A DNA stretch of 64,000 nucleotides from assembly GCA_030919125.1 (NCBI GenBank), contig CP121470.1, positions 744,001 to 808,000 of the forward strand, written 5' to 3'. Of this stretch, positions 1 through 64,000 are shown piece by piece. Below the pieces are notes generated by a model. The model was not told where the DNA came from, did no database searches, and saw only the letters and a list, made by a program, of their open reading frames with translations. The translations under genes were made by a program, and so were the position numbers. This DNA comes from Methanoregula sp. SKADARSKE-2. GTDB lineage: Archaea; Halobacteriota; Methanomicrobia; Methanomicrobiales; Methanospirillaceae. Within the stretch, counting starts at the first letter, position 1. Each line of letters begins with the position of its first letter.

Positions 1-446
1 TGGATGACCCTGCCACCCGTGGTCGCTTCGAGCTCGTCGAGAACGTGCTCCCGAAGTTTCCAGGCGTTCATGAAGACGCTCTCGAACCCAAGGCCGTCAG
101 CGAAGAGCCCGAGCCAGAGGAGATGGGAGTGAAGCCTCGATAACTCCGACCAGATGGTCCGGAGGTACTGCGCCCTCTCGGGGACTTCGAGGCCCATGAT
201 CTGTTCAACACCGCTGACATAGGTGTTGCTGTGGATGTAACTGCAGATACCGCAGATCCGTTCCGCGATGAATACATATTCGGTGTATTCACGCTTCTCG
301 ACGAGCTTCTCGAGCCCGCGGTGCACATAGCCGATAGAGGGGATGACATCGACAACGGTCTCGTCTTCAAGCACGAGATCGAGATGCAGAGGCTCCGGGA
401 GCACCGGGTGCTGTGGCCCGAAGGGGATGATCACCTGTTTAGACAT
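1..446 (-). CDS. echE: Ech hydrogenase large subunit, C-terminus outside window
   Basis: Large, NiFe-site subunit of an energy-converting membrane-bound hydrogenase (NuoD-like). The visible 148 residues start MSKQVIIPFGPQHP and contain the N-terminal nickel-ligand motif RICGIC (Cys65 and Cys68), so this is a catalytic hydrogenase subunit and not a Complex I NuoD, which lacks these cysteines. The ATG at 446 is preceded by GGAGGA and overlaps the end of echD by 16 bases, so the genes are translationally coupled. The C-terminal nickel ligands and probably the ferredoxin subunit echF lie beyond the left edge. Confidence 0.9.
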   Translation of the reverse strand, partial: MSKQVIIPFGPQHPVLPEPLHLDLVLEDETVVDVIPSIGYVHRGLEKLVEKREYTEYVFIAERICGICSYIHSNTYVSGVEQIMGLEVPERAQYLRTIWSELSRLHSHLLWLGLFADGLGFESVFMNAWKLREHVLDELEATTGGRVI

Positions 447-811
447 GGGTTGTCCTCCTTCCCCGTAGTTACACTGAATGCATGCTTGACGGCGGTCCTG
501 TAAAACGTGCCTTTGAAATCGATATTCATCCCGGTCACGGTTATTCCGTACAGGTCGAAGATCTCGTTTTCGTACACGAAGGCCCCCCAGTAGATATCGC
601 TGATACTGGGGAGTTTCGTATCCTGCGTCGCGGTGATCCGCACGTTCTGGAAGACGAAGTCTTTGTCGAAGGAGTAGGTGATCTCGTAGAGATCGCCGAC
701 CTTCGCGCACCCGATCTGGACGAGCCGGTTACCCTCTTTCTTAAATTTCTCAACCAGGGAGAGGAGCTCCCCGACTTCTATCGGTGTCGTTGTCTGTTGT
801 TCAAACGTCAT
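431..811 (-). CDS. echD: Ech hydrogenase subunit EchD (NuoC-like)
   Basis: 126-residue subunit of the hydrophilic arm of Ech hydrogenase, related to the 30-kDa NuoC subunit. The segment reading DIYWGAFVYENEIFDLYGI resembles the conserved W-x-E-R-E-x-x-D-x-x-G core of NuoC proteins. It starts MTFEQQTTTP and overlaps echC by four bases (ATGA) and echE by 16. No cofactor-binding cysteines are expected and none are clustered. The assignment rests on weak NuoC similarity plus a strong positional argument (between echC and echE). Confidence 0.85.
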   Translation of the reverse strand: MTFEQQTTTPIEVGELLSLVEKFKKEGNRLVQIGCAKVGDLYEITYSFDKDFVFQNVRITATQDTKLPSISDIYWGAFVYENEIFDLYGITVTGMNIDFKGTFYRTAVKHAFSVTTGKEDNPCLNR

Positions 812-1305
812 TGTGCACCTCCCGCCGGTTCCTGCACAACCGGCCCTGGTTCGGCAGCTGCATCTGCCGCTGCAGGCGCCGTGTTCATGGTCTTTCTCTT
901 CTCTTCAAGGATGCCCCATGCAGTAACAATACCGTCGATAATCGATTCCGGTCTCGCAGCACAGCCAGGCACGTAGACGTCAACCGGGATGAGCATGTCG
1001 ATCCCGCCTGCAACGTTGTAGCACTCCCGGAAGACTCCCGCAGAAGTTGCGCAGATGCCGACTGCAACAACCGCTTTCGGGTTCGGCATCTGGTTGTAGA
1101 TGTTCAGGATAATCTCCCGGTTCTGCTCGTTGACAGTTCCCGTGACCACGAAGATATCGGCGTGTTTCGGGTTGCCTGTATTGACAATCCCGAAGCGCTC
1201 GACATCATACATCGGCGTGAGACAGGCAAGTATCTCGATGTCGCACCCGTTGCAGCTCGATGCGTCGTAGTGTATAATCCATGGTGATTTTTTCAGGTAG
1301 GCCAT
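808..1305 (-). CDS. echC: Ech hydrogenase small subunit EchC (NuoB-like)
   Basis: 165-residue small subunit carrying the proximal 4Fe-4S cluster that takes electrons to or from the NiFe site. The four ligand positions are visible: CNGC at residues 18-21, then the cysteines in VGICATSAG and VYVPGCAARPE. I chose the ATG at 1305 (MAYLKKSPW), two bases after the echB stop and behind a GGGGTG ribosome site; a longer reading frame upstream runs through echB and lacks family similarity. The C-terminal 30 residues are alanine/proline-rich and look like a disordered tail. Confidence 0.92.
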   Translation of the reverse strand: MAYLKKSPWIIHYDASSCNGCDIEILACLTPMYDVERFGIVNTGNPKHADIFVVTGTVNEQNREIILNIYNQMPNPKAVVAVGICATSAGVFRECYNVAGGIDMLIPVDVYVPGCAARPESIIDGIVTAWGILEEKRKTMNTAPAAADAAAEPGPVVQEPAGGAQ

Positions 1306-1307
1306 CT

Positions 1308-2162
1308 TCACACCCCTGTAAGGTATAGGACCCCGAGGTTGACCACCCCGAATGTTGCGGCGATCGCCCACGAGCTCTTCAGGGCCAGCTGCCACTTCAC
1401 CCTCGCGTTCGTGTTATCGATGAGGATCTCAAGGAGGTAGACTACCGTGATTGCGATAATGGCGAGGACCGGGTTGAACCCGAAGAACAGGTACACGAAC
1501 CCGAGCAGGAAGATCGTCTCATACCAGTGGGCTACTTCAATAAGGCCGAGTGATGGGCCTGAGAATTCCGTGGTGATCCCCTTCACGATCTCCTGGTGGG
1601 CGTGGTGCGATGTCGAGATATCGAACGGTGATTTGCGGAGCTTGATGGTAAGCACGTAGAGGAACCCGAGGAAGATCCCGGGGATAAAGAGGACGACCGG
1701 TATGGTTGAGGATGCGATATCGCTGACATTAAAACTCTTGGTTACGACAAACATCCCGACTGCCGCGAGGATGACCATTGGTTCGTACGCCATAATCTGG
1801 ATGAGTTCCCGCTCTGCGCCAATATGGCTGTACGGCGAGTACGTGACGTAGGCACCAAGCACGAGGAAGATCTGGGCGAGGGTGAGGGAGAAGATCGTCA
1901 GCAGGAGGTCTGCCCCGGAGAAGAAGAGCGCCCCGGTAAATACCATGAAGATGAAGTAGCAGATTACATAGAAGATCTGCGTCTCGTTCACCACGATATG
2001 TTCTTTCTCAAAGAGCTTGCCTACATCGTAGAACGGCTGGAGTATCGGCGGTCCGTACCTGCCCTGCATCCGGGCGGTTATCCTGCGATCGATACCGGCG
2101 ACAAGTCCTCCTGCGACCGGCGCAAGGAGGATGAAAACGATGGCCCAGACAATGGATATCAT
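1308..2162 (-). CDS. echB: Ech hydrogenase membrane subunit EchB (NuoH-like)
   Basis: 284-residue integral membrane subunit homologous to NuoH; it connects the hydrophilic arm to the ion-translocating antiporter-like subunit. Typical NuoH features are the early GIDRRITARMQGRYGPP segment after the first membrane helix, the middle RAEREL-type loop (here GAERELIQIMAYEP) and the loop LRKSPFDISTSHHAHQE. Around eight hydrophobic helices are visible. It overlaps echA by four bases (ATGA). Confidence 0.93.
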   Translation of the reverse strand: MISIVWAIVFILLAPVAGGLVAGIDRRITARMQGRYGPPILQPFYDVGKLFEKEHIVVNETQIFYVICYFIFMVFTGALFFSGADLLLTIFSLTLAQIFLVLGAYVTYSPYSHIGAERELIQIMAYEPMVILAAVGMFVVTKSFNVSDIASSTIPVVLFIPGIFLGFLYVLTIKLRKSPFDISTSHHAHQEIVKGITTEFSGPSLGLIEVAHWYETIFLLGFVYLFFGFNPVLAIIAITVVYLLEILIDNTNARVKWQLALKSSWAIAATFGVVNLGVLYLTGV

Positions 2163-4072
2163 AAGAACGCCCCCGTCGCAAAGGCCCCGGCAAGCATGAT
2201 CACGATGATCGCAGCACAGAGATAGGTCCCGAGGGGTTTGAGTTTCTTCTCGCCGAAGATATTCTCAAGGTAATAGTTGGAGAGCTCCATCTGCCGCCGG
2301 ATCCCAAGCGAACCCGAGAAGCGCATATCGGGAGTCGTCTGCCTCCCGCCCATATAGGGCATGACGTGTTTGTGCTTCTTGTGCGGAAGAAGGACGCTCA
2401 ACGGGAGGACAACGAGCAGGATGAGCATCATGATCATGATGATGATGTTATATTGCCCGAGCTGGGCTGTCGCCCCGTAATTCCGGAGAAGGAACGGTTC
2501 GACAAGGAACGTCGAGATCAGCGGGAAGATAAAGGTGGTGATGATCGAGAGACCAGCGAGCGATACGAGGGTCATCCACTCACTGCGGTCCACCTTTCCT
2601 TCGATATTCTCGCTGTCCGGGGTCACGGATATGATCTTGCCCATCCATTTCGCCCAGAAAAAGACCGTGATCGCGCTCCCAAACGCAAGGATGATCACAA
2701 AGACAAACCCGAGTGGAGCGTCGATGAAGGCCCGGATCGCGACCCACTTCGAGATCAGCATACCGAAGGGGGCAAGGAACATACCGGCGATGCCGATAAC
2801 CATCATGGCGGCTACCCTCGGCATCCGGTTGATCAGCCCGTGCATGTTCTCGATGTCCCTGCTAAAGATGTGATGTTCGGCGGTACCCACGGCCATGAAG
2901 AGGAGGGACTTCGAGATGGCATGGAAGATGATCAACAGGATTGCCGCCCATATTGCTTCATAGGTACCGATACCCGCACAAGCCACGACAAGCCCGAGGT
3001 TTGCGATCGTCGAATACGCGAGGACCCGTTTCGCATTGGTCTGGGAGATCGCGATTCCCGATGCGAGGAGGAAGGTTATTGCGCCGACAAATGCGAGCGC
3101 GTATCCCGAGAAGGTTCCCTGGAATATGGGCGCAAGACGGACGATGATATAGACACCGGCCTTGACCATCGTGCTCGAGTGGAGGAGCGCAGAGACAGGG
3201 GTCGGTGCAACCATCGCACCGACGAGCCATGATGAGAACGGGAGCTGAGCGGCCTTGGTCAGGCCTGCAAAGCCGATGAGGGCCGCGGGGATGAGGGCGA
3301 TGACTTTCCCCGATGCAAGGAGCTGGTCGAGACCCATCATACCGCCACCGAGCGTCGCGAGAGAGAGGATCGCGACCGAGAAGGCAACCCCACCGATCAG
3401 GTTCATCCAGAGTGCGGTGAACGAGTTTGCGATCGCTTCGTCGGTCTTTGTGTACCCGATGAGAAGGAATGAACTCAGGGTCGTGATCTCCCAGAAGAAG
3501 TACACCCAGACAATGTTGTTGGAGAAGACCAGGCCGAACATCGCCGCGATGAAGACGAACAGGATGCAGAAGAACTGGTTCCGCCTGTCCAAACAGGAAG
3601 GGTGGTGTTCGTGGAAGTGCTTCATGTAGCCGAGGGCATAGACGCAGATGAGGCTGCCGATGATCCCGATGATCAGGGCCATGATGATCGAGAACTGGTC
3701 GATGAACAGGTTGTACTGGACCTCGACCTTACCGGCATACATCGCCTCAAACGCGATCATAATCATCGTCTGCAGGACAATCAGGGCGACCACAAGAGAG
3801 TTCCTGTACCTCAGACCCATGTACAGGATGAAGACTGCGATCGCCATCTCGATCGCAAACATCACGAGGCCGATCGGCTCCGAGCCGATGGCATAGTACA
3901 GGGTTCCCTTATTGGAGCCCGTGACAAGCAGGTAAACGAGTACCGCACCGATTCCCAGCGCGGACAATTTTACAATCCAGTTCCGTTCCGTGTCCTTCCC
4001 CACCAGAAGCATGAAGACTGCCGGGATCAGCGGGAAGAGGATAAGGAACAATAACAGCTGTACGATTTCCAC
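2159..4072 (-). CDS. echA: Ech hydrogenase antiporter-like subunit EchA (NuoL-like)
   Basis: 637-residue Mrp/NuoL-type membrane subunit, the likely ion-pumping part of the complex. It shows many hydrophobic helices, the conserved Glu in VYFFWEITTLSSFLLIGY, the broken-helix lysine region in LTKAAQLPFSSWLVGAM and the PVSALLHSSTMVKAG motif typical of proton-conducting antiporter modules. The start is GTG at 4072 behind AAGGTGG. It is the first gene of the leftward ech operon, so the promoter should lie in 4073-4497. Confidence 0.93.
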   Translation of the reverse strand: MEIVQLLLFLILFPLIPAVFMLLVGKDTERNWIVKLSALGIGAVLVYLLVTGSNKGTLYYAIGSEPIGLVMFAIEMAIAVFILYMGLRYRNSLVVALIVLQTMIMIAFEAMYAGKVEVQYNLFIDQFSIIMALIIGIIGSLICVYALGYMKHFHEHHPSCLDRRNQFFCILFVFIAAMFGLVFSNNIVWVYFFWEITTLSSFLLIGYTKTDEAIANSFTALWMNLIGGVAFSVAILSLATLGGGMMGLDQLLASGKVIALIPAALIGFAGLTKAAQLPFSSWLVGAMVAPTPVSALLHSSTMVKAGVYIIVRLAPIFQGTFSGYALAFVGAITFLLASGIAISQTNAKRVLAYSTIANLGLVVACAGIGTYEAIWAAILLIIFHAISKSLLFMAVGTAEHHIFSRDIENMHGLINRMPRVAAMMVIGIAGMFLAPFGMLISKWVAIRAFIDAPLGFVFVIILAFGSAITVFFWAKWMGKIISVTPDSENIEGKVDRSEWMTLVSLAGLSIITTFIFPLISTFLVEPFLLRNYGATAQLGQYNIIIMIMMLILLVVLPLSVLLPHKKHKHVMPYMGGRQTTPDMRFSGSLGIRRQMELSNYYLENIFGEKKLKPLGTYLCAAIIVIMLAGAFATGAFL

Positions 4073-4497
4073 TTGTTATCCACCTTGGTGGAGATTATTG
4101 AGAATTTATCATTAATAACTGTAGTGAAGTGAGTGCCTGCACAATGGCCGGGCCGGCAAAAACAGGAGAGATGAAAAACGATGATGATCGACCATAATGC
4201 TTATCCGGGTTAAAAAAACAGGTATTTTCGCCTTCCCGCGAATGATAAGTGTTTAATGTCCCGGAATTGAACACATTACTTACGTAGGACGGGTTGCCGA
4301 GCAGCGGGTCTCTGGCGGGATCAGGGGCCGGCCCCGCGCCCTCCCTATGGGTCATCCGGGCAGTCTCTGTTCGATGGATATTATAGACCTTGATTATGTC
4401 GTCTCTCAACCTGAAATCAGGCCGGGGTCCGGAAAAGATGATGATGGGCTTTGTGGTCGCTGGTTCCGGAATGGCGGCGTATCGGGGAGGTTAAGGA
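4073..4497. promoter_or_regulatory. Divergent intergenic region between ech operon and hppA
   Basis: A 425-base non-coding stretch between two divergent energy-metabolism transcription units. It contains AT-rich patches that could serve as TATA elements (about 4105-4130 for ech and 4215-4250 for hppA), but none is sharp enough to assign. No convincing small gene is seen. The hppA ribosome site is GGAGGTTAAGGA directly before its ATG. Confidence 0.4.
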
Positions 4498-6558
4498 ATG
4501 ATCGACTTTGTATTACTAATCGTGATTGCGATCTGTATCGTCGCACTGGGCCTTGCAGCAATCCTGACGCGTAATCTCCTCTCGCAGGACGAGGGTACGC
4601 CAAAGATGCGCGAGGTTGCGGATGCGATCCGGGTGGGTGCGGAAGCATTCATCAAGCGCCAGTACTCAACTATCGCCCTGCTCGCCATCGTTGGCGCAGT
4701 GGCGATCTTTGCGGTCTACTATCTCACGGGACAACAGGCAATTGCCCTGGCAACCGCAGGTGCGTTCCTTGTAGGTGCAGCCTGCAGCGCTGTCGCCGGT
4801 GTCGTTGCCATGTGGATTGCCGTCAGGACAAATATTCGCACGGCATCGGCAGCCCAGAAAAGCGACGGTAAGGCACTTGACTTCTCGTTCCGTGGCGGGG
4901 CCATCTCCGGCCTGATCATCACCTCGATGTCCCTCCTCGGTGTCGCGCTGACGTATATTGCGCTCGGTGCAGAGCCGACCCACACCCCGTTCGTCATCAT
5001 CGGGTTCGCCTTCGGTGCCTCGTTCGTGGCACTCTTTGCCCAGCTCGGTGGCGGGATCTACACGAAAGCCGCGGATGTCGGTGCGGACATTGTCGGCAAA
5101 GTCGAGGCCGGTATCCCTGAAGACGATGTCCGGAACCCGGCCACCATTGCCGACCTCGTCGGCGACAATGTCGGGGACTGTGCAGGTCGTGGGGCCGATC
5201 TCTTCGAGTCCACCGCAGCCGAGAATATCGGTGCGATGATCCTCGGTGTCGCGCTCTTCCCGATCTTCGAGGTTAATGGCATCCTCTTCCCGATCGTCAT
5301 GTGTTCGCTCGGCCTCCTTGCGAGCATGATCGGCATCCTCTCCGTCAAAGGAAGAGACGGGGCTGACCCGATGGATGCCATGAACCGCGGATACTACATC
5401 ACCGCAATCATCTCGGCGATCTTCCTAGCCGGCGGGGTCTATTACCTCCTCGGTGCAACACCCGGCTGGGGGTACTTCGTCCTTGCAGGTTTCGTGGGTA
5501 TTGCCCTCTCCGTGGCCTTCCTCAGGGTCACCCTCTACTATACCGACCACCACTACCGGCCGGTTCAGGATATCGCGAATGCCTCGGAAACCGGCGCGGG
5601 AACCAACATCATCATGGGATTCTCGGTAGGTCTCGAGACGACCTTTGTCCCGGCGGTCCTCATCGGCGTCTCGCTCCTGCTTTCGTACTGGTGCGGGACC
5701 ATGACCGAGATCCCGCAGGGAGGTCTCTATGGTACTGCCGTGGCAACCATCGGTATGCTGATGGTCTGTGCCTACGTCCTCACTATGGACACCTTCGGTC
5801 CAATCGCTGACAACGCCGGGGGTATCGTCGAGATGAGTCAGGCACCTGACGAAGTCAGGCACCGCATGGACAAACTCGATGCAGCCGGCAACACAACAAA
5901 GGCACTTACCAAGGGGTACGCCATCGGCAGCGCGTCACTCGCGGTATTCCTGCTCTTCAACGCCTACATGGCCGACATCGCCAAGCTCACCGGCAAGGCA
6001 TTTGATGTCGTCAACCTGGCAAACGTAAGCGTCTTTGTCGGGGCACTTATCGGCGCGATGCTTGTCTTCCTCTTTGCAAGCCTCGCCGTTAGGGCAGTGT
6101 CAAAGACCGCACAATATGTCATCGAAGAGGTCCGCATCCAGTTCAGGGACCCGGCGATCATGGCAGGCACCAAGAAGCCCGACTATGCCCGGGTCATCGA
6201 TATCACGACCCAGGGTGCGCTCAAGAACATGGTTCTTCCGGGCGCGCTCGTGATCCTGTTCCCGATCATCATCGGTACCACCATGAAGTATGAGGCCCTT
6301 GCCGGCTTCCTCATGGTTGCAACCATCACCGGCATCCTCCTCGCGCTCATCCTCAACAACAGCGGTGGGGCATGGGACAATGCCAAGAAGTACATCGAGA
6401 CCGGTGTCCATGGCGGGAAGAAGAGTGAGGCCCACAAGGCAGCGGTCATCGGAGACACCGTCGGCGATCCGTTCAAGGATACCGCCGGCCCGTCGCTCCA
6501 CGTGCTTATCAAGCTCCTCGCAACGCTGACGCTCGTGCTTGCACCGCTCTTCATCTAA
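4498..6558 (+). CDS. hppA: K+-independent membrane pyrophosphatase, probably H+-pumping
   Basis: 686-residue multi-pass membrane protein that hydrolyses PPi and pumps ions. The acidic PPi/Mg motif DVGAD is at residues 193-197, followed by the DNVGDCAGRGADLFES stretch, and the C-terminal DTVGDPFKDTAGPS repeat is intact. Residues 464-473 read GNTTKALTKG; Lys468 and Thr471 are the signature of the K+-independent subfamily (Ala and Gly in K+-dependent enzymes), which in characterised members pumps H+. Start ATG behind GGAGG. It is followed by an oligo-T terminator. Confidence 0.96.
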   Translation: MIDFVLLIVIAICIVALGLAAILTRNLLSQDEGTPKMREVADAIRVGAEAFIKRQYSTIALLAIVGAVAIFAVYYLTGQQAIALATAGAFLVGAACSAVAGVVAMWIAVRTNIRTASAAQKSDGKALDFSFRGGAISGLIITSMSLLGVALTYIALGAEPTHTPFVIIGFAFGASFVALFAQLGGGIYTKAADVGADIVGKVEAGIPEDDVRNPATIADLVGDNVGDCAGRGADLFESTAAENIGAMILGVALFPIFEVNGILFPIVMCSLGLLASMIGILSVKGRDGADPMDAMNRGYYITAIISAIFLAGGVYYLLGATPGWGYFVLAGFVGIALSVAFLRVTLYYTDHHYRPVQDIANASETGAGTNIIMGFSVGLETTFVPAVLIGVSLLLSYWCGTMTEIPQGGLYGTAVATIGMLMVCAYVLTMDTFGPIADNAGGIVEMSQAPDEVRHRMDKLDAAGNTTKALTKGYAIGSASLAVFLLFNAYMADIAKLTGKAFDVVNLANVSVFVGALIGAMLVFLFASLAVRAVSKTAQYVIEEVRIQFRDPAIMAGTKKPDYARVIDITTQGALKNMVLPGALVILFPIIIGTTMKYEALAGFLMVATITGILLALILNNSGGAWDNAKKYIETGVHGGKKSEAHKAAVIGDTVGDPFKDTAGPSLHVLIKLLATLTLVLAPLFI

Positions 6559-6559
6559 C

Positions 6560-6572
6560 TTTTTTTTCTTTT
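6560..6572 (+). terminator. Oligo-T terminator of hppA
   Basis: A run of eight T, one C and four T begins two bases after the hppA stop codon, matching the U-tract terminators of archaeal transcripts. Confidence 0.6.
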
Positions 6573-6772
6573 CAGCGGTTCGGAGTTCTGCCAATCAGCA
6601 GCCCGGAAAAACAGGATCGTGCAGGCTGCCGGTTGCCATGTGCCGGATCGGTTATTGAGAACGGGCTTTCCACTCCGTGACAGATCAGAACGTATCGTCC
6701 CAGATAACCCCCGGTAAAATCAGAAGGTTTCTCCGGGTTCTTGGGAGACCAGAGAGAGACGGGCCCTTTTTT

Positions 6773-6955
6773 CTACAAGGTCTGTTTCAGATCAACACTG
6801 ATGTCATGGGCGATACGGGAGTATCGCTTCGGGTTCTCTTCGAACTGCTTCCTGCAGTAATCGCAGCAGAAGGCGTACTCCAGACCTTTGTACGTACTCC
6901 TGAACTTGACCGCATCATCATCGATGATCGCTAAACACACGGGGTCTGTTGCCAT
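6773..6955 (-). CDS. Small YHS-domain metal-binding protein
   Basis: 60-residue protein starting MATDPVC. YHS domains bind metal through paired cysteines; here these are DPVC at the N-terminus and AFCCDYCRKQFEENPKRY in the middle, with the final helix intact. A second ATG six bases upstream (6961) is possible; I prefer 6955 because AGGAAAGG then sits at normal spacing. Proteins of this type often accompany heavy-metal transport or carry metal for a partner enzyme, but the neighbours here are relics and give no clue. The region upstream is a degraded nitroreductase-like gene. Confidence 0.75.
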   Translation of the reverse strand: MATDPVCLAIIDDDAVKFRSTYKGLEYAFCCDYCRKQFEENPKRYSRIAHDISVDLKQTL

Positions 6956-6979
6956 ACACATCCTTTCCTGATCACCATG

Positions 6980-7340
6980 GTTCTCGTATCCTTGAAATTC
7001 TCTTCGCTCTCTTCCTGGGAGTATCCGGTATCTGATCCGGGTTGACGGTGAAGCCCCGGTGCTTCCGAAGGATAACCGAGCACGTAAGAGCGACGATCTC
7101 CTGGTTGTCGTGATCGAAAGGATAGAGCGCATCGCCTGCTTGTCCGGGGCGGATAGGTCATCCAGCAGGTCCCGAGTCCAGGGCAGCACTCGCACACCCT
7201 CTGTTCGCCCCCCGCACTCCTGGCTGTCGGCGCGATCGGTCAGGACGGCGATCACGACCGGGGCACCACCGTACGTCCGCGCAAACCGGATGAGATTCGC
7301 GGGAGAGGGAGCCACGCGCCGGTGACATGTTCCAGCTCCA
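6980..7340 (-). pseudogene. Possible nitroreductase-family remnant
   Basis: On the minus strand, three frames carry pieces that together resemble a flavin nitroreductase C-terminal half: RFARTYGGAPVVIAVLTDRA (about 7250-7310) in one frame, and VLGYPSEAPG (about 7065) in another, matching the usual order of the family's core strand and the G-Y-P-x-E-x-P motif near the end. No single frame covers both. I see no start or full domain, so this is a relic at best; the similarity is from memory of the family and is weak. Confidence 0.3.
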
Positions 7341-7627
7341 TCCTTCCGATCTCCTCTCCTGACACCAAACAAACTCTCCCTGCTGGCGGTTCATCGCAGA
7401 GAACTGATCTTTGAAAGCACGGATCTCCTGCTGAACAGATACGGATGTTAAGGTCCTGAAGGGATATGGGTGACTCCTCAAGGGGGCACGCCTCGACTCA
7501 CCAGAAAGAAGTGGTTGATTATGTCTACGAAACCGGAGAGAGATGCCCCGGACATAGCTTCAGGTACGCGATAGGACTGATGCCGAGATCTAGAGGGCAA
7601 GGGAAAAAATGGGTCGACGAATTTTCC

Positions 7628-7882
7628 TTATTCCATCTGGCGGATGTGGTATCCACTTCCCCCTTCGAGCTGTTCTGCAATATGGCCTTTTAAATTTCCC
7701 AGTACTTCGGGAGAGATTAATTTCCCGGCCATGACATGGACCTCTTTTTTACTTGTGGCTGGGTTGACTTCGTAAGTAACGACAAAATCCTCGTGGTTTG
7801 CCATCGCAGAGAAGAGCAGATCGGTGACTGCTTCGTGGAATGGTCTCTCCTCTTTTTTCCTGCGGCCCTTTCTGATAGTCAT
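7628..7882 (-). CDS. Hypothetical protein, 84 residues
   Basis: A short soluble protein that I do not recognise, starting MTIRKGRRKKEERPF and ending HIRQME. It is basic at the N-terminus and mixed alpha/beta in composition afterwards (for instance DFVVTYEVNP and KKEVHVMAGKL), which looks like real protein rather than chance reading frame. The start is uncertain: the frame extends to 7978 and an ATG lies at 7936 as well. It is isolated between relics of other genes. Confidence 0.5.
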   Translation of the reverse strand: MTIRKGRRKKEERPFHEAVTDLLFSAMANHEDFVVTYEVNPATSKKEVHVMAGKLISPEVLGNLKGHIAEQLEGGSGYHIRQME

Positions 7883-8047
7883 TAAAGTACTAAAGGAGCC
7901 GCCTGAATAATTAAAATATTCATTCGTTTTTTGTACCATCCTGAAGGATCGGGCAGATCGGAGATGCCAAACCTGCATCCGGGATCCGATACCTGGATCT
8001 CGGCTCTGGGGAAATGCTGTGTCCAGCCACGTAATACCGTGACGGGA

Positions 8048-8924
8048 AGATCTAAGGTACAGTGCCTCCTTACATTGGTATGCGCATACGAGCTAAGGAG
8101 ACAAAGTAAAGTCAGCAAACCGGTGTAGCAGGTTTGTAGAGTTATCTTCTGGCTTGATCAGAGACTCCAGAATACCCCTTTTTCTCCTCAAAATTCTCTC
8201 GAAAAACATATACTGGAGCATCAGTTGCTCATTCTCCTTCTCCTAAAAGAGTACCTGCCGGAAGATTACCGGGATACCGGCGAACTTATGGAGATCATGG
8301 ATTCTCTCCGGGAGAAGATCCATCCCGGAGAAGTTCCTCACTTCACGACGATCCACAAGTTCTGTCAGCGGATCCGTCCACTCGACTTTCACCCGTTTAC
8401 TCAACCGGCTGATAAAGATGTTCTATGACTGGGGTGAATGGATTTCCTGTACCGCCATCGATTTATCGGATTCACCAGCTCGTACGCCAGCTATTACTCC
8501 TCCTGAAAAAAAACCGGAAAAACCAAAAACGGTCCCTAAAAATTCGATCTCTCTTTATACTGTTCAGCAGATTATCACCGGTCTTTAAGATCTCTTCAGC
8601 ATCCGGCCCATGTTATCCCTTACGCTTGAAAAAATCCAGAAAGCATGCCATCGACTCAAGCAATCTGCCCTCTATGTCATGGACAAAGGATATGACTCCG
8701 AAGATATCCATGAATTAATCCACGATACCCTCAACTCGCTTATCCCGGTCAGAAACAGGAGACGTAAACGGATCTCCGGATATTATCGAAGACGACTCGC
8801 TCACGCATTCGATGAGGAGATGTATCTTTTAGAGAAACATGGTTGAAACGGGATTCTCCATCCTGAAAAGAGAGTTCGGTGAAGCATTGAAGGTCCGATT
8901 GTTGGGGCTTCAGGTTGAAGAGAA
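8048..8924 (+). pseudogene. Decayed IS5-like transposase (copy 1 of a related pair)
   Basis: Three consecutive plus-strand segments in different frames read as one DDE transposase. They comprise an N-terminal helical part (8225-8425), a FTSSYASYYSS block near 8470, the stretch LYVMDKGYDSEDIHELIHD with a catalytic-type Asp (about 8665-8720), and VETGFSILKREFGEALKVR with the C-terminal catalytic-type Glu (about 8842-8900). Stops and frameshifts separate them. The same left end (AGATCT-AGGTACA-TGCCTCCT with a few changes) and a matching FTSGYSSHYY block occur at 60578-60990, so these are two copies of one element, both inactive. Confidence 0.65.
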
Positions 8925-8934
8925 GGACTTACGC
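8925..8934. repeat. Isolated copy of terminal repeat GGACTTACGC
   Basis: The 10-base sequence GGACTTACGC, which forms the ends of the elements at 11567-12618 and 54139-54540, occurs here without an attached element body. It follows directly on the decayed transposase, so it may be a scar end of a lost copy, or chance. Confidence 0.35.
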
Positions 8935-9074
8935 AATCCTGCGACCAGGCCGGCTGATCAACATAATAAGACGACAGAAGAGAGGCTCGTGGACGAGTCG
9001 GGGAAAATAACCGATCTGGATTGCATAAACATCCTGGCAGCCGCCCAATGGGAGGTATCGTGTGTAAAAACCGC

Positions 9075-10044
9075 TGTGATATCCCGAACTGATTTTACAC
9101 ATATAACCATTTCTGCGCATATTTCAGAATCCTCTCCTGGGGTAGACGGTACCAGAATGCGTTATAAGGCTCATCGAAATCGAGACTCACTCATGTGAGG
9201 TTTGATGACATTGTGCCAGTGAAGAATTTTATCGACAGAACCGAACTTCGCGATCCTTCGTTCGACTTCTCCGAAGAACCGTTCAATTTTGCCGTTCGTT
9301 TGAGGGTGTTTTATCCTGGTTGGGATGTGTTTTATGTTGTGATGAACAAGGAACTCTCCGAATTTATGATGGGCCTGTTCACGGTTCCGAGTTGAAACGA
9401 ATTGTGTACTGTTGTCAGTGAGGATCTTGCGGGGCGTACCGTACATCTGGAATCCCTGATTCAGCACCGTGAGAGTGTTCTCGGTAGTTGGAGAATCGAA
9501 TACCCCGTAGCAGGTGATGAGGCGGGATGAATCATCCATGAATGCGATCAGCCATTTCTTCGATCCTTTAAGTTCGAACTCTTTCCAGTCTCCCTGCCCC
9601 ATCGACATGGAATGAGTATGTTCATACCGAACATATTTCCGCTGTTGCCGTTTTTTCATGTTGATCTCCACCAGACCGTGGTTCAACAATACCCGATAGA
9701 TTCGATTATGCGGGATATGGATCCCGTGTGTTTCCTCAATCTTCTTCTCCAGATGGATTGGACCAATGTTGTTGGATTGATAGGTTGCGAGGATCAACTC
9801 TTCTGCTCGATCATCGATGGCTTGGGGCTTTCTTCCAGATTGCCTGAGTACCGGATATTCCCCCGATTCTCTGAACGGGTTGATGAACTGATACACTCGT
9901 TGACGGGTAATCTGGAAATACCGGGCAATCTCAACAACGGGTTTATCATTGACACATTGCTGAATGATCCTCTGGATATCCCCATTCGATAAGTTGCTCA
10001 AATCGGTATTTACATCTGATGTCAAATGATTTCGGGATAGGACA
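9075..10044 (-). mobile_element. IS481-type insertion sequence, about 970 bp
   Basis: The element holds one minus-strand transposase gene and has imperfect terminal inverted repeats. The left end reads TGTGATATCCCGAACTGATT; the right end, read inward on the other strand, is TGTCCTATCCCGAAATCATT, so TATCCCGAA and the following T-ATTT are shared. The size fits the family. No clear target duplication is seen. The transposase carries a frameshift, so the copy is probably inactive. Confidence 0.7.
9095..10025 (-). pseudogene. IS481-family transposase broken by a 4-bp duplication
   Basis: An N-terminal helix-turn-helix (residues about 12-60, ARYFQITRQRVYQFINPF) precedes an rve-type integrase core with DWKEFELKGSKKWLIAFMDD, ILTDNSTQFV and TNGKIERFFGEVERR, which supply the DDE residues. 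After KPHMS the frame is lost. The DNA reads ATGAGTGAGTCTC; removing one GAGT restores LDFDEPYNAFWYRLPQER and continues to a TAA at 9095-9097, the normal family C-terminus. As it stands the protein ends early at 9171 (284 residues). Confidence 0.8.
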
Positions 10045-10086
10045 CACCATAATTCTTCACCATAATTTTATATTCTTGCGGGCTCA

Positions 10087-10690
10087 CAGCATCCGCCTTG
10101 TATGGGGACAATCATCGATGATCCCCGGCTGCGCGAGCGGCGGTCTGTTTTTACCGACCGGCACAATGCCGGAAGACAGCTGGGTGACCTGGTCCGGACC
10201 GATGGAACCAATACATTCCCGATCGATCCTCGGATTTATGGCAAAGACGGCGGTGAGTTGTCAGAGAACGATCATCTCCGGGACATGCTTAAGTCCGCAT
10301 CCGGGCGGAGTTTTTCTGCCGTCATTCGTTCTGTTTAAAGAGCTGGTACTCCGGGAACGACAACCAGAAGTGCGTCGCCCGACCCGGCTGGAGGGGGTCC
10401 TCCCGCATCAAGAAGAACCGAACGTTAAATCCCGACCTTACCGACATCCGACCGGTTTCTGCCCGCCTCATCCCCGAAGATGGCATAAGCGTCGATATAA
10501 AAATATGGGTCCGTCAGATTTTCCCACACCGTGAACAAGGCTGGAGAAGAGCGGTTCCGGGCCACCAATCTCCTCACCATGGATACCATCTGCAATGCTC
10601 AGGGGGAGATCGCCAGATCAGCCATCGCTGATCACCTGGCCCATCCAGATGTGCGCTCTGCTTTTTTTCATACGTGGATGCGTACGTCCT
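10087..10690 (+). pseudogene. Decayed IS701/IS4-like transposase relic
   Basis: Plus-strand fragments resemble the transposase at 11634-12527. RTDGTNTFPIDPRIYGKDG and NDHLRDMLKSAS (10200-10300) align with WTDGSAIVSVDFRIYCPDK and NDHFRDMLRAAE there. A second frame continues with SWYSGN, TRIKKNRT-like and IRPVSARLIPEDG segments to about 10490. Several frameshifts are needed to join them. It is a more diverged member of the same transposase family, not a recent copy. A TATA-like stretch with the sequence TTTTATATTCTTGCGGGC lies just upstream at 10067. Confidence 0.55.
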
Positions 10691-10747
10691 AATACCTCAA
10701 TCTCAAATACCTTTTTAAGGAATTACCCCCGGGGAGAAGAGATTATT

Positions 10748-11522
10748 ATGACAAACATGTTCTGGGCTGGCCTCGGATTTTTAATCGTCATTGTCGGGCT
10801 ACCGGTCCTTTGCGTGATTTTCCTCGCAGGCTGGCTGGTACACAGGTCGAAGATGAAGAAGAACAGGAAGGAGGGCAGGCCAGAACCGGTGGAGGTAAAC
10901 ACGTCCCGGATGATCTCTGACCTCATACTCCGGCCGGATGCGTTTTTCAGGAAGTTGGAGGAAGGATCTGAATCCCTGTTTACACCGTTACTCTGGCTTT
11001 TTGCCAGCAGCATCGTGATGTCCATCGGGATGATGGCAGTCGCCGATATCCATTGCTTCACCTTCGGCATTGGGGGCGTCCTCTTTCTTATCCTGGTTGC
11101 ATTAGTTCTGTTGACATTTTATACGGTTCTCGCATGGATCGGTTCAACAGGGTTCTTTTATCTCACGAGCGGTCTCTTCGGGGGGATCGGGGCCGTTCCG
11201 GAAAACCCTGCAGAACATTGGGTACGGCCTTGCCCCGCCGGGCCTGATACTCTACGGGCTGATCCTTCTTATCTGCAGCCTTGCCGTCGCTGCATCGCAG
11301 ATCCCGGTCATGCCCTTTGGGCCCCCGTCACTGGGAAACCAGTTAATCTCCATTATCGGGCGCGCAGGAACGCTCATCGCGTCACTCTGGGGTTTCATCC
11401 TTATGACCCACGGTCTCCGGTATGCCCGGAACCTCCCGTTCGTGAAGGCAGCAGTCTTGGTGGGGGTGCCGGTAGTAGTATCTCTGATCTGGTTGAACTT
11501 GCAGTACCTGGGACCTGCATAA
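10748..11522 (+). pseudogene. Yip1-type membrane protein with a single frameshift
   Basis: The gene starts MTNMFWAGLGFLIVIVG with one N-terminal helix, a short basic linker and then a Yip1-like four- to five-helix membrane domain, beginning at about residue 60 with the typical DLILRPDAFFRKL. Up to GLFGGIG the frame is that of 10748. The remainder of the domain (FRKTLQNIGYG, YGLILLICSLAVAASQIP and a final helix ending NLQYLGPA) is in the next frame and ends at 11522. One base change in length near 11190-11205 (in a G/C-rich tract) would restore about 258 residues. It may be a sequencing error or a recent mutation. Function unknown; Yip1 proteins are membrane proteins of poorly known role in archaea. 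Confidence 0.65.
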
Positions 11523-11566
11523 CTGCAATGTGGTGCAAAAGTCAATGCAATAATCAAGGTATTATA

Positions 11567-12618
11567 GGACTTACGCGGTTGAAGGCAGACTCGAGCAAGA
11601 AATCTTCATCACAGCACTACAAAAATAATCAGATTAGAACACCGTGGAAGCGATAAAGAGAGAAGAAGCGGATCGATGAATCGAGCGTTTCGACTCGTAC
11701 CAGCTGGAACCTGTATTCAATCGATGGGTTTCGAGGCGAAGAAATGCCAGCAACGAGAGCAGAATATGTCCTTGTTGAACAACCTCTTTTGGGACGTTTC
11801 CGATGCATCGAGAATATCGGTAGCCCAATGTTCGGGTTCCTTATCAGAGTGAACGATCCTAAATAGCTTGATGAAACCGTATTGTCTCAGATGAACAACT
11901 CTTCCTTCGGGAGGAATCTCAATCTCAGAAACTGAACGGTTGTACGTATTATCAGGATCAACCAACTGGTTGGATTTGAGACGGGTACACCAATGCCACT
12001 TCAGCGTGCGGATCAATTTCAGGTTGGCGATACTCGAATACCACGAATCAAAGATGACACATCCCGGCTGAAACTTTCTTTCTTCGGCTGCTCGTAGCAT
12101 ATCCCGGAAATGATCATTTTTGTTTTTCCCGTCTTTGTCTGGACAATAGATCCGGAAATCTACCGAAACTATCGCAGAACCATCAGTCCAAATGGTTGAG
12201 ATTAGGTTGATTCCCTGAACTACCCGATGATGCTTCCCACTCCAGTGCCGGGTCACCAGTTCAATCTGATGGGAATACGGTTTGTCGAGGGTACTATCAT
12301 CGATTACCAATACTCCTTCGTTAGCCCGGAGCAACCGTTGCGCTTCCTCATACAGCGCCCCCGTGTGGTGAGGCTGGCTGCCTCTCTAACAAACGCTTGA
12401 CGGAAGCGTGAGCTATTGATACTGGTTCAGCGGGAAAACACCGGGATGCCTCTGTACACGAGCAAACCTGATACGTCGATATCAGAAAGTTTACAAAATT
12501 GCCGCTCGTGCATTTCGGAGGATTCACTCTCGTTCGATCTCCATCCCGGGTTTGTCTAACCCATGGATGGGCGCTACTAACTCTTAGATCTTTCGGTCCA
12601 AACCAAGGGCGTAAGTCC
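11567..12618 (-). mobile_element. IS701/IS4-like element 'A', copy 1 (1052 bp)
   Basis: Perfect 10-bp terminal inverted repeats GGACTTACGC (11567-11576) and GCGTAAGTCC (12609-12618) enclose one minus-strand transposase gene. Its two ends, about 100 bp on the left and about 265 bp on the right, are nearly identical to the ends of the 402-bp element at 54139-54540, which lacks the middle. The right end lies about 25 bp from the start of an IS5-type transposase, so element A probably inserted in that element's promoter end. Confidence 0.75.
11634..12527 (-). pseudogene. Transposase of element A (DDE, IS701/IS4-like), frameshifted
   Basis: The N-terminal part starts with GTG at 12527 (MNPPKCTSG) and runs to QPASPH. 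A +1 change in the run of five G near 12356 then moves to the frame GALYEEAQRLL, VIDDSTLDKPYS (first catalytic Asp), IFDSWYSS (second Asp) and RLKSNQLVDPD. A further shift near 11760 leads to HILLSLLAFLRLETHRLN. At least two frame errors mean this copy cannot make an intact protein. The DSTLDKPY and SWYSS motifs are typical of IS701-like transposases. Confidence 0.7.
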
Positions 12619-12642
12619 TACTTAGTACGACCAATGACGAGT

Positions 12643-13611
12643 ATGGAAAATCTGGTTGATTTTGCGTTCGAGAAGCGGTATGAGAGTATCAAACGACTCG
12701 GGGATCGGCTTGACGGATTTTCGACATTAATCAATTGGGAGAGGTTTCTGACGGTAGTGGGAGGTCTGTATCGAAACCAGACCGAAGAGGGCGGTCGACC
12801 GAATATTGATATCGTTCTCATGGTTAAGATGCTGGTACTCCAGTCGATGTACAGCCTGTCCGATCCCGAACTTGAGCGTCAGGCCAATGATCGCATATCA
12901 TTTATGAAATTCCTCGGGTATCCTAACAAGGTCCCGGATCAGACCACCGTCTGGTATTTCCGGGAGCGGTTGGCAAAGACCGGAAAGGATAAGGCTATTT
13001 GGGATGAGCTCCAGCGACAACTCGATGCACAATGTCTGAAAATCAAAAAAGGCACCATTCAGGATGCGACTTTCATCACCTCAGAGCCCGGTCATGCTTC
13101 AACGAATACACCCCGGGGTGATGCTGCAAAAACTCGAAGAAGCCGGGATGGAACATGGGCGATAAAGGGCAAGAAATCTTATTTTGGATACAAACTCCAT
13201 ACCAAAGAGGATTGTGACTTCGGACTGATCCGGGCTCTCGAGGTTACAACTGCCTCAACCCACGATTCGCAAATCGACCTGTCGAACGAAGGAGAGGTGA
13301 TCTACCGTGACCGAGGATATTTCGGTACCAAAACAAAAGGTTTCAACACCACCATGCAACGGGGTGTTCGTGGGCATCCGATCGGTATCCGCGATGTTCT
13401 CAAAAACGCTCGAATCTCTCGAATCCTATCTCCCGGGGAACGCCCATATGCCATCATCAAGAATGTGTTCCATTCTGCTCATACCAAAGTCACAACCGTT
13501 CTCAGGGTGCATACCAAAATGCTGTTCTCGGCCTTCTGCTTTAACCGGTTTCAACTCGCAACCCTCAAAAAACAAGGGGTTCTTGAGCGGATGCTCTCGA
13601 CAAAAAACTGA
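12643..13611 (+). CDS. IS5-family transposase, apparently intact
   Basis: 322-residue transposase starting MENLVDFAFEKRYESI, with the DUF772-type N-terminal domain (about residues 40-110, including DRISFMKFLGYP) and a DDE domain: QDATFIT, KSYFGYKLHTKED, YRDRGYFGTKTKGF and a C-terminal GERPYAIIKN in the expected Glu region. This is the only transposase in the window without a visible frame break. The first 107 codons recur with small changes at 57426-57748. An ATG at 12634 is an alternative start. The left end appears displaced by element A. Confidence 0.8.
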   Translation: MENLVDFAFEKRYESIKRLGDRLDGFSTLINWERFLTVVGGLYRNQTEEGGRPNIDIVLMVKMLVLQSMYSLSDPELERQANDRISFMKFLGYPNKVPDQTTVWYFRERLAKTGKDKAIWDELQRQLDAQCLKIKKGTIQDATFITSEPGHASTNTPRGDAAKTRRSRDGTWAIKGKKSYFGYKLHTKEDCDFGLIRALEVTTASTHDSQIDLSNEGEVIYRDRGYFGTKTKGFNTTMQRGVRGHPIGIRDVLKNARISRILSPGERPYAIIKNVFHSAHTKVTTVLRVHTKMLFSAFCFNRFQLATLKKQGVLERMLSTKN

Positions 13612-13742
13612 AATGTGGCCTGAAAATGCAAGAACCGGATACATAGACCCACTCACATTGGTGCTATTTTGTAAAATTGGGGCAAACCGAACGCTCGGGA
13701 AGCACCCCTTTCCGGTGTCGGATTAAAAACCTCATGTTCATA

Positions 13743-13827
13743 CGCCGAGGGGGAGATTTGAACTCCCGAGGCGCGAAGCGCCAGTAGCTTTCGAGGCTAC
13801 CGCCTTCCCGGGCTAGACTACCTCGGC
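13743..13827 (-). tRNA. tRNA-Ser (CGA)
   Basis: 85-nt class II tRNA with acceptor stem GCCGAGG pairing with CCTCGGC, discriminator G, T-loop GTTCAAATC and a long variable arm built from GGCGCTTCGCGCC. The anticodon loop CTCGAAA gives CGA, serine. CCA is not encoded. Five T follow on the minus strand near 13729-13725 as a likely terminator. Confidence 0.93.
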
Positions 13828-13893
13828 ACCCGGTTCTCTTATTTTTTCACCAATTGGTCTAATAGTTATCTGATTGATTGGCGAGAGAGGTCT

Positions 13894-13933
13894 TAAAAAA
13901 TTTTTGAGTTTTTGAGGAATAATTTTTAAAAAA
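13894..13933 (-). terminator. T-rich terminator of the thermosome gene
   Basis: Two runs of six or more T on the minus strand (opposite 13933-13928 and 13900-13894) follow the thermosome stop codon by 30-70 bases. Confidence 0.45.
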
Positions 13934-13964
13934 TGCGGAAAAGTTTTCCCGCCACACCTACAGG

Positions 13965-15542
13965 TTACCGGGCCTTGGACTGGGTGATCATCATGTCATC
14001 GACACGGATGAGCATCACCGCAGTCTCGGATGCGCTCTGGATTGACTGGCGCTTTGACCTGAGGGGCTCAAGAACCCCTTCTGCGAGCATGTCAATGACT
14101 TTACCTTCGTAGACATTGAGACCGGTATTCTTCCTGCCTTTCGAGTGAGCGTTCTTCAGTTCCACCAGTTTGTCGATTGGGTTGAATCCTGAGTTCTCTG
14201 CGAGCGTGCGGGGGATGGATTCGAACGCGCTTGCATAGGCCTCGATCGCAAGCTGGACGCGTCCGCCAACGGTTGATGCATAGTCCCGGATCTTCATGAG
14301 GAGTTCAGTCTCGACTGCGCCACCGCCGACAACATAGGTCCCATCCTCCATCGCATCCATAACGACGCGGGTCCCGTCTACTACTGCACGTTCGAGTTCG
14401 TCAAGGAGGTAATCGCTTGACCCGCGAAGGAGAATGGTGATGGCCTTCGGGTTCTTGCATCCCGAGATCCTGGTGATATCGATATCGTTGTCCTCTTCAA
14501 CGCGCTCTGCAATGCCAAGGCCCTTTGTGGTCAGGTCTTCGGGCTTGTTAACGATAACTCCGTTCAGTGCCCGGGCTGCATACTTCATATCCTTCTCGGG
14601 AACATCCTCGACAGCGTAGATGCCGGCCTTTGCAAGATAGAACTGGACCGCATCTGCGATTCCCTTCTGGCAGAGGAGGACATTTGCACCACTGTCGATG
14701 ACGGCTTCTGCAAGTCTCTTCAGCGCCTCGCGCTCCTGCTCGCTGAAAGCGTTGATTTGCTCCGCGCTCGAGATCTTGATCTTGGCCTTCATCTGGGTCT
14801 TGGTGATCTCCAGAGGTGTGGCGATCAGGGCAACCTTTGCCTTGGTGATCTGCTTTGGCATTCCGTCGTGGACGCGTACCTTGTCGATGACGATTCCGTG
14901 GATCAGCTGGGCGTCGTCCATCGAGTGCCCCTTCTGCTTCTTGATCATTACGTCGTCTTCATCGACCGAGATCTTCTTGCCGTCCTTTTCGGCAACGGTC
15001 ATAACTGCGTCCACAATAATTCCGTCGAGCTTGCCCTTGACAAGCTCGATCGACTTGCCGGTAATTGCGGTGTCTGCGAGCTTGATTAAGGTCTTGCGGT
15101 CGGTCGGATCAACTTTGAATGAGAGGCCGTTTACGATCTCAAGAGCCTTCTCCATACCGAGCTGATATCCCTGCGCGATCACGGTTGGGTGGATGCCATC
15201 TTCGAGCATGACTTCCGCCTTCTCCATGAGCGCGCCGACAAGAACGACTGCGGTCGTTGTACCATCGCCGACCTGATCATCCTGTACCCGTGCGACCTCG
15301 ATCACCATCTTTGCACCCGGGTGCTGCACGGCGATCTCCGAGAGGATTGTCGCACCGTCGTTGGTGATGACAATGTCCCCGGTCGAGCTGACGAGCATCT
15401 TGTCCATACCCCGCGGGCCGAGCGTTGTCCTGACAGCGCCTGCTATAGCTTTTGCTGCCGCAATATTCGAGCGCTGGGCTTCCTTTCCCGTATTTCGCTC
15501 GACATTTTCTTTTAGAATGATAATTGGCTGTCCAGCTAGCAT
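13965..15542 (-). CDS. ths: Thermosome subunit (group II chaperonin)
   Basis: 525-residue ATP-driven protein-folding chaperonin subunit. The ATP-binding and catalytic motifs are clear: [20 protein letters not shown] and [11 protein letters not shown] near the N-terminus and GGGAVETEL in the C-terminal half. The C-terminus ends [11 protein letters not shown] without the Gly/Met-rich tail of many thermosome subunits. The ATG at 15542 is behind GGAGG and about 40 bases below a strong TATA box. It is transcribed alone between the gfcR-like gene and tRNA-Ser. Confidence 0.97.
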
Positions 15543-15582
15543 AATCGAACCTCCGATGTTGTAAAAGGTAGAATTGAACTTC

Positions 15583-15590
15583 TATATAAA
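15583..15590 (-). promoter_or_regulatory. TATA box of the thermosome gene
   Basis: Minus strand reads TTTATATA within an AT-rich context, 40 bases before the thermosome ATG. This places transcription start near 15557 with a short leader containing the GGAGG site. Confidence 0.7.
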
Positions 15591-15624
15591 TTGTATTGTG
15601 TCTTGGTCCGGCAATAATGCAGGA

Positions 15625-16230
15625 TCAGTCAATACGGGATATTTTGAAGAGCGAATAGACCGGCACGCCATCGATATCCTTGATACCGCGCTTATCGAAA
15701 ATGACCCAGATTGCGACCGGGACAGCGTTGTGCTTCCTGAGATACTTCACAACCTCTCTCATGGTGTTACCCGAGGTAATGACGTCGTCAACAATAATGC
15801 ACCGCTCGCCACCGATCGTTGCGAAGTTCCCGCTGATCGATCCGGTCGGGCGCTCGCTCTGGCTCTGTTTTGACGGGTGGTAGATGGCAAGTTTTGCTGC
15901 CTCCTGAACAGAGATGAGGGTCGCGAGAGGAATTCCTGAGAGAGATATTCCCACAATCACATCCGCTGCGGGGGATGCGCAGTCTCCGGACTGGTCCTGG
16001 CAATACCGGTTCAGGAGCATCATCGCCGTCTCTTCAAGGAGAGATGCAGTGCTGCTGACTGCCGTCCAGTCGATGTGCACATCTTTTGGTGCGGCAGAGC
16101 CTTTTGCCTGGGTCAGGAGCCAGGTGACGGTCTCCATAGAGAGGGAGAGTTCATCCGCAATCTGACCTTGACTGTGCCCTTCGGCAAGGAGCACTCTTGC
16201 TCTTCCGATCAGATCGTCAAGGGAAGACAT
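15625..16230 (-). CDS. HTH-phosphoribosyltransferase regulator (GfcR/PyrE-like)
   Basis: 201-residue fusion of an N-terminal helix-turn-helix (residues 1-42, [18 protein letters not shown]) and a C-terminal PRTase domain with the PRPP loop [13 protein letters not shown]. Proteins of this type are annotated as orotate phosphoribosyltransferase-like; characterised haloarchaeal GfcR is a transcription activator of sugar metabolism that uses the PRTase domain as a sensor. It is the last gene of a prs-rtcA-nob1 operon, which suits a PRPP-linked regulator. The target genes cannot be told from the sequence. Confidence 0.87.
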
Positions 16231-16250
16231 GAAAAAAGATTCGCCGGTAT

Positions 16251-16706
16251 CTATTTAAGTTTTCTTTTAATCTCTGCGCCGCAGATCGGGCACTCGCCAT
16301 CGTGATCGAAATACTTGCCGCACCCCCGGCACCGGTACTTCCAGAGGATCTGCCGGGCCCTCCGCTGGTGGAGCGGGATGGTAGTGACGCCGAGTCTCCC
16401 CGCAACGTTCTGGATGGCAAAGTCATCGGTATGGAGCACCCCGCCCAGTTCAAGTGCAAGCGAGAGGAGGTCCCGGTCAGTCTCCGAGATCACCCCGGCG
16501 TCCCCGGTCGTTTTTGCCGCTTCAGAGACCCTCTCCCGAAATTCACGACCGGGAGAGAGGACCCTGAGGCCTGTTGCACAGAACTTTTCGAACCTGCCTC
16601 TCGACCGGATATCTTTCAATTCATCGCAGACTGACGGAGTTGTGTAGATCTCTCCTTCGATCTCGATCTCGTAAAAGAAGAACGAGGCATCAAGGACCGC
16701 TCTCAT
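16251..16706 (-). CDS. nob1: Nob1-type rRNA maturation endonuclease
   Basis: 151 residues: a PIN nuclease domain (residues 1-115, with acidic residues in [23 protein letters not shown] and [12 protein letters not shown]) followed by a zinc ribbon [18 protein letters not shown]. This architecture is that of archaeal Nob1, which cleaves the 3' end of 16S rRNA during small-subunit maturation. It overlaps the end of rtcA by four bases. Confidence 0.93.
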
Positions 16707-17686
16707 GCTGAGAACTCCGCCACAGAACTGTGATGGAACTGCACATCATACCCGAACTGTTCCAGGAGCCAGAGCGTAGTCTCCGCGTGTGAGGTGAGAT
16801 GTGAAGCGGTATACGTGCCCCCGAAGAGAGCGATAGGCACGAGGAGCTGGTCCGAGAGGTATGTGTCGACAATCCCCGGGCTCGCAAATTGGTCGAGTGC
16901 TGCTCGTGCTGCAATCTTCCCGATTTTTTCGGCCGGAACACCTCGTCTCCCGAGCGCACTACCCCCTTTGGCTCCACGCCATATCGTGATGGAACTCCCC
17001 GTGCTTGACCCGGTGTGCCGGTCTCTCCGGATTGTGCAGGAAATCCCTTCTCTCATGAGTAATTCAGCAGCAGCCGATGCCTGCCTTTCCGTGACCTGGG
17101 GTGGCAGGTTTGAGGAAGAGGAGACAATGCCGCAGCCGCTATCCCGTATGGATTCCGGTTCAATCGGGGATAGGGACCGTCTTTTCAGCTCAATGAGTAC
17201 CTCACCCCCGCCTTCCGGGTAATACCCCCGTTTCAGGATCTCCATGGTGATCTCCGCACCGGCGGATCGAAGTACTTTTGCCAGAACGTGATTGAGATAA
17301 TCAACTGTCGGGCTCTTCTGGACATCCGTGCCTCCGGTTACGCGAAGAGTCCCACCTGCCCAGAGCGCAACGGAGAGCCATGACTGGATGACGAGCGGGA
17401 TGCTCCCGGCGGTCCCGACATCGACGGTAACAGTACAGAGCTTCAGCTTCTCCGGGAAAAATGTCAGGATTGACGAACCCGCAGAGATTCCATCGACATC
17501 TGCATCGCACGTACCCATGACTGCCCTCACCGCCCCAATATGCTGTGCCGCAAGCCCCGGCTTGTCGCGGCCCGCCCGGATACGGTCTATGGTTACTGGT
17601 TCACCGGTGATTGCCGAGAGTGCGACAGCATTCCGGACAATCTGTCCGCCCCCCTCACCGTACGAACCGTTAATGGTCAGCATCAT
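16703..17686 (-). CDS. rtcA: RNA 3'-terminal phosphate cyclase
   Basis: 327-residue enzyme converting RNA 3'-phosphate ends to 2',3'-cyclic phosphate using ATP. The N-terminus MMLTINGSYGEGGGQIVRNA and the R-x-x-R-D-K-P-G-L segment (RAGRDKPGLAAQH) are family hallmarks; the C-terminal HLTSHAETTLWLLEQF contains the catalytic histidine region. The start ATGATG overlaps the end of prs; a longer frame begins inside prs and is not supported. Co-transcription with prs and nob1 suggests an RNA-processing unit. Confidence 0.94.
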   Translation of the reverse strand: MMLTINGSYGEGGGQIVRNAVALSAITGEPVTIDRIRAGRDKPGLAAQHIGAVRAVMGTCDADVDGISAGSSILTFFPEKLKLCTVTVDVGTAGSIPLVIQSWLSVALWAGGTLRVTGGTDVQKSPTVDYLNHVLAKVLRSAGAEITMEILKRGYYPEGGGEVLIELKRRSLSPIEPESIRDSGCGIVSSSSNLPPQVTERQASAAAELLMREGISCTIRRDRHTGSSTGSSITIWRGAKGGSALGRRGVPAEKIGKIAARAALDQFASPGIVDTYLSDQLLVPIALFGGTYTASHLTSHAETTLWLLEQFGYDVQFHHSSVAEFSA

Positions 17687-18524
17687 TGACCGCTGCTGCG
17701 ATCTCGTCCACTGCCGAGATCCGGCTGCATCCCCGCTCAATAGTGTCGCTGCAGATCACATCCCGGATCCCGGTTGCCATGAGCCGTGCATACGCCCCCC
17801 CGGTAAAGACCCCGTGGGCGCAGGCTGCGTACACATCGTTTGCACCCTGCTGGTACAGCAGGCCGGCCGCGGTCGCGATCGTTCCGCCCGTTGAGATAAT
17901 ATCGTCAACGATAATGACCGAGCGGGAGGCGGCGCACAGCTGCTTGGGGGCCATTCTGACTTCAAGTCCGCTCAGTCGGGTCTTCTCGAGGTGATCGTAG
18001 TCCCACCCGTTTGCAGAAGCAACATCACGGGCGAAGTGAAGCGCCCCGTCATCAGGAGAGAGGATAAGGGGATCAGCAAGTTCCAGGGTCTTGATGAACT
18101 CTCCGATCCCTTTTGCGATCGAGATGTTCCTTGCGGGCGCCGGGAAATATCTGAGAACCTCCGGCTCATGGATATTTACCGTGATTACGCGCTCGACCCC
18201 ACGGCCAAGAGCCTGGGCGACCGCCCGGGCACTGATGGGCTCACCCTGCTTGAACCGTTTATCCTGACGGGCGTAGGCCATATAGGGAAGTACGAGCTGG
18301 TTTTTCGATCCCTCGCATGCATCGATCATGAGGAGGAGCTGTACGAGTGCATCGTTATCCACCACGCATCCGACAATAATTGTCTCATCGTCGAGTTCTC
18401 CCGAAGCAAGATACTGCTCCCCGTCGGGGAATCGCGAGTATTTGACATCTACTAACGGAACGTTAAGTTTTCTTGCGAGCCGGGTTGCAAGAATCTGGGA
18501 TTTTTCGGTGCAGATCACTCTCAT
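17670..18524 (-). CDS. prs: Ribose-phosphate pyrophosphokinase
   Basis: 284-residue PRPP synthase (ribose-5-phosphate + ATP to PRPP + AMP), supplying PRPP for nucleotide, histidine and methanopterin-type synthesis. Characteristic parts are FPDGEQY, YMAYARQDKRFKQGEP (ATP site) and the PRPP loop IIVDDIISTGGT. It is shorter than bacterial Prs (about 315) as is usual in archaea. The ribosome site AAGGA is close to the ATG. First gene of the operon ending with the GfcR-like regulator. Confidence 0.96.
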   Translation of the reverse strand: MRVICTEKSQILATRLARKLNVPLVDVKYSRFPDGEQYLASGELDDETIIVGCVVDNDALVQLLLMIDACEGSKNQLVLPYMAYARQDKRFKQGEPISARAVAQALGRGVERVITVNIHEPEVLRYFPAPARNISIAKGIGEFIKTLELADPLILSPDDGALHFARDVASANGWDYDHLEKTRLSGLEVRMAPKQLCAASRSVIIVDDIISTGGTIATAAGLLYQQGANDVYAACAHGVFTGGAYARLMATGIRDVICSDTIERGCSRISAVDEIAAAVNDADH

Positions 18525-18732
18525 GATACTAATCCTTGAGATGGCGGGGACATCTCTGGTTTTCCATGCCGGTTTTTATCATCAAGATGTTGTTTTCCGG
18601 ACAGAATAGTATTTGCGACCGACGCTCCTGCCTTCGTCCTCCGGCTTCTCTTCTGGCAATCAGCTGAAAGTACTTAAACTATCGTGAGACAAATTATATG
18701 AAAACTCCAAGGGAAAAAGAGGTAAATCCTTA

Positions 18733-20655
18733 ATGGATTCAGCAGAACAAGCGCCATCGCAGAATACAGGAGCATATGAGGTATCCCCGGAGGGCCCGCA
18801 GGCAGCCTCATCGCAGATTGAAGTGCCTCCCAAACTGATCGATCAGGTGATCGGCCAGGACCATGCAGTCGAAGTAATCCGGAAAGCTGCGGTACAGCGA
18901 AGGCATGTCATGATGATTGGAAGTCCCGGTACAGGCAAATCCATGCTGGCGAAGGGGATGGCCGAGCTTCTGCCAAAGGAAGAACTGCAGGACATTCTGG
19001 TCTATCCGAACTCTGATGACTCCAACAACCCGGTTGTAAGGACTGTAGCGGGTGGGCGGGGGAAGCAGATTGTTGCCGCGCATAAAGCCGAGGCAAAAAA
19101 GAAGATCCAGTTCCGCAACACGCTGCTGATGCTTCTTATTCTTGGTATCATCGCGTATGCATTCATCACCTACCAGTGGCTCCTTGGAATTATTGCAGCG
19201 GCGTTTGTCTTCATAGCAGCGCTCCGGTACACAACGCCACGTGAAGAGGCGATGGTTCCGAAACTTCTTGTTTCAAGCGACAACAAGAATATCGCACCCT
19301 TTATCGATGCAACGGGATCTCACGCGGGCGCACTCCTTGGCGATGTGCGCCACGATCCATTCCAGAGTGGTGGACTTGAGACGCCGGCACATGACCGGGT
19401 CGAAGCCGGTGCAATCCACCGGTCAAACGGCGGGGTCCTCTTCATCGATGAGATCAACACCCTTGACCCGCACTCCCAGCAGAACCTCCTGACTGCCTTA
19501 CAGGAAGGCGAATTTCCCATAACCGGGCAGAGCGAACGGTCGAGCGGTGCAATGGTCCGGACGGAACCGGTTCCCTGCAAGTTCGTTATGATTGCGGCAG
19601 GGAATCTCGATGCAATTCAGGGAATGCACCCGGCGCTTCGTTCCCGTATCCGCGGGTACGGATACGAAGTGTATATGGCAGAGAGCATGGAAGATACCCC
19701 GGAGAACCAGCAGAAGTACATCCGGTTCGTTGCGCAGGAAGTGAAAAACGACGGGAAGATCCCGCACTTTGACCAGAGTGCCATCGATGAGGTCATACGG
19801 GAGGCCAGGCGCCGTTCGAACCGGAAGGGGCACCTCACCCTGAAGCTTCGTGATATGGGGGGTCTCATCCGCGTAGCCGGGGATATTGCCCGTCAGGAAG
19901 GAGCGGCAATTACTACCGCTGACCACGTCATAACCGCAAAGACAACGGCCCGATCGATCGAAGATCAGGTCTCGGATGAGTACATCCGGAGAAGCCGGGA
20001 ATACGAGCTCACGGTTATCAGAGGGACCCGGGTAGGCCGGGTCAATGGCCTTGCGGTCATGGGAAGCGATTCGGGTTCGGTTCTCCCGATCATGGCAGAA
20101 GTTACTCCTGCACAGGGTGCAAGTGGCACGGTTATTGCAACCGGGATGCTCAAGGAGATTGCACAGGAATCGATCAAGAACGTCAGTGCAATCCTGAAGA
20201 AGTTCACCGGGCGGGACGTGAAGAATGTCGATATCCATATCCAGTTTATCGGCACCTATGGTGGAGTCGAAGGAGACTCAGCCTCAATCAGCGTTGCAAC
20301 TGCGGTCATCAGCGCAATTGAGGGGATCCCCGTTCGTCAGGATGTGGCCATGACCGGCTCGCTCTCGGTCCGGGGAGACGTCCTCCCGGTCGGCGGTGTG
20401 ACATATAAGATCGAAGCCGCAGCAAAAGCAGGGATCAAGATTGTCCTGATCCCCCGTACGAATATCAACGATGTTCTCATCGAAGAGCGATACAGATCCC
20501 TCGTCACCGTTGTCCCGGTTGATACGATCGACGAAGTCCTCAAGTATGCGCTCGTGCCGGAGAATGCCGAGGGTTTCCTCGCCAAACTCAAGAAGATGAC
20601 GATGAGATCCACGACAATGATCCCCGACACTCCTGTCTGCAATCCCGTGCCCTGA
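18733..20655 (+). CDS. lonB: Archaeal membrane-anchored Lon protease (LonB)
   Basis: 640-residue AAA+ protease. Walker A GSPGTGKS is at residues 63-70, two transmembrane helices lie at about 126-160 within the ATPase domain, and Walker B reads [12 protein letters not shown]. The C-terminal protease domain has the Ser-Lys dyad: Ser516 in [10 protein letters not shown] and Lys559 in [11 protein letters not shown]. The inserted helices are diagnostic of archaeal LonB, which degrades misfolded proteins at the cytoplasmic face of the membrane. ATG follows AGAGGTAAATCC. tldD begins one base after its stop codon. Confidence 0.97.
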
Positions 20656-20656
20656 T

Positions 20657-21985
20657 ATGCCCGCGATCCGTTATTATGATCTGCGGCATGTAACGGGACA
20701 GGTAACCCATATCGATATCGATAACGGCGTTGTGGAGTCTGCCGGAACTTCTTTCTTCAATAAAGCGGTATTGAGGGTCTTGACTGCGACCGGATGGGGG
20801 ATCCTCCAGATCGACAACTACTTTCCCGGGAAGCGAAAGTTTGACGATCTCCTCGCGGAAGCATCCCGGCTTGCGAATATTACCGAGGAGCGGGTTACCC
20901 TCGGGGATGCAGCCGGAGGAGTACTTCCCATCCCCCCCATGAGAGAAGATCCACGGGATGTAGATATTGAAGAGAAGTCGTCCCTGCTCGCCGGGATAGA
21001 AGCCGCAGCGGTGGATCCGGCCGTTACCAACCGCAGGGCAAACTACATCGAGAGGATCGAACGGATACATTTCTCTGATAGTTCCGGTATCGAGTATTCG
21101 TATGAGCTGTGCAGATCGGGATTCAATGTCCTCGCGGTTGCATCCCGGAACGGGAATGTCCAGATGGGGTATGAGCGTGAGCATTCCATCCATGGATTTA
21201 ATCTTCGCCACCAGGAAGATCTCGGAAGAAAGGCCGCCGGGGTTGCGGTCGCCCTCCTTGATGCAAAACCCGTAAAAGGAGGAAAGATGCGTGCTGTCCT
21301 TGATCCGGAACTTGCCGGCGTCTTTGCTCATGAAGCGGTAGGTCACGCAAGCGAAGGCGACCTTGTCGCAGAAGGGAGTTCGGTTCTCAAAGGAAAAATC
21401 GGGACAAAGATCGGGAACGAGATCCTGACCATCGTGGATGACCCCGGCCTTCACGAGTTTGGTTTCGATCCGGTCGATGCCGAAGGGGTAGGAGTCCGGA
21501 GGACGGAGATAATCCGGAGAGGAATTATCAACGAATTCCTGCACAGCAGGGAGTCCCTTGCAAAAGTCGGGAATGGTGTTGCAGGCCACGCCCGGGCAAT
21601 GCCCGGGGAGCCACCTCTTGTAAGGATGTCCAACACGTTCATCGAAGCCGGTGATTCTACCGAGCAGGAGATCTTCGAGGAGTGCAATAATGGGATATTC
21701 CTGAAAGGTTCCCGTGGTGGGCAGGTTGATCCCGGCCGGGGAATATTCCAGTTCAACGCAGAGTATGGGTACCTGGTAAAAAACGGGGAATGCACAACCA
21801 TGGTGCGGGATGTCTCGCTCTCCGGTGAAATTCTGACAATTCTCCACGGGATCGTTCTCTTGGGAGATGATCGCAGGATGAGCCAGGGCTATTGCGGTAA
21901 AGGCGGGCAGAGCGTCCCGGTGAGTGACGGGGCACCCCACGTGCTCCTGCTCGATGCGGTGGTGGGTGGCAGTGGCGTGGATTGA
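20657..21985 (+). CDS. tldD: TldD-type metallopeptidase
   Basis: 442-residue active subunit of the TldD/TldE (PmbA) zinc protease, which degrades unfolded or modified peptides in the cytoplasm. The HExxxH zinc motif is HEAVGH at residues 225-230, followed by EGDLVAEGS. Family-typical C-terminal regions are GGQVDPGRGIFQFNAEYGYLVKNGE-like and VSLSGEILTILHGI. The gene is immediately downstream of lonB and overlaps tldE. Confidence 0.95.
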   Translation: MPAIRYYDLRHVTGQVTHIDIDNGVVESAGTSFFNKAVLRVLTATGWGILQIDNYFPGKRKFDDLLAEASRLANITEERVTLGDAAGGVLPIPPMREDPRDVDIEEKSSLLAGIEAAAVDPAVTNRRANYIERIERIHFSDSSGIEYSYELCRSGFNVLAVASRNGNVQMGYEREHSIHGFNLRHQEDLGRKAAGVAVALLDAKPVKGGKMRAVLDPELAGVFAHEAVGHASEGDLVAEGSSVLKGKIGTKIGNEILTIVDDPGLHEFGFDPVDAEGVGVRRTEIIRRGIINEFLHSRESLAKVGNGVAGHARAMPGEPPLVRMSNTFIEAGDSTEQEIFEECNNGIFLKGSRGGQVDPGRGIFQFNAEYGYLVKNGECTTMVRDVSLSGEILTILHGIVLLGDDRRMSQGYCGKGGQSVPVSDGAPHVLLLDAVVGGSGVD

Positions 21986-23258
21986 TGAGGTAATCAGAGA
22001 AGCGGAAAAGACCGTTGATGAAGTAGAAGTCTATTCCGTTGAGGGCAGGTCAGTCTCTGCCGAGCTGAAGCAGAAGAAGATCAATCTTGCGACGATCTCG
22101 GAGGATGTCGGGATTGGTATCAGGACTATCCGCCAGGGGAGGATTGGATCTTCGAGCACCAATAATCCTGCCGACTGGAAAGCCTGCCTGAAAGCGGCAA
22201 TTGCCAGCGGAGAGCTTGCAACACCCCACCAATGGGGAGGACTCCCGGATCCCCGGCCTCTTCCCGGTGCACCGCTGGCCTTTGACCCGTCAATGCACGT
22301 TGAGCCATCCGTTGCCAGAGATTTTCTTGCGCGAATGCTCTCCGCGGCGGAGGAGCATGAGGCGGATATAACCGGGGGATCTGCAGGGCTTTCTACCGCA
22401 ACGGTGACGCTTGCCAACAGCAGGGGAATACGGTACACGGATAAGCGTTCAGGAATTTCCCTCTCCCTTGAGGCGATTCACAACCAGTCAACCGGCTACG
22501 AATTCGACCATTCCTCTTTTGTGGATGAAGTGGATCCGGAAACCGTTGGGGAGAGAGCGTCCTTTTTCGCCTGTGAATCGGCGGGAGGGAACGATATACC
22601 GACCGGTAATTACGATGTGGTCCTCTCACCGCTTGCTTATGCCGAGCTCCTTGGAGGGGTATTCATTCCCGCCCTGAATGGTCGGAGTGTCCATGCCGGG
22701 AGATCGCGTCTTGCCGAATCGCTCGGGAGAGAGATCATGGGTCCGGGAATAGACATGTATGACGACCCTCTCCTCCTCCATGCGAGCGGGAGCGTCCGCT
22801 GGGATGCGGAAGGAACTGAGACCCGGCGGATAGATTTTGTCAAAGACGGGATCCTGAAAAATTTCGCGTACGATCTCAAGACCGCGTACCGTTACGGGAA
22901 GCAGAGCACAGGCAATGCTGTACGGGGGAATTTTGGGGTTCTTCCCTCCATTGGCCATCATAATTTTGTTGTTGGCGGAAAACGGGATGCAATCGGCGAT
23001 GAGCCGGTTGTATACGTACACAATGTTGTCGGGGCGCATACCGCAAACCCCATGAGCGGAGAGTTCTCGGTTGAGATCTCCAACTCATTCCATGCGAACG
23101 GAGAATCGTTCGAGACGCCCATCCGGAGTGCGATGCTCTCCGGCAATGTCTTTGAGATGCACAAGGAAGTTGTCGGGATGAGCAAGAAGACCCGGACCAT
23201 TGGATCCATGATCGTTCCGTCAATAAAATTACGTGACCAGCAGATTATCGGGTGGTAA
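21972..23258 (+). CDS. tldE: TldE/PmbA subunit of the TldD/E protease
   Basis: About 428 residues; the non-catalytic partner of TldD, lacking a HExxxH motif. It has the matching architecture with EVYSVEGRSVSAELKQ near the start, AYAELLGGVFIPALNGRSV in the middle and SKKTRTIGSMIVPSIKL near the end. I chose the GTG at 21972 (MAWIDEV) within the tldD C-terminus; an ATG at 21924 would add 16 unlike residues. The overlap indicates coupled translation with tldD. Confidence 0.92.
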   Translation: MAWIDEVIREAEKTVDEVEVYSVEGRSVSAELKQKKINLATISEDVGIGIRTIRQGRIGSSSTNNPADWKACLKAAIASGELATPHQWGGLPDPRPLPGAPLAFDPSMHVEPSVARDFLARMLSAAEEHEADITGGSAGLSTATVTLANSRGIRYTDKRSGISLSLEAIHNQSTGYEFDHSSFVDEVDPETVGERASFFACESAGGNDIPTGNYDVVLSPLAYAELLGGVFIPALNGRSVHAGRSRLAESLGREIMGPGIDMYDDPLLLHASGSVRWDAEGTETRRIDFVKDGILKNFAYDLKTAYRYGKQSTGNAVRGNFGVLPSIGHHNFVVGGKRDAIGDEPVVYVHNVVGAHTANPMSGEFSVEISNSFHANGESFETPIRSAMLSGNVFEMHKEVVGMSKKTRTIGSMIVPSIKLRDQQIIGW

Positions 23259-23602
23259 CCAATGATCCCTATCCCGCAATAATATTACCCCCTTTTACCT
23301 GAGAAGAGATCGCATTTTCAGGGAAGGATAACCGCATAAAGCGGAGGGGGGAGTAGGAGGCATTTCCTCTGCTCCCGGTGTGATGTACCGCTGTGCGCTG
23401 GTGCACAGTAAATGGCGACATATTTAATCTAATCGGGCCCGGTTCCGCGTTTGATTATATTTGATTATAATTACATTGTAATATTACACCTGCAGTACAA
23501 CGGCGCTTTATACCTATCAACGGGATGCGAATTCTTTTACGATAAGCGGGCATTCTGATGAATAAATAAAACTCCTTGACCCTGAAGTGGGTCTGCACCG
23601 AA
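23259..23602. other. AT-rich intergenic region before broken regulator
   Basis: 344 bases without a gene. It holds a tandem TTGATTATA motif at 23451-23470 and the 12-base palindrome listed separately, both upstream of the broken winged-helix regulator. Confidence 0.5.
23477..23488. promoter_or_regulatory. Perfect palindrome TGTAATATTACA, possible operator
   Basis: A perfect 12-base palindrome preceded by the tandem TTGATTATA repeats, 115 bases upstream of a winged-helix regulator gene. Palindromes of this kind are typical dimer-binding sites; autoregulation by the neighbouring (now broken) regulator is a guess. Confidence 0.4.
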
Positions 23603-24363
23603 ATGACCGATCTGTTTGCTACTCTCTCGGCATCCGATAAACGCCGGAACCTGATGATCCTCCTCAAAACCGGGCCGAATGACGGGTGTACTATAGAAGA
23701 ACTCGGGGTCACATCAGCGAATATGATCCCCCTGATAAGGATCCGGGAAGAGGCCCATCTGATCACCCAGTCGGGAAGTATCTACTCTCTGATGTTAATC
23801 GGTCTCGCACTTGCGACCCGTATGGACAAACTCACGAGAATGGCAGAGTTTTTTGAAAAGAGATCTTGCCTTCTGGTATGACACAACCTCGACGTCATCC
23901 CGCGCGATCTTATAAACGATAACTCGGATATCGGCAAGTACACGCTCCTGACTGTACCCGAAGCCGATCTTTTTGACATTAACCCTTCCTGAACAATCTG
24001 AAAAATCCCAAGACGGTGACCGGAATTGCCTACCACCGCCATCCGAGTTTCCCCCGGTTCTTTGCAGCTCTTGCGGAGAATGGGATAAAATCTTTCCCGG
24101 TATTCACTCCTGCAGTTTATTTCCTCATTGGGGAACGGTATCCGAAGTTCCTTGAAGAGTATCTCCCCCGCCCCAATGCAGAATTGTATGGGCTTGAAAC
24201 ATGACCTGAAACTCTCCTGTGCTATCTCCGACACCTATCTCTCCTTTCTCCCTCTTTCTCCTGACGGGGGCTTTTTGCGACCGCCCGTGACGTAACCGGC
24301 CGTGATCCATCTGCGATTAGATGGAAAGAACGCCTCGTAGCGCACTATCGTGAACAATCTGTG
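23603..24363 (+). pseudogene. FilR1/DUF1724-type winged-helix regulator, decayed
   Basis: The N-terminus MTDLFATLSASDKRRNLMILL and the block LALATRMDKLTRMAEFFEK are typical of methanogen winged-helix regulators with a C-terminal FilR1 (DUF1724) domain. After residue about 90 the frame ends, but other frames continue the same protein: LDVIPRD, then VTGIAYHRHPSFPRFFAAL and FTPAVYFLIGERYPKFLEEYL to 24204, then AISDTYLSFLPLSPDGGFL and WKERLVAHYREQS to about 24360. Four or more frame breaks show an old pseudogene. The complete protein would have been about 250 residues. Confidence 0.7.
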
Positions 24364-24557
24364 ATGACAGATTCTTTCGGAGTGGTTGTTACCGGCAAAT
24401 GAAATTCCAAAATGTCTGAAGCGTTTTTCCCTGGTAATCCCGTTTTTTTCGCGGACCTGTGTTTACGCTCTACCGACTCAGATAAATAAGGTAATAATCA
24501 AGTGAAGAGTACCTAAATTAACAAAAGTTACCAATCGGTAAAGACCGGTGATTGTCT

Positions 24558-24821
24558 GTGAGTCTTCTTCTCGTCACTATCCTGCTCGTTCTCGCCATTG
24601 TTGCGATTGCGTACTACCTGGTAAAAAAACTCTCTCTCCTCGTCGTTAATGCAGTTCTCGGGCTCCTTGTACTTTTTGCTCTCAATTTTTTCCATCTCAT
24701 GCAATGGATAGGAAAACCCGATCTGGGCTATGGTCTTCCAACAGTCCTCATCTGTGCGGTCGGTGGCTTTCCCGGAGTACTTATCCTTGTCCTCCTGAAT
24801 ATTCTCGGCATAACCGTATAG
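24558..24821 (+). CDS. BofA-like small membrane protein
   Basis: 87 residues with three hydrophobic helices (MSLLLVTILLVLAIVAIAYY, the central LVVNAVLGLLVLFALNFF and the C-terminal VLILVLLNILGITV) and the conserved central LLVVNAVLG and final GGFPGVLILVLLN blocks of the pro-sigmaK processing inhibitor BofA family. In Bacillus BofA controls an intramembrane protease; in archaea the role is unknown. GTG at 24558 behind GGTGAT is chosen; TTG at 24552 is the alternative. Isolated, on its own promoter in an AT-rich region. Confidence 0.75.
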   Translation: MSLLLVTILLVLAIVAIAYYLVKKLSLLVVNAVLGLLVLFALNFFHLMQWIGKPDLGYGLPTVLICAVGGFPGVLILVLLNILGITV

Positions 24822-25124
24822 ACCTCCCCAACGATGAGGTCTCCTGCTCAAGGCCGGGTGTCAGCAGCAGAGTGACAAACTTTTGAAAGGGGATGCTGCC
24901 AGGGGGATTCCGTTCAGGTTGCCTTATCCTCACAAGGAGAGCGCAGGGTTTTTGGATCAGAGCCCTCCCCGGACCGCAAGACATGTCTCCGTCCTGTTTG
25001 TCATCTCGATCATTGCCTTCAGTTTCGTTATCATGTAATGTCTGATGAGGAGTAGCGGCGGGATCTAAAATTCAGATACTATTAAGCCCTGCAGCGCTTA
25101 GAGTCGTACTGAGGTGACAGACCC
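24822..25124. other. Intergenic stretch without recognised gene
   Basis: About 300 bases. I see no coding evidence and no RNA structure that I can name. An AT-rich patch at 25075-25090 (ATACTATTAAGCC) may be the promoter for the next gene pair. Confidence 0.4.
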
Positions 25125-25280
25125 ATGTGTAGTGTTGGCGGACCTACGGATATTGACATTCCCCCGGACCGGGTAAAAGGAGTGGATTACCGGTGCGACG
25201 AATGCGGGGAACGCTTCAAGGGCATTGGCAGGAGGCCGATCTGCCCGAGCTGCCAGTCCGAAGATGTGAAAGCGGTATGA
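25125..25280 (+). CDS. Small zinc-ribbon protein, 51 residues
   Basis: A short protein starting MCSVGGPTDIDIPP with a four-cysteine zinc ribbon YRCDECGERFKGIGRRPICPSC (two CxxC knuckles 16 residues apart). Its last four bases (ATGA) overlap the start of the next gene, so the two are a coupled pair. Such stand-alone ribbons may bind nucleic acid or a protein partner; the function is not known to me. Confidence 0.8.
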   Translation: MCSVGGPTDIDIPPDRVKGVDYRCDECGERFKGIGRRPICPSCQSEDVKAV

Positions 25281-25750
25281 GTTTTTCTCTTGGCGACGAG
25301 ATCGCTCTTCTCCAGGGAAAAGAATCTTTCTTACTCGTAGCCCTGGCGGGATCTCGTTTCTGCCTCTGCATCGAATCTTCCACGGGTGAGTACTGTCAGG
25401 GCGTCGACCCCACCGATCTCATCGTTGTATCCGCTCCAGAAGGGGGCGAAGTTGAGCCGGGGATAATGCTCATCGAGCTGGTCCGGAAATACCATCTGCC
25501 CCTCATCGTATTGCCAAAAGATCACCCCGGCTCAAAGCGACTATCGTATGTTGTATCCGTAGGTCCAGAGATCCATGCTGACTGTTCTATCCGACGGGGA
25601 ACCCATCCCGAACAACACGTCATCTGCGCGAACGATGAACTCCATGGATTAACGATTGCCACCTCGGCAGAGGGGTTCGAGGTCTCATCAATCCCGGACG
25701 GCGTAACGCTGAAGCGCCTACAGTTTCAGATGAAAGCGGTTTTTTCCTAA
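25277..25750 (+). CDS. Conserved-looking hypothetical protein, partner of zinc ribbon
   Basis: 157 residues starting MSFSLGDEIALLQGKESF. I do not recognise a family. It appears soluble and alpha/beta. Notable segments are LLVALAGSRFCLCIESSTGEY at the front, a central hydrophobic strand PGIMLIELVRKYHLPLIVLP followed by KDHPGSKRLSYVVSVG, and the C-terminal HVICANDELHGLTIATSAEGF. The start ATG overlaps the zinc-ribbon stop, arguing for joint function. It sits about 120 bases upstream of the ATP synthase operon on the same strand but with a separate promoter between. Confidence 0.75.
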   Translation: MSFSLGDEIALLQGKESFLLVALAGSRFCLCIESSTGEYCQGVDPTDLIVVSAPEGGEVEPGIMLIELVRKYHLPLIVLPKDHPGSKRLSYVVSVGPEIHADCSIRRGTHPEQHVICANDELHGLTIATSAEGFEVSSIPDGVTLKRLQFQMKAVFS

Positions 25751-25817
25751 AAAATTGGAGCTCTTTTGCCCCTGCCGGTTCTCCGGGATGCCACTCTCGG
25801 GGGAGAGTAAATAACAA

Positions 25818-25828
25818 TACATATATTG
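25818..25828 (+). promoter_or_regulatory. TATA element of the ATP synthase operon
   Basis: The sequence TACATATATTG lies 45-50 bases upstream of ahaH, in the only AT-rich patch of the gap. A start of transcription near 25850 would give a short leader carrying the strong GGAGGG ribosome site. Confidence 0.6.
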
Positions 25829-25870
25829 TTTTTTTCACCAACTATTACACTGCCGTGAGAGGAGGGTTGG

Positions 25871-26200
25871 ATGAAGACTGAGGTCCTAAAAGACATCAAA
25901 AAAGCTGAAGAAGAGTACCAATCTATGATCAGTGCGGCTCAGGATGAGAAGAAACACAGTAGATCTCATGCCGAGCTGGAATCTGAGAATCTGGTCACCA
26001 AGGCGCAGAGCAATGCTGAACAATACAAAAAGCTGAGACTGGAAGAAGCACGGCACCAGGCGGCACTTAAGCACGCTGAAATCACAAAAAGCGGCAGTCA
26101 GCGAGCGGCGGCACTGAAGGTGGAAGGAGAGAAGAACCTTTCAAGAGCGGTGCAGTTGCTGGTTTTGCGGTTTAAGGAGCAGCTGCATGTTAGCGCCTAA
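25871..26200 (+). CDS. ahaH: A-type ATP synthase subunit H (stalk)
   Basis: 109-residue, strongly charged, almost entirely coiled-coil protein (for example AEEEYQSMISAAQDEKKH and NAEQYKKLRLEEARHQ), forming the peripheral stalk with subunit E. First gene of the ahaHIKECFABD operon; ATG behind GGAGGG; its end overlaps ahaI by 14 bases. Confidence 0.9.
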   Translation: MKTEVLKDIKKAEEEYQSMISAAQDEKKHSRSHAELESENLVTKAQSNAEQYKKLRLEEARHQAALKHAEITKSGSQRAAALKVEGEKNLSRAVQLLVLRFKEQLHVSA

Positions 26201-28157
26201 GCGGATGAGCAGGCTGCTCATCGCTGCTTCACGGGATCAGTTGTCACCAGTTATCGCAGAGCTGTATCGCCACCATCTCTTCCATATCGAAGAGTATGTC
26301 GATTCCGGAGCGGATGGATACGAGGGTTTCCGGATTGGCGCACCCCTTTCGGGAGCGAGTGAGGCATCCACGGACTTACTCAAGATCCGTGCCATCGAAA
26401 ATGCCGTTTCCATAAACGCTGAGGATATTGAATTCCGGGCAGTAGGCGCCCGCCCCGAACTGATGGCGAAGATCGAATGGGAGCTCCCTCTTCTTGAACG
26501 TGAGGTGGAAGAGCTGACGGGCAGACGCTTAAAGCTTGAGATCCGTGTGAAGGAGCTCCAACAGAAGATCCAGGAGATCATGCCGTTCTCCGAAGTACCA
26601 TTCGATCTGGATCTTCTTCGGGGATACAAGGAGTTCTCCGTTTTTGCAGGATATGTGGCACGTGAGCCGCCCCTCACCGTTCCTTCCGAGGTGTACTTCG
26701 CGAAGGGAAAAGAGAAGAGTTTCATCATTGTCATAGTCCTCGCCGTTCAACGAGATGCCGTCGAAAAAGCTCTGCAGGGGTCCGCATTCCTGGCAGTTCA
26801 GATCCCTGAAGAATCAGGATCTGCCCAGAAGAGGATCACGGATTATACCGGGCAGATCGCATCCGCGGTGGAGGAAATCTCCGAAATCGCGAAGAAGCTC
26901 GATGAGGTAAAAACGAAGCATGCCGGGTTCCTTGTTGCCTGTGAAGAAGTCTTACGGGCGGAAGTGGAGAAGACCGAAGCCCCGCTCCGGTTTGCAACCA
27001 CCCGCCAGACCTTCGTGGCAGAGGGCTGGGTCCCGTCCGAGTCCGTCGATGCGGTAAGTAGTGACCTTGTGAAGGCAACCGGGGGAAAGATCTATGTTAC
27101 GGTTATCCCGACCGATATTGAGCACGATTCCGTGCCGGTCGAGTATAACAACCCGTCATTTGCAAAACCGATCCAGTTATTCATGGATGTCTACTCCCGT
27201 CCGAAGTATACCGAAGTCGATCCCACACTGATGCTTGCCATCGTCTTCCCCCTCTTCTTCGGGCTGATCCTCGGTGACTTCGGGTACGGGCTGATCCTCC
27301 TTGCACTCGCATTCGTGCTCGGAAGGTTCATGAAAGGCGAAGACGGCCAACAGTTCTTGAAAGTGCTCAGGAATGCGAGTATTTCAACCATCATCTTCGG
27401 TCTCCTGTTCAGCGAGTTCCTCGGTGCCAAACTCCTGTGGGAGCCGCTCCTCCCCTCCCGTCACCTGAACATCGGCGGGGAAGCGACCGGGCATGGCGCA
27501 GCAATTCCCGATCTGATGGTCCTCTCCTTATGGATCGGCATCCTGCACATCACGCTCGGCAGGGTTCTTGGCATGTACAACCACGCAAAACAGGATCATG
27601 GCGAGCACCGCACCAAGACGGTTATGGCCAACTTCGGCTGGCTTGCCGTGATGTGGGGGCTTGTCATTGCGATCTGGTCATTCGTGCCAATACCACTTAT
27701 GCCAGACCTCAGGGGACTTCCCGCTATTATGTCGGGAGTCGCGATCGGGTGCATTATCGGCGCCGTCTTTATCGTCCTCGGTGTTGTATTCATCGCCCGT
27801 GACGCAGTCCTTGAAGTGATCGAGCTCCCGACCATCATCAGCCACGTGCTCTCGTACACTCGTCTCGTGGCAGTCGGGCTCTCATCCGTCGCTATCGCGA
27901 TGATCGTCAATTATATGTCGATTGAGAAGCTCATCAGCCCCGGTCTTGAAGATCTCTCAATTGTTGGGATACTTATGATCCTTGTCGGTGTCGTGATCTT
28001 CCTGCTTGGGCATACGCTCAACGTGGCACTCGGGATCCTGGGTGGAGGTCTTCACTCCATCCGTTTGCATTATGTCGAATTCTTCACCAAGTTCTACAAA
28101 GGTGGAGGCAAGAAGTACGTCCCGTTCGGGATGAAAAGAAGATTTACGGAGGAATAA
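26187..28157 (+). CDS. ahaI: A-type ATP synthase subunit I (stator a)
   Basis: 656-residue stator subunit. The first about 330 residues are cytoplasmic with long helices (EVEELTGRRLKLEIRVKELQ); the C-terminal half has about eight membrane helices with conserved family parts PTLMLAIVFPLFFGLILGDFGYG, and SHVLSYTRLVAVGLSSVAIA, which carries the essential arginine facing the c-ring. The start MLAPKRMSRLLI overlaps ahaH; the ATG of MSRLL (26205) is an alternative. Confidence 0.96.
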   Translation: MLAPKRMSRLLIAASRDQLSPVIAELYRHHLFHIEEYVDSGADGYEGFRIGAPLSGASEASTDLLKIRAIENAVSINAEDIEFRAVGARPELMAKIEWELPLLEREVEELTGRRLKLEIRVKELQQKIQEIMPFSEVPFDLDLLRGYKEFSVFAGYVAREPPLTVPSEVYFAKGKEKSFIIVIVLAVQRDAVEKALQGSAFLAVQIPEESGSAQKRITDYTGQIASAVEEISEIAKKLDEVKTKHAGFLVACEEVLRAEVEKTEAPLRFATTRQTFVAEGWVPSESVDAVSSDLVKATGGKIYVTVIPTDIEHDSVPVEYNNPSFAKPIQLFMDVYSRPKYTEVDPTLMLAIVFPLFFGLILGDFGYGLILLALAFVLGRFMKGEDGQQFLKVLRNASISTIIFGLLFSEFLGAKLLWEPLLPSRHLNIGGEATGHGAAIPDLMVLSLWIGILHITLGRVLGMYNHAKQDHGEHRTKTVMANFGWLAVMWGLVIAIWSFVPIPLMPDLRGLPAIMSGVAIGCIIGAVFIVLGVVFIARDAVLEVIELPTIISHVLSYTRLVAVGLSSVAIAMIVNYMSIEKLISPGLEDLSIVGILMILVGVVIFLLGHTLNVALGILGGGLHSIRLHYVEFFTKFYKGGGKKYVPFGMKRRFTEE

Positions 28158-28160
28158 ATT

Positions 28161-28436
28161 ATGGTAGCAGAAGCAATTGTACCATCGGTAGATGTTGGAA
28201 TGACCATTGAACAAATCAAGGCAACGCAGATCGGAATGAAGGCAGTTGGGGCAGGTGTCGCAGTCGGTCTTACCGGTATCGGAACCGCCGTTGCTGAGAT
28301 GGGTATCGGATCAGCCGCAGTCGGTGCAGTGGCCGAGAACAAGGACATGTTCGGCGTTGCACTGCTCTTCACCGTCATTCCGGAAACCATCGTTATCTTC
28401 GGTCTGGTCGTTGCTCTCCTGGTGTTGTTCGTATAA
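28161..28436 (+). CDS. ahaK: A-type ATP synthase subunit K (c-ring)
   Basis: 91-residue two-helix proteolipid. The ion-binding glutamate is in LFTVIPETIVIFGLVVALL of helix 2; helix 1 has the glycine-rich GAGVAVGLTGIGTAVAEMGIGSA. The N-terminus carries about 14 extra residues (MVAEAIVPSVDVGM) before helix 1, slightly long for the family. One glutamate per hairpin means a standard ring. The coupling ion cannot be decided safely from the sequence. Confidence 0.95.
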   Translation: MVAEAIVPSVDVGMTIEQIKATQIGMKAVGAGVAVGLTGIGTAVAEMGIGSAAVGAVAENKDMFGVALLFTVIPETIVIFGLVVALLVLFV

Positions 28437-28448
28437 CCGGGGCAGACA

Positions 28449-29027
28449 ATGGGACTGGAAGCAGTAGTTGAAGAGATCAGGGAGAAGGGCAGATCGGAAG
28501 CGGCAAAGATCCGTGCAGAATCAAAAGCCAAATCAGATCAGATCCTAGCAGCGGCAAACAAGCGGGTGGAAGAGATCAAGATTGCAGCGGAGACAGAAGT
28601 TGCAAAACAGGCCGACCATCTGATCAGCCAGGAGAGCTCGGCGGCAAGCCTCCTCGTCAAGCGCGAGAGCTTGAACACGCAGAAAGCCCTGCTCGACAAG
28701 GTCTATGAAGCGACCCGTGCAGAGATCGCCAGCCTCCCTGAAAGCTTCCATCGTGAAGCCATCAAGAAACTCCTCTCCGAAGCAAAGAAGGAGATTCCCC
28801 AAGGTACGATCTTTTGCAGCGCCCGGGATGTACCGGCTGCAGAAGCAGTCATTGCCGAAGACCCTGCATTATCAGGTTTCAGGGTTGGGGAGCCGGTCAA
28901 GATCGACGGGGGAATCCTTGTCGAAGATGAGACCGGGGGGTTGCAGATTGACTACAGTTACCGCACGTTCTTAACAAGGGTATGGGAAACCGGGTTGAAA
29001 GATGCGTATGATATCCTGTTCGGATAG
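28449..29027 (+). CDS. ahaE: A-type ATP synthase subunit E (stalk)
   Basis: 192 residues; N-terminal half a long charged helix (VEEIREKGRSEAAKIRAESK) that pairs with subunit H, C-terminal half a small globular domain ending GGILVEDETGGLQIDYSYRT. Normal family length and place in the operon. Confidence 0.94.
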   Translation: MGLEAVVEEIREKGRSEAAKIRAESKAKSDQILAAANKRVEEIKIAAETEVAKQADHLISQESSAASLLVKRESLNTQKALLDKVYEATRAEIASLPESFHREAIKKLLSEAKKEIPQGTIFCSARDVPAAEAVIAEDPALSGFRVGEPVKIDGGILVEDETGGLQIDYSYRTFLTRVWETGLKDAYDILFG

Positions 29028-29039
29028 GGAGGTACAAGT

Positions 29040-30089
29040 ATGGTGAGCGTTTCCGCACCGTACATTTATGTGTGTACCAGGATGCGGGTGAGGAAGGCAA
29101 AGCTCCTCCCGAGAGAGGAGTACATGCGGATGCTCAACATGAGCATTCCGGAGATCACCCGTTTCATTGAAGAATCCCAGTACAAACAGGAGATCGATGA
29201 ACTGGGAACCGCGTTCAACGGGATCAACCTCATCGAAGTGGCCCTGAGCTGGAACCTTGCAAAGGAATACCAGAAGATCCAGGAGATCGCACCCGGCGCC
29301 CTCAAGAAGTTTACCCAGGCATATCTCCGCCGATGGGACATCCAGAACGTTCTCACCATCCTGCGCGGAAAGGCACAGGGAGTAAAGAGCGGGAAGATCA
29401 AGGAGATCCTCATCCCGGCGGGGAGCCTTGATATCAAGGAACTGGACCGGTTCCTTGCAGAGGAGAGCAATGACCGGATTATCGATCTCCTGAAGATGCA
29501 CCGGATGTATCCCGTGCTTGCACAGGGATATCCCTCAGCAAAGGAGACCGGCTCCTTCTCCCAGCTCGAAAATGATCTCTACAAGCAGTTTTACGAAGAG
29601 ATCATCCGGGATGCACGGAGCGGCAGTATCAAAGGAGGCGCATCGTTCCTTGCGTATATCCAGCTCGAGATCGATATCCGGAACGCGAAGACGCTCTTCC
29701 GGCTCCGGGCCGATTCAACGGAGGAAGATGTCCGGGACCTGTTCGTCCCCGGCGGTACCCTGACCGTAAACGACTTTGCAAGCCTCAACGCAATCAAGGA
29801 CCAGAACGAATTCATCGACCAGCTCAAGGCAAATGCCCGGACCGAAGCCCTCAGAGCTCTCCTCGAGGAGCTCAAGGGGCAGAAATCGATTCGCGATATT
29901 GAGGTGCGCCTGACCCGGGTGCAGCTGGAGCAGATGGAGCGGATGTCCAAACGCAACCCGTTCTCCATCCATCCTGTCCTTGTCTACCTTGAGAAGAAGA
30001 AGTACGAAGTCTTCAACCTGCGGGCTCTCGCCCGCGGCAAGGAATCGAAATTGCCATCGGAGAAAATTGCGGAATACCTGGTGATATAG
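29040..30089 (+). CDS. ahaC: A-type ATP synthase subunit C (central stalk socket)
   Basis: 349 residues, all-helical, three-fold repeated V-ATPase d/C-type subunit that links the rotating central stalk to the c-ring. It starts MVSVSAPYIYVCTRMRVRKAKL with the family segment LPREEYMRML, and contains NVLTILRGKAQG and LAYIQLEIDIRNAKTLFR. Followed without gap by ahaF. Confidence 0.95.
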   Translation: MVSVSAPYIYVCTRMRVRKAKLLPREEYMRMLNMSIPEITRFIEESQYKQEIDELGTAFNGINLIEVALSWNLAKEYQKIQEIAPGALKKFTQAYLRRWDIQNVLTILRGKAQGVKSGKIKEILIPAGSLDIKELDRFLAEESNDRIIDLLKMHRMYPVLAQGYPSAKETGSFSQLENDLYKQFYEEIIRDARSGSIKGGASFLAYIQLEIDIRNAKTLFRLRADSTEEDVRDLFVPGGTLTVNDFASLNAIKDQNEFIDQLKANARTEALRALLEELKGQKSIRDIEVRLTRVQLEQMERMSKRNPFSIHPVLVYLEKKKYEVFNLRALARGKESKLPSEKIAEYLVI

Positions 30090-30395
30090 ATGGAGATCGC
30101 AGTAATCGGTAACAGTGAGTTCATTCTCGGGTTCCGGCTTGCAGGTATCCGCAAGACCTACGCGGCAAAGAGCGATGAAGAGCTCTCCGAGACCATAACC
30201 AGGGCCCTTCAGGAGTGTGAAGTTGGTATCCTCGTCCTGAACTCAAGCGACATGGAACGCATTCCCCGCAGGCTCCGGGCAACCCTCGAAGAATCGGTAA
30301 AACCCACGGTGATTGTCATCAGTGGGGAAGAAGAGGGCGGGTTATCCATGCGAGAGAGAATCAAGAGATCGGTGGGTGTTGATCTGTGGAAGTAA
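30090..30395 (+). CDS. ahaF: A-type ATP synthase subunit F
   Basis: 101-residue small central-stalk subunit with the Rossmann-like start [20 protein letters not shown] and [16 protein letters not shown]. Overlaps ahaA by ten bases. Confidence 0.95.
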
Positions 30396-32152
30396 AAGAG
30401 AAAAAACCGAATGAAGCAAAACAGGCCGTTCTGAAAAGAATCGCCGGCCCTGTCGTCACGGCGGTCAATCTTGACGCCCACATGTACGACGTGGTGAGAG
30501 TCGGCAAGGAAGCGCTGATGGGAGAGGTCATCAATATCCAGGGTGACAACACCATCATCCAGGTATACGAAGATACCTCCGGTATCAGGCCCGGAGAACC
30601 GGTGACGAACACCGGCCTCTCCCTCGCGGTCGAACTCGGCCCCGGCCTCCTGACCAGTATCTATGACGGTATCCAGCGGCCCCTCTCCGTCCTCGTGGAC
30701 AAGATGGGCAACTTCATCGAGCGCGGTGTATCGGCACCCGGCCTCTCCCACGAGAAGAAGTGGGGATTCAAGCCGCTCGTGAAGGCCGGTGACAAAGTTG
30801 AAGCTGGCGCAATCCTTGGCGAAGTACAGGAGACCAACATCGTCCACAAGGTCATGCTCCCGCCGAATGCGAAGGCAGGAGTTGTCAAGACGATCAAGAC
30901 CGGTGACTTCACTGTTGACGAGACCATCTGTATTCTCGAAGACGGTCGCGAGTACCCGATGATCCAGCGCTGGCCGGTCCGGGTTCCCCGCCCGGTCAGC
31001 GAGAAGAAGAACCCGACGATCCCCCTGATCACGGGACAGAGGATTCTCGACGGTCTCTTCCCGATTGCAAAAGGCGGCACCGCTGCAATCCCCGGCCCGT
31101 TCGGGAGTGGAAAGACCGTTACCCAGCAGCAGCTGGCAAAGTGGTCGGATGCGGAGATCGTGGTTTACATCGGTTGCGGAGAACGCGGCAACGAGATGAC
31201 CGAAGTACTGACAGAGTTCCCGCACCTCGAAGACCCGAAGAGCGGTAAGCCTCTCATGGAGAGGACGGTCCTCATCGCGAACACCTCGAACATGCCGGTC
31301 GCTGCCCGGGAAGCATCGGTCTACACCGGTATCACCATCGCGGAGTACTTCCGTGACATGGGATACGACGTCTCGCTGATGGCAGACTCCACCTCCCGCT
31401 GGGCAGAAGCGATGCGGGAAATCTCCTCACGACTCGAGGAGATGCCCGGTGAAGAAGGGTACCCTGCATATCTTGCAGCCCGTCTCTCCGAGTTCTACGA
31501 GCGTGCCGGTCTCGTCGAGACACTCAATGGCGCCTCGGGATCGGTATCGGTCATCGGTGCAGTCTCGCCACCCGGAGGAGACTTCTCCGAGCCCGTCACC
31601 CAGAACACCCTGCGTATCGTCAAGGTCTTCTGGGCACTCGACGCCAAGCTCTCGCAGCGCCGTCACTTCCCCGCCATCAACTGGCTCAACTCGTACTCCC
31701 TCTACTTAGAAGCCCTCCACGACTACTATGATAAGGAAGTCTCGCCGGACTGGAACAAGATCCGGTCCTGGGCAATGGAAGTGCTCCAGAAAGAGGCAGA
31801 GCTCCAGGAGATCGTGCAGCTCGTAGGTTCCGATGCACTGCCTGAAGCAGAACAGGTGACCATCGAGGTCGCCCGCATGATCCGTGAGATCTTCCTCCAG
31901 CAGAATGCGTACGATTCGGTGGACACGTTCTGCGACATGAAGAAACAGTACGACATGATGAAAGCGATCAAGCTCTTCGCCGAACTTGCCTACGCTGCCC
32001 AGGTAGCGGGGGTCAGCCCGACGCAGATCAATGCCGTCAAGTCTAAGGGCGAACTGCCGCAGATCAAGTTCATCAAGGACTACAAGCCAGAACTCGCGAA
32101 GATCGAGAAGCAGATGGATGCAGAGTTCAACACACTGAGGTCGGCAGCATGA
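30386..32152 (+). CDS. ahaA: A-type ATP synthase catalytic subunit A
   Basis: 588-residue ATP-hydrolysing/synthesising subunit. The P-loop GPFGSGKT is at residues 237-244; the archaeal non-homologous region (about residues 115-200), [14 protein letters not shown] and [11 protein letters not shown] are intact. GTG start overlapping ahaF. No intein is present. Confidence 0.98.
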
Positions 32153-33537
32153 AGGAATACAGGACTATCAGCAAGATTGCCGGTCCCCTCGTCTTTGTCG
32201 AAAAGACCGAGCCAATCGCCTACGGAGAACTCGTAAACATCGTTCTTGCCGATGGCACAACCAAGCGCGGCCAGGTGCTCGACACAAGCGACGAGCTTGT
32301 CGTCGTCCAGATCTTCGAAACCACAACAGGTATCGGAAAGGACAGTGGTGTCCGGTTCACCGGTGAGACGATCAAGATGCCGGTCGGCAGGGAGATGCTC
32401 GGCCGTATCCTCTCCGGAGGCGGTAAGCCAATCGATGGCGGCCCGGAGATTGTTCCGGAGAAACGCCTTGATATCACCGGTGCTGCGATCAATCCGTATG
32501 CCCGGGGTATGCCTGCGGATTTTATCCAGACGGGTATCTCGACTATCGACGGTACCAACACCCTTGTCCGTGGACAGAAGCTCCCGATCTTCTCAGGGGC
32601 AGGTCTGCCCCACAACAACGTTGCGCTGCAGATCGCCCGGCAAGCCAAAGTGCCCGGCTCAACTGAAGGGTTCGCCGTAGTCTTTGCTGCAATGGGTATC
32701 ACGAAGGAAGAGGCCAACTACTTCATGGCCGACTTCGAGCGTACGGGTGCACTCGAACACGCAGTCGTCTTCCTCAACCTTGCCGATGACCCTGCGGTCG
32801 AGCGCATCATCACCCCCCGTCTCGCCCTGACAACCGCCGAATACCTTGCCTTCGAGCTGGGGATGCACGTGCTCGTTATCCTGACGGATATGACAAACTA
32901 CTGTGAAGCCCTCCGTCAGATTGGTGCAGCCCGTGAAGAGGTCCCCGGTCGCCGTGGGTACCCCGGGTACATGTACACCGATCTTGCTTCCCTTTACGAA
33001 CGTGCAGGCATGATCAAGGGCCTCAAGGGATCGGTTACGCAGATCCCGATCCTGACGATGCCCGGTGACGATATCACCCACCCGATCCCCGACCTGACCG
33101 GGTACATCACCGAAGGGCAGATCGTGGTCAACCGGGATCTCCACCGGAAGGGTATTTACCCTCCGATCAACGTCCTGCCATCACTGTCGCGGTTAATGAA
33201 CCTCGGTATCGGCCCGGGCAAGACCCGTGACGATCACAAGAAAGTCTCTGACCAGATGTACGCGGGATACGCAGAAGGTAATGATCTCCGCGGCCTCGTC
33301 GCCATCGTCGGTAAAGATGCCCTCTCCGAGCGTGACCGGCTCCTCCTCGAATTTGCAGAGCACTTTGAGAACAAGTTTGTCCGCCAGGGATATGACGAAG
33401 ACCGCACGATCGCAGACACCCTTAATATCGGATGGGATCTCCTCTCGACACTCCCGGTCGAGCAGCTCACCCGTATCGACCGTGATCTGATCAACAAGTA
33501 CCACCCGAAGCTCAAATCCGGTGTAAAGAAGGAGTAA
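32149..33537 (+). CDS. ahaB: A-type ATP synthase subunit B
   Basis: 462-residue non-catalytic nucleotide-binding subunit alternating with A in the head. It lacks a canonical P-loop (region reads [16 protein letters not shown]) as expected for B. Family blocks [15 protein letters not shown] and [14 protein letters not shown] are present. ATGA overlap with ahaA. Confidence 0.97.
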
Positions 33538-33544
33538 AAAGTCC

Positions 33545-34174
33545 ATGGCGCTGCGCGATATCAAGCCAACCCGCTCCGAGCTGATCAACCTCAAGCGGAA
33601 GATCCAGCTCTCCGAGCGAGGCTACAAGATCCTCAAGATGAAGCGCGATGGACTGATCATGGAATTTTTCAAGATCCTCGGCAATGCCAAGGATGCCCGG
33701 GGAGAACTCCTGAGAAGGTACGAACGGTCTGTCGAGATGATGGCCCTTGCCAACACTGTTGAAGGTGCGATCGGGGTAAAGTCAGCAGCTTTTTCGGTGA
33801 AGGAAGTTCCCACGATCACGCTCAAGAGCAAGAACATCATGGGCGTTGTCGTCCCGCAGATCGACTCTTCGAAAGTAAAAAAGAGCCTCGTTGACCGGGG
33901 TTACGGTGTTCTTGGCACCTCTCCGGTCATCGATGACACCGCTTCCTCGTTTGAGGAGCTCGTTGAATCGATTATTGAGAGTGCCGAGATCGAGACCACC
34001 ATGAAACGTCTTCTCGACGAGATCGAGAAGACGAAACGCCGGGTCAACGCGCTCGAGTTCAAGGTCATCCCCGAGCTGACCGAAGCCCGCGACTTTATCA
34101 AGATGCGCCTCGATGAAATGGAACGCGAGGAGCTCTTCCGCATGAAGAGGATCAAGGCGCGGAGCACCTCCTAA
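33545..34174 (+). CDS. ahaD: A-type ATP synthase subunit D (central shaft)
   Basis: 209-residue coiled-coil rotor shaft. It starts MALRDIKPTRSELINLKRKIQ, the usual P-T-R-x-x-L signature, and ends with a second long helix (LDEIEKTKRRVNALEFKVIPEL). No ahaG follows; pgk starts 21 bases later on the same strand and is probably co-transcribed. Confidence 0.96.
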   Translation: MALRDIKPTRSELINLKRKIQLSERGYKILKMKRDGLIMEFFKILGNAKDARGELLRRYERSVEMMALANTVEGAIGVKSAAFSVKEVPTITLKSKNIMGVVVPQIDSSKVKKSLVDRGYGVLGTSPVIDDTASSFEELVESIIESAEIETTMKRLLDEIEKTKRRVNALEFKVIPELTEARDFIKMRLDEMEREELFRMKRIKARSTS

Positions 34175-34195
34175 TTTTTGGGGAGCTGGTTTTTA

Positions 34196-35410
34196 ATGCC
34201 GATTGGAACTATCCGGGAGCTGGGATGCGAAGGAAAGACGGTTCTTCTCCGGCTCGACCTGAATTCCCCCATCGATCCCACATCCAGGAGTATTCTTGAC
34301 GACAAGCGATTCCGCGAGCATCTTCCGACTCTCCGGGCCCTCCCGGAGAGCAAGGTCGTCATTGTTACCCACCAGAGCCGGCCGGGAAAGAAGGACTTCA
34401 CAACGCTCGAAGCTCACGCTGAGAAACTCGAACAGCTTCTCGGAAGGCCGGTCCAGTACGTGGATAGTATCTTTGGTCGCCATGCCCACGAAGCCGTCCA
34501 GGCGATGAAGACTGGCGATATCCTGATGCTTGAGAATGTGCGGTTCAATACCGAAGAGAACCTCACGCTTAAGCCTGAAGAGGCAAAGAAGACCCATCTT
34601 GTCAGGAAATTATCCGGTATGGCCGATCTCTTTGTCAACGATGCGTTCGGGACTGCCCACCGGTCTCAGCCCACCGTTGTCGGCCTCCCGCTTATCATGC
34701 GCTCGGCGGCCGGACTCCTCATGGAGAGAGAGGTCTCCACGCTCTCGAAAGCCTTCTCGGGTGCTCCCCGGCCGGTCTGCATGGTCCTTGGCGGGACGAA
34801 GGTGGATGATTCCCTAGCGGTTGCCCAGCATGTGCTTGCCAATGGCATCGCCGATCAGGTCATAGCAATCGGTGTTGTTGCCAATGTTTTCTTGATCGCT
34901 GCCGGGTACCATATCGGGAAGCCATCAACCCAGCTGATTGCCCAGCTCAAGTACGAGCCCGAGATAGAAAAAGCCCGGGAGATCCTGACCCATTACCGGG
35001 ACCGTCTCCTCATGCCCGAGACAGTTGCCGTCCGGCAGGATACCAGGAGGGTCGAGTACCCGATAGAGAGGATTCCTGAAGATGCACCGGTCCTCGACCT
35101 CGGAATGGACGCGCTTGCCACCATGGTCGGGGCGCTCAAACAGTGCGGGACGGTAGTCTTTAACGGACCTGCCGGTGTCTTCGAGGATGCTGATTTTGCC
35201 ACCGGCACCTACGAGATGCTTCGGGCTGCGTCTCAGGTGGAGTTCTCTGTTGTCGGCGGGGGGCACACTGCCGTGGTCATAGAAAAACTCGGGCTCGATA
35301 AGGACTTCACCCACATCTCCACCGGTGGCGGCGCCTGCATCGAATTTCTGACCGGCAGAAAACTCCCGGCCGTGGAGGCTCTGGAGCAGTCAAAAAAGAT
35401 ATTCGGGTGA
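34196..35410 (+). CDS. pgk: Phosphoglycerate kinase
   Basis: 404-residue enzyme interconverting 1,3-bisphosphoglycerate + ADP and 3-phosphoglycerate + ATP; in methanogens mainly gluconeogenic. Motifs: RLDLNSPI (substrate), ENVRFNTEE, VNDAFGTAHRSQPT, VLGGTKVDDS and the nucleotide-site GPAGVFED and GGGHTAVV. I chose ATG 34196 (MPIGTIREL) behind GGGGAG instead of the upstream 34178 start. It closes the ATP synthase operon. Confidence 0.96.
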   Translation: MPIGTIRELGCEGKTVLLRLDLNSPIDPTSRSILDDKRFREHLPTLRALPESKVVIVTHQSRPGKKDFTTLEAHAEKLEQLLGRPVQYVDSIFGRHAHEAVQAMKTGDILMLENVRFNTEENLTLKPEEAKKTHLVRKLSGMADLFVNDAFGTAHRSQPTVVGLPLIMRSAAGLLMEREVSTLSKAFSGAPRPVCMVLGGTKVDDSLAVAQHVLANGIADQVIAIGVVANVFLIAAGYHIGKPSTQLIAQLKYEPEIEKAREILTHYRDRLLMPETVAVRQDTRRVEYPIERIPEDAPVLDLGMDALATMVGALKQCGTVVFNGPAGVFEDADFATGTYEMLRAASQVEFSVVGGGHTAVVIEKLGLDKDFTHISTGGGACIEFLTGRKLPAVEALEQSKKIFG

Positions 35411-35446
35411 GCGGACTGATTTACTTCGTTCCAGCCGATCCACAAA

Positions 35447-35479
35447 TTTTTTTTATAAAGCTTTGAATTTTATTTTTTT
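35447..35479 (+). terminator. Double oligo-T terminator after pgk
   Basis: Runs of eight T (35447-35454) and seven T (35473-35479) follow the pgk stop and probably end the ATP synthase-pgk transcript. Confidence 0.55.
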
Positions 35480-36042
35480 CCTGCCTCCCAAACGTTGCCT
35501 CTCTTTTCAACAGCGAACGGATCCTGTGGGAGTGGCTGGTGATGTGTTTTCCGGGGAACGCTGGTCACCGTGATATCTCCCGCTCGGGTGGAGAAGCTGC
35601 AGTTCTCCCAGATACGGTTGGATGCAGAAGAGGAATTTCCAAAAGCATTTCTCCGGCTTTTCCTGGGAATAAGCAGAGCAGACGAGAAGACCAGGGCAGT
35701 AATCACAAAGAGGGATATTTGAGAATATTGCGGTGATACCTGCGATCATCGCAAAAGCGGTTTCCTGGAGAACGGCTCATCCACCAGGAGTGAGGTGGGC
35801 CCAGAAAAATACGACTGCTATTTGCGTGGATCAACAGGGTCTGCAAGGGAACGTTCGCGTCTTGATTCATCTCCTCCTCCCGGGAAGCGGTCGATCATCT
35901 CTCCCAGCGCAATCAAATGCGGTGCTGCTCGCAATAGCAAAAATCCCGAGATCCCGGGGAGTAAGTGGAGCATCTCATTCATGGATCTCACCTTACGATG
36001 ATCTCCTGTCAGCTGCCGCGTTATAAAATGCTCCTTCTGCAA
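35480..36042 (-). pseudogene. Gene-poor stretch with possible transporter remnant
   Basis: Minus-strand fragments in different frames read like the last helices of a major-facilitator-type transporter: MIAGITAIFSNIPL at about 35710-35749, continued in another frame by FVITALVFSSALLIPRKSRRN near 35650-35706. They would join with one frame correction. Further upstream to 36042 LLPGISGFLLLRAAPHLIALG could be another piece. No intact gene is present on either strand. This is a weak call. Confidence 0.25.
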
Positions 36043-36058
36043 CCCTTAAAAATTATTT

Positions 36059-36103
36059 ACAATGTATGTATAATATTTAAGAAATATATACAGTGTATTT
36101 ATA
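36059..36103. repeat. Two direct AT-rich repeats, possible operator
   Basis: ACAATGTATGTATA (36059-36072) and ACAGTGTATTTATA (36090-36103) are 31 bases apart, about three helical turns, in the AT-rich promoter region of rlmH. Both contain TATA-like sequence, so they may be a promoter plus regulator site. Confidence 0.4.
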
Positions 36104-36205
36104 GTAATTGAGCCAAACGGTAGAAGGAATGGCAGAAAAGGGACCGCAGAGCGGGGGGGAACGGGGTGTAATGTCTGCGCGGATATGCCTCTGTCTCTGG
36201 TGCAC

Positions 36206-36685
36206 ATGCAGATCCGAATAATCGCTGTTGGCAGGATTAAAGAGAAGTACCTAAAGGACGCGATTGCAGAATATGAGAAGCGGCTGCGCCCTTACGTGAA
36301 CCTTCAGGTCATCGTCCTTGCCGAGGAGCGGCGGGCAGGAAATGCCTCAGTCTCCCAGGAAACGTACCTGAAGGAGCAGGAAGGCGTTCGGATTCTTGAA
36401 TCAATCCCCCCGGAAACCTTCATGATAGCGCTTGATGTAACCGGATCCAAGTGGTCAAGTGAGGAGCTTGCCAGGAACATCCGTGAATGGGGCGTCGCCG
36501 GGAAGAGTTCGATCGCCTTTGTTATCGGCGGCGATCTCGGACTCGGGCAGAATGTTCTTACGAGATGCAATCTGCGCTTATCCCTCTCCCCCCTGACCTT
36601 CACGCACCAGATGGCCCGGGTGATCCTGCTGGAGCAGATTTACCGGTCTATGCGGATCAACCGCGGTGAGCCGTATCACAAATAA
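36206..36685 (+). CDS. rlmH: RlmH-type 23S rRNA methyltransferase
   Basis: 159-residue SPOUT methyltransferase, which in bacteria methylates pseudouridine 1915 of 23S rRNA. Family features: MQIRIIAVGRIKEKYLKDAI at the start, EYEKRLRPY, the SAM knot region IAFVIGGDLGLGQNV, and the C-terminal LTFTHQMARVILLEQIYRSMRI and final GEPYHK. ATG 36206 chosen on family N-terminus; 36185 would add seven residues. The enzyme is patchily distributed in archaea. Confidence 0.93.
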   Translation: MQIRIIAVGRIKEKYLKDAIAEYEKRLRPYVNLQVIVLAEERRAGNASVSQETYLKEQEGVRILESIPPETFMIALDVTGSKWSSEELARNIREWGVAGKSSIAFVIGGDLGLGQNVLTRCNLRLSLSPLTFTHQMARVILLEQIYRSMRINRGEPYHK

Positions 36686-36938
36686 GCCGGGAATTTTTGA
36701 CTTCGGGTGCACCCTATCCGCCCCTCATCGCAGCCCAGTTCACCTGTTCTCAAAAACTCCCGGAGACTAAAGTTTGAGATCGAGCTCGATCTGCGTGTGC
36801 GATCCAATCCGGATCTAAAGTGAACGGATATTACGGATTCGAGAGATGGAGCAGTGCACTCCGCCCTGTCTTCTGGAATTTAATACCTGGCGTTTTTTAT
36901 GGGAACTGGAACGATCGTGAAAAAGCAAAACCGGTGGT

Positions 36939-38489
36939 CTACACCATCTCCTCTTCATCCATCAGCGAACACGCCTCCCCCTTCCCTTCGCCCTCATCCT
37001 CCCCGGCTTTGTGCGTCTTCATAGAGGGGAAGAGGATGACTTCCTTGATCGAGTCGTTGTTGGTAAGGAGCATCACGAGCCGGTCTATGCCGATCCCGAC
37101 GCCGCCGGTCGGGGGCATGCCGAACCCGAGCGCGTTGATAAAGTCGTAATCGATCATCTGGGCTTCAACATCCCCGAGCCGGCGTTTCTCATCCTGCGCT
37201 TCGAACCGCTCCTTCTGATCCACCGGATCGTTGAGCTCGGAGAACCCGTTGCCGACCTCCATCCCGTTGATGAAAAACTCGAACCGTTCGGTGAAACCCT
37301 CCTTCTCCCGGTGGCGCTTTGCCAGCGGTGAATTCTCGACAGGGTAATCGTAGATGAAGGTCGGCTGGATGAGTTTCTCTTCAACAAGTCCTTCGAAGAA
37401 TGCGATAAGGAACTCCCGCTGGGATCGGGGTTTCTGCCAGTCTTCGATCTTCTGCTCCCGGGCGAAGGTGCGGAGTTCGTCAACCGAATGCGCAAAGATA
37501 TCGATCCCCGCGTACTCCTTTACTGAATCTTCCATCGAGATCTTCTTCCACGGTGCGGTAAAATTCAGAGTAATGTCACCGTACGGGAGTTCGAGTTTCC
37601 CGTGAACCGACCGGATGACGGAGGTGACGATCTTCTCGGTGAGTTCCATCATGTCCCGGAAGTCCCGGTAAACCCAGTAGATCTCCACCATCGTGAACTC
37701 CGGGTTGTGATCAGCGTCTACGCCTTCGTTCCGGAAGTTCCGGGAGATCTCAAAGACCCGTTCAAACCCCCCCACGATGAGGCGCTTGAGGTAGAGCTCG
37801 GGGGCGATCCGGAGGAAGAGTCTCTGGTCCAGGAAGTTATGGTATGTCGTGAAGGGGCGGGCGTTTGCCCCCCCGTAGACTGGCTGGAGGATAGGAGTCT
37901 CGAATTCGAGGAACCCGTGATCGTCGAGATATCGCCGGATCAGGGAGACGATCCGGCTCCGGTCCCGGAAGGTCTGCCTGCTCTCCTCGTTCACAATGAG
38001 ATCGACGTAGCGCTGCCGGTACCGTTTCTCGACATCGGTAAGCCCGTGGAACTTCTCGGGAAGAGAGCAGACCGCTTTGCAGAGGAGGGTGAACGTCTCC
38101 ACCCAGATGGTTATCTCGCCAAGTTTTGTCCGGAAGACAGGGCCGGTCACCCCGATGATATCGCCCCGTTCGATGAACTGGTTGAAGAGATCGAACTGCT
38201 CCTCGCCGATATCATTCTTCCGGATGTAGAGCTGGATCTTCCCTGACTCATCCCCAAGGTCTGCAAAGATCGTCTTCCCATGGTTCCGGACGATATAGAT
38301 CCTTCCCGCAGTCGTGATGCCCTCTTCACTTTTTTCGTGGGTGATCCCGGCATATCTCGTTTTTATCTCGGCAATGGTATTCCTGCGATCATAGGTGTGC
38401 GGGAAGATCGGGATCCCTTTCTCTCTAAGGGCGGTGATCTTATCGAGCCTTGTTATATCGAATGGAACGTTTTCGAGGGGATCGGTCAT
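36939..38489 (-). CDS. lysS: Lysyl-tRNA synthetase, class II
   Basis: 516-residue aminoacyl-tRNA synthetase. The N-terminal OB-fold anticodon domain (residues about 55-150) is followed by the class II core: motif 1 near LDDHGFLEFETPILQP, motif 2 FEISRNFRNEGVDADHNPEFT and motif 3 GIGIDRLVMLLT. The bacterial-type class II enzyme is found beside or in place of the class I LysK in methanogens. A charged tail (DEGEGKGEACSLMDEEEMV) follows motif 3. ATG 38489 chosen; a TTG at 38504 is possible. Confidence 0.96.
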   Translation of the reverse strand: MTDPLENVPFDITRLDKITALREKGIPIFPHTYDRRNTIAEIKTRYAGITHEKSEEGITTAGRIYIVRNHGKTIFADLGDESGKIQLYIRKNDIGEEQFDLFNQFIERGDIIGVTGPVFRTKLGEITIWVETFTLLCKAVCSLPEKFHGLTDVEKRYRQRYVDLIVNEESRQTFRDRSRIVSLIRRYLDDHGFLEFETPILQPVYGGANARPFTTYHNFLDQRLFLRIAPELYLKRLIVGGFERVFEISRNFRNEGVDADHNPEFTMVEIYWVYRDFRDMMELTEKIVTSVIRSVHGKLELPYGDITLNFTAPWKKISMEDSVKEYAGIDIFAHSVDELRTFAREQKIEDWQKPRSQREFLIAFFEGLVEEKLIQPTFIYDYPVENSPLAKRHREKEGFTERFEFFINGMEVGNGFSELNDPVDQKERFEAQDEKRRLGDVEAQMIDYDFINALGFGMPPTGGVGIGIDRLVMLLTNNDSIKEVILFPSMKTHKAGEDEGEGKGEACSLMDEEEMV

Positions 38490-38634
38490 TTTGAAAAGCA
38501 CCAACGTGAACTTGAATGAACTCTAACGTAATTATGCGATTCCGGGGGTAATAATACCTTCACGGCTTAAGCGTCGGAAAGAAAGTGCGAGTTCCCTGCA
38601 AAGCCCGGCAATTTTTTTGGAGATATCGAAGAGC

Positions 38635-39969
38635 TCATCGCTCGTTGTGCTTGTTGAGCAAAAATGAAGTATATTTTGCAAGGTCGTACACTCCGTCCGT
38701 GGAAGGGTGGACCCCGATGAAGTCTTCAAACTCGTGTACGGAGAAATTCCGCTGCATGAGAAATGCCAGGTATCCTGCGATGAGGCCCGCCCCCGGTCCG
38801 GCACTGCATACCCCGGTTAGCCTGCCGGTTTCCCCATCCGCCATAACTTTTGCAAGGCCGGTACTTCCGGATGGAACTGACCAGAATGAGCCCGGCCCGG
38901 CGGGACCGGGAAGGGTGACCGATGCCGAGTTGGAGGTATCTCCGATACAGAATGCCAATTCGTTCGTCAGATTGATCGATTGCGGAATGTACCGGTAATC
39001 CATCGTGCGATCGGAACCAAGGATATTATCTGCCGCAACTATGCCCTGGTGCCGGGCTACAGGGGTGAGATAGGGGGGCCCGGTGACATCGCCGCATGCG
39101 TACACCCCAGGGACGCTCGTGCGCATGTGATTGTCGACGATCACTTCACCAAGCGGTCCCTTCTTTACGCCTTTCAGCATCTCTGACCGGGGCAGAAGCC
39201 CGGCAGTGATGAGGAGCGCCCGGGTCTCAATCCCGCTGCTTCGTTCTCCGGTTTTCACCTGTACGGATTCCACGCATGACGTGCCGGAGCACGAGCAGAA
39301 GGAACAATCCTCCCGGATCTCCACGCCATCAAGTTCTTTTTTTGCGAGTTCCCGCAGGTGCTTATCCACGTTCTTTAAAAATCCGCTCCGGCTGACAACG
39401 GTAACCCTGCTTCCGAACCGGCTGAAGATGTATGCGAACTCGGCGGCCATTACCCCACCGCCTACTATCACGAGCTCTTCCGGGAGATCGGGGATTGACC
39501 ATATCGTGTGGGGGTTGTAGACCCCGGCCAGGTGCAACCCTTCGGCTTCCGGGATGAGCGGGCGGGATCCTGTTGCAGCGATAACGGCATCTGCATCCAG
39601 CCGTTCGTCCCCGGCAAAAACCTCCTTGCCCTCGAGCCTGCCGGTTTTGTTGTAAAGGATCTCCACGCCGGCTCCCCGGGTCTCCTTGTCGAGAATACCG
39701 GCTATCCTTTCCTGTATTGTGTGCATCTCTCTGATAATCGCGGGAAAATTTACCGAAGGTAAAGAATCAATAAGGCCGGCGCTTGAAAAAGATCTGGCCG
39801 AATGGATCATGCGGGCGATATCATTCAGCGCACAGACCGGCATGCAGCCTACGTGGAGGCACTGGCCGCCGATGCCACCGTGTTCGATAAGGGTGACTTC
39901 CTTTCCTGCCGATGCAAGCCGGATTGAAGCCATCCTGCCGCCCGGCCCGCCCCCGAGGATAACGATCAT
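38635..39969 (-). CDS. Dihydrolipoamide dehydrogenase-like flavoprotein
   Basis: 444-residue pyridine nucleotide-disulfide oxidoreductase. FAD motif VILGGGPGGRMAS at residues 3-15, redox-active pair C-LHVG-C in GGQCLHVGCMP, NAD(P) motif VIVGGGVMAAEFAYIF and the FAD site GVYACGDVTGPP. The dimerisation domain ends with the HPS-D motif at the place of the usual HP-T-E active-site histidine/glutamate, so disulfide chemistry is likely but the acid residue is altered. An extra CSFCSCSGTSC cysteine cluster (about residues 222-232) is unusual. Isolated gene; substrate unknown. Confidence 0.85.
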   Translation of the reverse strand: MIVILGGGPGGRMASIRLASAGKEVTLIEHGGIGGQCLHVGCMPVCALNDIARMIHSARSFSSAGLIDSLPSVNFPAIIREMHTIQERIAGILDKETRGAGVEILYNKTGRLEGKEVFAGDERLDADAVIAATGSRPLIPEAEGLHLAGVYNPHTIWSIPDLPEELVIVGGGVMAAEFAYIFSRFGSRVTVVSRSGFLKNVDKHLRELAKKELDGVEIREDCSFCSCSGTSCVESVQVKTGERSSGIETRALLITAGLLPRSEMLKGVKKGPLGEVIVDNHMRTSVPGVYACGDVTGPPYLTPVARHQGIVAADNILGSDRTMDYRYIPQSINLTNELAFCIGDTSNSASVTLPGPAGPGSFWSVPSGSTGLAKVMADGETGRLTGVCSAGPGAGLIAGYLAFLMQRNFSVHEFEDFIGVHPSTDGVYDLAKYTSFLLNKHNER

Positions 39970-40086
39970 GGGGCACGCCCGGCGGTACGCGGGAGGTTTG
40001 TTCTCTCTGTAAATCTGAAAGGAACCATGGGAGCGCTCACCCGGGGGAAGGGATGCGGATCCTCCCCCTGATGTTGATGGTGGATT

Positions 40087-41046
40087 TTAGAATACTTCGA
40101 CGCCTTCATCCATCGGCTCCGAGAGGAGCTCACCGGTGAATGCGTTGACCTCGACGATCCTCTTCCCCCGGATCTGCCAGACCGGGATGTAGACTTGCCG
40201 GGTTTCAACCGTGATATTCTTCTTGTCGGGTTTGAGGATCTTCTCTTCGTAGAAGATCGCGTCCCCCTTCTCCTGCTTTATCCTGACTTTCTGGGTGAGG
40301 CGATCGATAAGTTCGGTGACCATCCGCTCGGATGCTTCCTCTTTCCTGATGTGGGAATCGCAGACTTCAGCGCTTGCAGGGATCTCGGACTCCTCGACCT
40401 TACTCCCGTCAAGCTCGATCTTGATCCCGTTGATGCCGTTGATGGCGGTATATCCTTCCGCATCGAAGGGGATCCGCCGGTCTTTGTACATCTGTTCTCC
40501 GGAACTCACGTAGTGGATCAGGTAATAGGGAATGAACCGCAGCTTCGGGGTTCCCTGGATACCGGCAGCCCGGATCGCTGCCTGTTCGGACAATTTTATG
40601 GGGAAATGGGGGAGTTCGATACCGGAGGTCTCTTCTTTGGCCGGTTCTGCCGCAGCTGCCTGCGGTGCTGCAGTCTTTCGTTCCTTCTGTGGTGTCAGGT
40701 CGAGGGCAAGCTCGCGGTTGACAATATCGGCAAGGACTGCTTCGCCGGTGTACCGGACAAACTCGCTGACGCCCCACTGGATGCAGTTTTCGGTGGAAAT
40801 CTCCTTGTCGAGTGTGAAGAGGATCTTCTTGCAGCTCATCTCGTGGTCGTCGATCATGAGGCTGTAATTGGTCTTGTCGAACTGGCCCACAAGATTTGCA
40901 TCGTTCGAGCAGAGTACAAGAACGCAGGCCCCTTCCCTGACTGCTGAGAGATCGAGCGGTTCATCGACCTCTTCAACTTCGAAACGTGCTGCTTCAAGAA
41001 TGAGTCGCATCGCATTCCTGGCTTTTTCCTGCATTTCTGGTTCCAT
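40087..41046 (-). CDS. Conserved hypothetical protein, 319 residues
   Basis: I do not recognise a named family. N-terminal domain (residues 1-115) starts MEPEMQEKARNAMRLILEAA and has alternating strands and helices (ACVLVLCSNDANLVGQF), reminiscent of a restriction-endonuclease-like sensor fold. An alanine/proline linker (about 120-140) is followed by a second domain with LRFIPYYLIHYV and VYIPVWQIRGKRIVEVNAFTGELLSEPMDE, resembling the strand-turn pattern of PepSY-like modules. No membrane segment. It is divergent from the NrpR-like gene with only about 64 bases between, so they may share control. Confidence 0.7.
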   Translation of the reverse strand: MEPEMQEKARNAMRLILEAARFEVEEVDEPLDLSAVREGACVLVLCSNDANLVGQFDKTNYSLMIDDHEMSCKKILFTLDKEISTENCIQWGVSEFVRYTGEAVLADIVNRELALDLTPQKERKTAAPQAAAAEPAKEETSGIELPHFPIKLSEQAAIRAAGIQGTPKLRFIPYYLIHYVSSGEQMYKDRRIPFDAEGYTAINGINGIKIELDGSKVEESEIPASAEVCDSHIRKEEASERMVTELIDRLTQKVRIKQEKGDAIFYEEKILKPDKKNITVETRQVYIPVWQIRGKRIVEVNAFTGELLSEPMDEGVEVF

Positions 41047-41110
41047 CAACTATAAATTGCCGTGGTCTTATAGAACAATTTTTCTATTGCGATGTCCGAG
41101 ATTACTGGTA

Positions 41111-41857
41111 ATGAATTCCCCCCTCAAATTTGTTAATCACAAGATCGAGGATTTTGCGATCCAGGTCACCTTCGATCCGGTTGCAGGGGAAGGGAATGTT
41201 GTTTACAATCTCTCCCTCATAAAAAACGAGGATCTCGAATTTGCCATCTCGGTCCTCAAGAACGCCTACCGGGCCGGGATCAGTGTCAGCGGGCTTGTCA
41301 AATTTTTCAAATCCGGGGAGACGATCGCTGACTTTGTCGTCCCGGACGGGGATACAGCCATCTGCACGATGTGCAGCATGACCTTTGACGGTCTCCTGAT
41401 CAACCGGGGCATCCCGATCAACCCGATCGGCGGGGGCGTTGTGGAGATAGAGAATCGCACTCCCATCCGGTTCACGCATATCATCCTCTACGAGTATACG
41501 ACAATAGATCCGCTCCAGGTACTGATCTCCCAGAAGACAACCGCGGTAACGAGCGTCATGAGGAAGGGAAGCGGGAGCATCCTTGCAAACATCCGGGAAT
41601 TCCACATGGAAGCCGAACCGCTCGTTAGCGTAGTTCTCGACGAACTCTCAAGCAGCAGTTATTCAGGGATCCTTGAGGTCGGAATGCCGAACCTCCCCCT
41701 GCTCGGCGTTCCGGTCAGCCCGCAGTATGTCGGCATAGCAGCGATCGGCGGCACAAATCCGCTTGCGGCGATCCGCGAAGGCGGGAGACCCGTGCGGATC
41801 CAGGCAATGAAAGGGCTCATCGACGTTAAGGAACTCGAGGAGATCCGGACCTTCTAG
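41111..41857 (+). CDS. NrpR-domain (DUF128) protein without DNA-binding part
   Basis: 248 residues forming a single NrpR effector domain. Recognisable are FDPVAGEGNVVYNLSLI near the front, CTMCSMTFDGLLINRGIPINPIGGGVVEI in the middle and GVPVSPQYVGIAAIGGTNPLAAI near the end. Full NrpR is a 2-oxoglutarate-responsive nitrogen repressor with an N-terminal winged helix and one or two such domains; here the winged helix is absent and the start ATG 41111 is close to the family domain boundary. It may act as a partner of another NrpR or as a separate sensor. Confidence 0.8.
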   Translation: MNSPLKFVNHKIEDFAIQVTFDPVAGEGNVVYNLSLIKNEDLEFAISVLKNAYRAGISVSGLVKFFKSGETIADFVVPDGDTAICTMCSMTFDGLLINRGIPINPIGGGVVEIENRTPIRFTHIILYEYTTIDPLQVLISQKTTAVTSVMRKGSGSILANIREFHMEAEPLVSVVLDELSSSSYSGILEVGMPNLPLLGVPVSPQYVGIAAIGGTNPLAAIREGGRPVRIQAMKGLIDVKELEEIRTF

Positions 41858-42573
41858 GCTCCGGATCTCTCCCGTTCATTCCTGTTCTTTTGCCCGGTCG
41901 ATGATTAAGCTCGTACTACCGGGAGAAGAACCGGACGAATCCTTCCGATTCTGAAAAGAGAGCGACAGCATCGTCTTCGCCCGATCCATTACCATCACGC
42001 TCCGGTTGTCAGTAAGACAGATCCCTCCGGCATGCATATCCTGTACCCGGGCCGGATCTCCCGAAAGATCGGGCGTTGTTTGAGATAGACCTGCCCATCT
42101 CCCGCAATCTCTCCTTCATTGCGGGGTGATTATCTCGACCGGGGTCCGCTCCGCTGCATGCACCAGCGCAGACCTGATCTCATCGGCGTAGATCCCCGGA
42201 TGGGCAATGATCCTGATATCGGTCCGGGCGGTTCCTGCCCGATCGAGAATCCGGCTTAGCGGATATTTTTCCTTCCCCGGGAGTTCCAGATACGTTCCTC
42301 CCCGGCCCCGCTTATCAGGAGGGACAGCGCCAGAACGTTTCGGTGACGACCGGGAGACCAAGATGATATTCTTCTTTTGGAGCGGGTCGAGGACCGGGGA
42401 GAGCCGACGCGCGCGGCACGCCCGAGATCCCGTGTATCTCGCTTGCCGACGCGCTCGCAACCTGGAGGAGAGCAATGGAGCCGAGGGTTTCGTTACTTTG
42501 TGAGACCGGGCGATCTCAGGCAGGAGATCCCCCGAAGTGGCCCGCTCTTCTGCTCGTGCAGCGGGACATCACC
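41858..42573. other. Gene-free stretch with a possible decayed gene on the minus strand
   Basis: About 700 bases. A minus-strand frame (42116-42475) ends with a plausible protein-like tail (RILDRAGTARTDIRIIAHPGIYADEIRSALVHAAERTPVEII), while better-looking upstream parts (SIALLQVASASASEIHGISG, LGLPVVTETFW) lie in another frame. This suggests a frameshifted relic of unknown family. Nothing else is seen. Confidence 0.35.
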
Positions 42574-42580
42574 TTATATT
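42574..42580 (+). promoter_or_regulatory. TATA element of the surface-protein gene
   Basis: TTATATT, about 45 bases before the ATG at 42626, in an AT-rich island of an otherwise GC-rich region. Confidence 0.5.
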
Positions 42581-42625
42581 GTCCGCTATTAAATGTTGTT
42601 ATGATAATAACCACACGTGATCTCC

Positions 42626-43915
42626 ATGAATTTTCCCAGATGGATACTCGTACTTACGGTACTTGCCGTTACCTGCAGCCTGCCGGTAATGGGAATAACA
42701 ACCTATCTCGGGGGTTCGCCTCAGATATCGGCTGTAATAGCAGGCACCAATGAATTTACTGCCGGAAGCGATGCCACAATAAATGTCCTTCTCCATAACA
42801 GCGGCGTAAACCTGGTCAAATATGTTACGAAAGGAACTGTCGAGCGCGACGACGACCCGACAACTGCAAAGATGCTGACGGTAGGCTTTGCTGCGGGGAA
42901 GGCACCGATCCTTGTCAGATCCGATCCCCAGAATGTCGGGGATCTTTACACGCAAGGGATGATCACAGCACCGATTCAGGTCAAGATACTTTCCAATGCA
43001 ACCATGGGAGAGTACACGGTCCCGCTGACCGCTACGTACACCTACCTGCAGTCATCCGATCAGCCCTCATCCGAAGTGCTCCAGTCAGACTACCAGACCG
43101 TGAGCCAGCCACTTACCCTGACGATCCGGATCAAGCCCCAGATAAAGATCGAGGTGATCGAGGCGGTCCCTGAGAACCTCAACGTCGGCACCGAGGGGTA
43201 TATCAACCTCAAAATCAGGAATGCGGGGTTCGAGGATGGGAGAAGAGTGACGGTCCAGATTCTCCGGAAGGGTGCAAGTCCAATAATCCCAACCGACGGC
43301 AACATCTTTATCGGGGACCTCCTCCGGAACGGGACCGTTTCAGCGCGGTACAAAGTTGCTGTATCCGCGGATGCCGGTAAAGAGACCTACCCGGTCGATG
43401 TTGCGGTCACGTACGAGAACAGCGAAGGAGACGTGGTTACCTCCACCCCAGAGACCGTGGGGATCCCGGTGGGCGGGAAGATCACCTTTGCCGTTGTCTC
43501 GGATCCTGCGCTGATAACTCCCGGATCGGATACCACGATAAATGTAACGTACAGGAACACCGGTGATGCAACGGCACACAGTGCACAGGCCCGGATCACC
43601 GCGGTCGCCCCCTTTTCGAGCAGCGATGTTACTATGTATCTTGGTGAGATGAAGCCCGGCGATGTGGCAATCGCCCATTACCAGCTGAGCAGCAACGGTG
43701 ACGCGGAGATCAAAAACTATACGCTCGATACCCAGGTACGGTACCGGGACGCCCTTGACAACAGCCAGGTCTCGGATACGTTCAAGGTCCCCCTTACCCT
43801 TGTCCCGAAACCTGCAGCAGCCGGTTTCATGCAGATCCTGCCCATCGTTCTCCTAATCGCGCTCATAGCGGCGGGCGCCGGGTATTATTTACTTGTAATA
43901 AGAAAGAAGAAATGA
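42626..43915 (+). CDS. CARDB-repeat surface protein with C-terminal anchor
   Basis: 429-residue exported protein. Residues 1-23 (MNFPRWILVLTVLAVTCSLPVMG) are a signal peptide; three beta-rich repeats follow, each with a 'NVGTEGYINLKIRNAGF' or 'TPGSDTTINVTYRNTGD' pattern typical of COG1361/CARDB S-layer-like domains. Residues about 405-424 form a membrane anchor followed by RKKK at the end. Many N-x-S/T sites suggest glycosylation. GTG at 42617 is an alternative start. Its stop overlaps the start of pgi (ATGATG). Confidence 0.8.
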   Translation: MNFPRWILVLTVLAVTCSLPVMGITTYLGGSPQISAVIAGTNEFTAGSDATINVLLHNSGVNLVKYVTKGTVERDDDPTTAKMLTVGFAAGKAPILVRSDPQNVGDLYTQGMITAPIQVKILSNATMGEYTVPLTATYTYLQSSDQPSSEVLQSDYQTVSQPLTLTIRIKPQIKIEVIEAVPENLNVGTEGYINLKIRNAGFEDGRRVTVQILRKGASPIIPTDGNIFIGDLLRNGTVSARYKVAVSADAGKETYPVDVAVTYENSEGDVVTSTPETVGIPVGGKITFAVVSDPALITPGSDTTINVTYRNTGDATAHSAQARITAVAPFSSSDVTMYLGEMKPGDVAIAHYQLSSNGDAEIKNYTLDTQVRYRDALDNSQVSDTFKVPLTLVPKPAAAGFMQILPIVLLIALIAAGAGYYLLVIRKKK

Positions 43916-44622
43916 TGTTCTGGTGGGATGGGGAGCTGCCTGCACCGGCGGTTCGATCGATTGATGAGATGCGCCCCGTTCTCGCCGACCCCTCGTGTGA
44001 GCGGGAAGTCCCCCTCTATTTTATGTACCGCGATTGTGCGAAGTCGGATGCCGACTGGCGCTGGCTGCACGGGCACCAGCTCCGCTATGATATGACGGTC
44101 ATCCCTCCGGCGGAACTCTGCGGGGAATGGGTGAAGACCAAGGGGCACTATCACCCGAAAAACCCGGCCGGGGTCGGGTACCCGGAGATCTACGAAGTAC
44201 TCGAAGGAGAGGCCCACTATCTCCTCCAGTCCCGGAGACTTGAGGATGTCGTGCTCATAAAAGCCCGGGCAGGGGATGTGGTTGTCATCCCGCCGGAGTA
44301 CGGGCACATCTCCATCAATCCAACGCCCGATAAGACGCTTGCGATGGCAAATATCGTTTCAACAGCATTCGGGAGCGAGTACGGGGAGTATGAGGCACTC
44401 CACGGGGCCGCATATTACGAGATGTGCTCAGGCAGGATGCAGAAGAACGAACACTACCCGGATGTGCCCCCGGTCCGGTATATCGATGCGAAAAGCGGTC
44501 ATGGGGATCACCGGTTCTCCCGGGGGCCATTGTACAGCCTCATCGGGAAGCGCGAGGATCTCGCGTTCCTCAACACCCCGGAGAACTATCTTCCGGTCTT
44601 TACGGTCCTCCTAAAAGATTAG
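43912..44622 (+). CDS. pgi: Cupin-type glucose-6-phosphate isomerase
   Basis: 236-residue archaeal phosphoglucose isomerase, metal-dependent and unrelated to the bacterial enzyme. The cupin metal site is in GHYHPKNPAGVGYPEIYEVLEGEAHYLLQ (His-x-His and Glu) with the second motif histidine in PPEYGHISINP. Overlaps the upstream surface-protein gene by four bases and the convergent nadE by 23 bases at the tail. Confidence 0.93.
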   Translation: MMFWWDGELPAPAVRSIDEMRPVLADPSCEREVPLYFMYRDCAKSDADWRWLHGHQLRYDMTVIPPAELCGEWVKTKGHYHPKNPAGVGYPEIYEVLEGEAHYLLQSRRLEDVVLIKARAGDVVVIPPEYGHISINPTPDKTLAMANIVSTAFGSEYGEYEALHGAAYYEMCSGRMQKNEHYPDVPPVRYIDAKSGHGDHRFSRGPLYSLIGKREDLAFLNTPENYLPVFTVLLKD

Positions 44623-45340
44623 GCGCGGGAAGTCGTTTGTGCCCGCTCTTTCTGACGAGCGCGAGGACTTTTTCTTCAACCGGGGTTTCAGCCTGCCAGT
44701 TCCGTCCTTCGAGCGCTGCCAGTGCGGCGTCGATCTCAGGATAGGAAAGACCGATCTCCCGCTCATCGCTCTGGTCTTCCCAGAGCCCGGCGGATGGAGC
44801 CTTCCGGATGATTGCATCGGGGATCCCGAGCGCTCCTGCAGCTTCGTAAACGCCGGACTTATACAGATGGATGATGGGCTGGATATCGGCAGCATTGTCC
44901 CCGTATTTCGTGCAGTACCCGAGCATGAATTCGCTCCGGTTTGAGGTCCCGCAGACAAGCAAGTTGTCCCGGTTTGCATAGTAATAGAGGACGACCATCC
45001 GCGTCCGTGCCATAAGATTGCCGGTGAGATATGGGGTTTCCTGAAAACCCGGAATGATCCGGAATCCCGCAAGCATCGGATCGATACTGACCACTTGGTG
45101 GTTCATCCCGAACTTTCTGCAGAGATCCGCCGCATCCCGGATATCATCCGGTTTGCTGACCGCTGAGGGCAGAGAGAGGCCGAGGACTTTTTCCGGGCCA
45201 ACCGCAAGGCAGCAGAATGCAGCCGCGACCGCGGAGTCGATTCCCCCGCTCAGACCGATCACGATCCCGGATGTACCGCTGCTCCAGTACGCATACCGTA
45301 TCATCTTCTCTATCTCCCCCATTCTGCAACCGAGTTCCAT
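44600..45340 (-). CDS. nadE: NAD+ synthetase
   Basis: 246-residue ammonia- or amide-dependent NAD synthase; the ATP loop SGGIDSAVAAA starts at residue 31. Further typical parts are GTSNRSEFMLGYCTKYGD and RKAPSAGLWEDQSDE. It lacks the N-terminal glutaminase domain, so it depends on free ammonia. The last 23 bases overlap pgi on the opposite strand. Confidence 0.95.
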   Translation of the reverse strand: MELGCRMGEIEKMIRYAYWSSGTSGIVIGLSGGIDSAVAAAFCCLAVGPEKVLGLSLPSAVSKPDDIRDAADLCRKFGMNHQVVSIDPMLAGFRIIPGFQETPYLTGNLMARTRMVVLYYYANRDNLLVCGTSNRSEFMLGYCTKYGDNAADIQPIIHLYKSGVYEAAGALGIPDAIIRKAPSAGLWEDQSDEREIGLSYPEIDAALAALEGRNWQAETPVEEKVLALVRKSGHKRLPAPNLLGGP

Positions 45341-46038
45341 CAGATCCCCTGTTTCAGTTATATTAGATGGATGAACTTTTTCAATTGTTCTGTGGTGCTG
45401 ACGGGGATAACTGCATCACCTTCAAGAAGGATCTCCCCCCTATCCGGCAAACGACCGTTCCTAGGGCACGTTGGAATGCCGATGCTATGTGCTCCTTCTC
45501 TCTCCGTACCATTCAACACTGCGGGGGTGCGCCGTTCTTCACTCCCATGGTCCCATCCCTCAGATCGATAAGTACCGTCATGGCTGCAGCGATGACGATC
45601 CTCCCGAAGGGGTCTGGGCACCGATAGTCGGAAGAAGGGCGACAGAGGCTGCTCCTGCCCGGCAGAGTCAGTCTACGATACGGGCTCGTTTGCCCGAAAG
45701 AGGCCCTGCAGGACTTTCCTCAGTGGAGTCGGCGCAGGAAGCCGGTGAGAAGGGGTGCAATCAGGAGCGGCACCACGATGAAGAGCATGATAACCCCAAA
45801 AGAGAAGGATCTGGATCGGGAGCAGCCGGGTGTACGGGCTTGTCAATCGCAGGAGCACCGAGTTACCCCGTCGTCATCGATCCTCCAACAACGGCCGGCG
45901 CATCTGCTCTGGTGACTGGCCTGCCTTTTAAGGAGAGGGCACAAGCTCCAGAATAATGAACGCGTATAAACCGATCAGCAGCGCGAATGCGATGATGTAC
46001 AGGATGATCTGAATTCCGGGTGAATCTCTCACGAGACG
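45341..46038. other. Gene-free stretch with minus-strand decay products
   Basis: About 700 bases without an intact gene. A minus-strand frame ending at 45358 has the tail RGEILLEGDAVIPVSTTEQLKKF, which resembles the end of a TrkA-C (RCK) domain. Farther up, FIVVPLLIAPLLTGFLRRLH and GRIVIAAAMTVLIDLRDGT appear in other frames. This may be the remnant of an ion transporter with a TrkA-C tail; the evidence is thin. Confidence 0.3.
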
Positions 46039-46905
46039 TCAGATCCGATCGCGTTTGCGGGTCATTGCCGGTCTCCTCCCCGGGGTTCTGGCTCTCGCAC
46101 CCTGAGACCCCGGGAAATTTTCCCCTGCCGGTCCCGGGTCAGGCCCCGCATCCCCCCTCTTCTTTCCCAAACGAATGCGCTCCGAAATCTGCAGGAGCGA
46201 ATATTTTGTTGCCGGGTGCCGTTCGGTGTAGTTGTCCAGCGCATCCCCGAGAACCTGCTCAAAACCTCGGCAGGCCGGCGGTTCTGGGGGCGGGCGGATA
46301 CATCCACCTCCAATTACGTCTGCGTAGAGATCGACCTCCGATCCCGGTACGGTGATAAATGGCGTGATAACCGGGAGGAGCGCTTTCGGATCATCACCGA
46401 AGAAACCCTCCGGGCTTCCTTTGAGAAGGCTCACAAAAAATTCGAGCGCCGCGTCATCGAGAGATCGACCCCCGGCAAATTTTGTTATGGTATACCTGTC
46501 TGCAATTTTCACCGGCAACGGCGATGTCCCGGTGAGATTACAGGTCAGCGAATCCGTATCGGTTGCCATTTCGTAAATACAACCGATACTGTGATCTTCC
46601 ATAAAACGCTGCACATTACCCGCGGGGGGGGACTCCTCTTCCGGCTTCCTGGTAAAGATCGCTGTAACCCGGACATCGCGCCGGTTTGCCACAAGAATGG
46701 AAAGGAAGTGGAGGAGAGCGAGACTCTTCTTGTCCCCGGTCATAAGGACCCCGATGTGGTCTCCGGGCCGGAGCCAGGAGTGCGCCCGGATGTCACGCTT
46801 CGCTTTTGCTTCGAGATCGAGAAGAAAATGGCTCCTGCAGAGATGCAGGCCGGAGTAAGGCTGGAAGATCAGGGAGTCCCCCGGGCATTTAGAGCATCGC
46901 ATCAT
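46039..46905 (-). CDS. PP-loop ATPase-like protein with altered ATP motif
   Basis: 288 residues. It begins with a cysteine-rich zinc module (MMRCSKCPGDSLIFQPYSGLHLCRSHF) like the N-terminus of TtuA/NcsA tRNA-thiolation enzymes, followed by PGDHIGVLMTGDKKSLALLHFLS where the PP-loop should be. The canonical S-G-G-K-D-S is replaced by T-G-D-K-K-S. The catalytic-cysteine region of TtuA and the C-terminal zinc cysteines are not evident, although C-x(4)-P-P-P-E-P-P-A-C occurs late. A basic, disordered tail follows residue 250. Probably a diverged paralogue, function uncertain. Divergent from rio2. Confidence 0.7.
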   Translation of the reverse strand: MMRCSKCPGDSLIFQPYSGLHLCRSHFLLDLEAKAKRDIRAHSWLRPGDHIGVLMTGDKKSLALLHFLSILVANRRDVRVTAIFTRKPEEESPPAGNVQRFMEDHSIGCIYEMATDTDSLTCNLTGTSPLPVKIADRYTITKFAGGRSLDDAALEFFVSLLKGSPEGFFGDDPKALLPVITPFITVPGSEVDLYADVIGGGCIRPPPEPPACRGFEQVLGDALDNYTERHPATKYSLLQISERIRLGKKRGDAGPDPGPAGENFPGSQGARARTPGRRPAMTRKRDRI

Positions 46906-46984
46906 CTGTTCCGATAAAACTCTGGAAAATAAAAGATGTTTAAGCTTGTGTTAGCCAGCCCTGCTGTGTGGAGAAAACCCATGA

Positions 46985-46993
46985 TTTTATATT
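46985..46993 (+). promoter_or_regulatory. TATA box of rio2, leaderless transcript likely
   Basis: TTTTATATT is centred 29 bases before the rio2 ATG, so transcription should start at or very near the start codon; no Shine-Dalgarno sequence is present. Confidence 0.65.
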
Positions 46994-47017
46994 CTCGCGG
47001 GCAACCACTATGCAACC

Positions 47018-47875
47018 ATGGCCGTAGCCGCGGAACATATCCGCACCCTGAATAAATACGAGAGAGCCATCCTTGCTGCCCTCGAACGCTGGATGAAGCA
47101 GTACGCATGGGTACCGCTCGACCAGATCAAGCAGACGACAGAGCTCTCCGAATCCGAGGTCAACTACCGGCTCTCCCGACTCATCCGATGGGGGATGGTC
47201 CGGTTCAACCCGGTACCGTACGACGGGTACGCCTTGGTTTTCGGCGGATACGATACTCTGGCCCTTGCCTCACTCTCCAAGAAAGGAACGATATCGGCAC
47301 TCGGGACGATGATAGGAGAAGGAAAGGAGTCGGTCGTGTACGAAGCCCTCGGCCTCGGACCTGTTGCGATCAAGTTCCACCGGGTGGGAGGGCGCTCGTT
47401 CTCCTCTGCCCGGCTCAACCGGGATTATATCCCGGATGTCGGACACTGCCCCTGGCTTGTTGCCTCCCGGAAGTCGGCAGAAAGGGAGTACGAGGCACTC
47501 AGTCTGCTCCACCCCCGGGTCAGTGTCCCGCTCCCCATAGACCAGAACCGGCATACGGTTGTCATGGCCCTCATAAACGGGGCCAATCTCAACCGGTGCG
47601 CTCTTGAAGCCCCGGGTGAAGTGCTCGATGAGATCCTTGTGCAGCTCGGCGAAGCATACCGGGCCGGTGTCATCCACTCGGACCTCTCGGAATATAATAT
47701 CATGATGGAAGATGACCGGGTCGTCATTATTGACTGGCCACAATGGATCGGGGCGGACCACCCGAATGCTGCAGCCACCCTGGAACGGGACGTCGGCAAC
47801 ATTGTTACGTACTTCAACCGGAAATACCTGCTGAGACGCGATCAGAAGGACGCACTGCGATGCGTGACCGGTTAA
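47018..47875 (+). CDS. rio2: RIO2-type protein kinase
   Basis: 285-residue atypical kinase needed for small ribosomal subunit maturation. N-terminal winged helix (residues 1-85), then the kinase fold: IGEGKESVVYEA (phosphate loop), VAIKFHRVG (Lys), IHSDLSEYNIM (catalytic Asp and Asn) and VVIIDWPQW (metal Asp). The end overlaps the next gene by 16 bases. Confidence 0.96.
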   Translation: MAVAAEHIRTLNKYERAILAALERWMKQYAWVPLDQIKQTTELSESEVNYRLSRLIRWGMVRFNPVPYDGYALVFGGYDTLALASLSKKGTISALGTMIGEGKESVVYEALGLGPVAIKFHRVGGRSFSSARLNRDYIPDVGHCPWLVASRKSAEREYEALSLLHPRVSVPLPIDQNRHTVVMALINGANLNRCALEAPGEVLDEILVQLGEAYRAGVIHSDLSEYNIMMEDDRVVIIDWPQWIGADHPNAAATLERDVGNIVTYFNRKYLLRRDQKDALRCVTG

Positions 47876-49826
47876 AAGTCTTCGGGATCGACATCATCAG
47901 AGGGTCGGTGCGGTCACGCTCGCGCCGGCCGATGTACGCTCTGGTCCGGATGACCGGGCCCGTCATCGAGAGCGAATCCGAGGTCTCGATGTTCCGCCTC
48001 TTCCGGCTTCTTGCCGAGGAGCGCCCCGATATCCTTGCGGTCGGCAGTCTCCAGGAGATATCCGTCGACCAGCACGAGCTCTTCGCGTTTCTCCAGCGTC
48101 TCCCCCTGCAGACAAAACTCGTCCAGGTGACCGGCGGCGAGCGGAAGGAGACACTCGGGAAGGTTGCGGCCCGGTTCAATATCAGTTTCAACCGGTTCGA
48201 TCCCTTCGCTGAAGCCCGGGCTACGGCACAGGTTGCCTCCCTCGGCGCTGGTGCCGAGGTTATCGCCTTCGAGAACGAGAGCGAGGTTGTCGCAAGCAGG
48301 CACCGGTCCCCGGGAAAAGGCGGGTGGAGCCAGTACCGGTATATCCGGAAGATCCACGGCGCAGTGCAACGGAAAGGGCGCGAGATCGAGATGGCCCTTG
48401 CTGCCTCCGGCCTGAAGTACGAGAAGAAGGAGACGAAGGCGTTTGGCGGCAGCAGCAGGGTTGTGTTCCGTATCTTTGCTACCCGCGACCAGGTGCCGGT
48501 CCAGATCTACCGGGGTGCTGATGTCCAGGTCAGGATCAGCGGGAAACGTCTTGAGCGGATCCGCTTCCGCCCCCTCTTTGTAAAACCCCGGTACCTTATC
48601 GTGGGCCTCGATCCCGGTACTACGACAGGAATCGCGGCCCTTGACCTGGATGGCAACCTCCTCCACCTCCAGAGTTCCCGCCAGATGAGCATGGCAGACG
48701 TTATCGAGGCTCTTTACAACGTGGGAAAACCGCTTGTTATAGAGCCTCAGATGTCCAGGTGATGCCTTTCACGGTCGAGAAGATCCGGCGGGCATTCTCG
48801 GCGGTCGCGTTTACCCCGAAGCAGGATGTCAGTGTCGAGACCAAGGTCGAGCTCACCGCACCCTACCCGTATGCCAACGACCACGAACGGGATGCCCTTT
48901 CCGCAGCACTCGGTGCATACCTCCAGTACCGGCAGAAGTTCCAGAATCTCATCAAGCGGATCTCGCCGGGCCACGATCTCGACGAGGTCTGGGCCAGGGT
49001 GATCCGGGGCCAGTCGCTGGACCAGGTTCTCGGGGAGATGAAAGTCGGGGCTGCGGCACCGGCTGGAGAAGTCCCTCCCCCGATAATCGGCGAAAAGCAT
49101 GATGAACGGGTTCGTATCCTTGACGGGATGGTGAAATGGCTCAGGACATTTGTTACCGAACTTCAGGAAGATCTGAGTGCAAAGGACTACGAGATCCAGC
49201 GGCTCCAGGGCCGGATCAGGAAGGACCATTCAGCCCGGGAGTTGGAGCTTGCCAAGGACGCTGAGGTAGTGAAGAAGGATGCGATCATCAAGAGCCTGAA
49301 ACAGCACCTGAGGAAAGAAGAGCGGCACAACCGGAATCTTTCCAGAAGGATTGCACGGATCCGGAAGTTTGCGGAGCTTTCAAAGGAGGGTGAAGTTGTG
49401 CCGGTCAAGATCATGGAGTCACTGACCCGGGATGGGCTCCGGCGCCTTAACGACGAAGCCGGGATCGAAACCGGGGATATTATCTATCTCCTCCGCACGA
49501 GCGGCTGGGGTAAGAGCGTTGTCCGCGAACTCGCGGAGGCAGGTATTGGTGCAATGGTCATCGGTTCGTCTGCAGCAGCCGAGACCGATCCGCTCCTGAA
49601 ACCGGCGTTCCGTGTGGCGGGCATCCCGCACCTGTCCGAGAAGGATGCGGGGGTGGTGGTCCGGGGAAAGCAGGGACTTGCGGGCAAAGATTCGCTCGAC
49701 TCTGCCCTATCAGAGTGGCGCGACGAACAGGTTCAGCACGAACGCGAGAAGAAATCCGAACTGATCGAACATATCTTCAAAGAGTACAAAAGTGAACGGA
49801 GTAAGGAAGTGAGAAAGAGTGGATGA
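47860..49826 (+). pseudogene. DUF460/COG2433 RNase H-like protein split by a 2-bp insertion
   Basis: The first part (47860-48762) starts MRDRLKVFGIDIIRG and includes the RuvC/RNase H-like strand LIVGLDPGTTTGIAALDLDG. It runs to GKPLVI and then off frame into EPQMSR and a stop. The second part (48759-49826) continues the same protein: FTVEKIRRAFSAVAFTPKQ, a long coiled coil (about 49140-49370), then GLRRLNDEAGIETGDIIYLL and a charged tail. The DNA at 48740 reads ATAGAGCCTCAGATG; deleting one GA gives VIASDVQVMPFTVEK, the normal junction. Restored length is about 655 residues, as for the family. A real mutation or a sequencing error. Confidence 0.85.
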
Positions 49827-50682
49827 CCGGAAACTCTTAAACGTCGTGATGGATATCGTGGGGCGCGAGAATTGTCTCGATGACTGCGCAGTGCTGCCGT
49901 GCGGCGACCGCGTCATGGTTGCAACAACCGACATGCTCCACCGGACAACCGACTTTGTTGCCGGAATGACCGACTGGCAGATCGGCTGGATGAGCGCCGC
50001 GGTCACCCTGAGCGATATTGCAAGCATGGGAGCGGCCCCGGCGTACCTCCTCATCGCGGTAGGCCTTGATGACTGGCAGCCTCTTGGAGGCGTGATGAAG
50101 GGGGCACAGGACTGCTGCAAGACATTCGGGGCTGGAATTATCGGCGGGGATATCGATCATCACGATGAACTTACTGTTGTCACAACCGGGCTTGGCCTTG
50201 TGGAGAGCAGATATCTTGTCCGGAGGACCGGTGCAAAACCCGGTGATCTTGTCGGTATTACCGGTACGCCCGGGCAGGCGCAGGCGCATCTGGATGGGTT
50301 CACCGGCTTTGAGAAGGCACTCTTCGAGCCCCAGCCCCGGGTTGCAGAAGGAGGGCTCCTTGGCAGGTCCGGTGCGAGTGCGATGATGGATGACAGCGAC
50401 GGGATTGCGCTCTCGCTCTACGATCTCTCCAGCGTAAACGACTGCGGCTTTTCGATAGAATCGGAAAAAATTCCCCGGCCAGAGGGAGTTCCTGCGGAAT
50501 CCTCCCGCGAGCTCGCGCTCTACGGAGGCGGGGACTATGAACTGATCTTCACCCTTCCCCCCGGACGTCACCCGGTGCCCGGGCTCTCATACTCGGTCAT
50601 CGGAACGGTTACCGCGGAAAGAGCGGTTCTTGTCGACGGAAAGCCCCTGGAGAGACGCGGGTACCAGCACACGTGGGAATGA
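49819..50682 (+). CDS. thiL: Thiamine-monophosphate kinase
   Basis: 287-residue enzyme phosphorylating thiamine monophosphate to thiamine diphosphate. Family parts: DDCAVLPCGDRVMVATTDML, IASMGAAPAYLLIAVGLDD, GGDIDHHDELTVVTTGLG, AMMDDSDGIALSL and GGGDYELIFTLP. GTG start overlapping the DUF460 gene by eight bases. Confidence 0.94.
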   Translation: MDDRKLLNVVMDIVGRENCLDDCAVLPCGDRVMVATTDMLHRTTDFVAGMTDWQIGWMSAAVTLSDIASMGAAPAYLLIAVGLDDWQPLGGVMKGAQDCCKTFGAGIIGGDIDHHDELTVVTTGLGLVESRYLVRRTGAKPGDLVGITGTPGQAQAHLDGFTGFEKALFEPQPRVAEGGLLGRSGASAMMDDSDGIALSLYDLSSVNDCGFSIESEKIPRPEGVPAESSRELALYGGGDYELIFTLPPGRHPVPGLSYSVIGTVTAERAVLVDGKPLERRGYQHTWE

Positions 50683-50759
50683 AGGTGGAGCTCACCGCAC
50701 CTCTGCTTAAATACGAATAACGAAGATTTTTATTAACGGGAGATCCCCGGGGAGAGAAC

Positions 50760-51218
50760 ATGGAATCGCTGGAAAGTAAACTGGAGCGGCTGATCCCTGA
50801 ACAGCGGAAGGAGATTGAGGACTTTGTGGATTTTCTCCTCCACCGATCAGAACCCGCCCCGGCCCGGCAGGCAGCGACCGTGCAGGCACCCCCGCTTCTT
50901 CAGCTGGTGCCGCCCCCACTCACGGCTCCGGAGCTGGAACCCGGTCTCCCCTCTTCTGGTGAATCCGTTCCCCGGCGCGTGATCGTCCGCTCGTCTCCCC
51001 CCGCGGTTGCCGAAGAACCCGAACCTGTTGTCCAGGAGATGATCGTAGGTGGCGATGACCTCGTGACCAGGGATTACCTGGACTATGGGAAGTTTGAGCG
51101 GGGGTCGCAGACGTTGCCGCCCTCTCCTGCAACCGAAGCGGTCAAACGGGTGAAAGAGAAGATCGGGAACCGGGCGGAGAATGACAGGAGCAGACAGCTC
51201 CTCGACTGGATCGATTAA
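50760..51218 (+). CDS. Hypothetical protein, helical head and disordered linker
   Basis: 152 residues. The N-terminal 30 (MESLESKLERLIPEQRKEIE, then DFVDFLLHR) resemble DUF2281-type helices seen in antitoxin-like proteins; a long proline/alanine/glutamate linker follows (about residues 32-95) and a short C-terminal charged helix ends RQLLDWID. No toxin partner is next to it. It has its own promoter (AATACGAATAAC and TTATTAAC stretch, 50710-50740). Confidence 0.65.
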   Translation: MESLESKLERLIPEQRKEIEDFVDFLLHRSEPAPARQAATVQAPPLLQLVPPPLTAPELEPGLPSSGESVPRRVIVRSSPPAVAEEPEPVVQEMIVGGDDLVTRDYLDYGKFERGSQTLPPSPATEAVKRVKEKIGNRAENDRSRQLLDWID

Positions 51219-51225
51219 CCCGGGC

Positions 51226-51232
51226 TTTTTTT
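51226..51232 (+). terminator. Oligo-T terminator
   Basis: Seven T after CCCGGGC directly downstream of the preceding hypothetical gene. Confidence 0.45.
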
Positions 51233-51261
51233 AAATCCAGATTGACCGCAGGGTGTTTTGC

Positions 51262-51338
51262 CCTTCGCAACCCGGAAAGATCTTACAGTCTTCAAAGAAA
51301 ATCTGGAAAGAGAAGATGGACTCAGGTGGTTTGAACCC
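51262..51338 (-). repeat. Left copy of tRNA-Ala 3'-end repeat
   Basis: 77 bases closely similar to 61294-61369, where the sequence covers the last 22 bases of tRNA-Ala(UGC) and about 54 bases downstream of it. Here only the tRNA end remains (TGGACTC-GGT-TTGAACCC), with no acceptor 5' half. Same orientation as the right copy. Interpreted as a possible attachment-site scar; see findings. Confidence 0.6.
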
Positions 51339-51407
51339 AGTACTTCACTAATTTTTAGCTCGGGCTAACGAACGGCGAAAGATCTAAATAGGCAGCGGGC
51401 GCCGAAT

Positions 51408-52572
51408 ATGCCCAAATACCGGCAAATTGCCCGTCGAACTCAGGAGACGTTGAGTGCAGAAGAATGTTCCGAAATTGCAGTTGCAGCACTCAATCGGAAT
51501 CTCACCATTTCTATCAATGGAACACTAAAACAAAAAACGATTATTCAGGCTTTGGTTGGGATGTCAGCGAACAAACACTCCGTGCATTCAGTCGATAAAG
51601 TTCTCGAGAAGATCCCTTGTGAAACATCGGTCAGATACCATTTATCCAAAATAGATCTTGATTCACTTCAGGAAATACAATCGAAGATTCTCACGTATTC
51701 TCAAAATACTATTCTCGTCCCGGGAAAACCGTTCCATTTTGCCATAGATTTCACCAACGATCCTTATTATGGCGAGATCGTCAACGCGAATGAAAACTAT
51801 GTCATAAAATGTAAGATGAAAGATTCGACGACGAAATTCTATTCGTACGTCTCCCTTTATATCGTCACAAAAGGTTAACGGCTGACTCTCGCAGTTTTCC
51901 CTACGAAAAAAGGAGTACCGAACGTTGAGTACCTTCGAAGATTTCTGAAGATCATCGCTGACATGAAAGGTGAAAATTACCGTTCTCTGTCTTGATAGGG
52001 ATTTTTATTCAAAAGATGTCTTTACATTTCTCCAGAATGAGGATGTTCCGCACATCGTTCCGGTGAGAAAACACGGCGAGGAACTTAAGAAAATCCTAAC
52101 CGGTAACCATTCCCGTTACGACCGGTATACAATGAGAGGGAATGGGACCGGTGAACCAGTTGAGCTTACCTTGGCGATCGATGTTCAATATCATCGGGGC
52201 AGAAATAAAAAACACGGGAATGTGAATCTCGGTTACGTTGTTCACGGTATCGACTGGAATCTCCGGAAGGTCTACTCGATCTACAAGAACAGATTCGCTA
52301 TCGAGTCCTCGTACCATATGCGGAATATTGTCAAAGCTAAGACCTCATCCAGAAACGTGGTGCTAAGGTACCTCTTGACAATTATCTCGTTTCTTCTCAA
52401 GAATATCTGGGTGGCCCTGAAAGGGAATTACTCCGCCAGGATCCAACGAGGGCCAAGAACCATCGACGATGATTTGTTCCGATTCGATTGCTTCCGGATC
52501 TTTGTCTGGGAAGGGATCAAGAAAAAACTCAGGCCCATCACTTCTGTGGCGGTTCTCCGAAGTTTGGGTTGA
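51408..52572 (+). pseudogene. ISH3-like transposase with a stop and a frameshift
   Basis: The first frame begins MPKYRQIARRTQETLSAEEC and contains FHFAIDFTNDPYYG with a catalytic-type Asp pair. A TAA at 51876-51878 interrupts it (YIVTKG, stop, then RLTLAVFPTKKGVPNVEYL). Near 51968 a frame change leads to VLCLDRDFYSKDVF, the RYDRYTMRGNG region, YKNRFAIESSYHMRN and the C-terminus at 52572. These blocks match ISH3-type transposases. A fragment of the same gene occurs at 61080-61295. Confidence 0.72.
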
Positions 52573-52858
52573 ACTGAGGTTGGGTTGATTGATGACTAAT
52601 CAAATTGCAGGGAGGAAAATTTAGAGAAGTACTGAGTCTGCTGTCTCAAATGGCCTCTCCCGAAATTCTGGTTTGCTTGAGGGTTAACGTTCCCAGTCTC
52701 GTTAGCAAAGTTCTCGGCTTACTACCATTTCTCCGTCCAACTCGATCCTTCGTTCGTTCATATCGTTTGGCTCCTGCCTGCTGTTCTGATTCATACTGCA
52801 TGACGGGGTTGAGAAAAAATCTTTCGGGACTGTACAGTCGAAACCAAGTGCGTAAGTC
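52573..52858 (+). mobile_element. Right end of a third element A-like copy
   Basis: The last bases before the IS256 element read AAACCAAGTGCGTAAGTC, identical to the right end of element A (54525-54541), and the ATCTTTCGG block just upstream (52826-52834) also occurs there. The rest of the stretch has no recognisable gene. The terminal repeat is cut by the IS256 element and resumes at 54121. Confidence 0.55.
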
Positions 52859-54120
52859 GGTAGTGTACACGAAGTGCTGTAAAAGTGAAGATGCCCTGTA
52901 TCCAAGTGAGAAACGAGAAAGAGGAACAGGGCATGAACCTAAGAGATATCGTACTAAATTATCTTGCCGATAACGAGAAGGGGATGCAGCAACTCATCAC
53001 CTGGTGGTTTCTGAACGATGTGATGAAAGAAGAAGTAGCCCAGCAAGCCGGTGTACCGCGGTATGCGAGGTCGAGCGCGAGGAAAGCACACCGGAACGGG
53101 TATCGACAACGGTCACTGAAGACGAGATTCGGAGAACTTCTTCTCCAGAATCCTCAGTTGAGAGAGAGCCCGTTTGAGACAAAAGTCTTCGAGTGGTACT
53201 CCCGGACTGAGAAAGCCCTCGTGAATGCGATCATTGAATCATATCTTTAAGGGAGTATCGACACGAAATGTTGAGACGGTAATCTCCCATCTGGGCGTCA
53301 GCCAGCTCTCTGCATCGTACGTGTCGAAGGTAGCTCAGGAACTCGATGAAAGAGTCCATGATTTTATGGAGAGATCAATTGACTCTCCTGTTCCATTCTT
53401 GTTCGTTGATGCTTCGTATTTCAAGGTGAGAGACGAAAGTCCGGTATGTCAACAAAGCTCTTTTTGTCGTAGCCGGTGTGAGGACGGATGGATACCGTGA
53501 GATCTTTGCTTTCAGCATTGCAGATGCAGAACACGAATTAACCTGGGAAGGGATCTTCTCGGACCTCAAGGAGAGAGGACTCAATAAAGTTGACCTCATC
53601 ATTTCTGATGGTCATCCCGGCATCCAGACTGCTGCGGAAACGATGTTTCCGGGCTCGTCATGGCAGATGTGTCACGTACACTTCATCCGTGCTGTCCTCA
53701 GGAAAGTACCACGAAAATATCACAAGGAAATTGCCGAGACATTGAAGGAATGCCTGAGTGATTCCCATCGATTGCAAGAGTTCGCTGTTCAGCTCAATGA
53801 ACGTGGACTCGCTCGGGCTGCTGACACGATTCATCGGTTCAACCATGGGTTGATAAATTACCGAGCCTTTCCTCCAGAGTTCTGGAAGAAAATCAGGACT
53901 ACCAATCTCCTGGAACGAGTCAATAAGGAACTTAAACGCAGGACGAGAAAGATCGGGGCCTTCTCTAATGATGCTTCATTGCTCAGACTTGCCGGTTCGA
54001 TTCTCATCGATATTAGCGAGGAATGGATTACTACCGGTAACCGGTATTTATCCGCAAAGAGCGCGATGAACTCTCTGGATATAGGTGCTGCCGATTTTAC
54101 ACCAATAGAGAGACACTACC
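52859..54120 (+). mobile_element. IS256-family element, 1262 bp, with 8-bp target duplication
   Basis: Left end GGTAGTGTACACGAAGTGCT and right end (read inward) GGTAGTGTCTCTCTATTGGT share the first eight bases and further matches such as TGTAAAA, forming imperfect inverted repeats. The flanks are CGTAAGTC on both sides (52851-52858 and 54121-54128), an 8-bp duplication as usual for IS256. The element therefore jumped into the terminal repeat GCGTAAGTCC of an older element A copy. Confidence 0.85.
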
Positions 54121-54125
54121 CGTAA
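52933..54125 (+). pseudogene. IS256/mutator-type transposase with two +1 frameshifts
   Basis: It starts MNLRDIVLNYLADNEKGM after GAGGAACAGG. The mutator-family DDE regions are PFLFVDASYFKVRD, DLIISDGHPGIQTAAETMFPG, WQMCHVHFIRAVLRKVP and RTTNLLERVNKELKRRTRKIG. An extra T at about 53248 (CTTTAAGGG for YLKG) and an inserted base near 53440 (after FKVRD) break it into three frames. The stop codon TAA (54123-54125) lies in the target-site duplication, outside the element. Confidence 0.85.
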
Positions 54126-54138
54126 GTCCTATTTACTA

Positions 54139-54540
54139 GGACTTACGCGTTTGAAGGCAGATTCGAGCAAGAAATATTCATCACAGCACTACAAAAATAA
54201 TCAGATTAGAACGCCGTGGAAGCGATAAAGAGAGAATAGGTTGATTCCCTGAACTACCCGATGATAGCGCCCTCGTGTGGTGAGGCTGGCTGCCTCTCTA
54301 ACAAACGCTTGACGGAAGCGTGAGCTATTGATACTGGTTCAGCGGGAAAACACCGGGATGCCTCTGTACACGAGCAAACCTGATACGTCGATATCAGAAA
54401 GTTTGCAAAATTGCCGCTCGTGCATTTCGGAGGATTCACTCTCGTTCGATCTCCATCCCGGGTTTGTCTAACCCATGGATGGGCGCTACTAACTCTTAGA
54501 TCTTTCGGTCCAAACCAAGTGCGTAAGTCCTATTTACTTA
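54139..54540 (-). mobile_element. Internally deleted element A (402 bp, MITE-like)
   Basis: The same perfect ends GGACTTACGC/GCGTAAGTCC and the same outer sequences as 11567-12618 are present. About 96 bp of the left end are joined to a short middle block (TTGATTCCCTGAACTACCCG, 54239-54262, also at 12208) and to the right end from about 54267. The transposase is thus missing except for its N-terminal 55 codons (start GTG at 54439). Flanks are TATTTACTA and TATTTACTTA, so a target duplication of seven or eight bases is visible. Such derivatives can move only with a transposase supplied in trans. Confidence 0.8.
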
Positions 54541-54563
54541 AGGTGAGAGTGAAAAAGAGGCGA

Positions 54564-54814
54564 TTAGTATTTAGGACTTTCATTAAGTTTGTCGATATTT
54601 TCTCCGTGCGTGGAAAGAAGACTGACTATTGATGACAAGGATCGGGATATATTGTAAAGAAGATATCCAATTACGGACAGCACAAAGATTTCTACAACCT
54701 GATAATTCAGAACATACGAAGTAAAATCATAATTCAAAAAAAAGAAAGAATAACTAGCAATAAACTTATGCCAATGCATGCAGCCATACCAAACCACCAA
54801 CAAATCAATTTCAT
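54564..54814 (-). CDS. Small two-helix membrane protein, possibly frameshifted
   Basis: From ATG 54814 (behind GGTGA) the frame reads a hydrophobic helix MKLICWWFGMAACIG and on to LLLVILSFF, then a stop in a run of eight T. Shifting one frame in that run continues into NYQVVEIFVLSVIGYLLYNI (second helix) and a hydrophilic tail ending LNESPKY at 54564. Either a single frame-broken membrane protein of about 83 residues or a 26-residue peptide. It lies 21 bases after the 259-residue gene, on the same strand, in the low-GC cluster. Confidence 0.45.
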
Positions 54815-54835
54815 AGTGTCACCAGACTCTTCATA

Positions 54836-55615
54836 TTAAGGTACAACATCAATTTCTACCTGTGAATCCGCGCTCCCTTTTTCGCTACCTTTTTCAAACA
54901 CATGGTGACCGATTGCGACCCAATGCCCACCAAAGTACCCACCATCATCTTTTTTATATTGAAGATCAGCCAACCACGTGTTTGTTGACGTCTTTGACTG
55001 CTCATATTTTTGAGTCTCTCCTTGCGATACGGTTCCACTTACACTTATTTTATCGATTGGGTAACTCGATGAATCTGTCTTGAGTGTGGATTTAGAAGTA
55101 AAATCAACAGTTATTGGTGTCATAAAGGGTATCTTATTTACAGTTATCTTCGTTTTTCCAACCCATTCGTGGGCCTCAACACCCACAGATTTAGGAGGGT
55201 TTTTTGTCGTATAACCTCCTATTTTTCGAATGCTTTCAGCTATCAATACGCTTGGGTTCGTCAATGGTTTAGTGATAAGAGCACAAGTATCCCCTGTAAA
55301 ATTTAATGTTCCTTTCCATCGACCATCGGTGTCTGATCTTACTGAAAAAACAGTTTGAGTGATCGATTCTGGAATACTTGGATAACTTAAGTAGACATTC
55401 TCGTTCATTTTTACTTCGACACTGCATGAATTGTCAGAATTACAGATCCCAGTTAATAGTGAGAAGTTGGATTCGGGATTCGAGCGTTGCAAATGGTAGT
55501 TATGTACGCTCAAAATTTCATTCTCTATTGTTACTTGATTTGAATGTATTGTGACGGTGTCTTGATCCGTGCTCTCAACGAAAGACAAGGAGGGAAGAAA
55601 ATGGGTCATAGTCAT
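54836..55615 (-). CDS. Hypothetical low-GC protein, 259 residues
   Basis: No family recognised. It starts MTMTHFLPSLSFVESTDQD, contains many short beta-strand-like stretches (VYLSYPSIPESITQTVFSV, KTKITVNKIPFMTPITVDF) and ends with GGYFGGHWVAIGHHVFEKGS-like and DSQVEIDVVP. There is no signal peptide in this frame. Its ATGA start overlaps the stop of the preceding secreted-protein gene, so it may be the C-terminal part of a once longer protein or a coupled partner. GC is visibly lower than in the neighbouring chromosome, a sign of recent acquisition. Confidence 0.65.
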   Translation of the reverse strand: MTMTHFLPSLSFVESTDQDTVTIHSNQVTIENEILSVHNYHLQRSNPESNFSLLTGICNSDNSCSVEVKMNENVYLSYPSIPESITQTVFSVRSDTDGRWKGTLNFTGDTCALITKPLTNPSVLIAESIRKIGGYTTKNPPKSVGVEAHEWVGKTKITVNKIPFMTPITVDFTSKSTLKTDSSSYPIDKISVSGTVSQGETQKYEQSKTSTNTWLADLQYKKDDGGYFGGHWVAIGHHVFEKGSEKGSADSQVEIDVVP

Positions 55616-56855
55616 CGGAACTCCATCACCTTGGGGGGCGTAAAGATTTCCGCTTCCTGGTCATCCGCCCGGTATTGCGGCTGTCCGCTGGAATCATAGA
55701 CGATGGTTGTGGGGACAGCACCGTTCATGACGTGTTCGATGGTTCCACCCCATGGAACACTGTTGTTGGCGTTCGTTGCGGTGACCGTCGTACCTGGTGG
55801 CACCGGGCTGAGCGGCCCCGTCACCACAACCTCCGGTACCGGCTCATTTGATCCCGTTGGATATATCGTTCCAACCTTGTCGTTGCCCTGCCCAACCCCC
55901 GTCAGGCTCACGGGAATCGTGTAAACGGTCGTGACATTGGCAATGAACGTCCCGGTCACGTTCGCGACATCCCATTGGGGAGTGAAGTCCCCGGAAATAC
56001 TGCAGGTGTCTATCACAGAGCAGGTCGTAGGGGCACCGGTATAGACCAGCCCATCGCCCGATGGCTCCTGCCCCCAGATCCTGGGTGTTATGGAAAAGGT
56101 TGGGAGTTGTTGGGTTGCAGTAGCGATGGCGGAGTAGTGGAGCACGGCGTTGGTGCTGGTAAGGTTGGCGAGAGCTGTCAACACCACTTTTGTACCCGGG
56201 TCGTTGCCCCAGGTTCCGGTGGTGATGACAAAGGAGACGGGCTGGTTTGGGTCGTCCCCCGCTTTATCGACAATAATGGAGCGAGAGTCGGCGGGGTTGT
56301 TTGAGCCGAGGATACCGAGTGTGCTGACCCATTCGGTATAGGAGAGTTGTTTGATGGAGGAGAGGACGGGGATGGAGCTGTTTGCGGCTGAAAGCGGGAG
56401 CGGGTCGGTCAGATCGTGGGTTTGTTAGACCCGGCACCGGCGCTGCAGTTGGCACCGAAACAGACGGCGTATGACGGTGATGAGTAGCCACTACCCGGCG
56501 AGAGCACCGAGCGGTTTTCACGGACGACTGCTTCAACAGGGGAAGTGACTGCGTGCGGGTCAGTGTCCTCCGACACCGCCGCGGGTATCTTCAGGGACGC
56601 AACTGCTGCGTCTTCTTCGGCTGACGACGATAGGCCGGGATCTGCGCTACTCAGGTTGGTTACTGCCGGGTCATCCGCTCGCTGTTCTGATGCCGTCGGC
56701 TGCATGCTGTCCGGAGGAGATGCAGGTGCGGCGATTTGCGTGTCGTTGTCGCAATCGGTCGTATCAGATGCTGATATGGGGGATATGGCTGCAATCGCTA
56801 TGATCCCGATCAGGAGATACACGGCGAGTTTCAGAGAGGGGGATATCCGTGTCAT
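55612..56855 (-). pseudogene. Exported protein of unknown family, split by a frameshift
   Basis: From ATG 56855, MTRISPSLKLAVYLLIGIIAI followed by AAISPISAS is a signal peptide; a low-complexity Ser/Ala/Asp-rich part follows to SNKPTI and a stop at 56409. In the next frame the protein goes on without break: DLTDPLPLSAANSSIPVLSSIKQ, WVSTLGILGSNNPADSRSII, FVITTGTWGNDPGTKVVLTALANL and repeated V/T-rich beta strands to PPKVMEFR at 55612. One frame change near 56410-56425 would restore about 414 residues. The beta-rich, Pro/Thr-rich composition suggests a surface or secreted protein. Confidence 0.6.
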
Positions 56856-56951
56856 AGTTTGGTTCCCAGAGATGCGATGAGTTAAATATTTTTGCACGGA
56901 TATTGCCGGATCTTGCTCTGGAGAAACGTGCATGAACTCAAAACAGTTCAC

Positions 56952-57425
56952 ACCGGAATCATGAAAATCAAAGGTAAAGTACCACTCCAGCCCCTAACTA
57001 TTTTCTAACAACGATACGATTCCGCCTCTTAATTCTATCAGAATCACTTCGGGGGTCGTACTTCCAGACACATTCAGCGAGGTAGAACGGCAGTTGAGAT
57101 CTCGTCATTCCTCCTTTCGGAGCGAGTTTTCTTTTAAGAGATCAGGAGAATCCCTCAAGACCATTGAGGTGATCTCCACCGCCATCGCTCTCCTGTTTCA
57201 CCCGTATTTCACATACCCGGCGTCTTTCAAACCCGGTTCGTCCACCAATTGAATCTGAACTCTGTTCCATCAGGAATACCTGATGATCCTTTCCCCTCAT
57301 CACTCGACAGGCTCAAACGGCAGCGGGAGAGTACGAGGTCATATTTACCTTGAACAGCGCCCCTTCCCGCGGCTCATTTTGTATAAGAAAATTCTGAAAA
57401 ATCACCTTGTAACCCAAGGACGATT
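56952..57425. other. Gene-free stretch before truncated IS5 copy
   Basis: About 470 bases with no coding evidence on either strand. The last about 70 bases (from ATTTTGTATAAG at 57377) precede the transposase start and probably contain the left end of the truncated IS5-type element. Confidence 0.4.
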
Positions 57426-57748
57426 ATGGAAAATCTGGTTGATTCTGCGCTAGAGAAGCGGTGTGAGAGTATCAAACAACTCGGCGATCGGCTCGAGGGA
57501 TTTCCGACATTAATCGATTGGGAGAGGTTTCTGACGGTAGTGGGAGATCTGTATCGAAACCAGACCGAAGAGGGAGGTCGACCGAATATTGATACCGTTC
57601 TCATGGTTAAGATGCTGGTACTCCAGTCGGTGTACACCCTGTCCGATCCTGAACTTGAGCGACAGGTCAATGATCGCATATCGTTCATGAAATTCCTAGG
57701 GTATCCTAACAAGGTCCCGGATCAAACCACCATCTGGCATTTCCGGGA
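57426..57748 (+). pseudogene. IS5-family transposase, N-terminal fragment
   Basis: 107 codons (MENLVDSALEKRCESIKQL to TTIWHFRE) match the intact transposase at 12643-13611 with about 15 changes. At 57749 the match stops abruptly and the sequence passes into the 3' flank of larC, so the rest of the element was deleted together with adjacent DNA. Confidence 0.85.
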
Positions 57749-57779
57749 GCTACGTTGCATGATTAGAGTTCAGGGCAGC

Positions 57780-58544
57780 TCATCGGTCTTTTATCTCCCC
57801 AATCATTGCGCAAAGGCAGTTAGCCAGCCCGAACTCCCGTTTTCCGAAGCCATATCCGGACTTCTGCACCTGCATGCACGGCCTCGGGATAAAACCGGAG
57901 CAGAAATATTTCAGGAGCGCCGCCCCGGTTGGCGTGCAGAGTTCGCCTTGGACTGACCCGCTGCAGGTGGGTATCCCCTGCAGGATGCGGGCGGTTGCAG
58001 GAGCCGGTACCGGAAGGATCCCATGTGCACAGCGGATTGTTCCGCACCCGACATGAACCGGGGATGCCAGCACCTGATCCAGCCCAAGTTCCTTCATCAA
58101 CATGCACACTCCGGCAATATCCGCGACTGCATCCATCATGCCGAGCTCGTGGAAATGGATCATAGTCACGGGTTTTTTATGGACATAGCTCTCTGCTTCA
58201 GCGATGATCTCGTAAACGGCACGGATATCCTCGCGGACCTCGCAGGGGAGATCCAGGTGGTCGACAATCCGCCCGATGCCCGAGTGGTCAGAATGCAGGT
58301 GATGATGAGGGTGATCTCCGTGGGTGGCCCCCCCTTCTTCTTCAGTGCCATGGATGGCGACCTGGATCTGTGTGCCGGCAACCCCGTATTTTTCCACTGC
58401 AGCGGCCCGAATGGAGACGCCCGGGATCTGCAGTCCGTTCAGTCTTTTCAGAAAATCCTCCCGATCCGGGTGCAGCTCCAGCAGGGCGGCCATGAGCATA
58501 TCACCGGAAGCACCCATGCCGCAGTCCAGGTACAGCACCTTCAT
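57780..58544 (-). CDS. larC: LarC-type nickel-insertion protein, LarC1 part only
   Basis: 254 residues starting MKVLYLDCGMGASGDMLMAALLE. It has the histidine-rich linker (GDHPHHHLHSDHSG, residues about 76-90), IHFHELGMMDAVADIAG and CTPTGAALLKYF typical of the LarC1 half (DUF111). Complete LarC proteins are about 400 residues with a C-terminal LarC2 domain; here the protein ends at CAMIGEIKDR and only about 30 bases separate its stop from the truncated transposon, so the second half is missing. LarC makes or inserts the nickel-pincer cofactor. It directly abuts larB. Confidence 0.87.
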   Translation of the reverse strand: MKVLYLDCGMGASGDMLMAALLELHPDREDFLKRLNGLQIPGVSIRAAAVEKYGVAGTQIQVAIHGTEEEGGATHGDHPHHHLHSDHSGIGRIVDHLDLPCEVREDIRAVYEIIAEAESYVHKKPVTMIHFHELGMMDAVADIAGVCMLMKELGLDQVLASPVHVGCGTIRCAHGILPVPAPATARILQGIPTCSGSVQGELCTPTGAALLKYFCSGFIPRPCMQVQKSGYGFGKREFGLANCLCAMIGEIKDR

Positions 58545-59300
58545 TCACTCAACTCCGATGTGATTGATCATGCTGGCCAAGTACCCGGCCCCAAAACCGT
58601 TATCGATATTCACCACGCTGACGCCGCTGGCGCAGGAGTTGAGCATGGAAAGCAATGCAGCCAGACCTCCGAAGGCAGCGCCATACCCGATACTGGTCGG
58701 CACGGCGATCACCGGGGCATCCGCAAGGCCCCCGATGACACTGGGCAGCGCCCCTTCCATCCCGGCTATGGCGATGATCACGCGGGCAGACATGATCTCA
58801 TCGGTATGGGCAAGAAGCCGGTGGAGGCCTGCCACCCCGACATCATAGATGCGTGTCACCTCGTTTCCCAGTGCCAGGGCAGTGAGCGCCGCCTCCTCGG
58901 CAACCGGTATATCGCAGGTACCCCCGGTGACAATCGCAATCTTTCCATGGCCATCAGGGACCGGCACCTCCCCGATAAGTCCTATCCGTCCGGTCTCATA
59001 GTACTGCAGGGGAAGGCTCCTTTTTACATATCCTGCAGCTTCTGCATCCATGCGGGTGACCAGTACTGTTTTCTTGCCGCCGCTCCGGAGAGTTTCTGCG
59101 ATCTCTACTATCTGCTGCGGTGTCTTCCCGGCCCCGTAGATGACCTCGGCTGCGCTGGTACGCAGGCCGCGGTGGTGGTCGACCTTGGCAAACCCCAGAT
59201 CTTCAAATGGCGCCTTCCTGAGCTGCAGAACCGCCTCGTCCACGGTGATGGATCCATCCGCCACCTGTCTGAGCAATTTCCTCGCTTTGTGTTGGTCCAT
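58545..59300 (-). CDS. larB: LarB-type pyridinium carboxylase
   Basis: 251 residues with an N-terminal helical part and a PurE-like carboxylase domain. It has KIAIVTGGTCDIPVAEEAALTA, VGVAGLHRLL, VIIAIAGMEGALPSVIGGLA and the final PVIAVPTSIGYGAAFGG. In characterised systems LarB carboxylates nicotinic acid adenine dinucleotide as the first step of nickel-pincer cofactor synthesis. No larE or racemase larA is nearby in the window. Confidence 0.93.
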   Translation of the reverse strand: MDQHKARKLLRQVADGSITVDEAVLQLRKAPFEDLGFAKVDHHRGLRTSAAEVIYGAGKTPQQIVEIAETLRSGGKKTVLVTRMDAEAAGYVKRSLPLQYYETGRIGLIGEVPVPDGHGKIAIVTGGTCDIPVAEEAALTALALGNEVTRIYDVGVAGLHRLLAHTDEIMSARVIIAIAGMEGALPSVIGGLADAPVIAVPTSIGYGAAFGGLAALLSMLNSCASGVSVVNIDNGFGAGYLASMINHIGVE

Positions 59301-59330
59301 GGGATCAATTCCCGAATTCGGTTTTCTCTT

Positions 59331-60485
59331 TCATGACAGCAACCTCACGCCAATGGTATCGATCAACAGCCCCGCTCCAATGGAAAAAGCCATAACGAGG
59401 GCAAGATAGCAGACAAAGTTTCGTTACCCGAGAATGATCTTGATCGCACTGATATTTGTTATCTTTGTGGCTGGCCCTGAGAGCATGAACGCTGTGGCCG
59501 AACCAACGCTCATCCCGCTATCAAGCCATGCCTTGAGGAGCGGGATGACACCTCCGCCGCAGATATAGATCGGGATCCCGAGAGCGGTTGCCAGTACCAC
59601 GCCCGATGCCGAGCCTCCCCCGAACAAGCTGATGATAAGATCCTGAGGGAAGTATACCATGTACACCGCAGCAAGGAGGATCCCAAGCAACAGGTATGGT
59701 GCGGTGATCACCACCGCCCGGTAGATATTTTTTGCAAGCCGTATTCTCATATCAGGATCGATATCCCGGCAGGAGTCCTCCCCGAATTCTGAAAAGGTGA
59801 AGAATGATGAATTCCTGAAAAAAAAGTGTACGAGAAGTCCGGCACAGATTCCACCCAGCACACAAAACGTGAACCGTATAAGAGCGACCGTGGGGCCCAA
59901 GGCAAAACTGAGCAGGAAGAGCTGGGGGTTCAAGAGGATCGAACTCATCATGAAAGCGGCAAGCCAGCTTTCAGGGACTTTTTCCTGTGCAAGCGCAGCG
60001 GCAACCGGGATCGTTCCGTACATGCAGACGGGGGATGCAATACCCAGCAGGGCAGCGGGAATGATACCCAGGATCCCAAACCCGGTACCCTGAAACCGCG
60101 AGATATACCCCGTTATTTTGGCCTTCCCAAAGACCGCAATGACAGAACCGGCCACGAGGCCGATAGCCCAAAATGGAAGAAGTTGTCGAAGTTCCGCTAA
60201 GGAATAAATAAATACCCGCAATATCCCTGATAGGAGGGAATCATCCGGCGAAGATTTATCCTGTGCTGCCCTTGGTGGAGCCTCATGGCTAATTGTATCC
60301 GGCGTTCCGGTGATGAGGGGAACGCGGCCCAGGTGCAGATCAGGTTCCATCCATGTCTGAAGCAAGGGGCCGGCATCTTGGCTGAATAACGGTGATAAAC
60401 AGCCAGATGAAAATGCTGCACAGGGGCCTATCGTGAATACTGTGAGTGCCAGAATGATGCTCACTGCGATCGAGGAGTATCTCAT
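59331..60485 (-). pseudogene. DUF318-type permease with in-frame TAA
   Basis: A membrane permease of the ArsP/DUF318 (Cu/Zn efflux SO_0444-like) type. It has a signal-like first helix, a 70-residue loop, then about nine helices with the hallmark GIASPVCMYGTIPVAAAL, SILLNPQLFLLSFALG and ALGIPIYICGGGVIPLLKAWL motifs. The frame stops at TAA 59426-59424 after KIILG, but the same frame continues RNFVCYLALVMAFSIGAGLL to a TGA at 59331, which is the usual last helix. So one nonsense codon removes the last helix. As it stands the product has 353 residues. Next to larB on the same strand. Confidence 0.8.
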
Positions 60486-60577
60486 TCACTTCCACTTCAG
60501 ATCAGTTCATAGTTTATAGATAAAGATGTGTTGCTCTGGAGAGAGCCTATCTCGAAATAATTGTACCGACAACCCAG

Positions 60578-60990
60578 AGATCTCAGGTACAATGCCTCCT
60601 CTCTCTGATTGTGAAGTCAAAAAGCGAGAAGACACTAAAGAGAGCAATACGCCGGGATATCAGGTCTATCCAAGCCGCTCTGTCAGTTGTAAAGTCAACA
60701 CGCATCCACTGTATCCTGCAAATTCGAAGAGGATTTACCACCAACATCAGCTCTTTGTCCTCATCTCGTCAAATCACAACCATTCAGCAATTTCTCCGCC
60801 GGATAAAAACATTGTATCTCCGGATTACCTTCGGAAAAACGTTGAACCTGTTTTACTCCGGTGGTGATAGTATCCCAATCCCCGCGATCGATTCATCCGG
60901 ATTTACCAGCGGATATTCAAGCCATTATTATGCTGCCCGAACCGGTAAGATCCGGAAAAACATTTCCTGAAAACTTTGAGGGCAGACCGG
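60578..60990 (+). pseudogene. Decayed IS5-like transposase (copy 2)
   Basis: The left end AGATCTCAGGTACAATGCCTCC matches 8048-8070. Fragments in shifting frames include a block IPIPAIDSSGFTSGYSSHYYA (about 60880-60935) equal in kind to FTSSYASYYSS of copy 1 at 8470. No catalytic C-terminal half is left. Confidence 0.6.
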
Positions 60991-61079
60991 CTGTCATTCC
61001 GGCATTTCTGGGGATTTCCGGAGATGATTTGGAAAAGCACCCCCTTCCCGGTGCAGTCTTACTATGTGTGGGTTATTGG

Positions 61080-61295
61080 CTCTCCTCTTAAGAAAACCCT
61101 CACCGGTAACCATTCCTGTTACGACCGGTATACAATGAGAGGCGAACCAGGTTACTCTGGCGATCGATCTTCAATAGCATCAGGGGCAGAAATAAAAAAG
61201 ACGGGAATGTGAATCTCGGCTAAGGTGTTCACGGTATCGATTGATATCCCCGGACGGTCTCCTCGGTCTACAAAAACAGGTTCACTATCGTGTCC
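61080..61295 (+). pseudogene. Fragment of ISH3-like transposase
   Basis: DNA matching 52085-52305 of the ISH3-like relic: LTGNHSCYDRYTMRGE, then shifted GRNKK-GNVNLG, the stretch for GID-...YKNRF, breaking off at GTCC exactly where the tRNA-Ala repeat begins. Several frame errors and a small deletion. Confidence 0.7.
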
Positions 61296-61369
61296 CTTCG
61301 CAACCCGGGAAGACCTTGCTGTCTTCAAGGAAAATCTGAAGAGAAGATGGACTCGACGGGATTTGAACC
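61294..61369 (-). repeat. Right copy of tRNA-Ala 3'-end repeat
   Basis: 76 bases closely similar to 51262-51338. The right 22 bases are the 3' end of the intact tRNA-Ala(UGC). With the left copy it brackets the 10-kb accessory segment. Confidence 0.6.
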
Positions 61370-61419
61370 CGTGGCCTTCACGTTGCAAACGTGACGATCT
61401 ACCCCTGATCTACGAGCCC
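61348..61419 (-). tRNA. tRNA-Ala (UGC)
   Basis: 72-nt tRNA: acceptor GGGCTCG with CGAGTCC (one G-T pair), D-arm TAGATCAGGGGTAGATC, anticodon loop TTTGCAA giving UGC, T-loop GTTCAAATC, discriminator A, CCA not encoded. Confidence 0.95.
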
Positions 61420-61497
61420 CTGCGAGGTTACTTGCGGCATACTATTTTTCTGCGGATTCCATATAGTTGTTACTGATCGAAAACTACGGGAAAGCAA

Positions 61498-61569
61498 TGG
61501 ACCCGGCGGGATTTGAACCCGCGGCCTCTACGTTGCGAACGTAGCGATCTACCCCTGATCTACGAGCCC
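61498..61569 (-). tRNA. tRNA-Ala (CGC)
   Basis: 72-nt tRNA nearly identical to its neighbour except the anticodon arm (loop TTCGCAA, anticodon CGC) and compensating stem changes. Acceptor GGGCTCG with CGGGTCC (G-T and mismatch tolerant), T-loop GTTCAAATC, discriminator A. Confidence 0.94.
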
Positions 61570-62055
61570 GGAAGATGTGAATTATAATGTTCCGGCTCTG
61601 GCAATATAGATATTGTTGTCAGGTCCATCCACAGAATTAAGGATACGAAAAAAAATTCCCTGTTTTCTTTTTGCGTGGGTGGGAGTGGGTAACTCCCGCC
61701 CCTCCCCGCGAGACCAACCCGATTCCTGCAGCAATCACTGACGGATTCGAAAGCGGGAGAGAATCTGAGGTGTCTGGGTTGTGGCCGGTGTGACCGTGAG
61801 GTGGGAACATCTGTCGTCCCGGTGACGAGCGGAACCCTGGCCTCCTTCTCCTGATGTCCCATCCTGGTCCCGGGATTACGCGTTCCATCCGAGATCCCGA
61901 TGAAGAAGCGGCAGATACTAGAGCAACCAGAAGTATCACGCATACAAGACCTCGTAAAACACATAATCCGGCTGAACCGTCTTCCCTAAAAACCATCTCC
62001 CCGTTTTTGGGTGTTCAGGGATATAGTAAGCGAAATGAATTAAAAAGGAATGGTT
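61570..62055. other. Stretch between tRNA-Ala and tfb without a firm gene
   Basis: A minus-strand frame at 61637-61996 has one hydrophobic segment (LVCVILLVALVSAASSSG) followed by basic, low-complexity sequence. It could be a small exported peptide but its composition and lack of ribosome site make it doubtful. Nothing else is seen. Confidence 0.35.
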
Positions 62056-63060
62056 TTAAAGAATGATCTCGATGTCGAGCTTCTCTGCGAGTTCCTTGTA
62101 CCGGTTCCTGATGGTTACTTCAGTGACACCGGCTACTTCTGCGACCTCGCGCTGGGTCCGCCTCTCTCCTCCAAGGATTGAGGAGATGTAGATCGCTGCT
62201 GCCGCGACACCGGTGGGGCCCCTGCCGCTTGTCAGCTCGCGTTCCCCGGCCTGCCGGAGGATCTCGACTGCACGGCTCTGGACCTCGCCCTTGAGTGTGA
62301 GCCCCGAGCAGAACCGCGGGACGTAATCGATGGGTGAGGTCGGGAGGAGCTTGAGTCCGAGTTCGCGGGAGATGAACCGGTAGGTCCTGCCGATCTCCTT
62401 ACGCGAGACCCGGGAGACTTCTGCGATCTCATCGAGTGTCCGGGGGACGCTGCACTGGCGGCAGGCCGCGTAGAGCGCAGCTGCTGCCACACCCTCGATG
62501 CTCCTTCCCCGGATCAGGTTCTTGTCGACCGCATCGCGGTACACGACCGCCGCGGTCTCACGGACGTTCCTCGGGAGACCAAGAGCGGAAGCCATCCGGT
62601 CGAGTTCCGATAAGGCGAAGGCAAGGTTGCGTTCTGTCGCATTGCTGACACGGATGCGTCGCTGCCACTTGCGGAGACGATAGAGCTGTGCCCGGTTCTT
62701 GGAGGAGATGGCCCGGCCATAGGAGTCCCGGTTACGCCAGTCGATCATGGTCGAGAGGCCCTTGTCGTGGATCGTGAAGGTCATCGGCGCACCGACACGG
62801 GATCGCTTCATCCGCTGGTCGTGGTCGAAGGCTCGCCACTCGGGGCCGCGGTCGATGAAGTCATCGTCGATAACAAGCCCGCAGCTCTGGCAGACGAGCT
62901 CTGCCCGTTCGTAGTCATGGACAAGCTGGCGGCCGCCACATTCGGGGCAGACAGTCTCGGTGTGGTTCTCCGCCTTCTTCTCCTGTTCTTTTACTTTCGT
63001 TCTCGACTTGAGAGCTTCTCTCTCGGTCTGGAGGATTTTTAATTTTTCAACTTCTTGCAT
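62056..63060 (-). CDS. tfb: Transcription initiation factor TFB
   Basis: 334-residue TFIIB homologue. N-terminal zinc ribbon [22 protein letters not shown] (residues about 38-62), B-finger/linker around [20 protein letters not shown], then two cyclin-like repeats that bind TBP-DNA and BRE ([21 protein letters not shown] and [13 protein letters not shown]). A 35-residue charged N-terminal extension ([20 protein letters not shown]) precedes the ribbon and is not universal. Located 70 bases after gar1, as often in euryarchaea. Confidence 0.97.
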
Positions 63061-63130
63061 CCACGTTCACCAATTCTGGATCTTGTTTTGCTTGCGTGTG
63101 AGTGGGCCGCTTCCGGGCAGGGGATCGATC

Positions 63131-63355
63131 TCACTTCGTGAAGAGTTTGTCGTTTGGCTTGACTGTGCATCTCCCGCGGCAGAGTACAGCTGCGTAGGGG
63201 GCCTTTACATTCCCAAAGAGATCAAGGATCTTCCCGACCGGCTGCATGCGCCGGTCGGTAATCTCACTGTACAATGCGGGAAGCTGCGCGGCATCGCACT
63301 GGATTACCAGCATCCGGTTGCCAATGGTGCTCACCGCTCTTCCAACAACTTTCAC
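63131..63355 (-). CDS. gar1: H/ACA RNA-protein component Gar1
   Basis: 74-residue small beta-barrel protein of the box H/ACA pseudouridylation complex: MKVVGRAVSTIGNRMLVIQC, MQPVGKILDLFGNVKAPYAAV and the tail PNDKLFTK. I chose the GTG at 63355, behind GAGGTT; the open frame to 63409 would pass through the TATA region. Confidence 0.85.
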   Translation of the reverse strand: MKVVGRAVSTIGNRMLVIQCDAAQLPALYSEITDRRMQPVGKILDLFGNVKAPYAAVLCRGRCTVKPNDKLFTK

Positions 63356-63392
63356 AACAACCTCGGGGATTTGATGAAATAAATTTAGTAAT

Positions 63393-63400
63393 CTATATAT
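63393..63400 (-). promoter_or_regulatory. TATA element of gar1-tfb
   Basis: Minus strand ATATATAG, about 40 bases before the gar1 GTG. A second candidate TTTTTATATT lies opposite 63422-63413. Confidence 0.5.
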
Positions 63401-63449
63401 GTGTGACAACAGAATATAAAAACTTTACGTGAAACTATAAATAGAAAAT

Positions 63450-64000
63450 TCAGGCCCCGAGGAACTCGCCGACATTTAAAGATAGTATCTCCCGGCATTC
63501 GGCTTCGTTCAGCCCGGCACCGCGGGCGATGATCCGTTTCGCGCGTTCGTCGAGGATATCGTGGGGGGCGTGGGCATCCGAATCAACGACGAGCCTGCAT
63601 CCGGCCTCGCGTGCAACACGGGCAACGTGACCGTTGGTCCGGTTGTGTCCTCCCCGCGAGGTAAGCTCCAGGGCAACCCCGGTTTCAGCCGCAAGCATTG
63701 CGTCTTCCACAGTTATGAGCCCCGGGTGGGCAAGGACATTTACGTACCTGGAGTGGCAGGCAGCATGGTTTGTTCCCGGCGCGACTGGTTCAACCGGTGT
63801 TTCGCCATGGACAACGACAATATCCGCCCCCCCCTCTTTTGCGAGTTTTGCGAGTCCTGTAATCTGTTGAGGCGGGACATGGGTGATCTCGACCCCGCAT
63901 AGGAGCTCCACGCCGAAAAGTTTTGCTGACTCCCGCACCTTGAACAATGTTGACAGGACATCGGATGTATTGGATGTATCCACATGATCGGTGATTGCAA
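63450..64000 (-). CDS. PHP-domain phosphoesterase, N-terminus outside window
   Basis: About 183 visible residues of a PHP-domain metal-dependent phosphatase-like protein. The first visible motif is ITDHVDTSN (metal His), then GVELLCGVEITHVPPQQI, DIVVVHGETPVEPVAPGTNHAA, VLAHPGLITVEDAMLAAETGVALEL and VVDSDAHAPHDIL, giving the family's remaining metal ligands. The N-terminal H-x-H lies past the right edge; the ATG at 63983 is internal. Such archaeal proteins are annotated as histidinol-phosphatase-like; the substrate is unknown. Upstream of gar1-tfb on the same strand. Confidence 0.85.
   Translation of the reverse strand, partial: AITDHVDTSNTSDVLSTLFKVRESAKLFGVELLCGVEITHVPPQQITGLAKLAKEGGADIVVVHGETPVEPVAPGTNHAACHSRYVNVLAHPGLITVEDAMLAAETGVALELTSRGGHNRTNGHVARVAREAGCRLVVDSDAHAPHDILDERAKRIIARGAGLNEAECREILSLNVGEFLGA

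Follow-up and report, generated by a model that had tools for sequence, protein, structure and literature searches.

A nest of insertion sequences (ISs) was identified between positions 51336 and 54537 of the window, i.e., the whole 64,000-nt stretch of DNA that was analysed. Two of its members belong to an IS701-like type designated element A, of which the ends read TAGGACTTACGC...GCGTAAGTCCTA. The features of the site, together with a comparison copy of element A from the same window, are given below by window position and strand.

11565 to 12620, minus strand: comparison copy of element A, the 1,052-bp variant, with an 89-bp internal deletion common to four copies
51336 to 52636, plus strand: ISH3-family insertion sequence, ends CCCAGTACTTC/GAAGTACTGAG, the transposase of which is broken by a frameshift and an in-frame TAA; NF033541 matches to both ORF halves, each below the cut-off
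52639 to 52821, minus strand: 183-bp fragment of a different IS256-family element, transposase antisense, with 88-93% identity to three other loci
52822 to 52858, plus strand: relic of an element A-type (IS701-like) right end, with 22 nt that repeat the end of element A
52851 to 52858, plus strand: left copy of the 8-bp target duplication of IS256, CGTAAGTC
52859 to 54120, plus strand: IS256-family insertion sequence of 1,262 bp with NF033543 and PF00872 matches; frameshifts split its transposase
54121 to 54128, plus strand: right copy of the 8-bp target duplication of IS256, CGTAAGTC
54129 to 54131, plus strand: last three bases of the relic (C and TA), beyond IS256
54132 to 54136, plus strand: TTTAC, target duplication (5 bp) on the left of the deleted element A
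54137 to 54532, minus strand: element A deletion derivative of 392 bp (396 bp with the TA ends), with two internal deletions, aligned to the genome consensus
54533 to 54537, plus strand: TTTAC, target duplication (5 bp) on the right of the deleted element A

The IS256 element has the ends GGTAGTGTA.../...ACACTACC, which are exactly abutted by CGTAAGTC on both sides. The junctions read GTGCGTAAGTC / GGTAGTGTACACG around 52859 and GAGACACTACC / CGTAAGTCC around 54121, and a chance match of 8 bp at exactly these edges is expected about once in 65,000. The C-terminal ORF matched PF00872 (Transposase_mut; 3.6e-46) and NF033543 (172.9 bits; cut-off 150). Target duplications of the IS256 family are 8-9 bp long. 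The duplication here is real, because it abuts both ends of an element with IS256-type terminal repeats and family matches. The first-pass annotation had described IS256 as nested in an element A-type terminal repeat with a perfect 8-bp target duplication, and this description was confirmed. The transposase of the element was divided over three ORFs, and an intact frame was absent. A second near-identical copy, located at G000:C1:1379656-1380914, had the same frameshifts and differed in seven alignment columns. When the flanks of two other IS256 copies with both ends in this genome were compared, no target duplication was found.

The stretch left of IS256 had been annotated as an element A-like copy. 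By a genome search with 51300-52858, it was resolved into three pieces, and the element A-type part was only a right-end relic of about 40 bp in total (52822-52858 plus 54129-54131), preceded by the 183-bp IS256-family fragment and the ISH3-family element. The fragment contains a PF00872 match (52676-52819, minus strand), and at its three other loci it runs on as an IS256-family transposase gene. The ISH3-family copy (52638 as right limit of the match from 51336) was identical over 1,303 bp to G000:C1:4069-5371, and both copies share the in-frame stop and the frameshift. The two ORF halves scored 90 and 142 bits with the ISH3-type profile NF033541, the 225-bit cut-off of which is meant for an intact protein; no ISH3 copy in the genome attained this cut-off. 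No target duplication was found in the compared flanks of either copy, and a flanking deletion is possible for 51336-52636.

The relic holds a 10-bp palindromic insertion, GACTGTACAG, at the place where relatives from other genomes have TCGAAACCAAGTGCGTAAGTCC. A perfect 12-bp palindrome, GACTGTACAGTC, lies at about 52828-52839; the insertion in the relic end contributes 10 bp of it, and the palindrome was not found in any related element examined. The end state of the relic is TCGAAACCAAGTGCG (TCG), the same as in the elements of other genomes. The 392-bp copy shows TCCAAACCAAGTGCG (TCC), and the bulk of element A copies show TCAAAACCAAGGGCG.

The annotation had suggested a genome-wide look for further copies of element A. 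About 30 places were found in the genome (1.95 Mb), and most copies were more than 99% identical. Full copies are mostly 1,141 bp, four copies have 1,052 bp with a common 89-bp deletion, and one has 392 bp. The named relatives nearest to this genome are Methanoregula and other Methanomicrobiales MAGs. Left and right flanks of element A were compared in every register, against mixed pairs. Among the 25 copies in which both ends are present, TA precedes GGACTTACGC in every one and follows GCGTAAGTCC in 23, and the elements of relatives have the same TA at their ends. Just outside the TAs, a perfect 5-bp duplication was found in five of the 25 copies, vs 0.3 expected from mixed pairs, and two more copies have 4-bp matches (TTTA at 76725 and TTCG at 1043155). 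Among relatives, GTTCT surrounds the intact copy of HGW-Methanomicrobiales-3, and AAAAT surrounds a copy in Methanoregula UBA154. A further set of 16 copies from other methanogens, nearly all from one Methanosarcina MAG, gave exactly 5 bp in 11, 6 bp in three and 4 bp in one; mixed flank pairs in this set matched in 0.4%. The target duplication of element A is thus mostly 5 bp and not the 8 bp that the annotation had implied.

The deleted copy was found to be a single 392-bp form in the genome, and the earlier length of 402 bp is replaced by 392 bp between the GGAC...GTCC ends. Its intact ends and its position, bordering directly on an element A-type end, were as annotated. By alignment, it comprises consensus positions 1-98, 726-754 and 877-1141 with six substitutions, i.e., a 1,141-bp IS701-like element with internal deletions of about 622-627 and 122 bp. 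No functional transposase is present in it. The element is flanked by TATTTACTA (54130-54138) and TATTTACTT (54531-54539). The annotation had implied that the flanking repeat TATTTACT is the duplicated target, and the letters are indeed present on both sides. The repeat TATTTACT(A/T) breaks down into TA from the end of the adjoining element, TTTAC, and one further base (T). Because the genome-wide flanks put TA inside the element end, the target duplication is read here as TTTAC, 5 bp. An 8-bp duplication would draw on the two TATTTACT copies and on a similar 8-bp match, TATAACTT, at another copy (G000:C1:653391), but the match across element A copies is limited to 5 bp outside the TA ends, and the copies of other methanogens, with 5 bp in 11 of 16 and never 7, already contradict it. 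It is therefore considered highly improbable. The 392-bp copy either moved in trans in that form or was shortened after insertion, and the TTTAC pair fits either.

It was also considered that one element A, together with a 5-bp flank, was locally duplicated in tandem to give the relic and the 392-bp copy, the left member being destroyed afterwards, so that a second insertion would be unneeded. Both right ends do have AAACCAAGTGCGTAAGTCCTATTTACT, 17 bp of which form an exact repeat extending past the element end. This flank repeat, however, is accounted for by the 5-bp target duplication and the element's own TA. The AAGTGCG common to both was rejected as a sign of local duplication, since the elements of relatives and a third relic at G000:C1:1533428 are in the same, ancestral state. 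The relic also has TCG, like the relatives, against TCC in the 392-bp copy, and carries the 10-bp insertion. Tandem duplication is thus improbable. Because TCGAAACCAAGTGCG matches the ends of relatives and not the neighbour's TCCAAACCAAGTGCG, the relic is taken as an older and separate insertion.

That the deleted copy inserted next to the relic is concluded from one 5-bp duplication, a length at which mixed flanks match by chance in about 1%. An assembly artefact at repeats was also considered as the source of the arrangement. Flanks were unmatched in 18 of 25 element A copies of the genome, as misjoined repeats would also yield, and the contig starts exactly at an element A end. However, IS256 and the deleted element both have matching duplications at the site, which a misjoin would not make, and an artefact is very unlikely.

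Across the genome, a 4-5 bp duplication was kept in seven of 25 element A copies, vs 15 of 16 in relatives (4-6 bp). Unmatched left flanks matched the unmatched right flanks of other copies in six cases, vs 1.4 in shuffled flanks (p about 0.008). The low share of matching flanks implies exchange between copies by recombination, or assembly joins at repeats. The clearest example concerns the copies that end at 1261195 and 1032783. The left flank of the former and the right flank of the latter resemble two pieces of a single IS256 element, and TTAAT was found at the junction of both pieces (G000:C1:1032783 and 1260055; L025, L029). The copies at G000:C1:1440760 and 1591856 (L031, L034) have 169 bp of identical left flank and differing right flanks. 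At window 11565-12620 the flanks TATTA and CTTAG are unmatched, and gene order on either side may be rearranged. Flank exchange is a caution against trusting the gene order of this genome at face value.

Transposase genes of element A were broken in a common way. Compared with an intact relative (L057, 325 aa), all copies examined have an extra CAGC, a 4-bp tandem duplication, and the copies that keep the second site also have one additional base close to the 3' terminus of the gene. The frameshifts were seen, e.g., in window 11565-12620 and in L012:2026-3166. An intact IS701-like transposase was not found among the element A copies in this genome, and a 264-aa catalytic-core ORF persists in most full-length copies. 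General sequencing error is an unlikely cause, as one lesion is a 4-bp tandem duplication common to copies and the neighbouring genes have long open frames. Restoration of the frame in the 1,052-bp copies, which show a 320-aa open frame, was rejected, as the catalytic part lies in another frame. The long reading frame obtained on removing the window's 1,052-bp copy arises by chance and merges into a transposase-like ORF downstream. The spread of the element A family appears to postdate the breakage of its transposase. From the lesions common to element A copies, to the two full IS256 copies and to the two ISH3 copies, these families seem to have spread, in part at least, after inactivation. 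Such spread would imply assistance in trans or the later loss of a source. A fuller account, that the family expanded after inactivation by the shared frameshifts, moved by a now-lost enzyme or by the 264-aa core ORF alone, and that recombination between its copies has since scrambled the chromosome, is tentative and rather doubtful.

Taken together, it is highly likely that the relic came first, that the 392-bp element A inserted at its edge in TTTAC and that IS256 separately inserted inside its terminal repeat, all by ordinary DDE-type transposition. An IS701-like element would have inserted first and later lost all but about 40 bp at its right end; an ISH3-family element and remains of a further IS256-family element lie next to it. 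The 392-bp element A would then have taken the exact edge of the relic and duplicated TTTAC, moved by a transposase in trans or shortened after insertion, and IS256 would separately have entered the terminal repeat of the relic, duplicating 8 bp. As IS256 lies inside the relic end and the deleted copy lies at the relic edge, both are later than the relic. This part of the annotated order stood, while the placing of the IS256 jump after the deleted copy did not, as the anatomy orders neither before the other. In a right-flank search of 59 related genomes no orthologous site was found, and the order is drawn from the anatomy only. The ends, the duplications and the nesting were read directly in the DNA, and the action of a transposase in trans is our inference; the enzyme that moved the deleted copy was not seen, i.e., an intact IS701-like transposase is absent from the present genome.

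The site is a genuine but ordinary IS nest with known IS kinds throughout. It serves as a clean illustration of IS nesting, the correct reading of which needs genome-wide comparison, and the apparent 8-9 bp duplication resolves into TA ends plus 5 bp. By the same comparison, the termini of a methanogen IS701-like group were fixed, and so was its target duplication of mostly 5 bp.

The elements were compared with known families. The IS256 element resembles the IS256 family (PF00872; NCBIfam NF033543) in transposase homology, terminal inverted repeats and the 8-bp target duplication, but differs in its broken transposase frame, here and in the other full-length copy. The ISH3-family element (NCBIfam NF033541) is alike in apparent transposase homology over two ORF halves, each scoring below the family cut-off, and in archaeal host and length of about 1.3 kb, and unlike in the broken frame and the absent flanking duplication at 51336-52636; the target duplication of this family is about 5 bp (PMC2266710).

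Element A shares the IS701-type DDE transposase of the IS701 family (NF049921). Its largest transposase ORF, though a fragment, matched NF049921 (transpos_IS701_2) at 4.2e-78 and 263 bits (cut-off 250), and the older model NF033540 gave 67.9 bits against a cut-off of 150. IS701 elements have a length of 1,400-1,550 bp (PMC2266710), whereas element A has 1,141 bp here and mostly 1,084-1,139 bp in relatives. For the IS701 family, duplications of exactly 4 bp are reported (De Palmenaer et al. 2008, PMC2266710), whereas that of element A is mostly 5 bp in its own genome and in relatives, and it is therefore called IS701-like. Its TAGGACTTACGC ends fit the published IS701 terminal consensus (PMC2266710) weakly.

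In a Methanosarcina MAG, MITE-like elements were observed that share the TAGGACTTACGC ends and are about 113 bp long (L077, about 473-589 and 1757-1874). The 392-bp form differs from MITE-like internally deleted IS derivatives in being single-copy, with movement in that form a possibility, but it resembles them in that both ends are kept, the transposase is absent and a target duplication is present.

What the first reader, a model, noticed from the sequence alone, without database searches (positions are those of the whole stretch)
54564..56855. Low-GC cluster of exported and membrane proteins of unknown family
Three coupled minus-strand units (exported Ser/Thr/Ala-rich beta protein split by one frame change, a 259-residue unknown protein overlapping it by ATGA, and a tiny two-helix protein) have lower GC than the chromosome and no family I recognise. 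The overlap and common low GC suggest they came in as one unit. The frame breaks (near 56415 and in a T8 run near 54737) may be real decay, phase variation at a homopolymer, or sequencing errors.
Basis: partly seen in the sequence, partly recalled or inferred. Interest (0 to 1): 0.6.

Follow-up and report, generated by a model that had tools for sequence, protein, structure and literature searches.

The report
Broken mosaic secreted-protein gene
What looked like three small unknown genes in a methane-producing microbe that lives inside an amoeba is mainly one broken gene for a large secreted, mix-and-match protein, whose relatives carry exchangeable tail domains next to matching partner genes.

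Summary
The coordinates and frames are right, the reading is not. Frames A (56409-56855), B (55612-56424) and C (54836-55660), all minus strand, are pieces of one gene. Profiles built without the window place module m2 in frame B (1.3e-47) with its start in frame A. Module m1 is split across the B/C break: frame B carries profile positions 5-61, frame C 57-96. The ATGA overlap therefore lies inside a domain and is not coupling of two genes. Frame C continues with a second partial m2 and a C-terminal domain 'c' (5.4e-15). 'Common low GC' is wrong: A and B are 58-59%, C and D 34-40%, switching at 55616 inside m1. In two Methanoregula relatives the scaffold is one open gene (962 and 1204 codons), and a GC drop coincides with the start of unrelated C-termini, one of them DUF6345. 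Stand-alone 'c' proteins lie beside a conserved membrane-anchored partner in 11 of 11 loci. Genome length identifies the host as Candidatus Methanoregula pelomyxae, an endosymbiont of the amoeba Pelomyxa schiedti; the paralogue there is truncated beside an IS. Best reading: a decayed exported protein of a modular family organised like polymorphic-toxin or VARTIG systems. Toxicity is untested. ORF D has no convincing homologue.

The parts
56409..56855 (-). Frame A: signal peptide, Ser/Thr/Ala-rich linker, first residues of module m2
   Evidence: joining A's tail to B raises the m2 score from 147.9 to 155.8 bits, reached by 0 of 1000 shuffles, null maximum 155.1
56409..56424 (-). Frame break 1, inside module m2 (frames A and B overlap here)
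   Evidence: m2 homology in B starts at 56412 while B's first start codon is at 56187
55612..56424 (-). Frame B: rest of m2, then first half of m1
55909..56412 (-). Module m2, profile 25-184 of 184
   Evidence: 1.3e-47, 147.9 bits, profile built without window sequence
55526..55833 (-). Module m1, split: frame B carries profile 5-61, frame C 57-96 of 108
   Evidence: B tail 20.8 bits, C head 16.5 bits, each above all scored shuffles (maximum 11.1); joined 42.8 bits, null maximum 35.0, 0 of 1000
55612..55660 (-). Frame break 2 (frames B and C overlap here; holds a C6 run and the ATGA)
55545..55651 (.). GC change point 55616 with its support interval; 0.587 above, 0.38 below
54836..55660 (-). 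Frame C: end of m1, partial second m2, domain c
55229..55450 (-). Second, partial m2 (profile 5-84), diverged
   Evidence: 1.1e-8
54887..55177 (-). Domain c (profile 8-101 of 115), elsewhere found as small exported proteins
   Evidence: 5.4e-15; 3.2e-14 with a second profile
54564..54818 (-). ORF D, two hydrophobic stretches, with the T8 run; lies where the conserved partner of c would start; identity unknown
   Evidence: no convincing homologue in 108 genomes; no match to the partner profile
51408..52572 (+). Broken ISH3-family transposase; identical copy elsewhere in the genome
52885..54125 (+). Broken IS256-family transposase; 99% identical copy elsewhere
54136..54536 (.). Internally deleted derivative of an IS of about 1.15 kb
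   Evidence: segments match dispersed longer copies
57415..57750 (+). 5' fragment of an IS5-family element, about 30 similar copies in the genome

Best explanation
One gene, broken by at least two frame changes, that encoded a large exported mosaic protein: signal peptide, linker, m2, m1, partial m2, then domain c. It belongs to a Methanoregula family in which a conserved, GC-rich exported scaffold (RCC1-type repeats, m1, m2 in the intact relatives) is joined to different, AT-rich C-terminal domains; two of these (c and DUF6345) are of kinds that elsewhere travel with their own neighbour gene. Proposed working of the intact relatives: the scaffold carries the C-terminal domain outside the cell, where it acts (in one relative a caspase-like peptidase candidate, DUF6345), while the membrane-anchored or exported neighbour restrains or binds it. 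In the window the C-terminal part was most likely exchanged by recombination inside m1, at or near the second frame break, and the gene then decayed among insertion sequences in the reduced genome of an endosymbiont. Shown: one gene, module order, frame breaks inside modules, GC boundary, scaffold/tail boundary in two relatives, c-partner and DUF6345-neighbour linkage. Inferred: export, tail exchange, restraint by the partner, loss after adoption of intracellular life.
For: Both breaks lie inside modules and homology starts before any start codon of frames B and C. Homologues of B and C lie in single open frames of 962 and 1204 codons in two genus mates. Scaffold homology of 40.5% identity (G057 residues 112-732, G068 175-806, 9.5e-135) ends where GC drops: change points at residues 733 and 814, 0.565 to 0.433 and 0.558 to 0.411. 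The four C-termini (G057, G068, own paralogue, window) show no pairwise BLAST match better than E 0.21. Domain c plus partner: neighbours in 11 of 11 stand-alone loci; by genome 11 of 12 carriers of c have the partner against 1 of 220 others, Fisher 6.9e-17, not corrected for relatedness. DUF6345 plus neighbour: 17 of 20 loci, two of them in one ORF and one without a resolved DUF6345 ORF; His and Cys invariant in 9 of 9. Not general sequencing error: no frame break seen in 20 scanned ORFs elsewhere in the window; the window's ISH3 and IS256 agree with their best copies without frame-changing indels. Genome length 1,949,073 in one contig equals Ca. Methanoregula pelomyxae in Table 1 of PMC10579272 (passage).
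Against: The A-to-m2 link rests on a short stretch: the joined score beats the shuffle maximum by only 0.7 bits. The window lacks the RCC1 repeats and has the modules in another order (m2-m1-m2'-c), so it is a relative, not an orthologue. Only two relatives are intact, so tail exchange rests on few cases. Among 10 DUF6345 hosts the third-position GC drop is clear in 6, flat in 3 and reversed in 1. No detectable partner of c in this genome. No function shown for c, m1 or m2. Both structure models are useless (pLDDT 32.2 and 31.0).
Confidence: 0.82

Rival explanations
1. Three separate, translationally coupled genes acquired together.
For: ATGA overlap and same strand; frame C is open for 274 codons.
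Against: Homology starts before the start codons of B and C; m1 is split over the B/C break; the GC boundary cuts the unit; frame C from its ATG begins without a signal peptide by eye although its domain c sits in exported-type proteins elsewhere.
Confidence: 0.04
2. One intact gene; the frame breaks are assembly or amplification errors.
For: The genome comes from single-cell assemblies (PMC10579272, passages); one break touches a C6 run; D's is at a T8 run.
Against: 20 scanned ORFs in the same window show no break; the paralogue is truncated beside an IS and the G067 copy is riddled with stops; the first break is not at a homopolymer longer than 3.
Confidence: 0.12
3. Phase-variable or recombination-switched gene: the C6 run or m1 recombination turns the C-terminal part on and off.
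For: C6 run in the overlap of frames B and C and GC switch in the same stretch.
Against: A second break upstream without a long homopolymer would keep the gene off; no second copy of c in the genome; IS-rich surroundings and a broken paralogue favour decay.
Confidence: 0.06
4. Single gene as above, but the family is an adhesin or host-interaction surface protein with no effector-partner logic.
For: RCC1-type repeats in the relatives; surface proteins of archaea are often mosaic (PMC8416519, passages).
Against: Consistent neighbours of c and DUF6345; peptidase-like His/Cys pair.
Confidence: 0.35

Closest known systems
VARTIG modules of Thermococcales (PMC8416519; abstract and passages read)
   Same: Large exported protein with conserved front and variable C-terminus, followed by specific membrane-protein genes; variability attributed to recombination
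   Different: VARTIG is Ig-domain based and described as limited to Thermococcales; here the scaffold is RCC1-type/m1/m2, the C-termini are unrelated domains rather than variants of one Ig domain, and the window copy is broken
Polymorphic toxin systems (as described in passages of PMC8416519 and PMC6393860)
   Same: Conserved scaffold, exchangeable C-terminal domain, cognate neighbour gene; composition shift at the junction (this last point recalled)
   Different: No known toxin domain in the window piece, no shown immunity function, no arrays of displaced tails seen
DUF6345 (PF19872) proteins with PepSY/FTP/YcdB-like neighbours
   Same: DUF6345 is the C-terminus of the closest intact relative (1.1e-29); neighbour present in 17 of 20 loci
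   Different: The window gene ends in domain c instead; no DUF6345 in its genome
Small exported c-domain proteins plus membrane-anchored partner of Methanomicrobiales (no Pfam family)
   Same: Domain c of the window gene
   Different: Elsewhere a stand-alone protein (open frames of 170-256 codons); in the window fused to m2-m1-m2' and without detectable partner

Membership tests
m1/m2 scaffold family (defined here) | Significant match to m1 and m2 profiles built without the window | tested here: met
   m2 1.3e-47 and 1.1e-8; m1 1.4e-7 in B and 8.5e-6 in C
m1/m2 scaffold family (defined here) | RCC1-type repeats upstream of m1-m2 | tested here: not met
   No RCC1 match in frames A or B; present in G057 and G068
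Small exported c-domain proteins | Domain c | tested here: met
   5.4e-15, 3.2e-14
Small exported c-domain proteins | Adjacent membrane-anchored partner gene | tested here: not met
   No partner match in the genome at E <= 1e-6; D scores nothing
Polymorphic toxin system | Conserved front with exchanged C-terminus | tested here: inconclusive
   Sharp homology and GC breaks in two relatives, four unrelated C-termini, but few cases
Polymorphic toxin system | Recognised toxin domain at the C-terminus | tested here: not met
   No Pfam match of note for the window's pieces, for c proteins or for the G068 and paralogue C-termini
Polymorphic toxin system | Cognate immunity protein | not testable with these tools
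   Linked neighbours exist but protection needs an experiment
VARTIG (arCOG07710) | Ig domains of the arCOG07710 type | tested here: inconclusive
   No Ig match in Pfam for the window or for G057 and G068; arCOG profiles not available
Insertion-sequence passenger or S-layer protein | Match to such a family, or repeated with the IS | tested here: not met
   No family match; 54537-56972 is not repeated in the genome, only flanking segments are

The most novel reading that the evidence does not exclude
Methanoregula carries an unrecognised, VARTIG-like conflict or recognition system: an exported RCC1/m1/m2 scaffold that exchanges AT-rich C-terminal cassettes (DUF6345 caspase-like peptidase, domain c, others) together with their cognate exported or membrane-tethered regulators. 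The endosymbiont of Pelomyxa was disarmed of it: both of its m2 genes are broken, and it has neither the partner of c nor any DUF6345.
Probability: 0.3. Interest if true: 0.7.

Novelty: new variant of a known kind. Interest (0 to 1): 0.42.

Why it matters
It turns three 'unknown genes' into one explained relic and yields three unnamed domains (m1, m2, c) and one unnamed gene pair (c plus partner) that recur in Methanomicrobiales. If the tails are effectors, methanogens have a domain-exchange weapon or recognition system of the VARTIG sort, and an intracellular archaeon has lost it, which would make the cost of such systems inside a host testable.

Tried and rejected
Three coupled genes: rejected by domain continuity. 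Joint arrival by common low GC: rejected. IS passenger: rejected, because only flanking segments repeat. D as remnant of the partner of c: position fits, no sequence support. D homologues: three hits between E 0.004 and 0.008 in 108 genomes, treated as chance. Viral origin: no relative in viral contigs for c or for m1-m2. Solved structures: none for c, partner, the DUF6345 set or the G068 C-terminus; weak hits for m1-m2 treated as chance. G068 C-terminus as DUF6345: not supported by profile comparison (probability 0.2), although a similar His...Cys pattern is seen by eye. AlphaFold models of B and C: mean pLDDT 32.2 and 31.0, not used, no fold search run. Orthologue comparison for error rate with 260 kb of G068 and the other fetched loci: too few shared genes, replaced by Pfam scans. 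Papers: DUF6345 gave none; RCC1 with Methanoregula none; caspase-like with archaea and PepSY none; polymorphic toxin with Methanomicrobiales one, PMC8416519; polymorphic toxin with archaea, methanogen and immunity six, of which I read passages of two; searches on Methanoregula with surface or secreted proteins listed nothing of use among the rows shown (12 of 283; 6 of 54). PMC12662959 (passages) gave background on methanogen endosymbionts. PMC6509191 is not held.

Full report
1. What is there. On the minus strand the stretch 56855-54564 holds four open frames: A (56409-56855, 148 codons, signal-peptide-like start and a Ser/Thr/Ala-rich linker), B (55612-56424, stop to stop, 270 codons), C (54836-55660, 274 codons open, 259 from ATG 55615) and D (54564-54818). 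The ATGA overlap of B's stop and C's ATG and the A8/T8 run at 54736-54743 are as described. The first possible start codon of frame B is at 56187, and of frame C at 55615. Neither Pfam nor NCBIfam gives a match of note for the four pieces.

2. One gene, not three. In 108 genomes of the family the B query hits a 962-codon frame in G057 (2e-41) and a 1204-codon frame in G068 (7.3e-33); the C query hits the same two frames. Both frames are open throughout. From these and other relatives I built three profiles without any window sequence: m1 (108 positions, 25 members), m2 (184 positions, from G057, G068 and the paralogue in the same genome) and c (115 positions, 4 small exported-type proteins). 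Frame B residues 5-172 are m2 positions 25-184 (1.3e-47), and residues 198-264 are m1 positions 5-61 (1.4e-7). Frame C residues 6-45 are m1 positions 58-96 (8.5e-6; the first 60 residues alone 2.7e-7), residues 71-144 are m2 positions 5-84 (1.1e-8), and residues 162-258 are c positions 8-101 (5.4e-15) (E-values for a search of one sequence). The m1 scores of the B tail (20.8 bits) and C head (16.5) exceed every scored shuffle (1832 and 1847 of 2000 each were scored, the rest falling below the reporting limit; maximum 11.1). Joined, B tail and C head score 42.8 bits against a maximum of 35.0 in 1000 shuffles of the C side. Joining the tail of A to B raises m2 from 147.9 to 155.8 bits, 0 of 1000 shuffles as high, but the shuffle maximum is 155.1, so the A-to-B link by sequence is modest. 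It is supported further by m2 homology in frame B that begins 75 codons before any start codon. The breaks therefore lie inside m2 and inside m1, and the ATGA is inside m1.

3. Composition. GC is 0.591 (A), 0.582 (B), 0.395 (C), 0.338 (D). The single best change point is 55616 (interval 55545-55651, log-likelihood gain 49.1, 0.587 to 0.38). It overlaps the stretch in which frame B hands over to frame C (55612-55660). A recombination joint inside m1 is the simplest reading; it is an inference.

4. The family. G057 and G068 share 40.5% identity over 659 columns (G057 112-732, G068 175-806), covering RCC1-type repeats, m1 and m2; beyond that no similarity was found. GC change points, searched from residue 90 and residue 80 on, fall at residues 733 (727-764) and 814 (802-820), 0.565 to 0.433 and 0.558 to 0.411. 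G057 ends in DUF6345 (1.1e-29). The C-termini of G057, G068, the paralogue and the window show no pairwise match better than E 0.21. The m1-m2 query matched 47 of 232 genomes of the order; its m2 part matched only G000, G057, G067 and G068, the other matches lying in m1. A control on the composition claim is mixed: among 10 DUF6345 hosts, third-position GC falls by 0.1 or more from front to DUF6345 in 6, changes little in 3 and rises in 1.

5. Partners. Stand-alone c proteins (open frames of 170-256 codons) are followed by a conserved membrane-anchored protein (hydrophobic N-terminus by eye) in 11 of 11 loci, one of them cut by the contig end. In 232 genomes, c occurs in 12 (11 stand-alone, plus the window) and the partner in 12; 11 have both (Fisher 6.9e-17, not corrected for relatedness). 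The partner has no Pfam match. The window's genome has c but no detectable partner. Among 20 DUF6345 loci, 17 carry a homologue of the G057 neighbour, in 2 of them within the same ORF and in one without a resolved DUF6345 ORF. That neighbour shows weak, below-cut-off likeness to FTP or YcdB-type domains, and the G068 neighbour to PepSY; PMC6393860 (passages) describes YpeB/double-PepSY proteins as inhibitors of protease activity. In 9 of 9 aligned DUF6345 domains a His of a GHG motif and a Cys are invariant, which fits a caspase-like peptidase (the clan is recalled, not tested). No solved relative was found by sequence for those C-termini that were searched: c, the DUF6345 set and G068.

6. 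Decay and host. The paralogue (L017 5764-7167, profile m2 from position 78 on) is cut short next to an IS copy. The G067 copy is broken by stops. The window gene lies between broken ISH3 and IS256 transposases, an internally deleted IS and an IS5 fragment, and larC next door is truncated (profile 1-235 of 375). Twenty ORFs elsewhere in the window were scanned; none shows a frame break, larC is truncated, and the TtuA-like, ThiL-like and V-ATPase I ORFs matched only parts of their families and say little. The window's ISH3 is identical to its copy and its IS256 differs from its best copy by 4 mismatches and one 3-base gap, which speaks against frequent indel errors. The genome has 1,949,073 bases in one contig; PMC10579272 (passages read) gives the same number for Candidatus Methanoregula pelomyxae, a cytosolic endosymbiont of Pelomyxa schiedti, assembled with SPAdes from seven single-cell libraries and closed by PCR. 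Loss of an exported protein in an intracellular archaeon is plausible; causation is inferred.

7. Working model. Intact relatives: scaffold exported, C-terminal domain acts outside, neighbour restrains or receives it. This resembles polymorphic toxin systems and, closer, the VARTIG modules of Thermococcales (PMC8416519, abstract and passages), where a conserved front, recombining C-terminus and linked membrane proteins were described and close counterparts in other archaea were reported not found. I do not file it as either: no toxin domain was found, immunity is untested, and few intact members exist.

8. ORF D. It lies about 20 bases after C, where the partner of c would begin, and has hydrophobic stretches, but it matches neither the partner profile nor anything convincing in 108 genomes. 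It may be a remnant or no gene at all.

Noticed in passing
window 57783-58544 and 57415-57750: larC (nickel insertion) is truncated at profile position 235 of 375, directly beside the cut IS5 fragment: a second gene damaged at this IS cluster.
   Followed up: partly
window 56973-57386: A stretch of about 414 bases upstream of the broken gene is repeated at 98% identity at 817026-817443 of the same chromosome, outside the window; nature not determined.
   Followed up: no
window 54136-54536; also copies across the chromosome: An internally deleted (MITE-like) form of an IS of about 1.15 kb that has about a dozen longer copies in the genome; one lies next to the broken paralogue (652249-653394).
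   Followed up: partly
L028-L053, for example L034 1297-2466 and L032 844-2037: m1 is widespread in exported-type proteins of Methanomicrobiales, often followed by a conserved domain without Pfam match that recalls eqolisin (G1) peptidases (from memory, untested).
   Followed up: partly
L015 6357-7235 and the end of L015 7293-10904: In G068 the downstream gene is 48% identical to the C-terminal PepSY-like end of the long protein itself, as if tail and neighbour share a regulator domain.
   Followed up: no
L140 (G219) and L138 (G231): Copies of the c partner occur without a detected c protein beside them; their neighbours may be diverged or alternative cognate proteins.
   Followed up: no
whole genome G000: IS5-type matches number about 30 and another IS about a dozen copies in a 1.95 Mb chromosome smaller than most listed genus mates, consistent with genome reduction in an endosymbiont.
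   Followed up: partly
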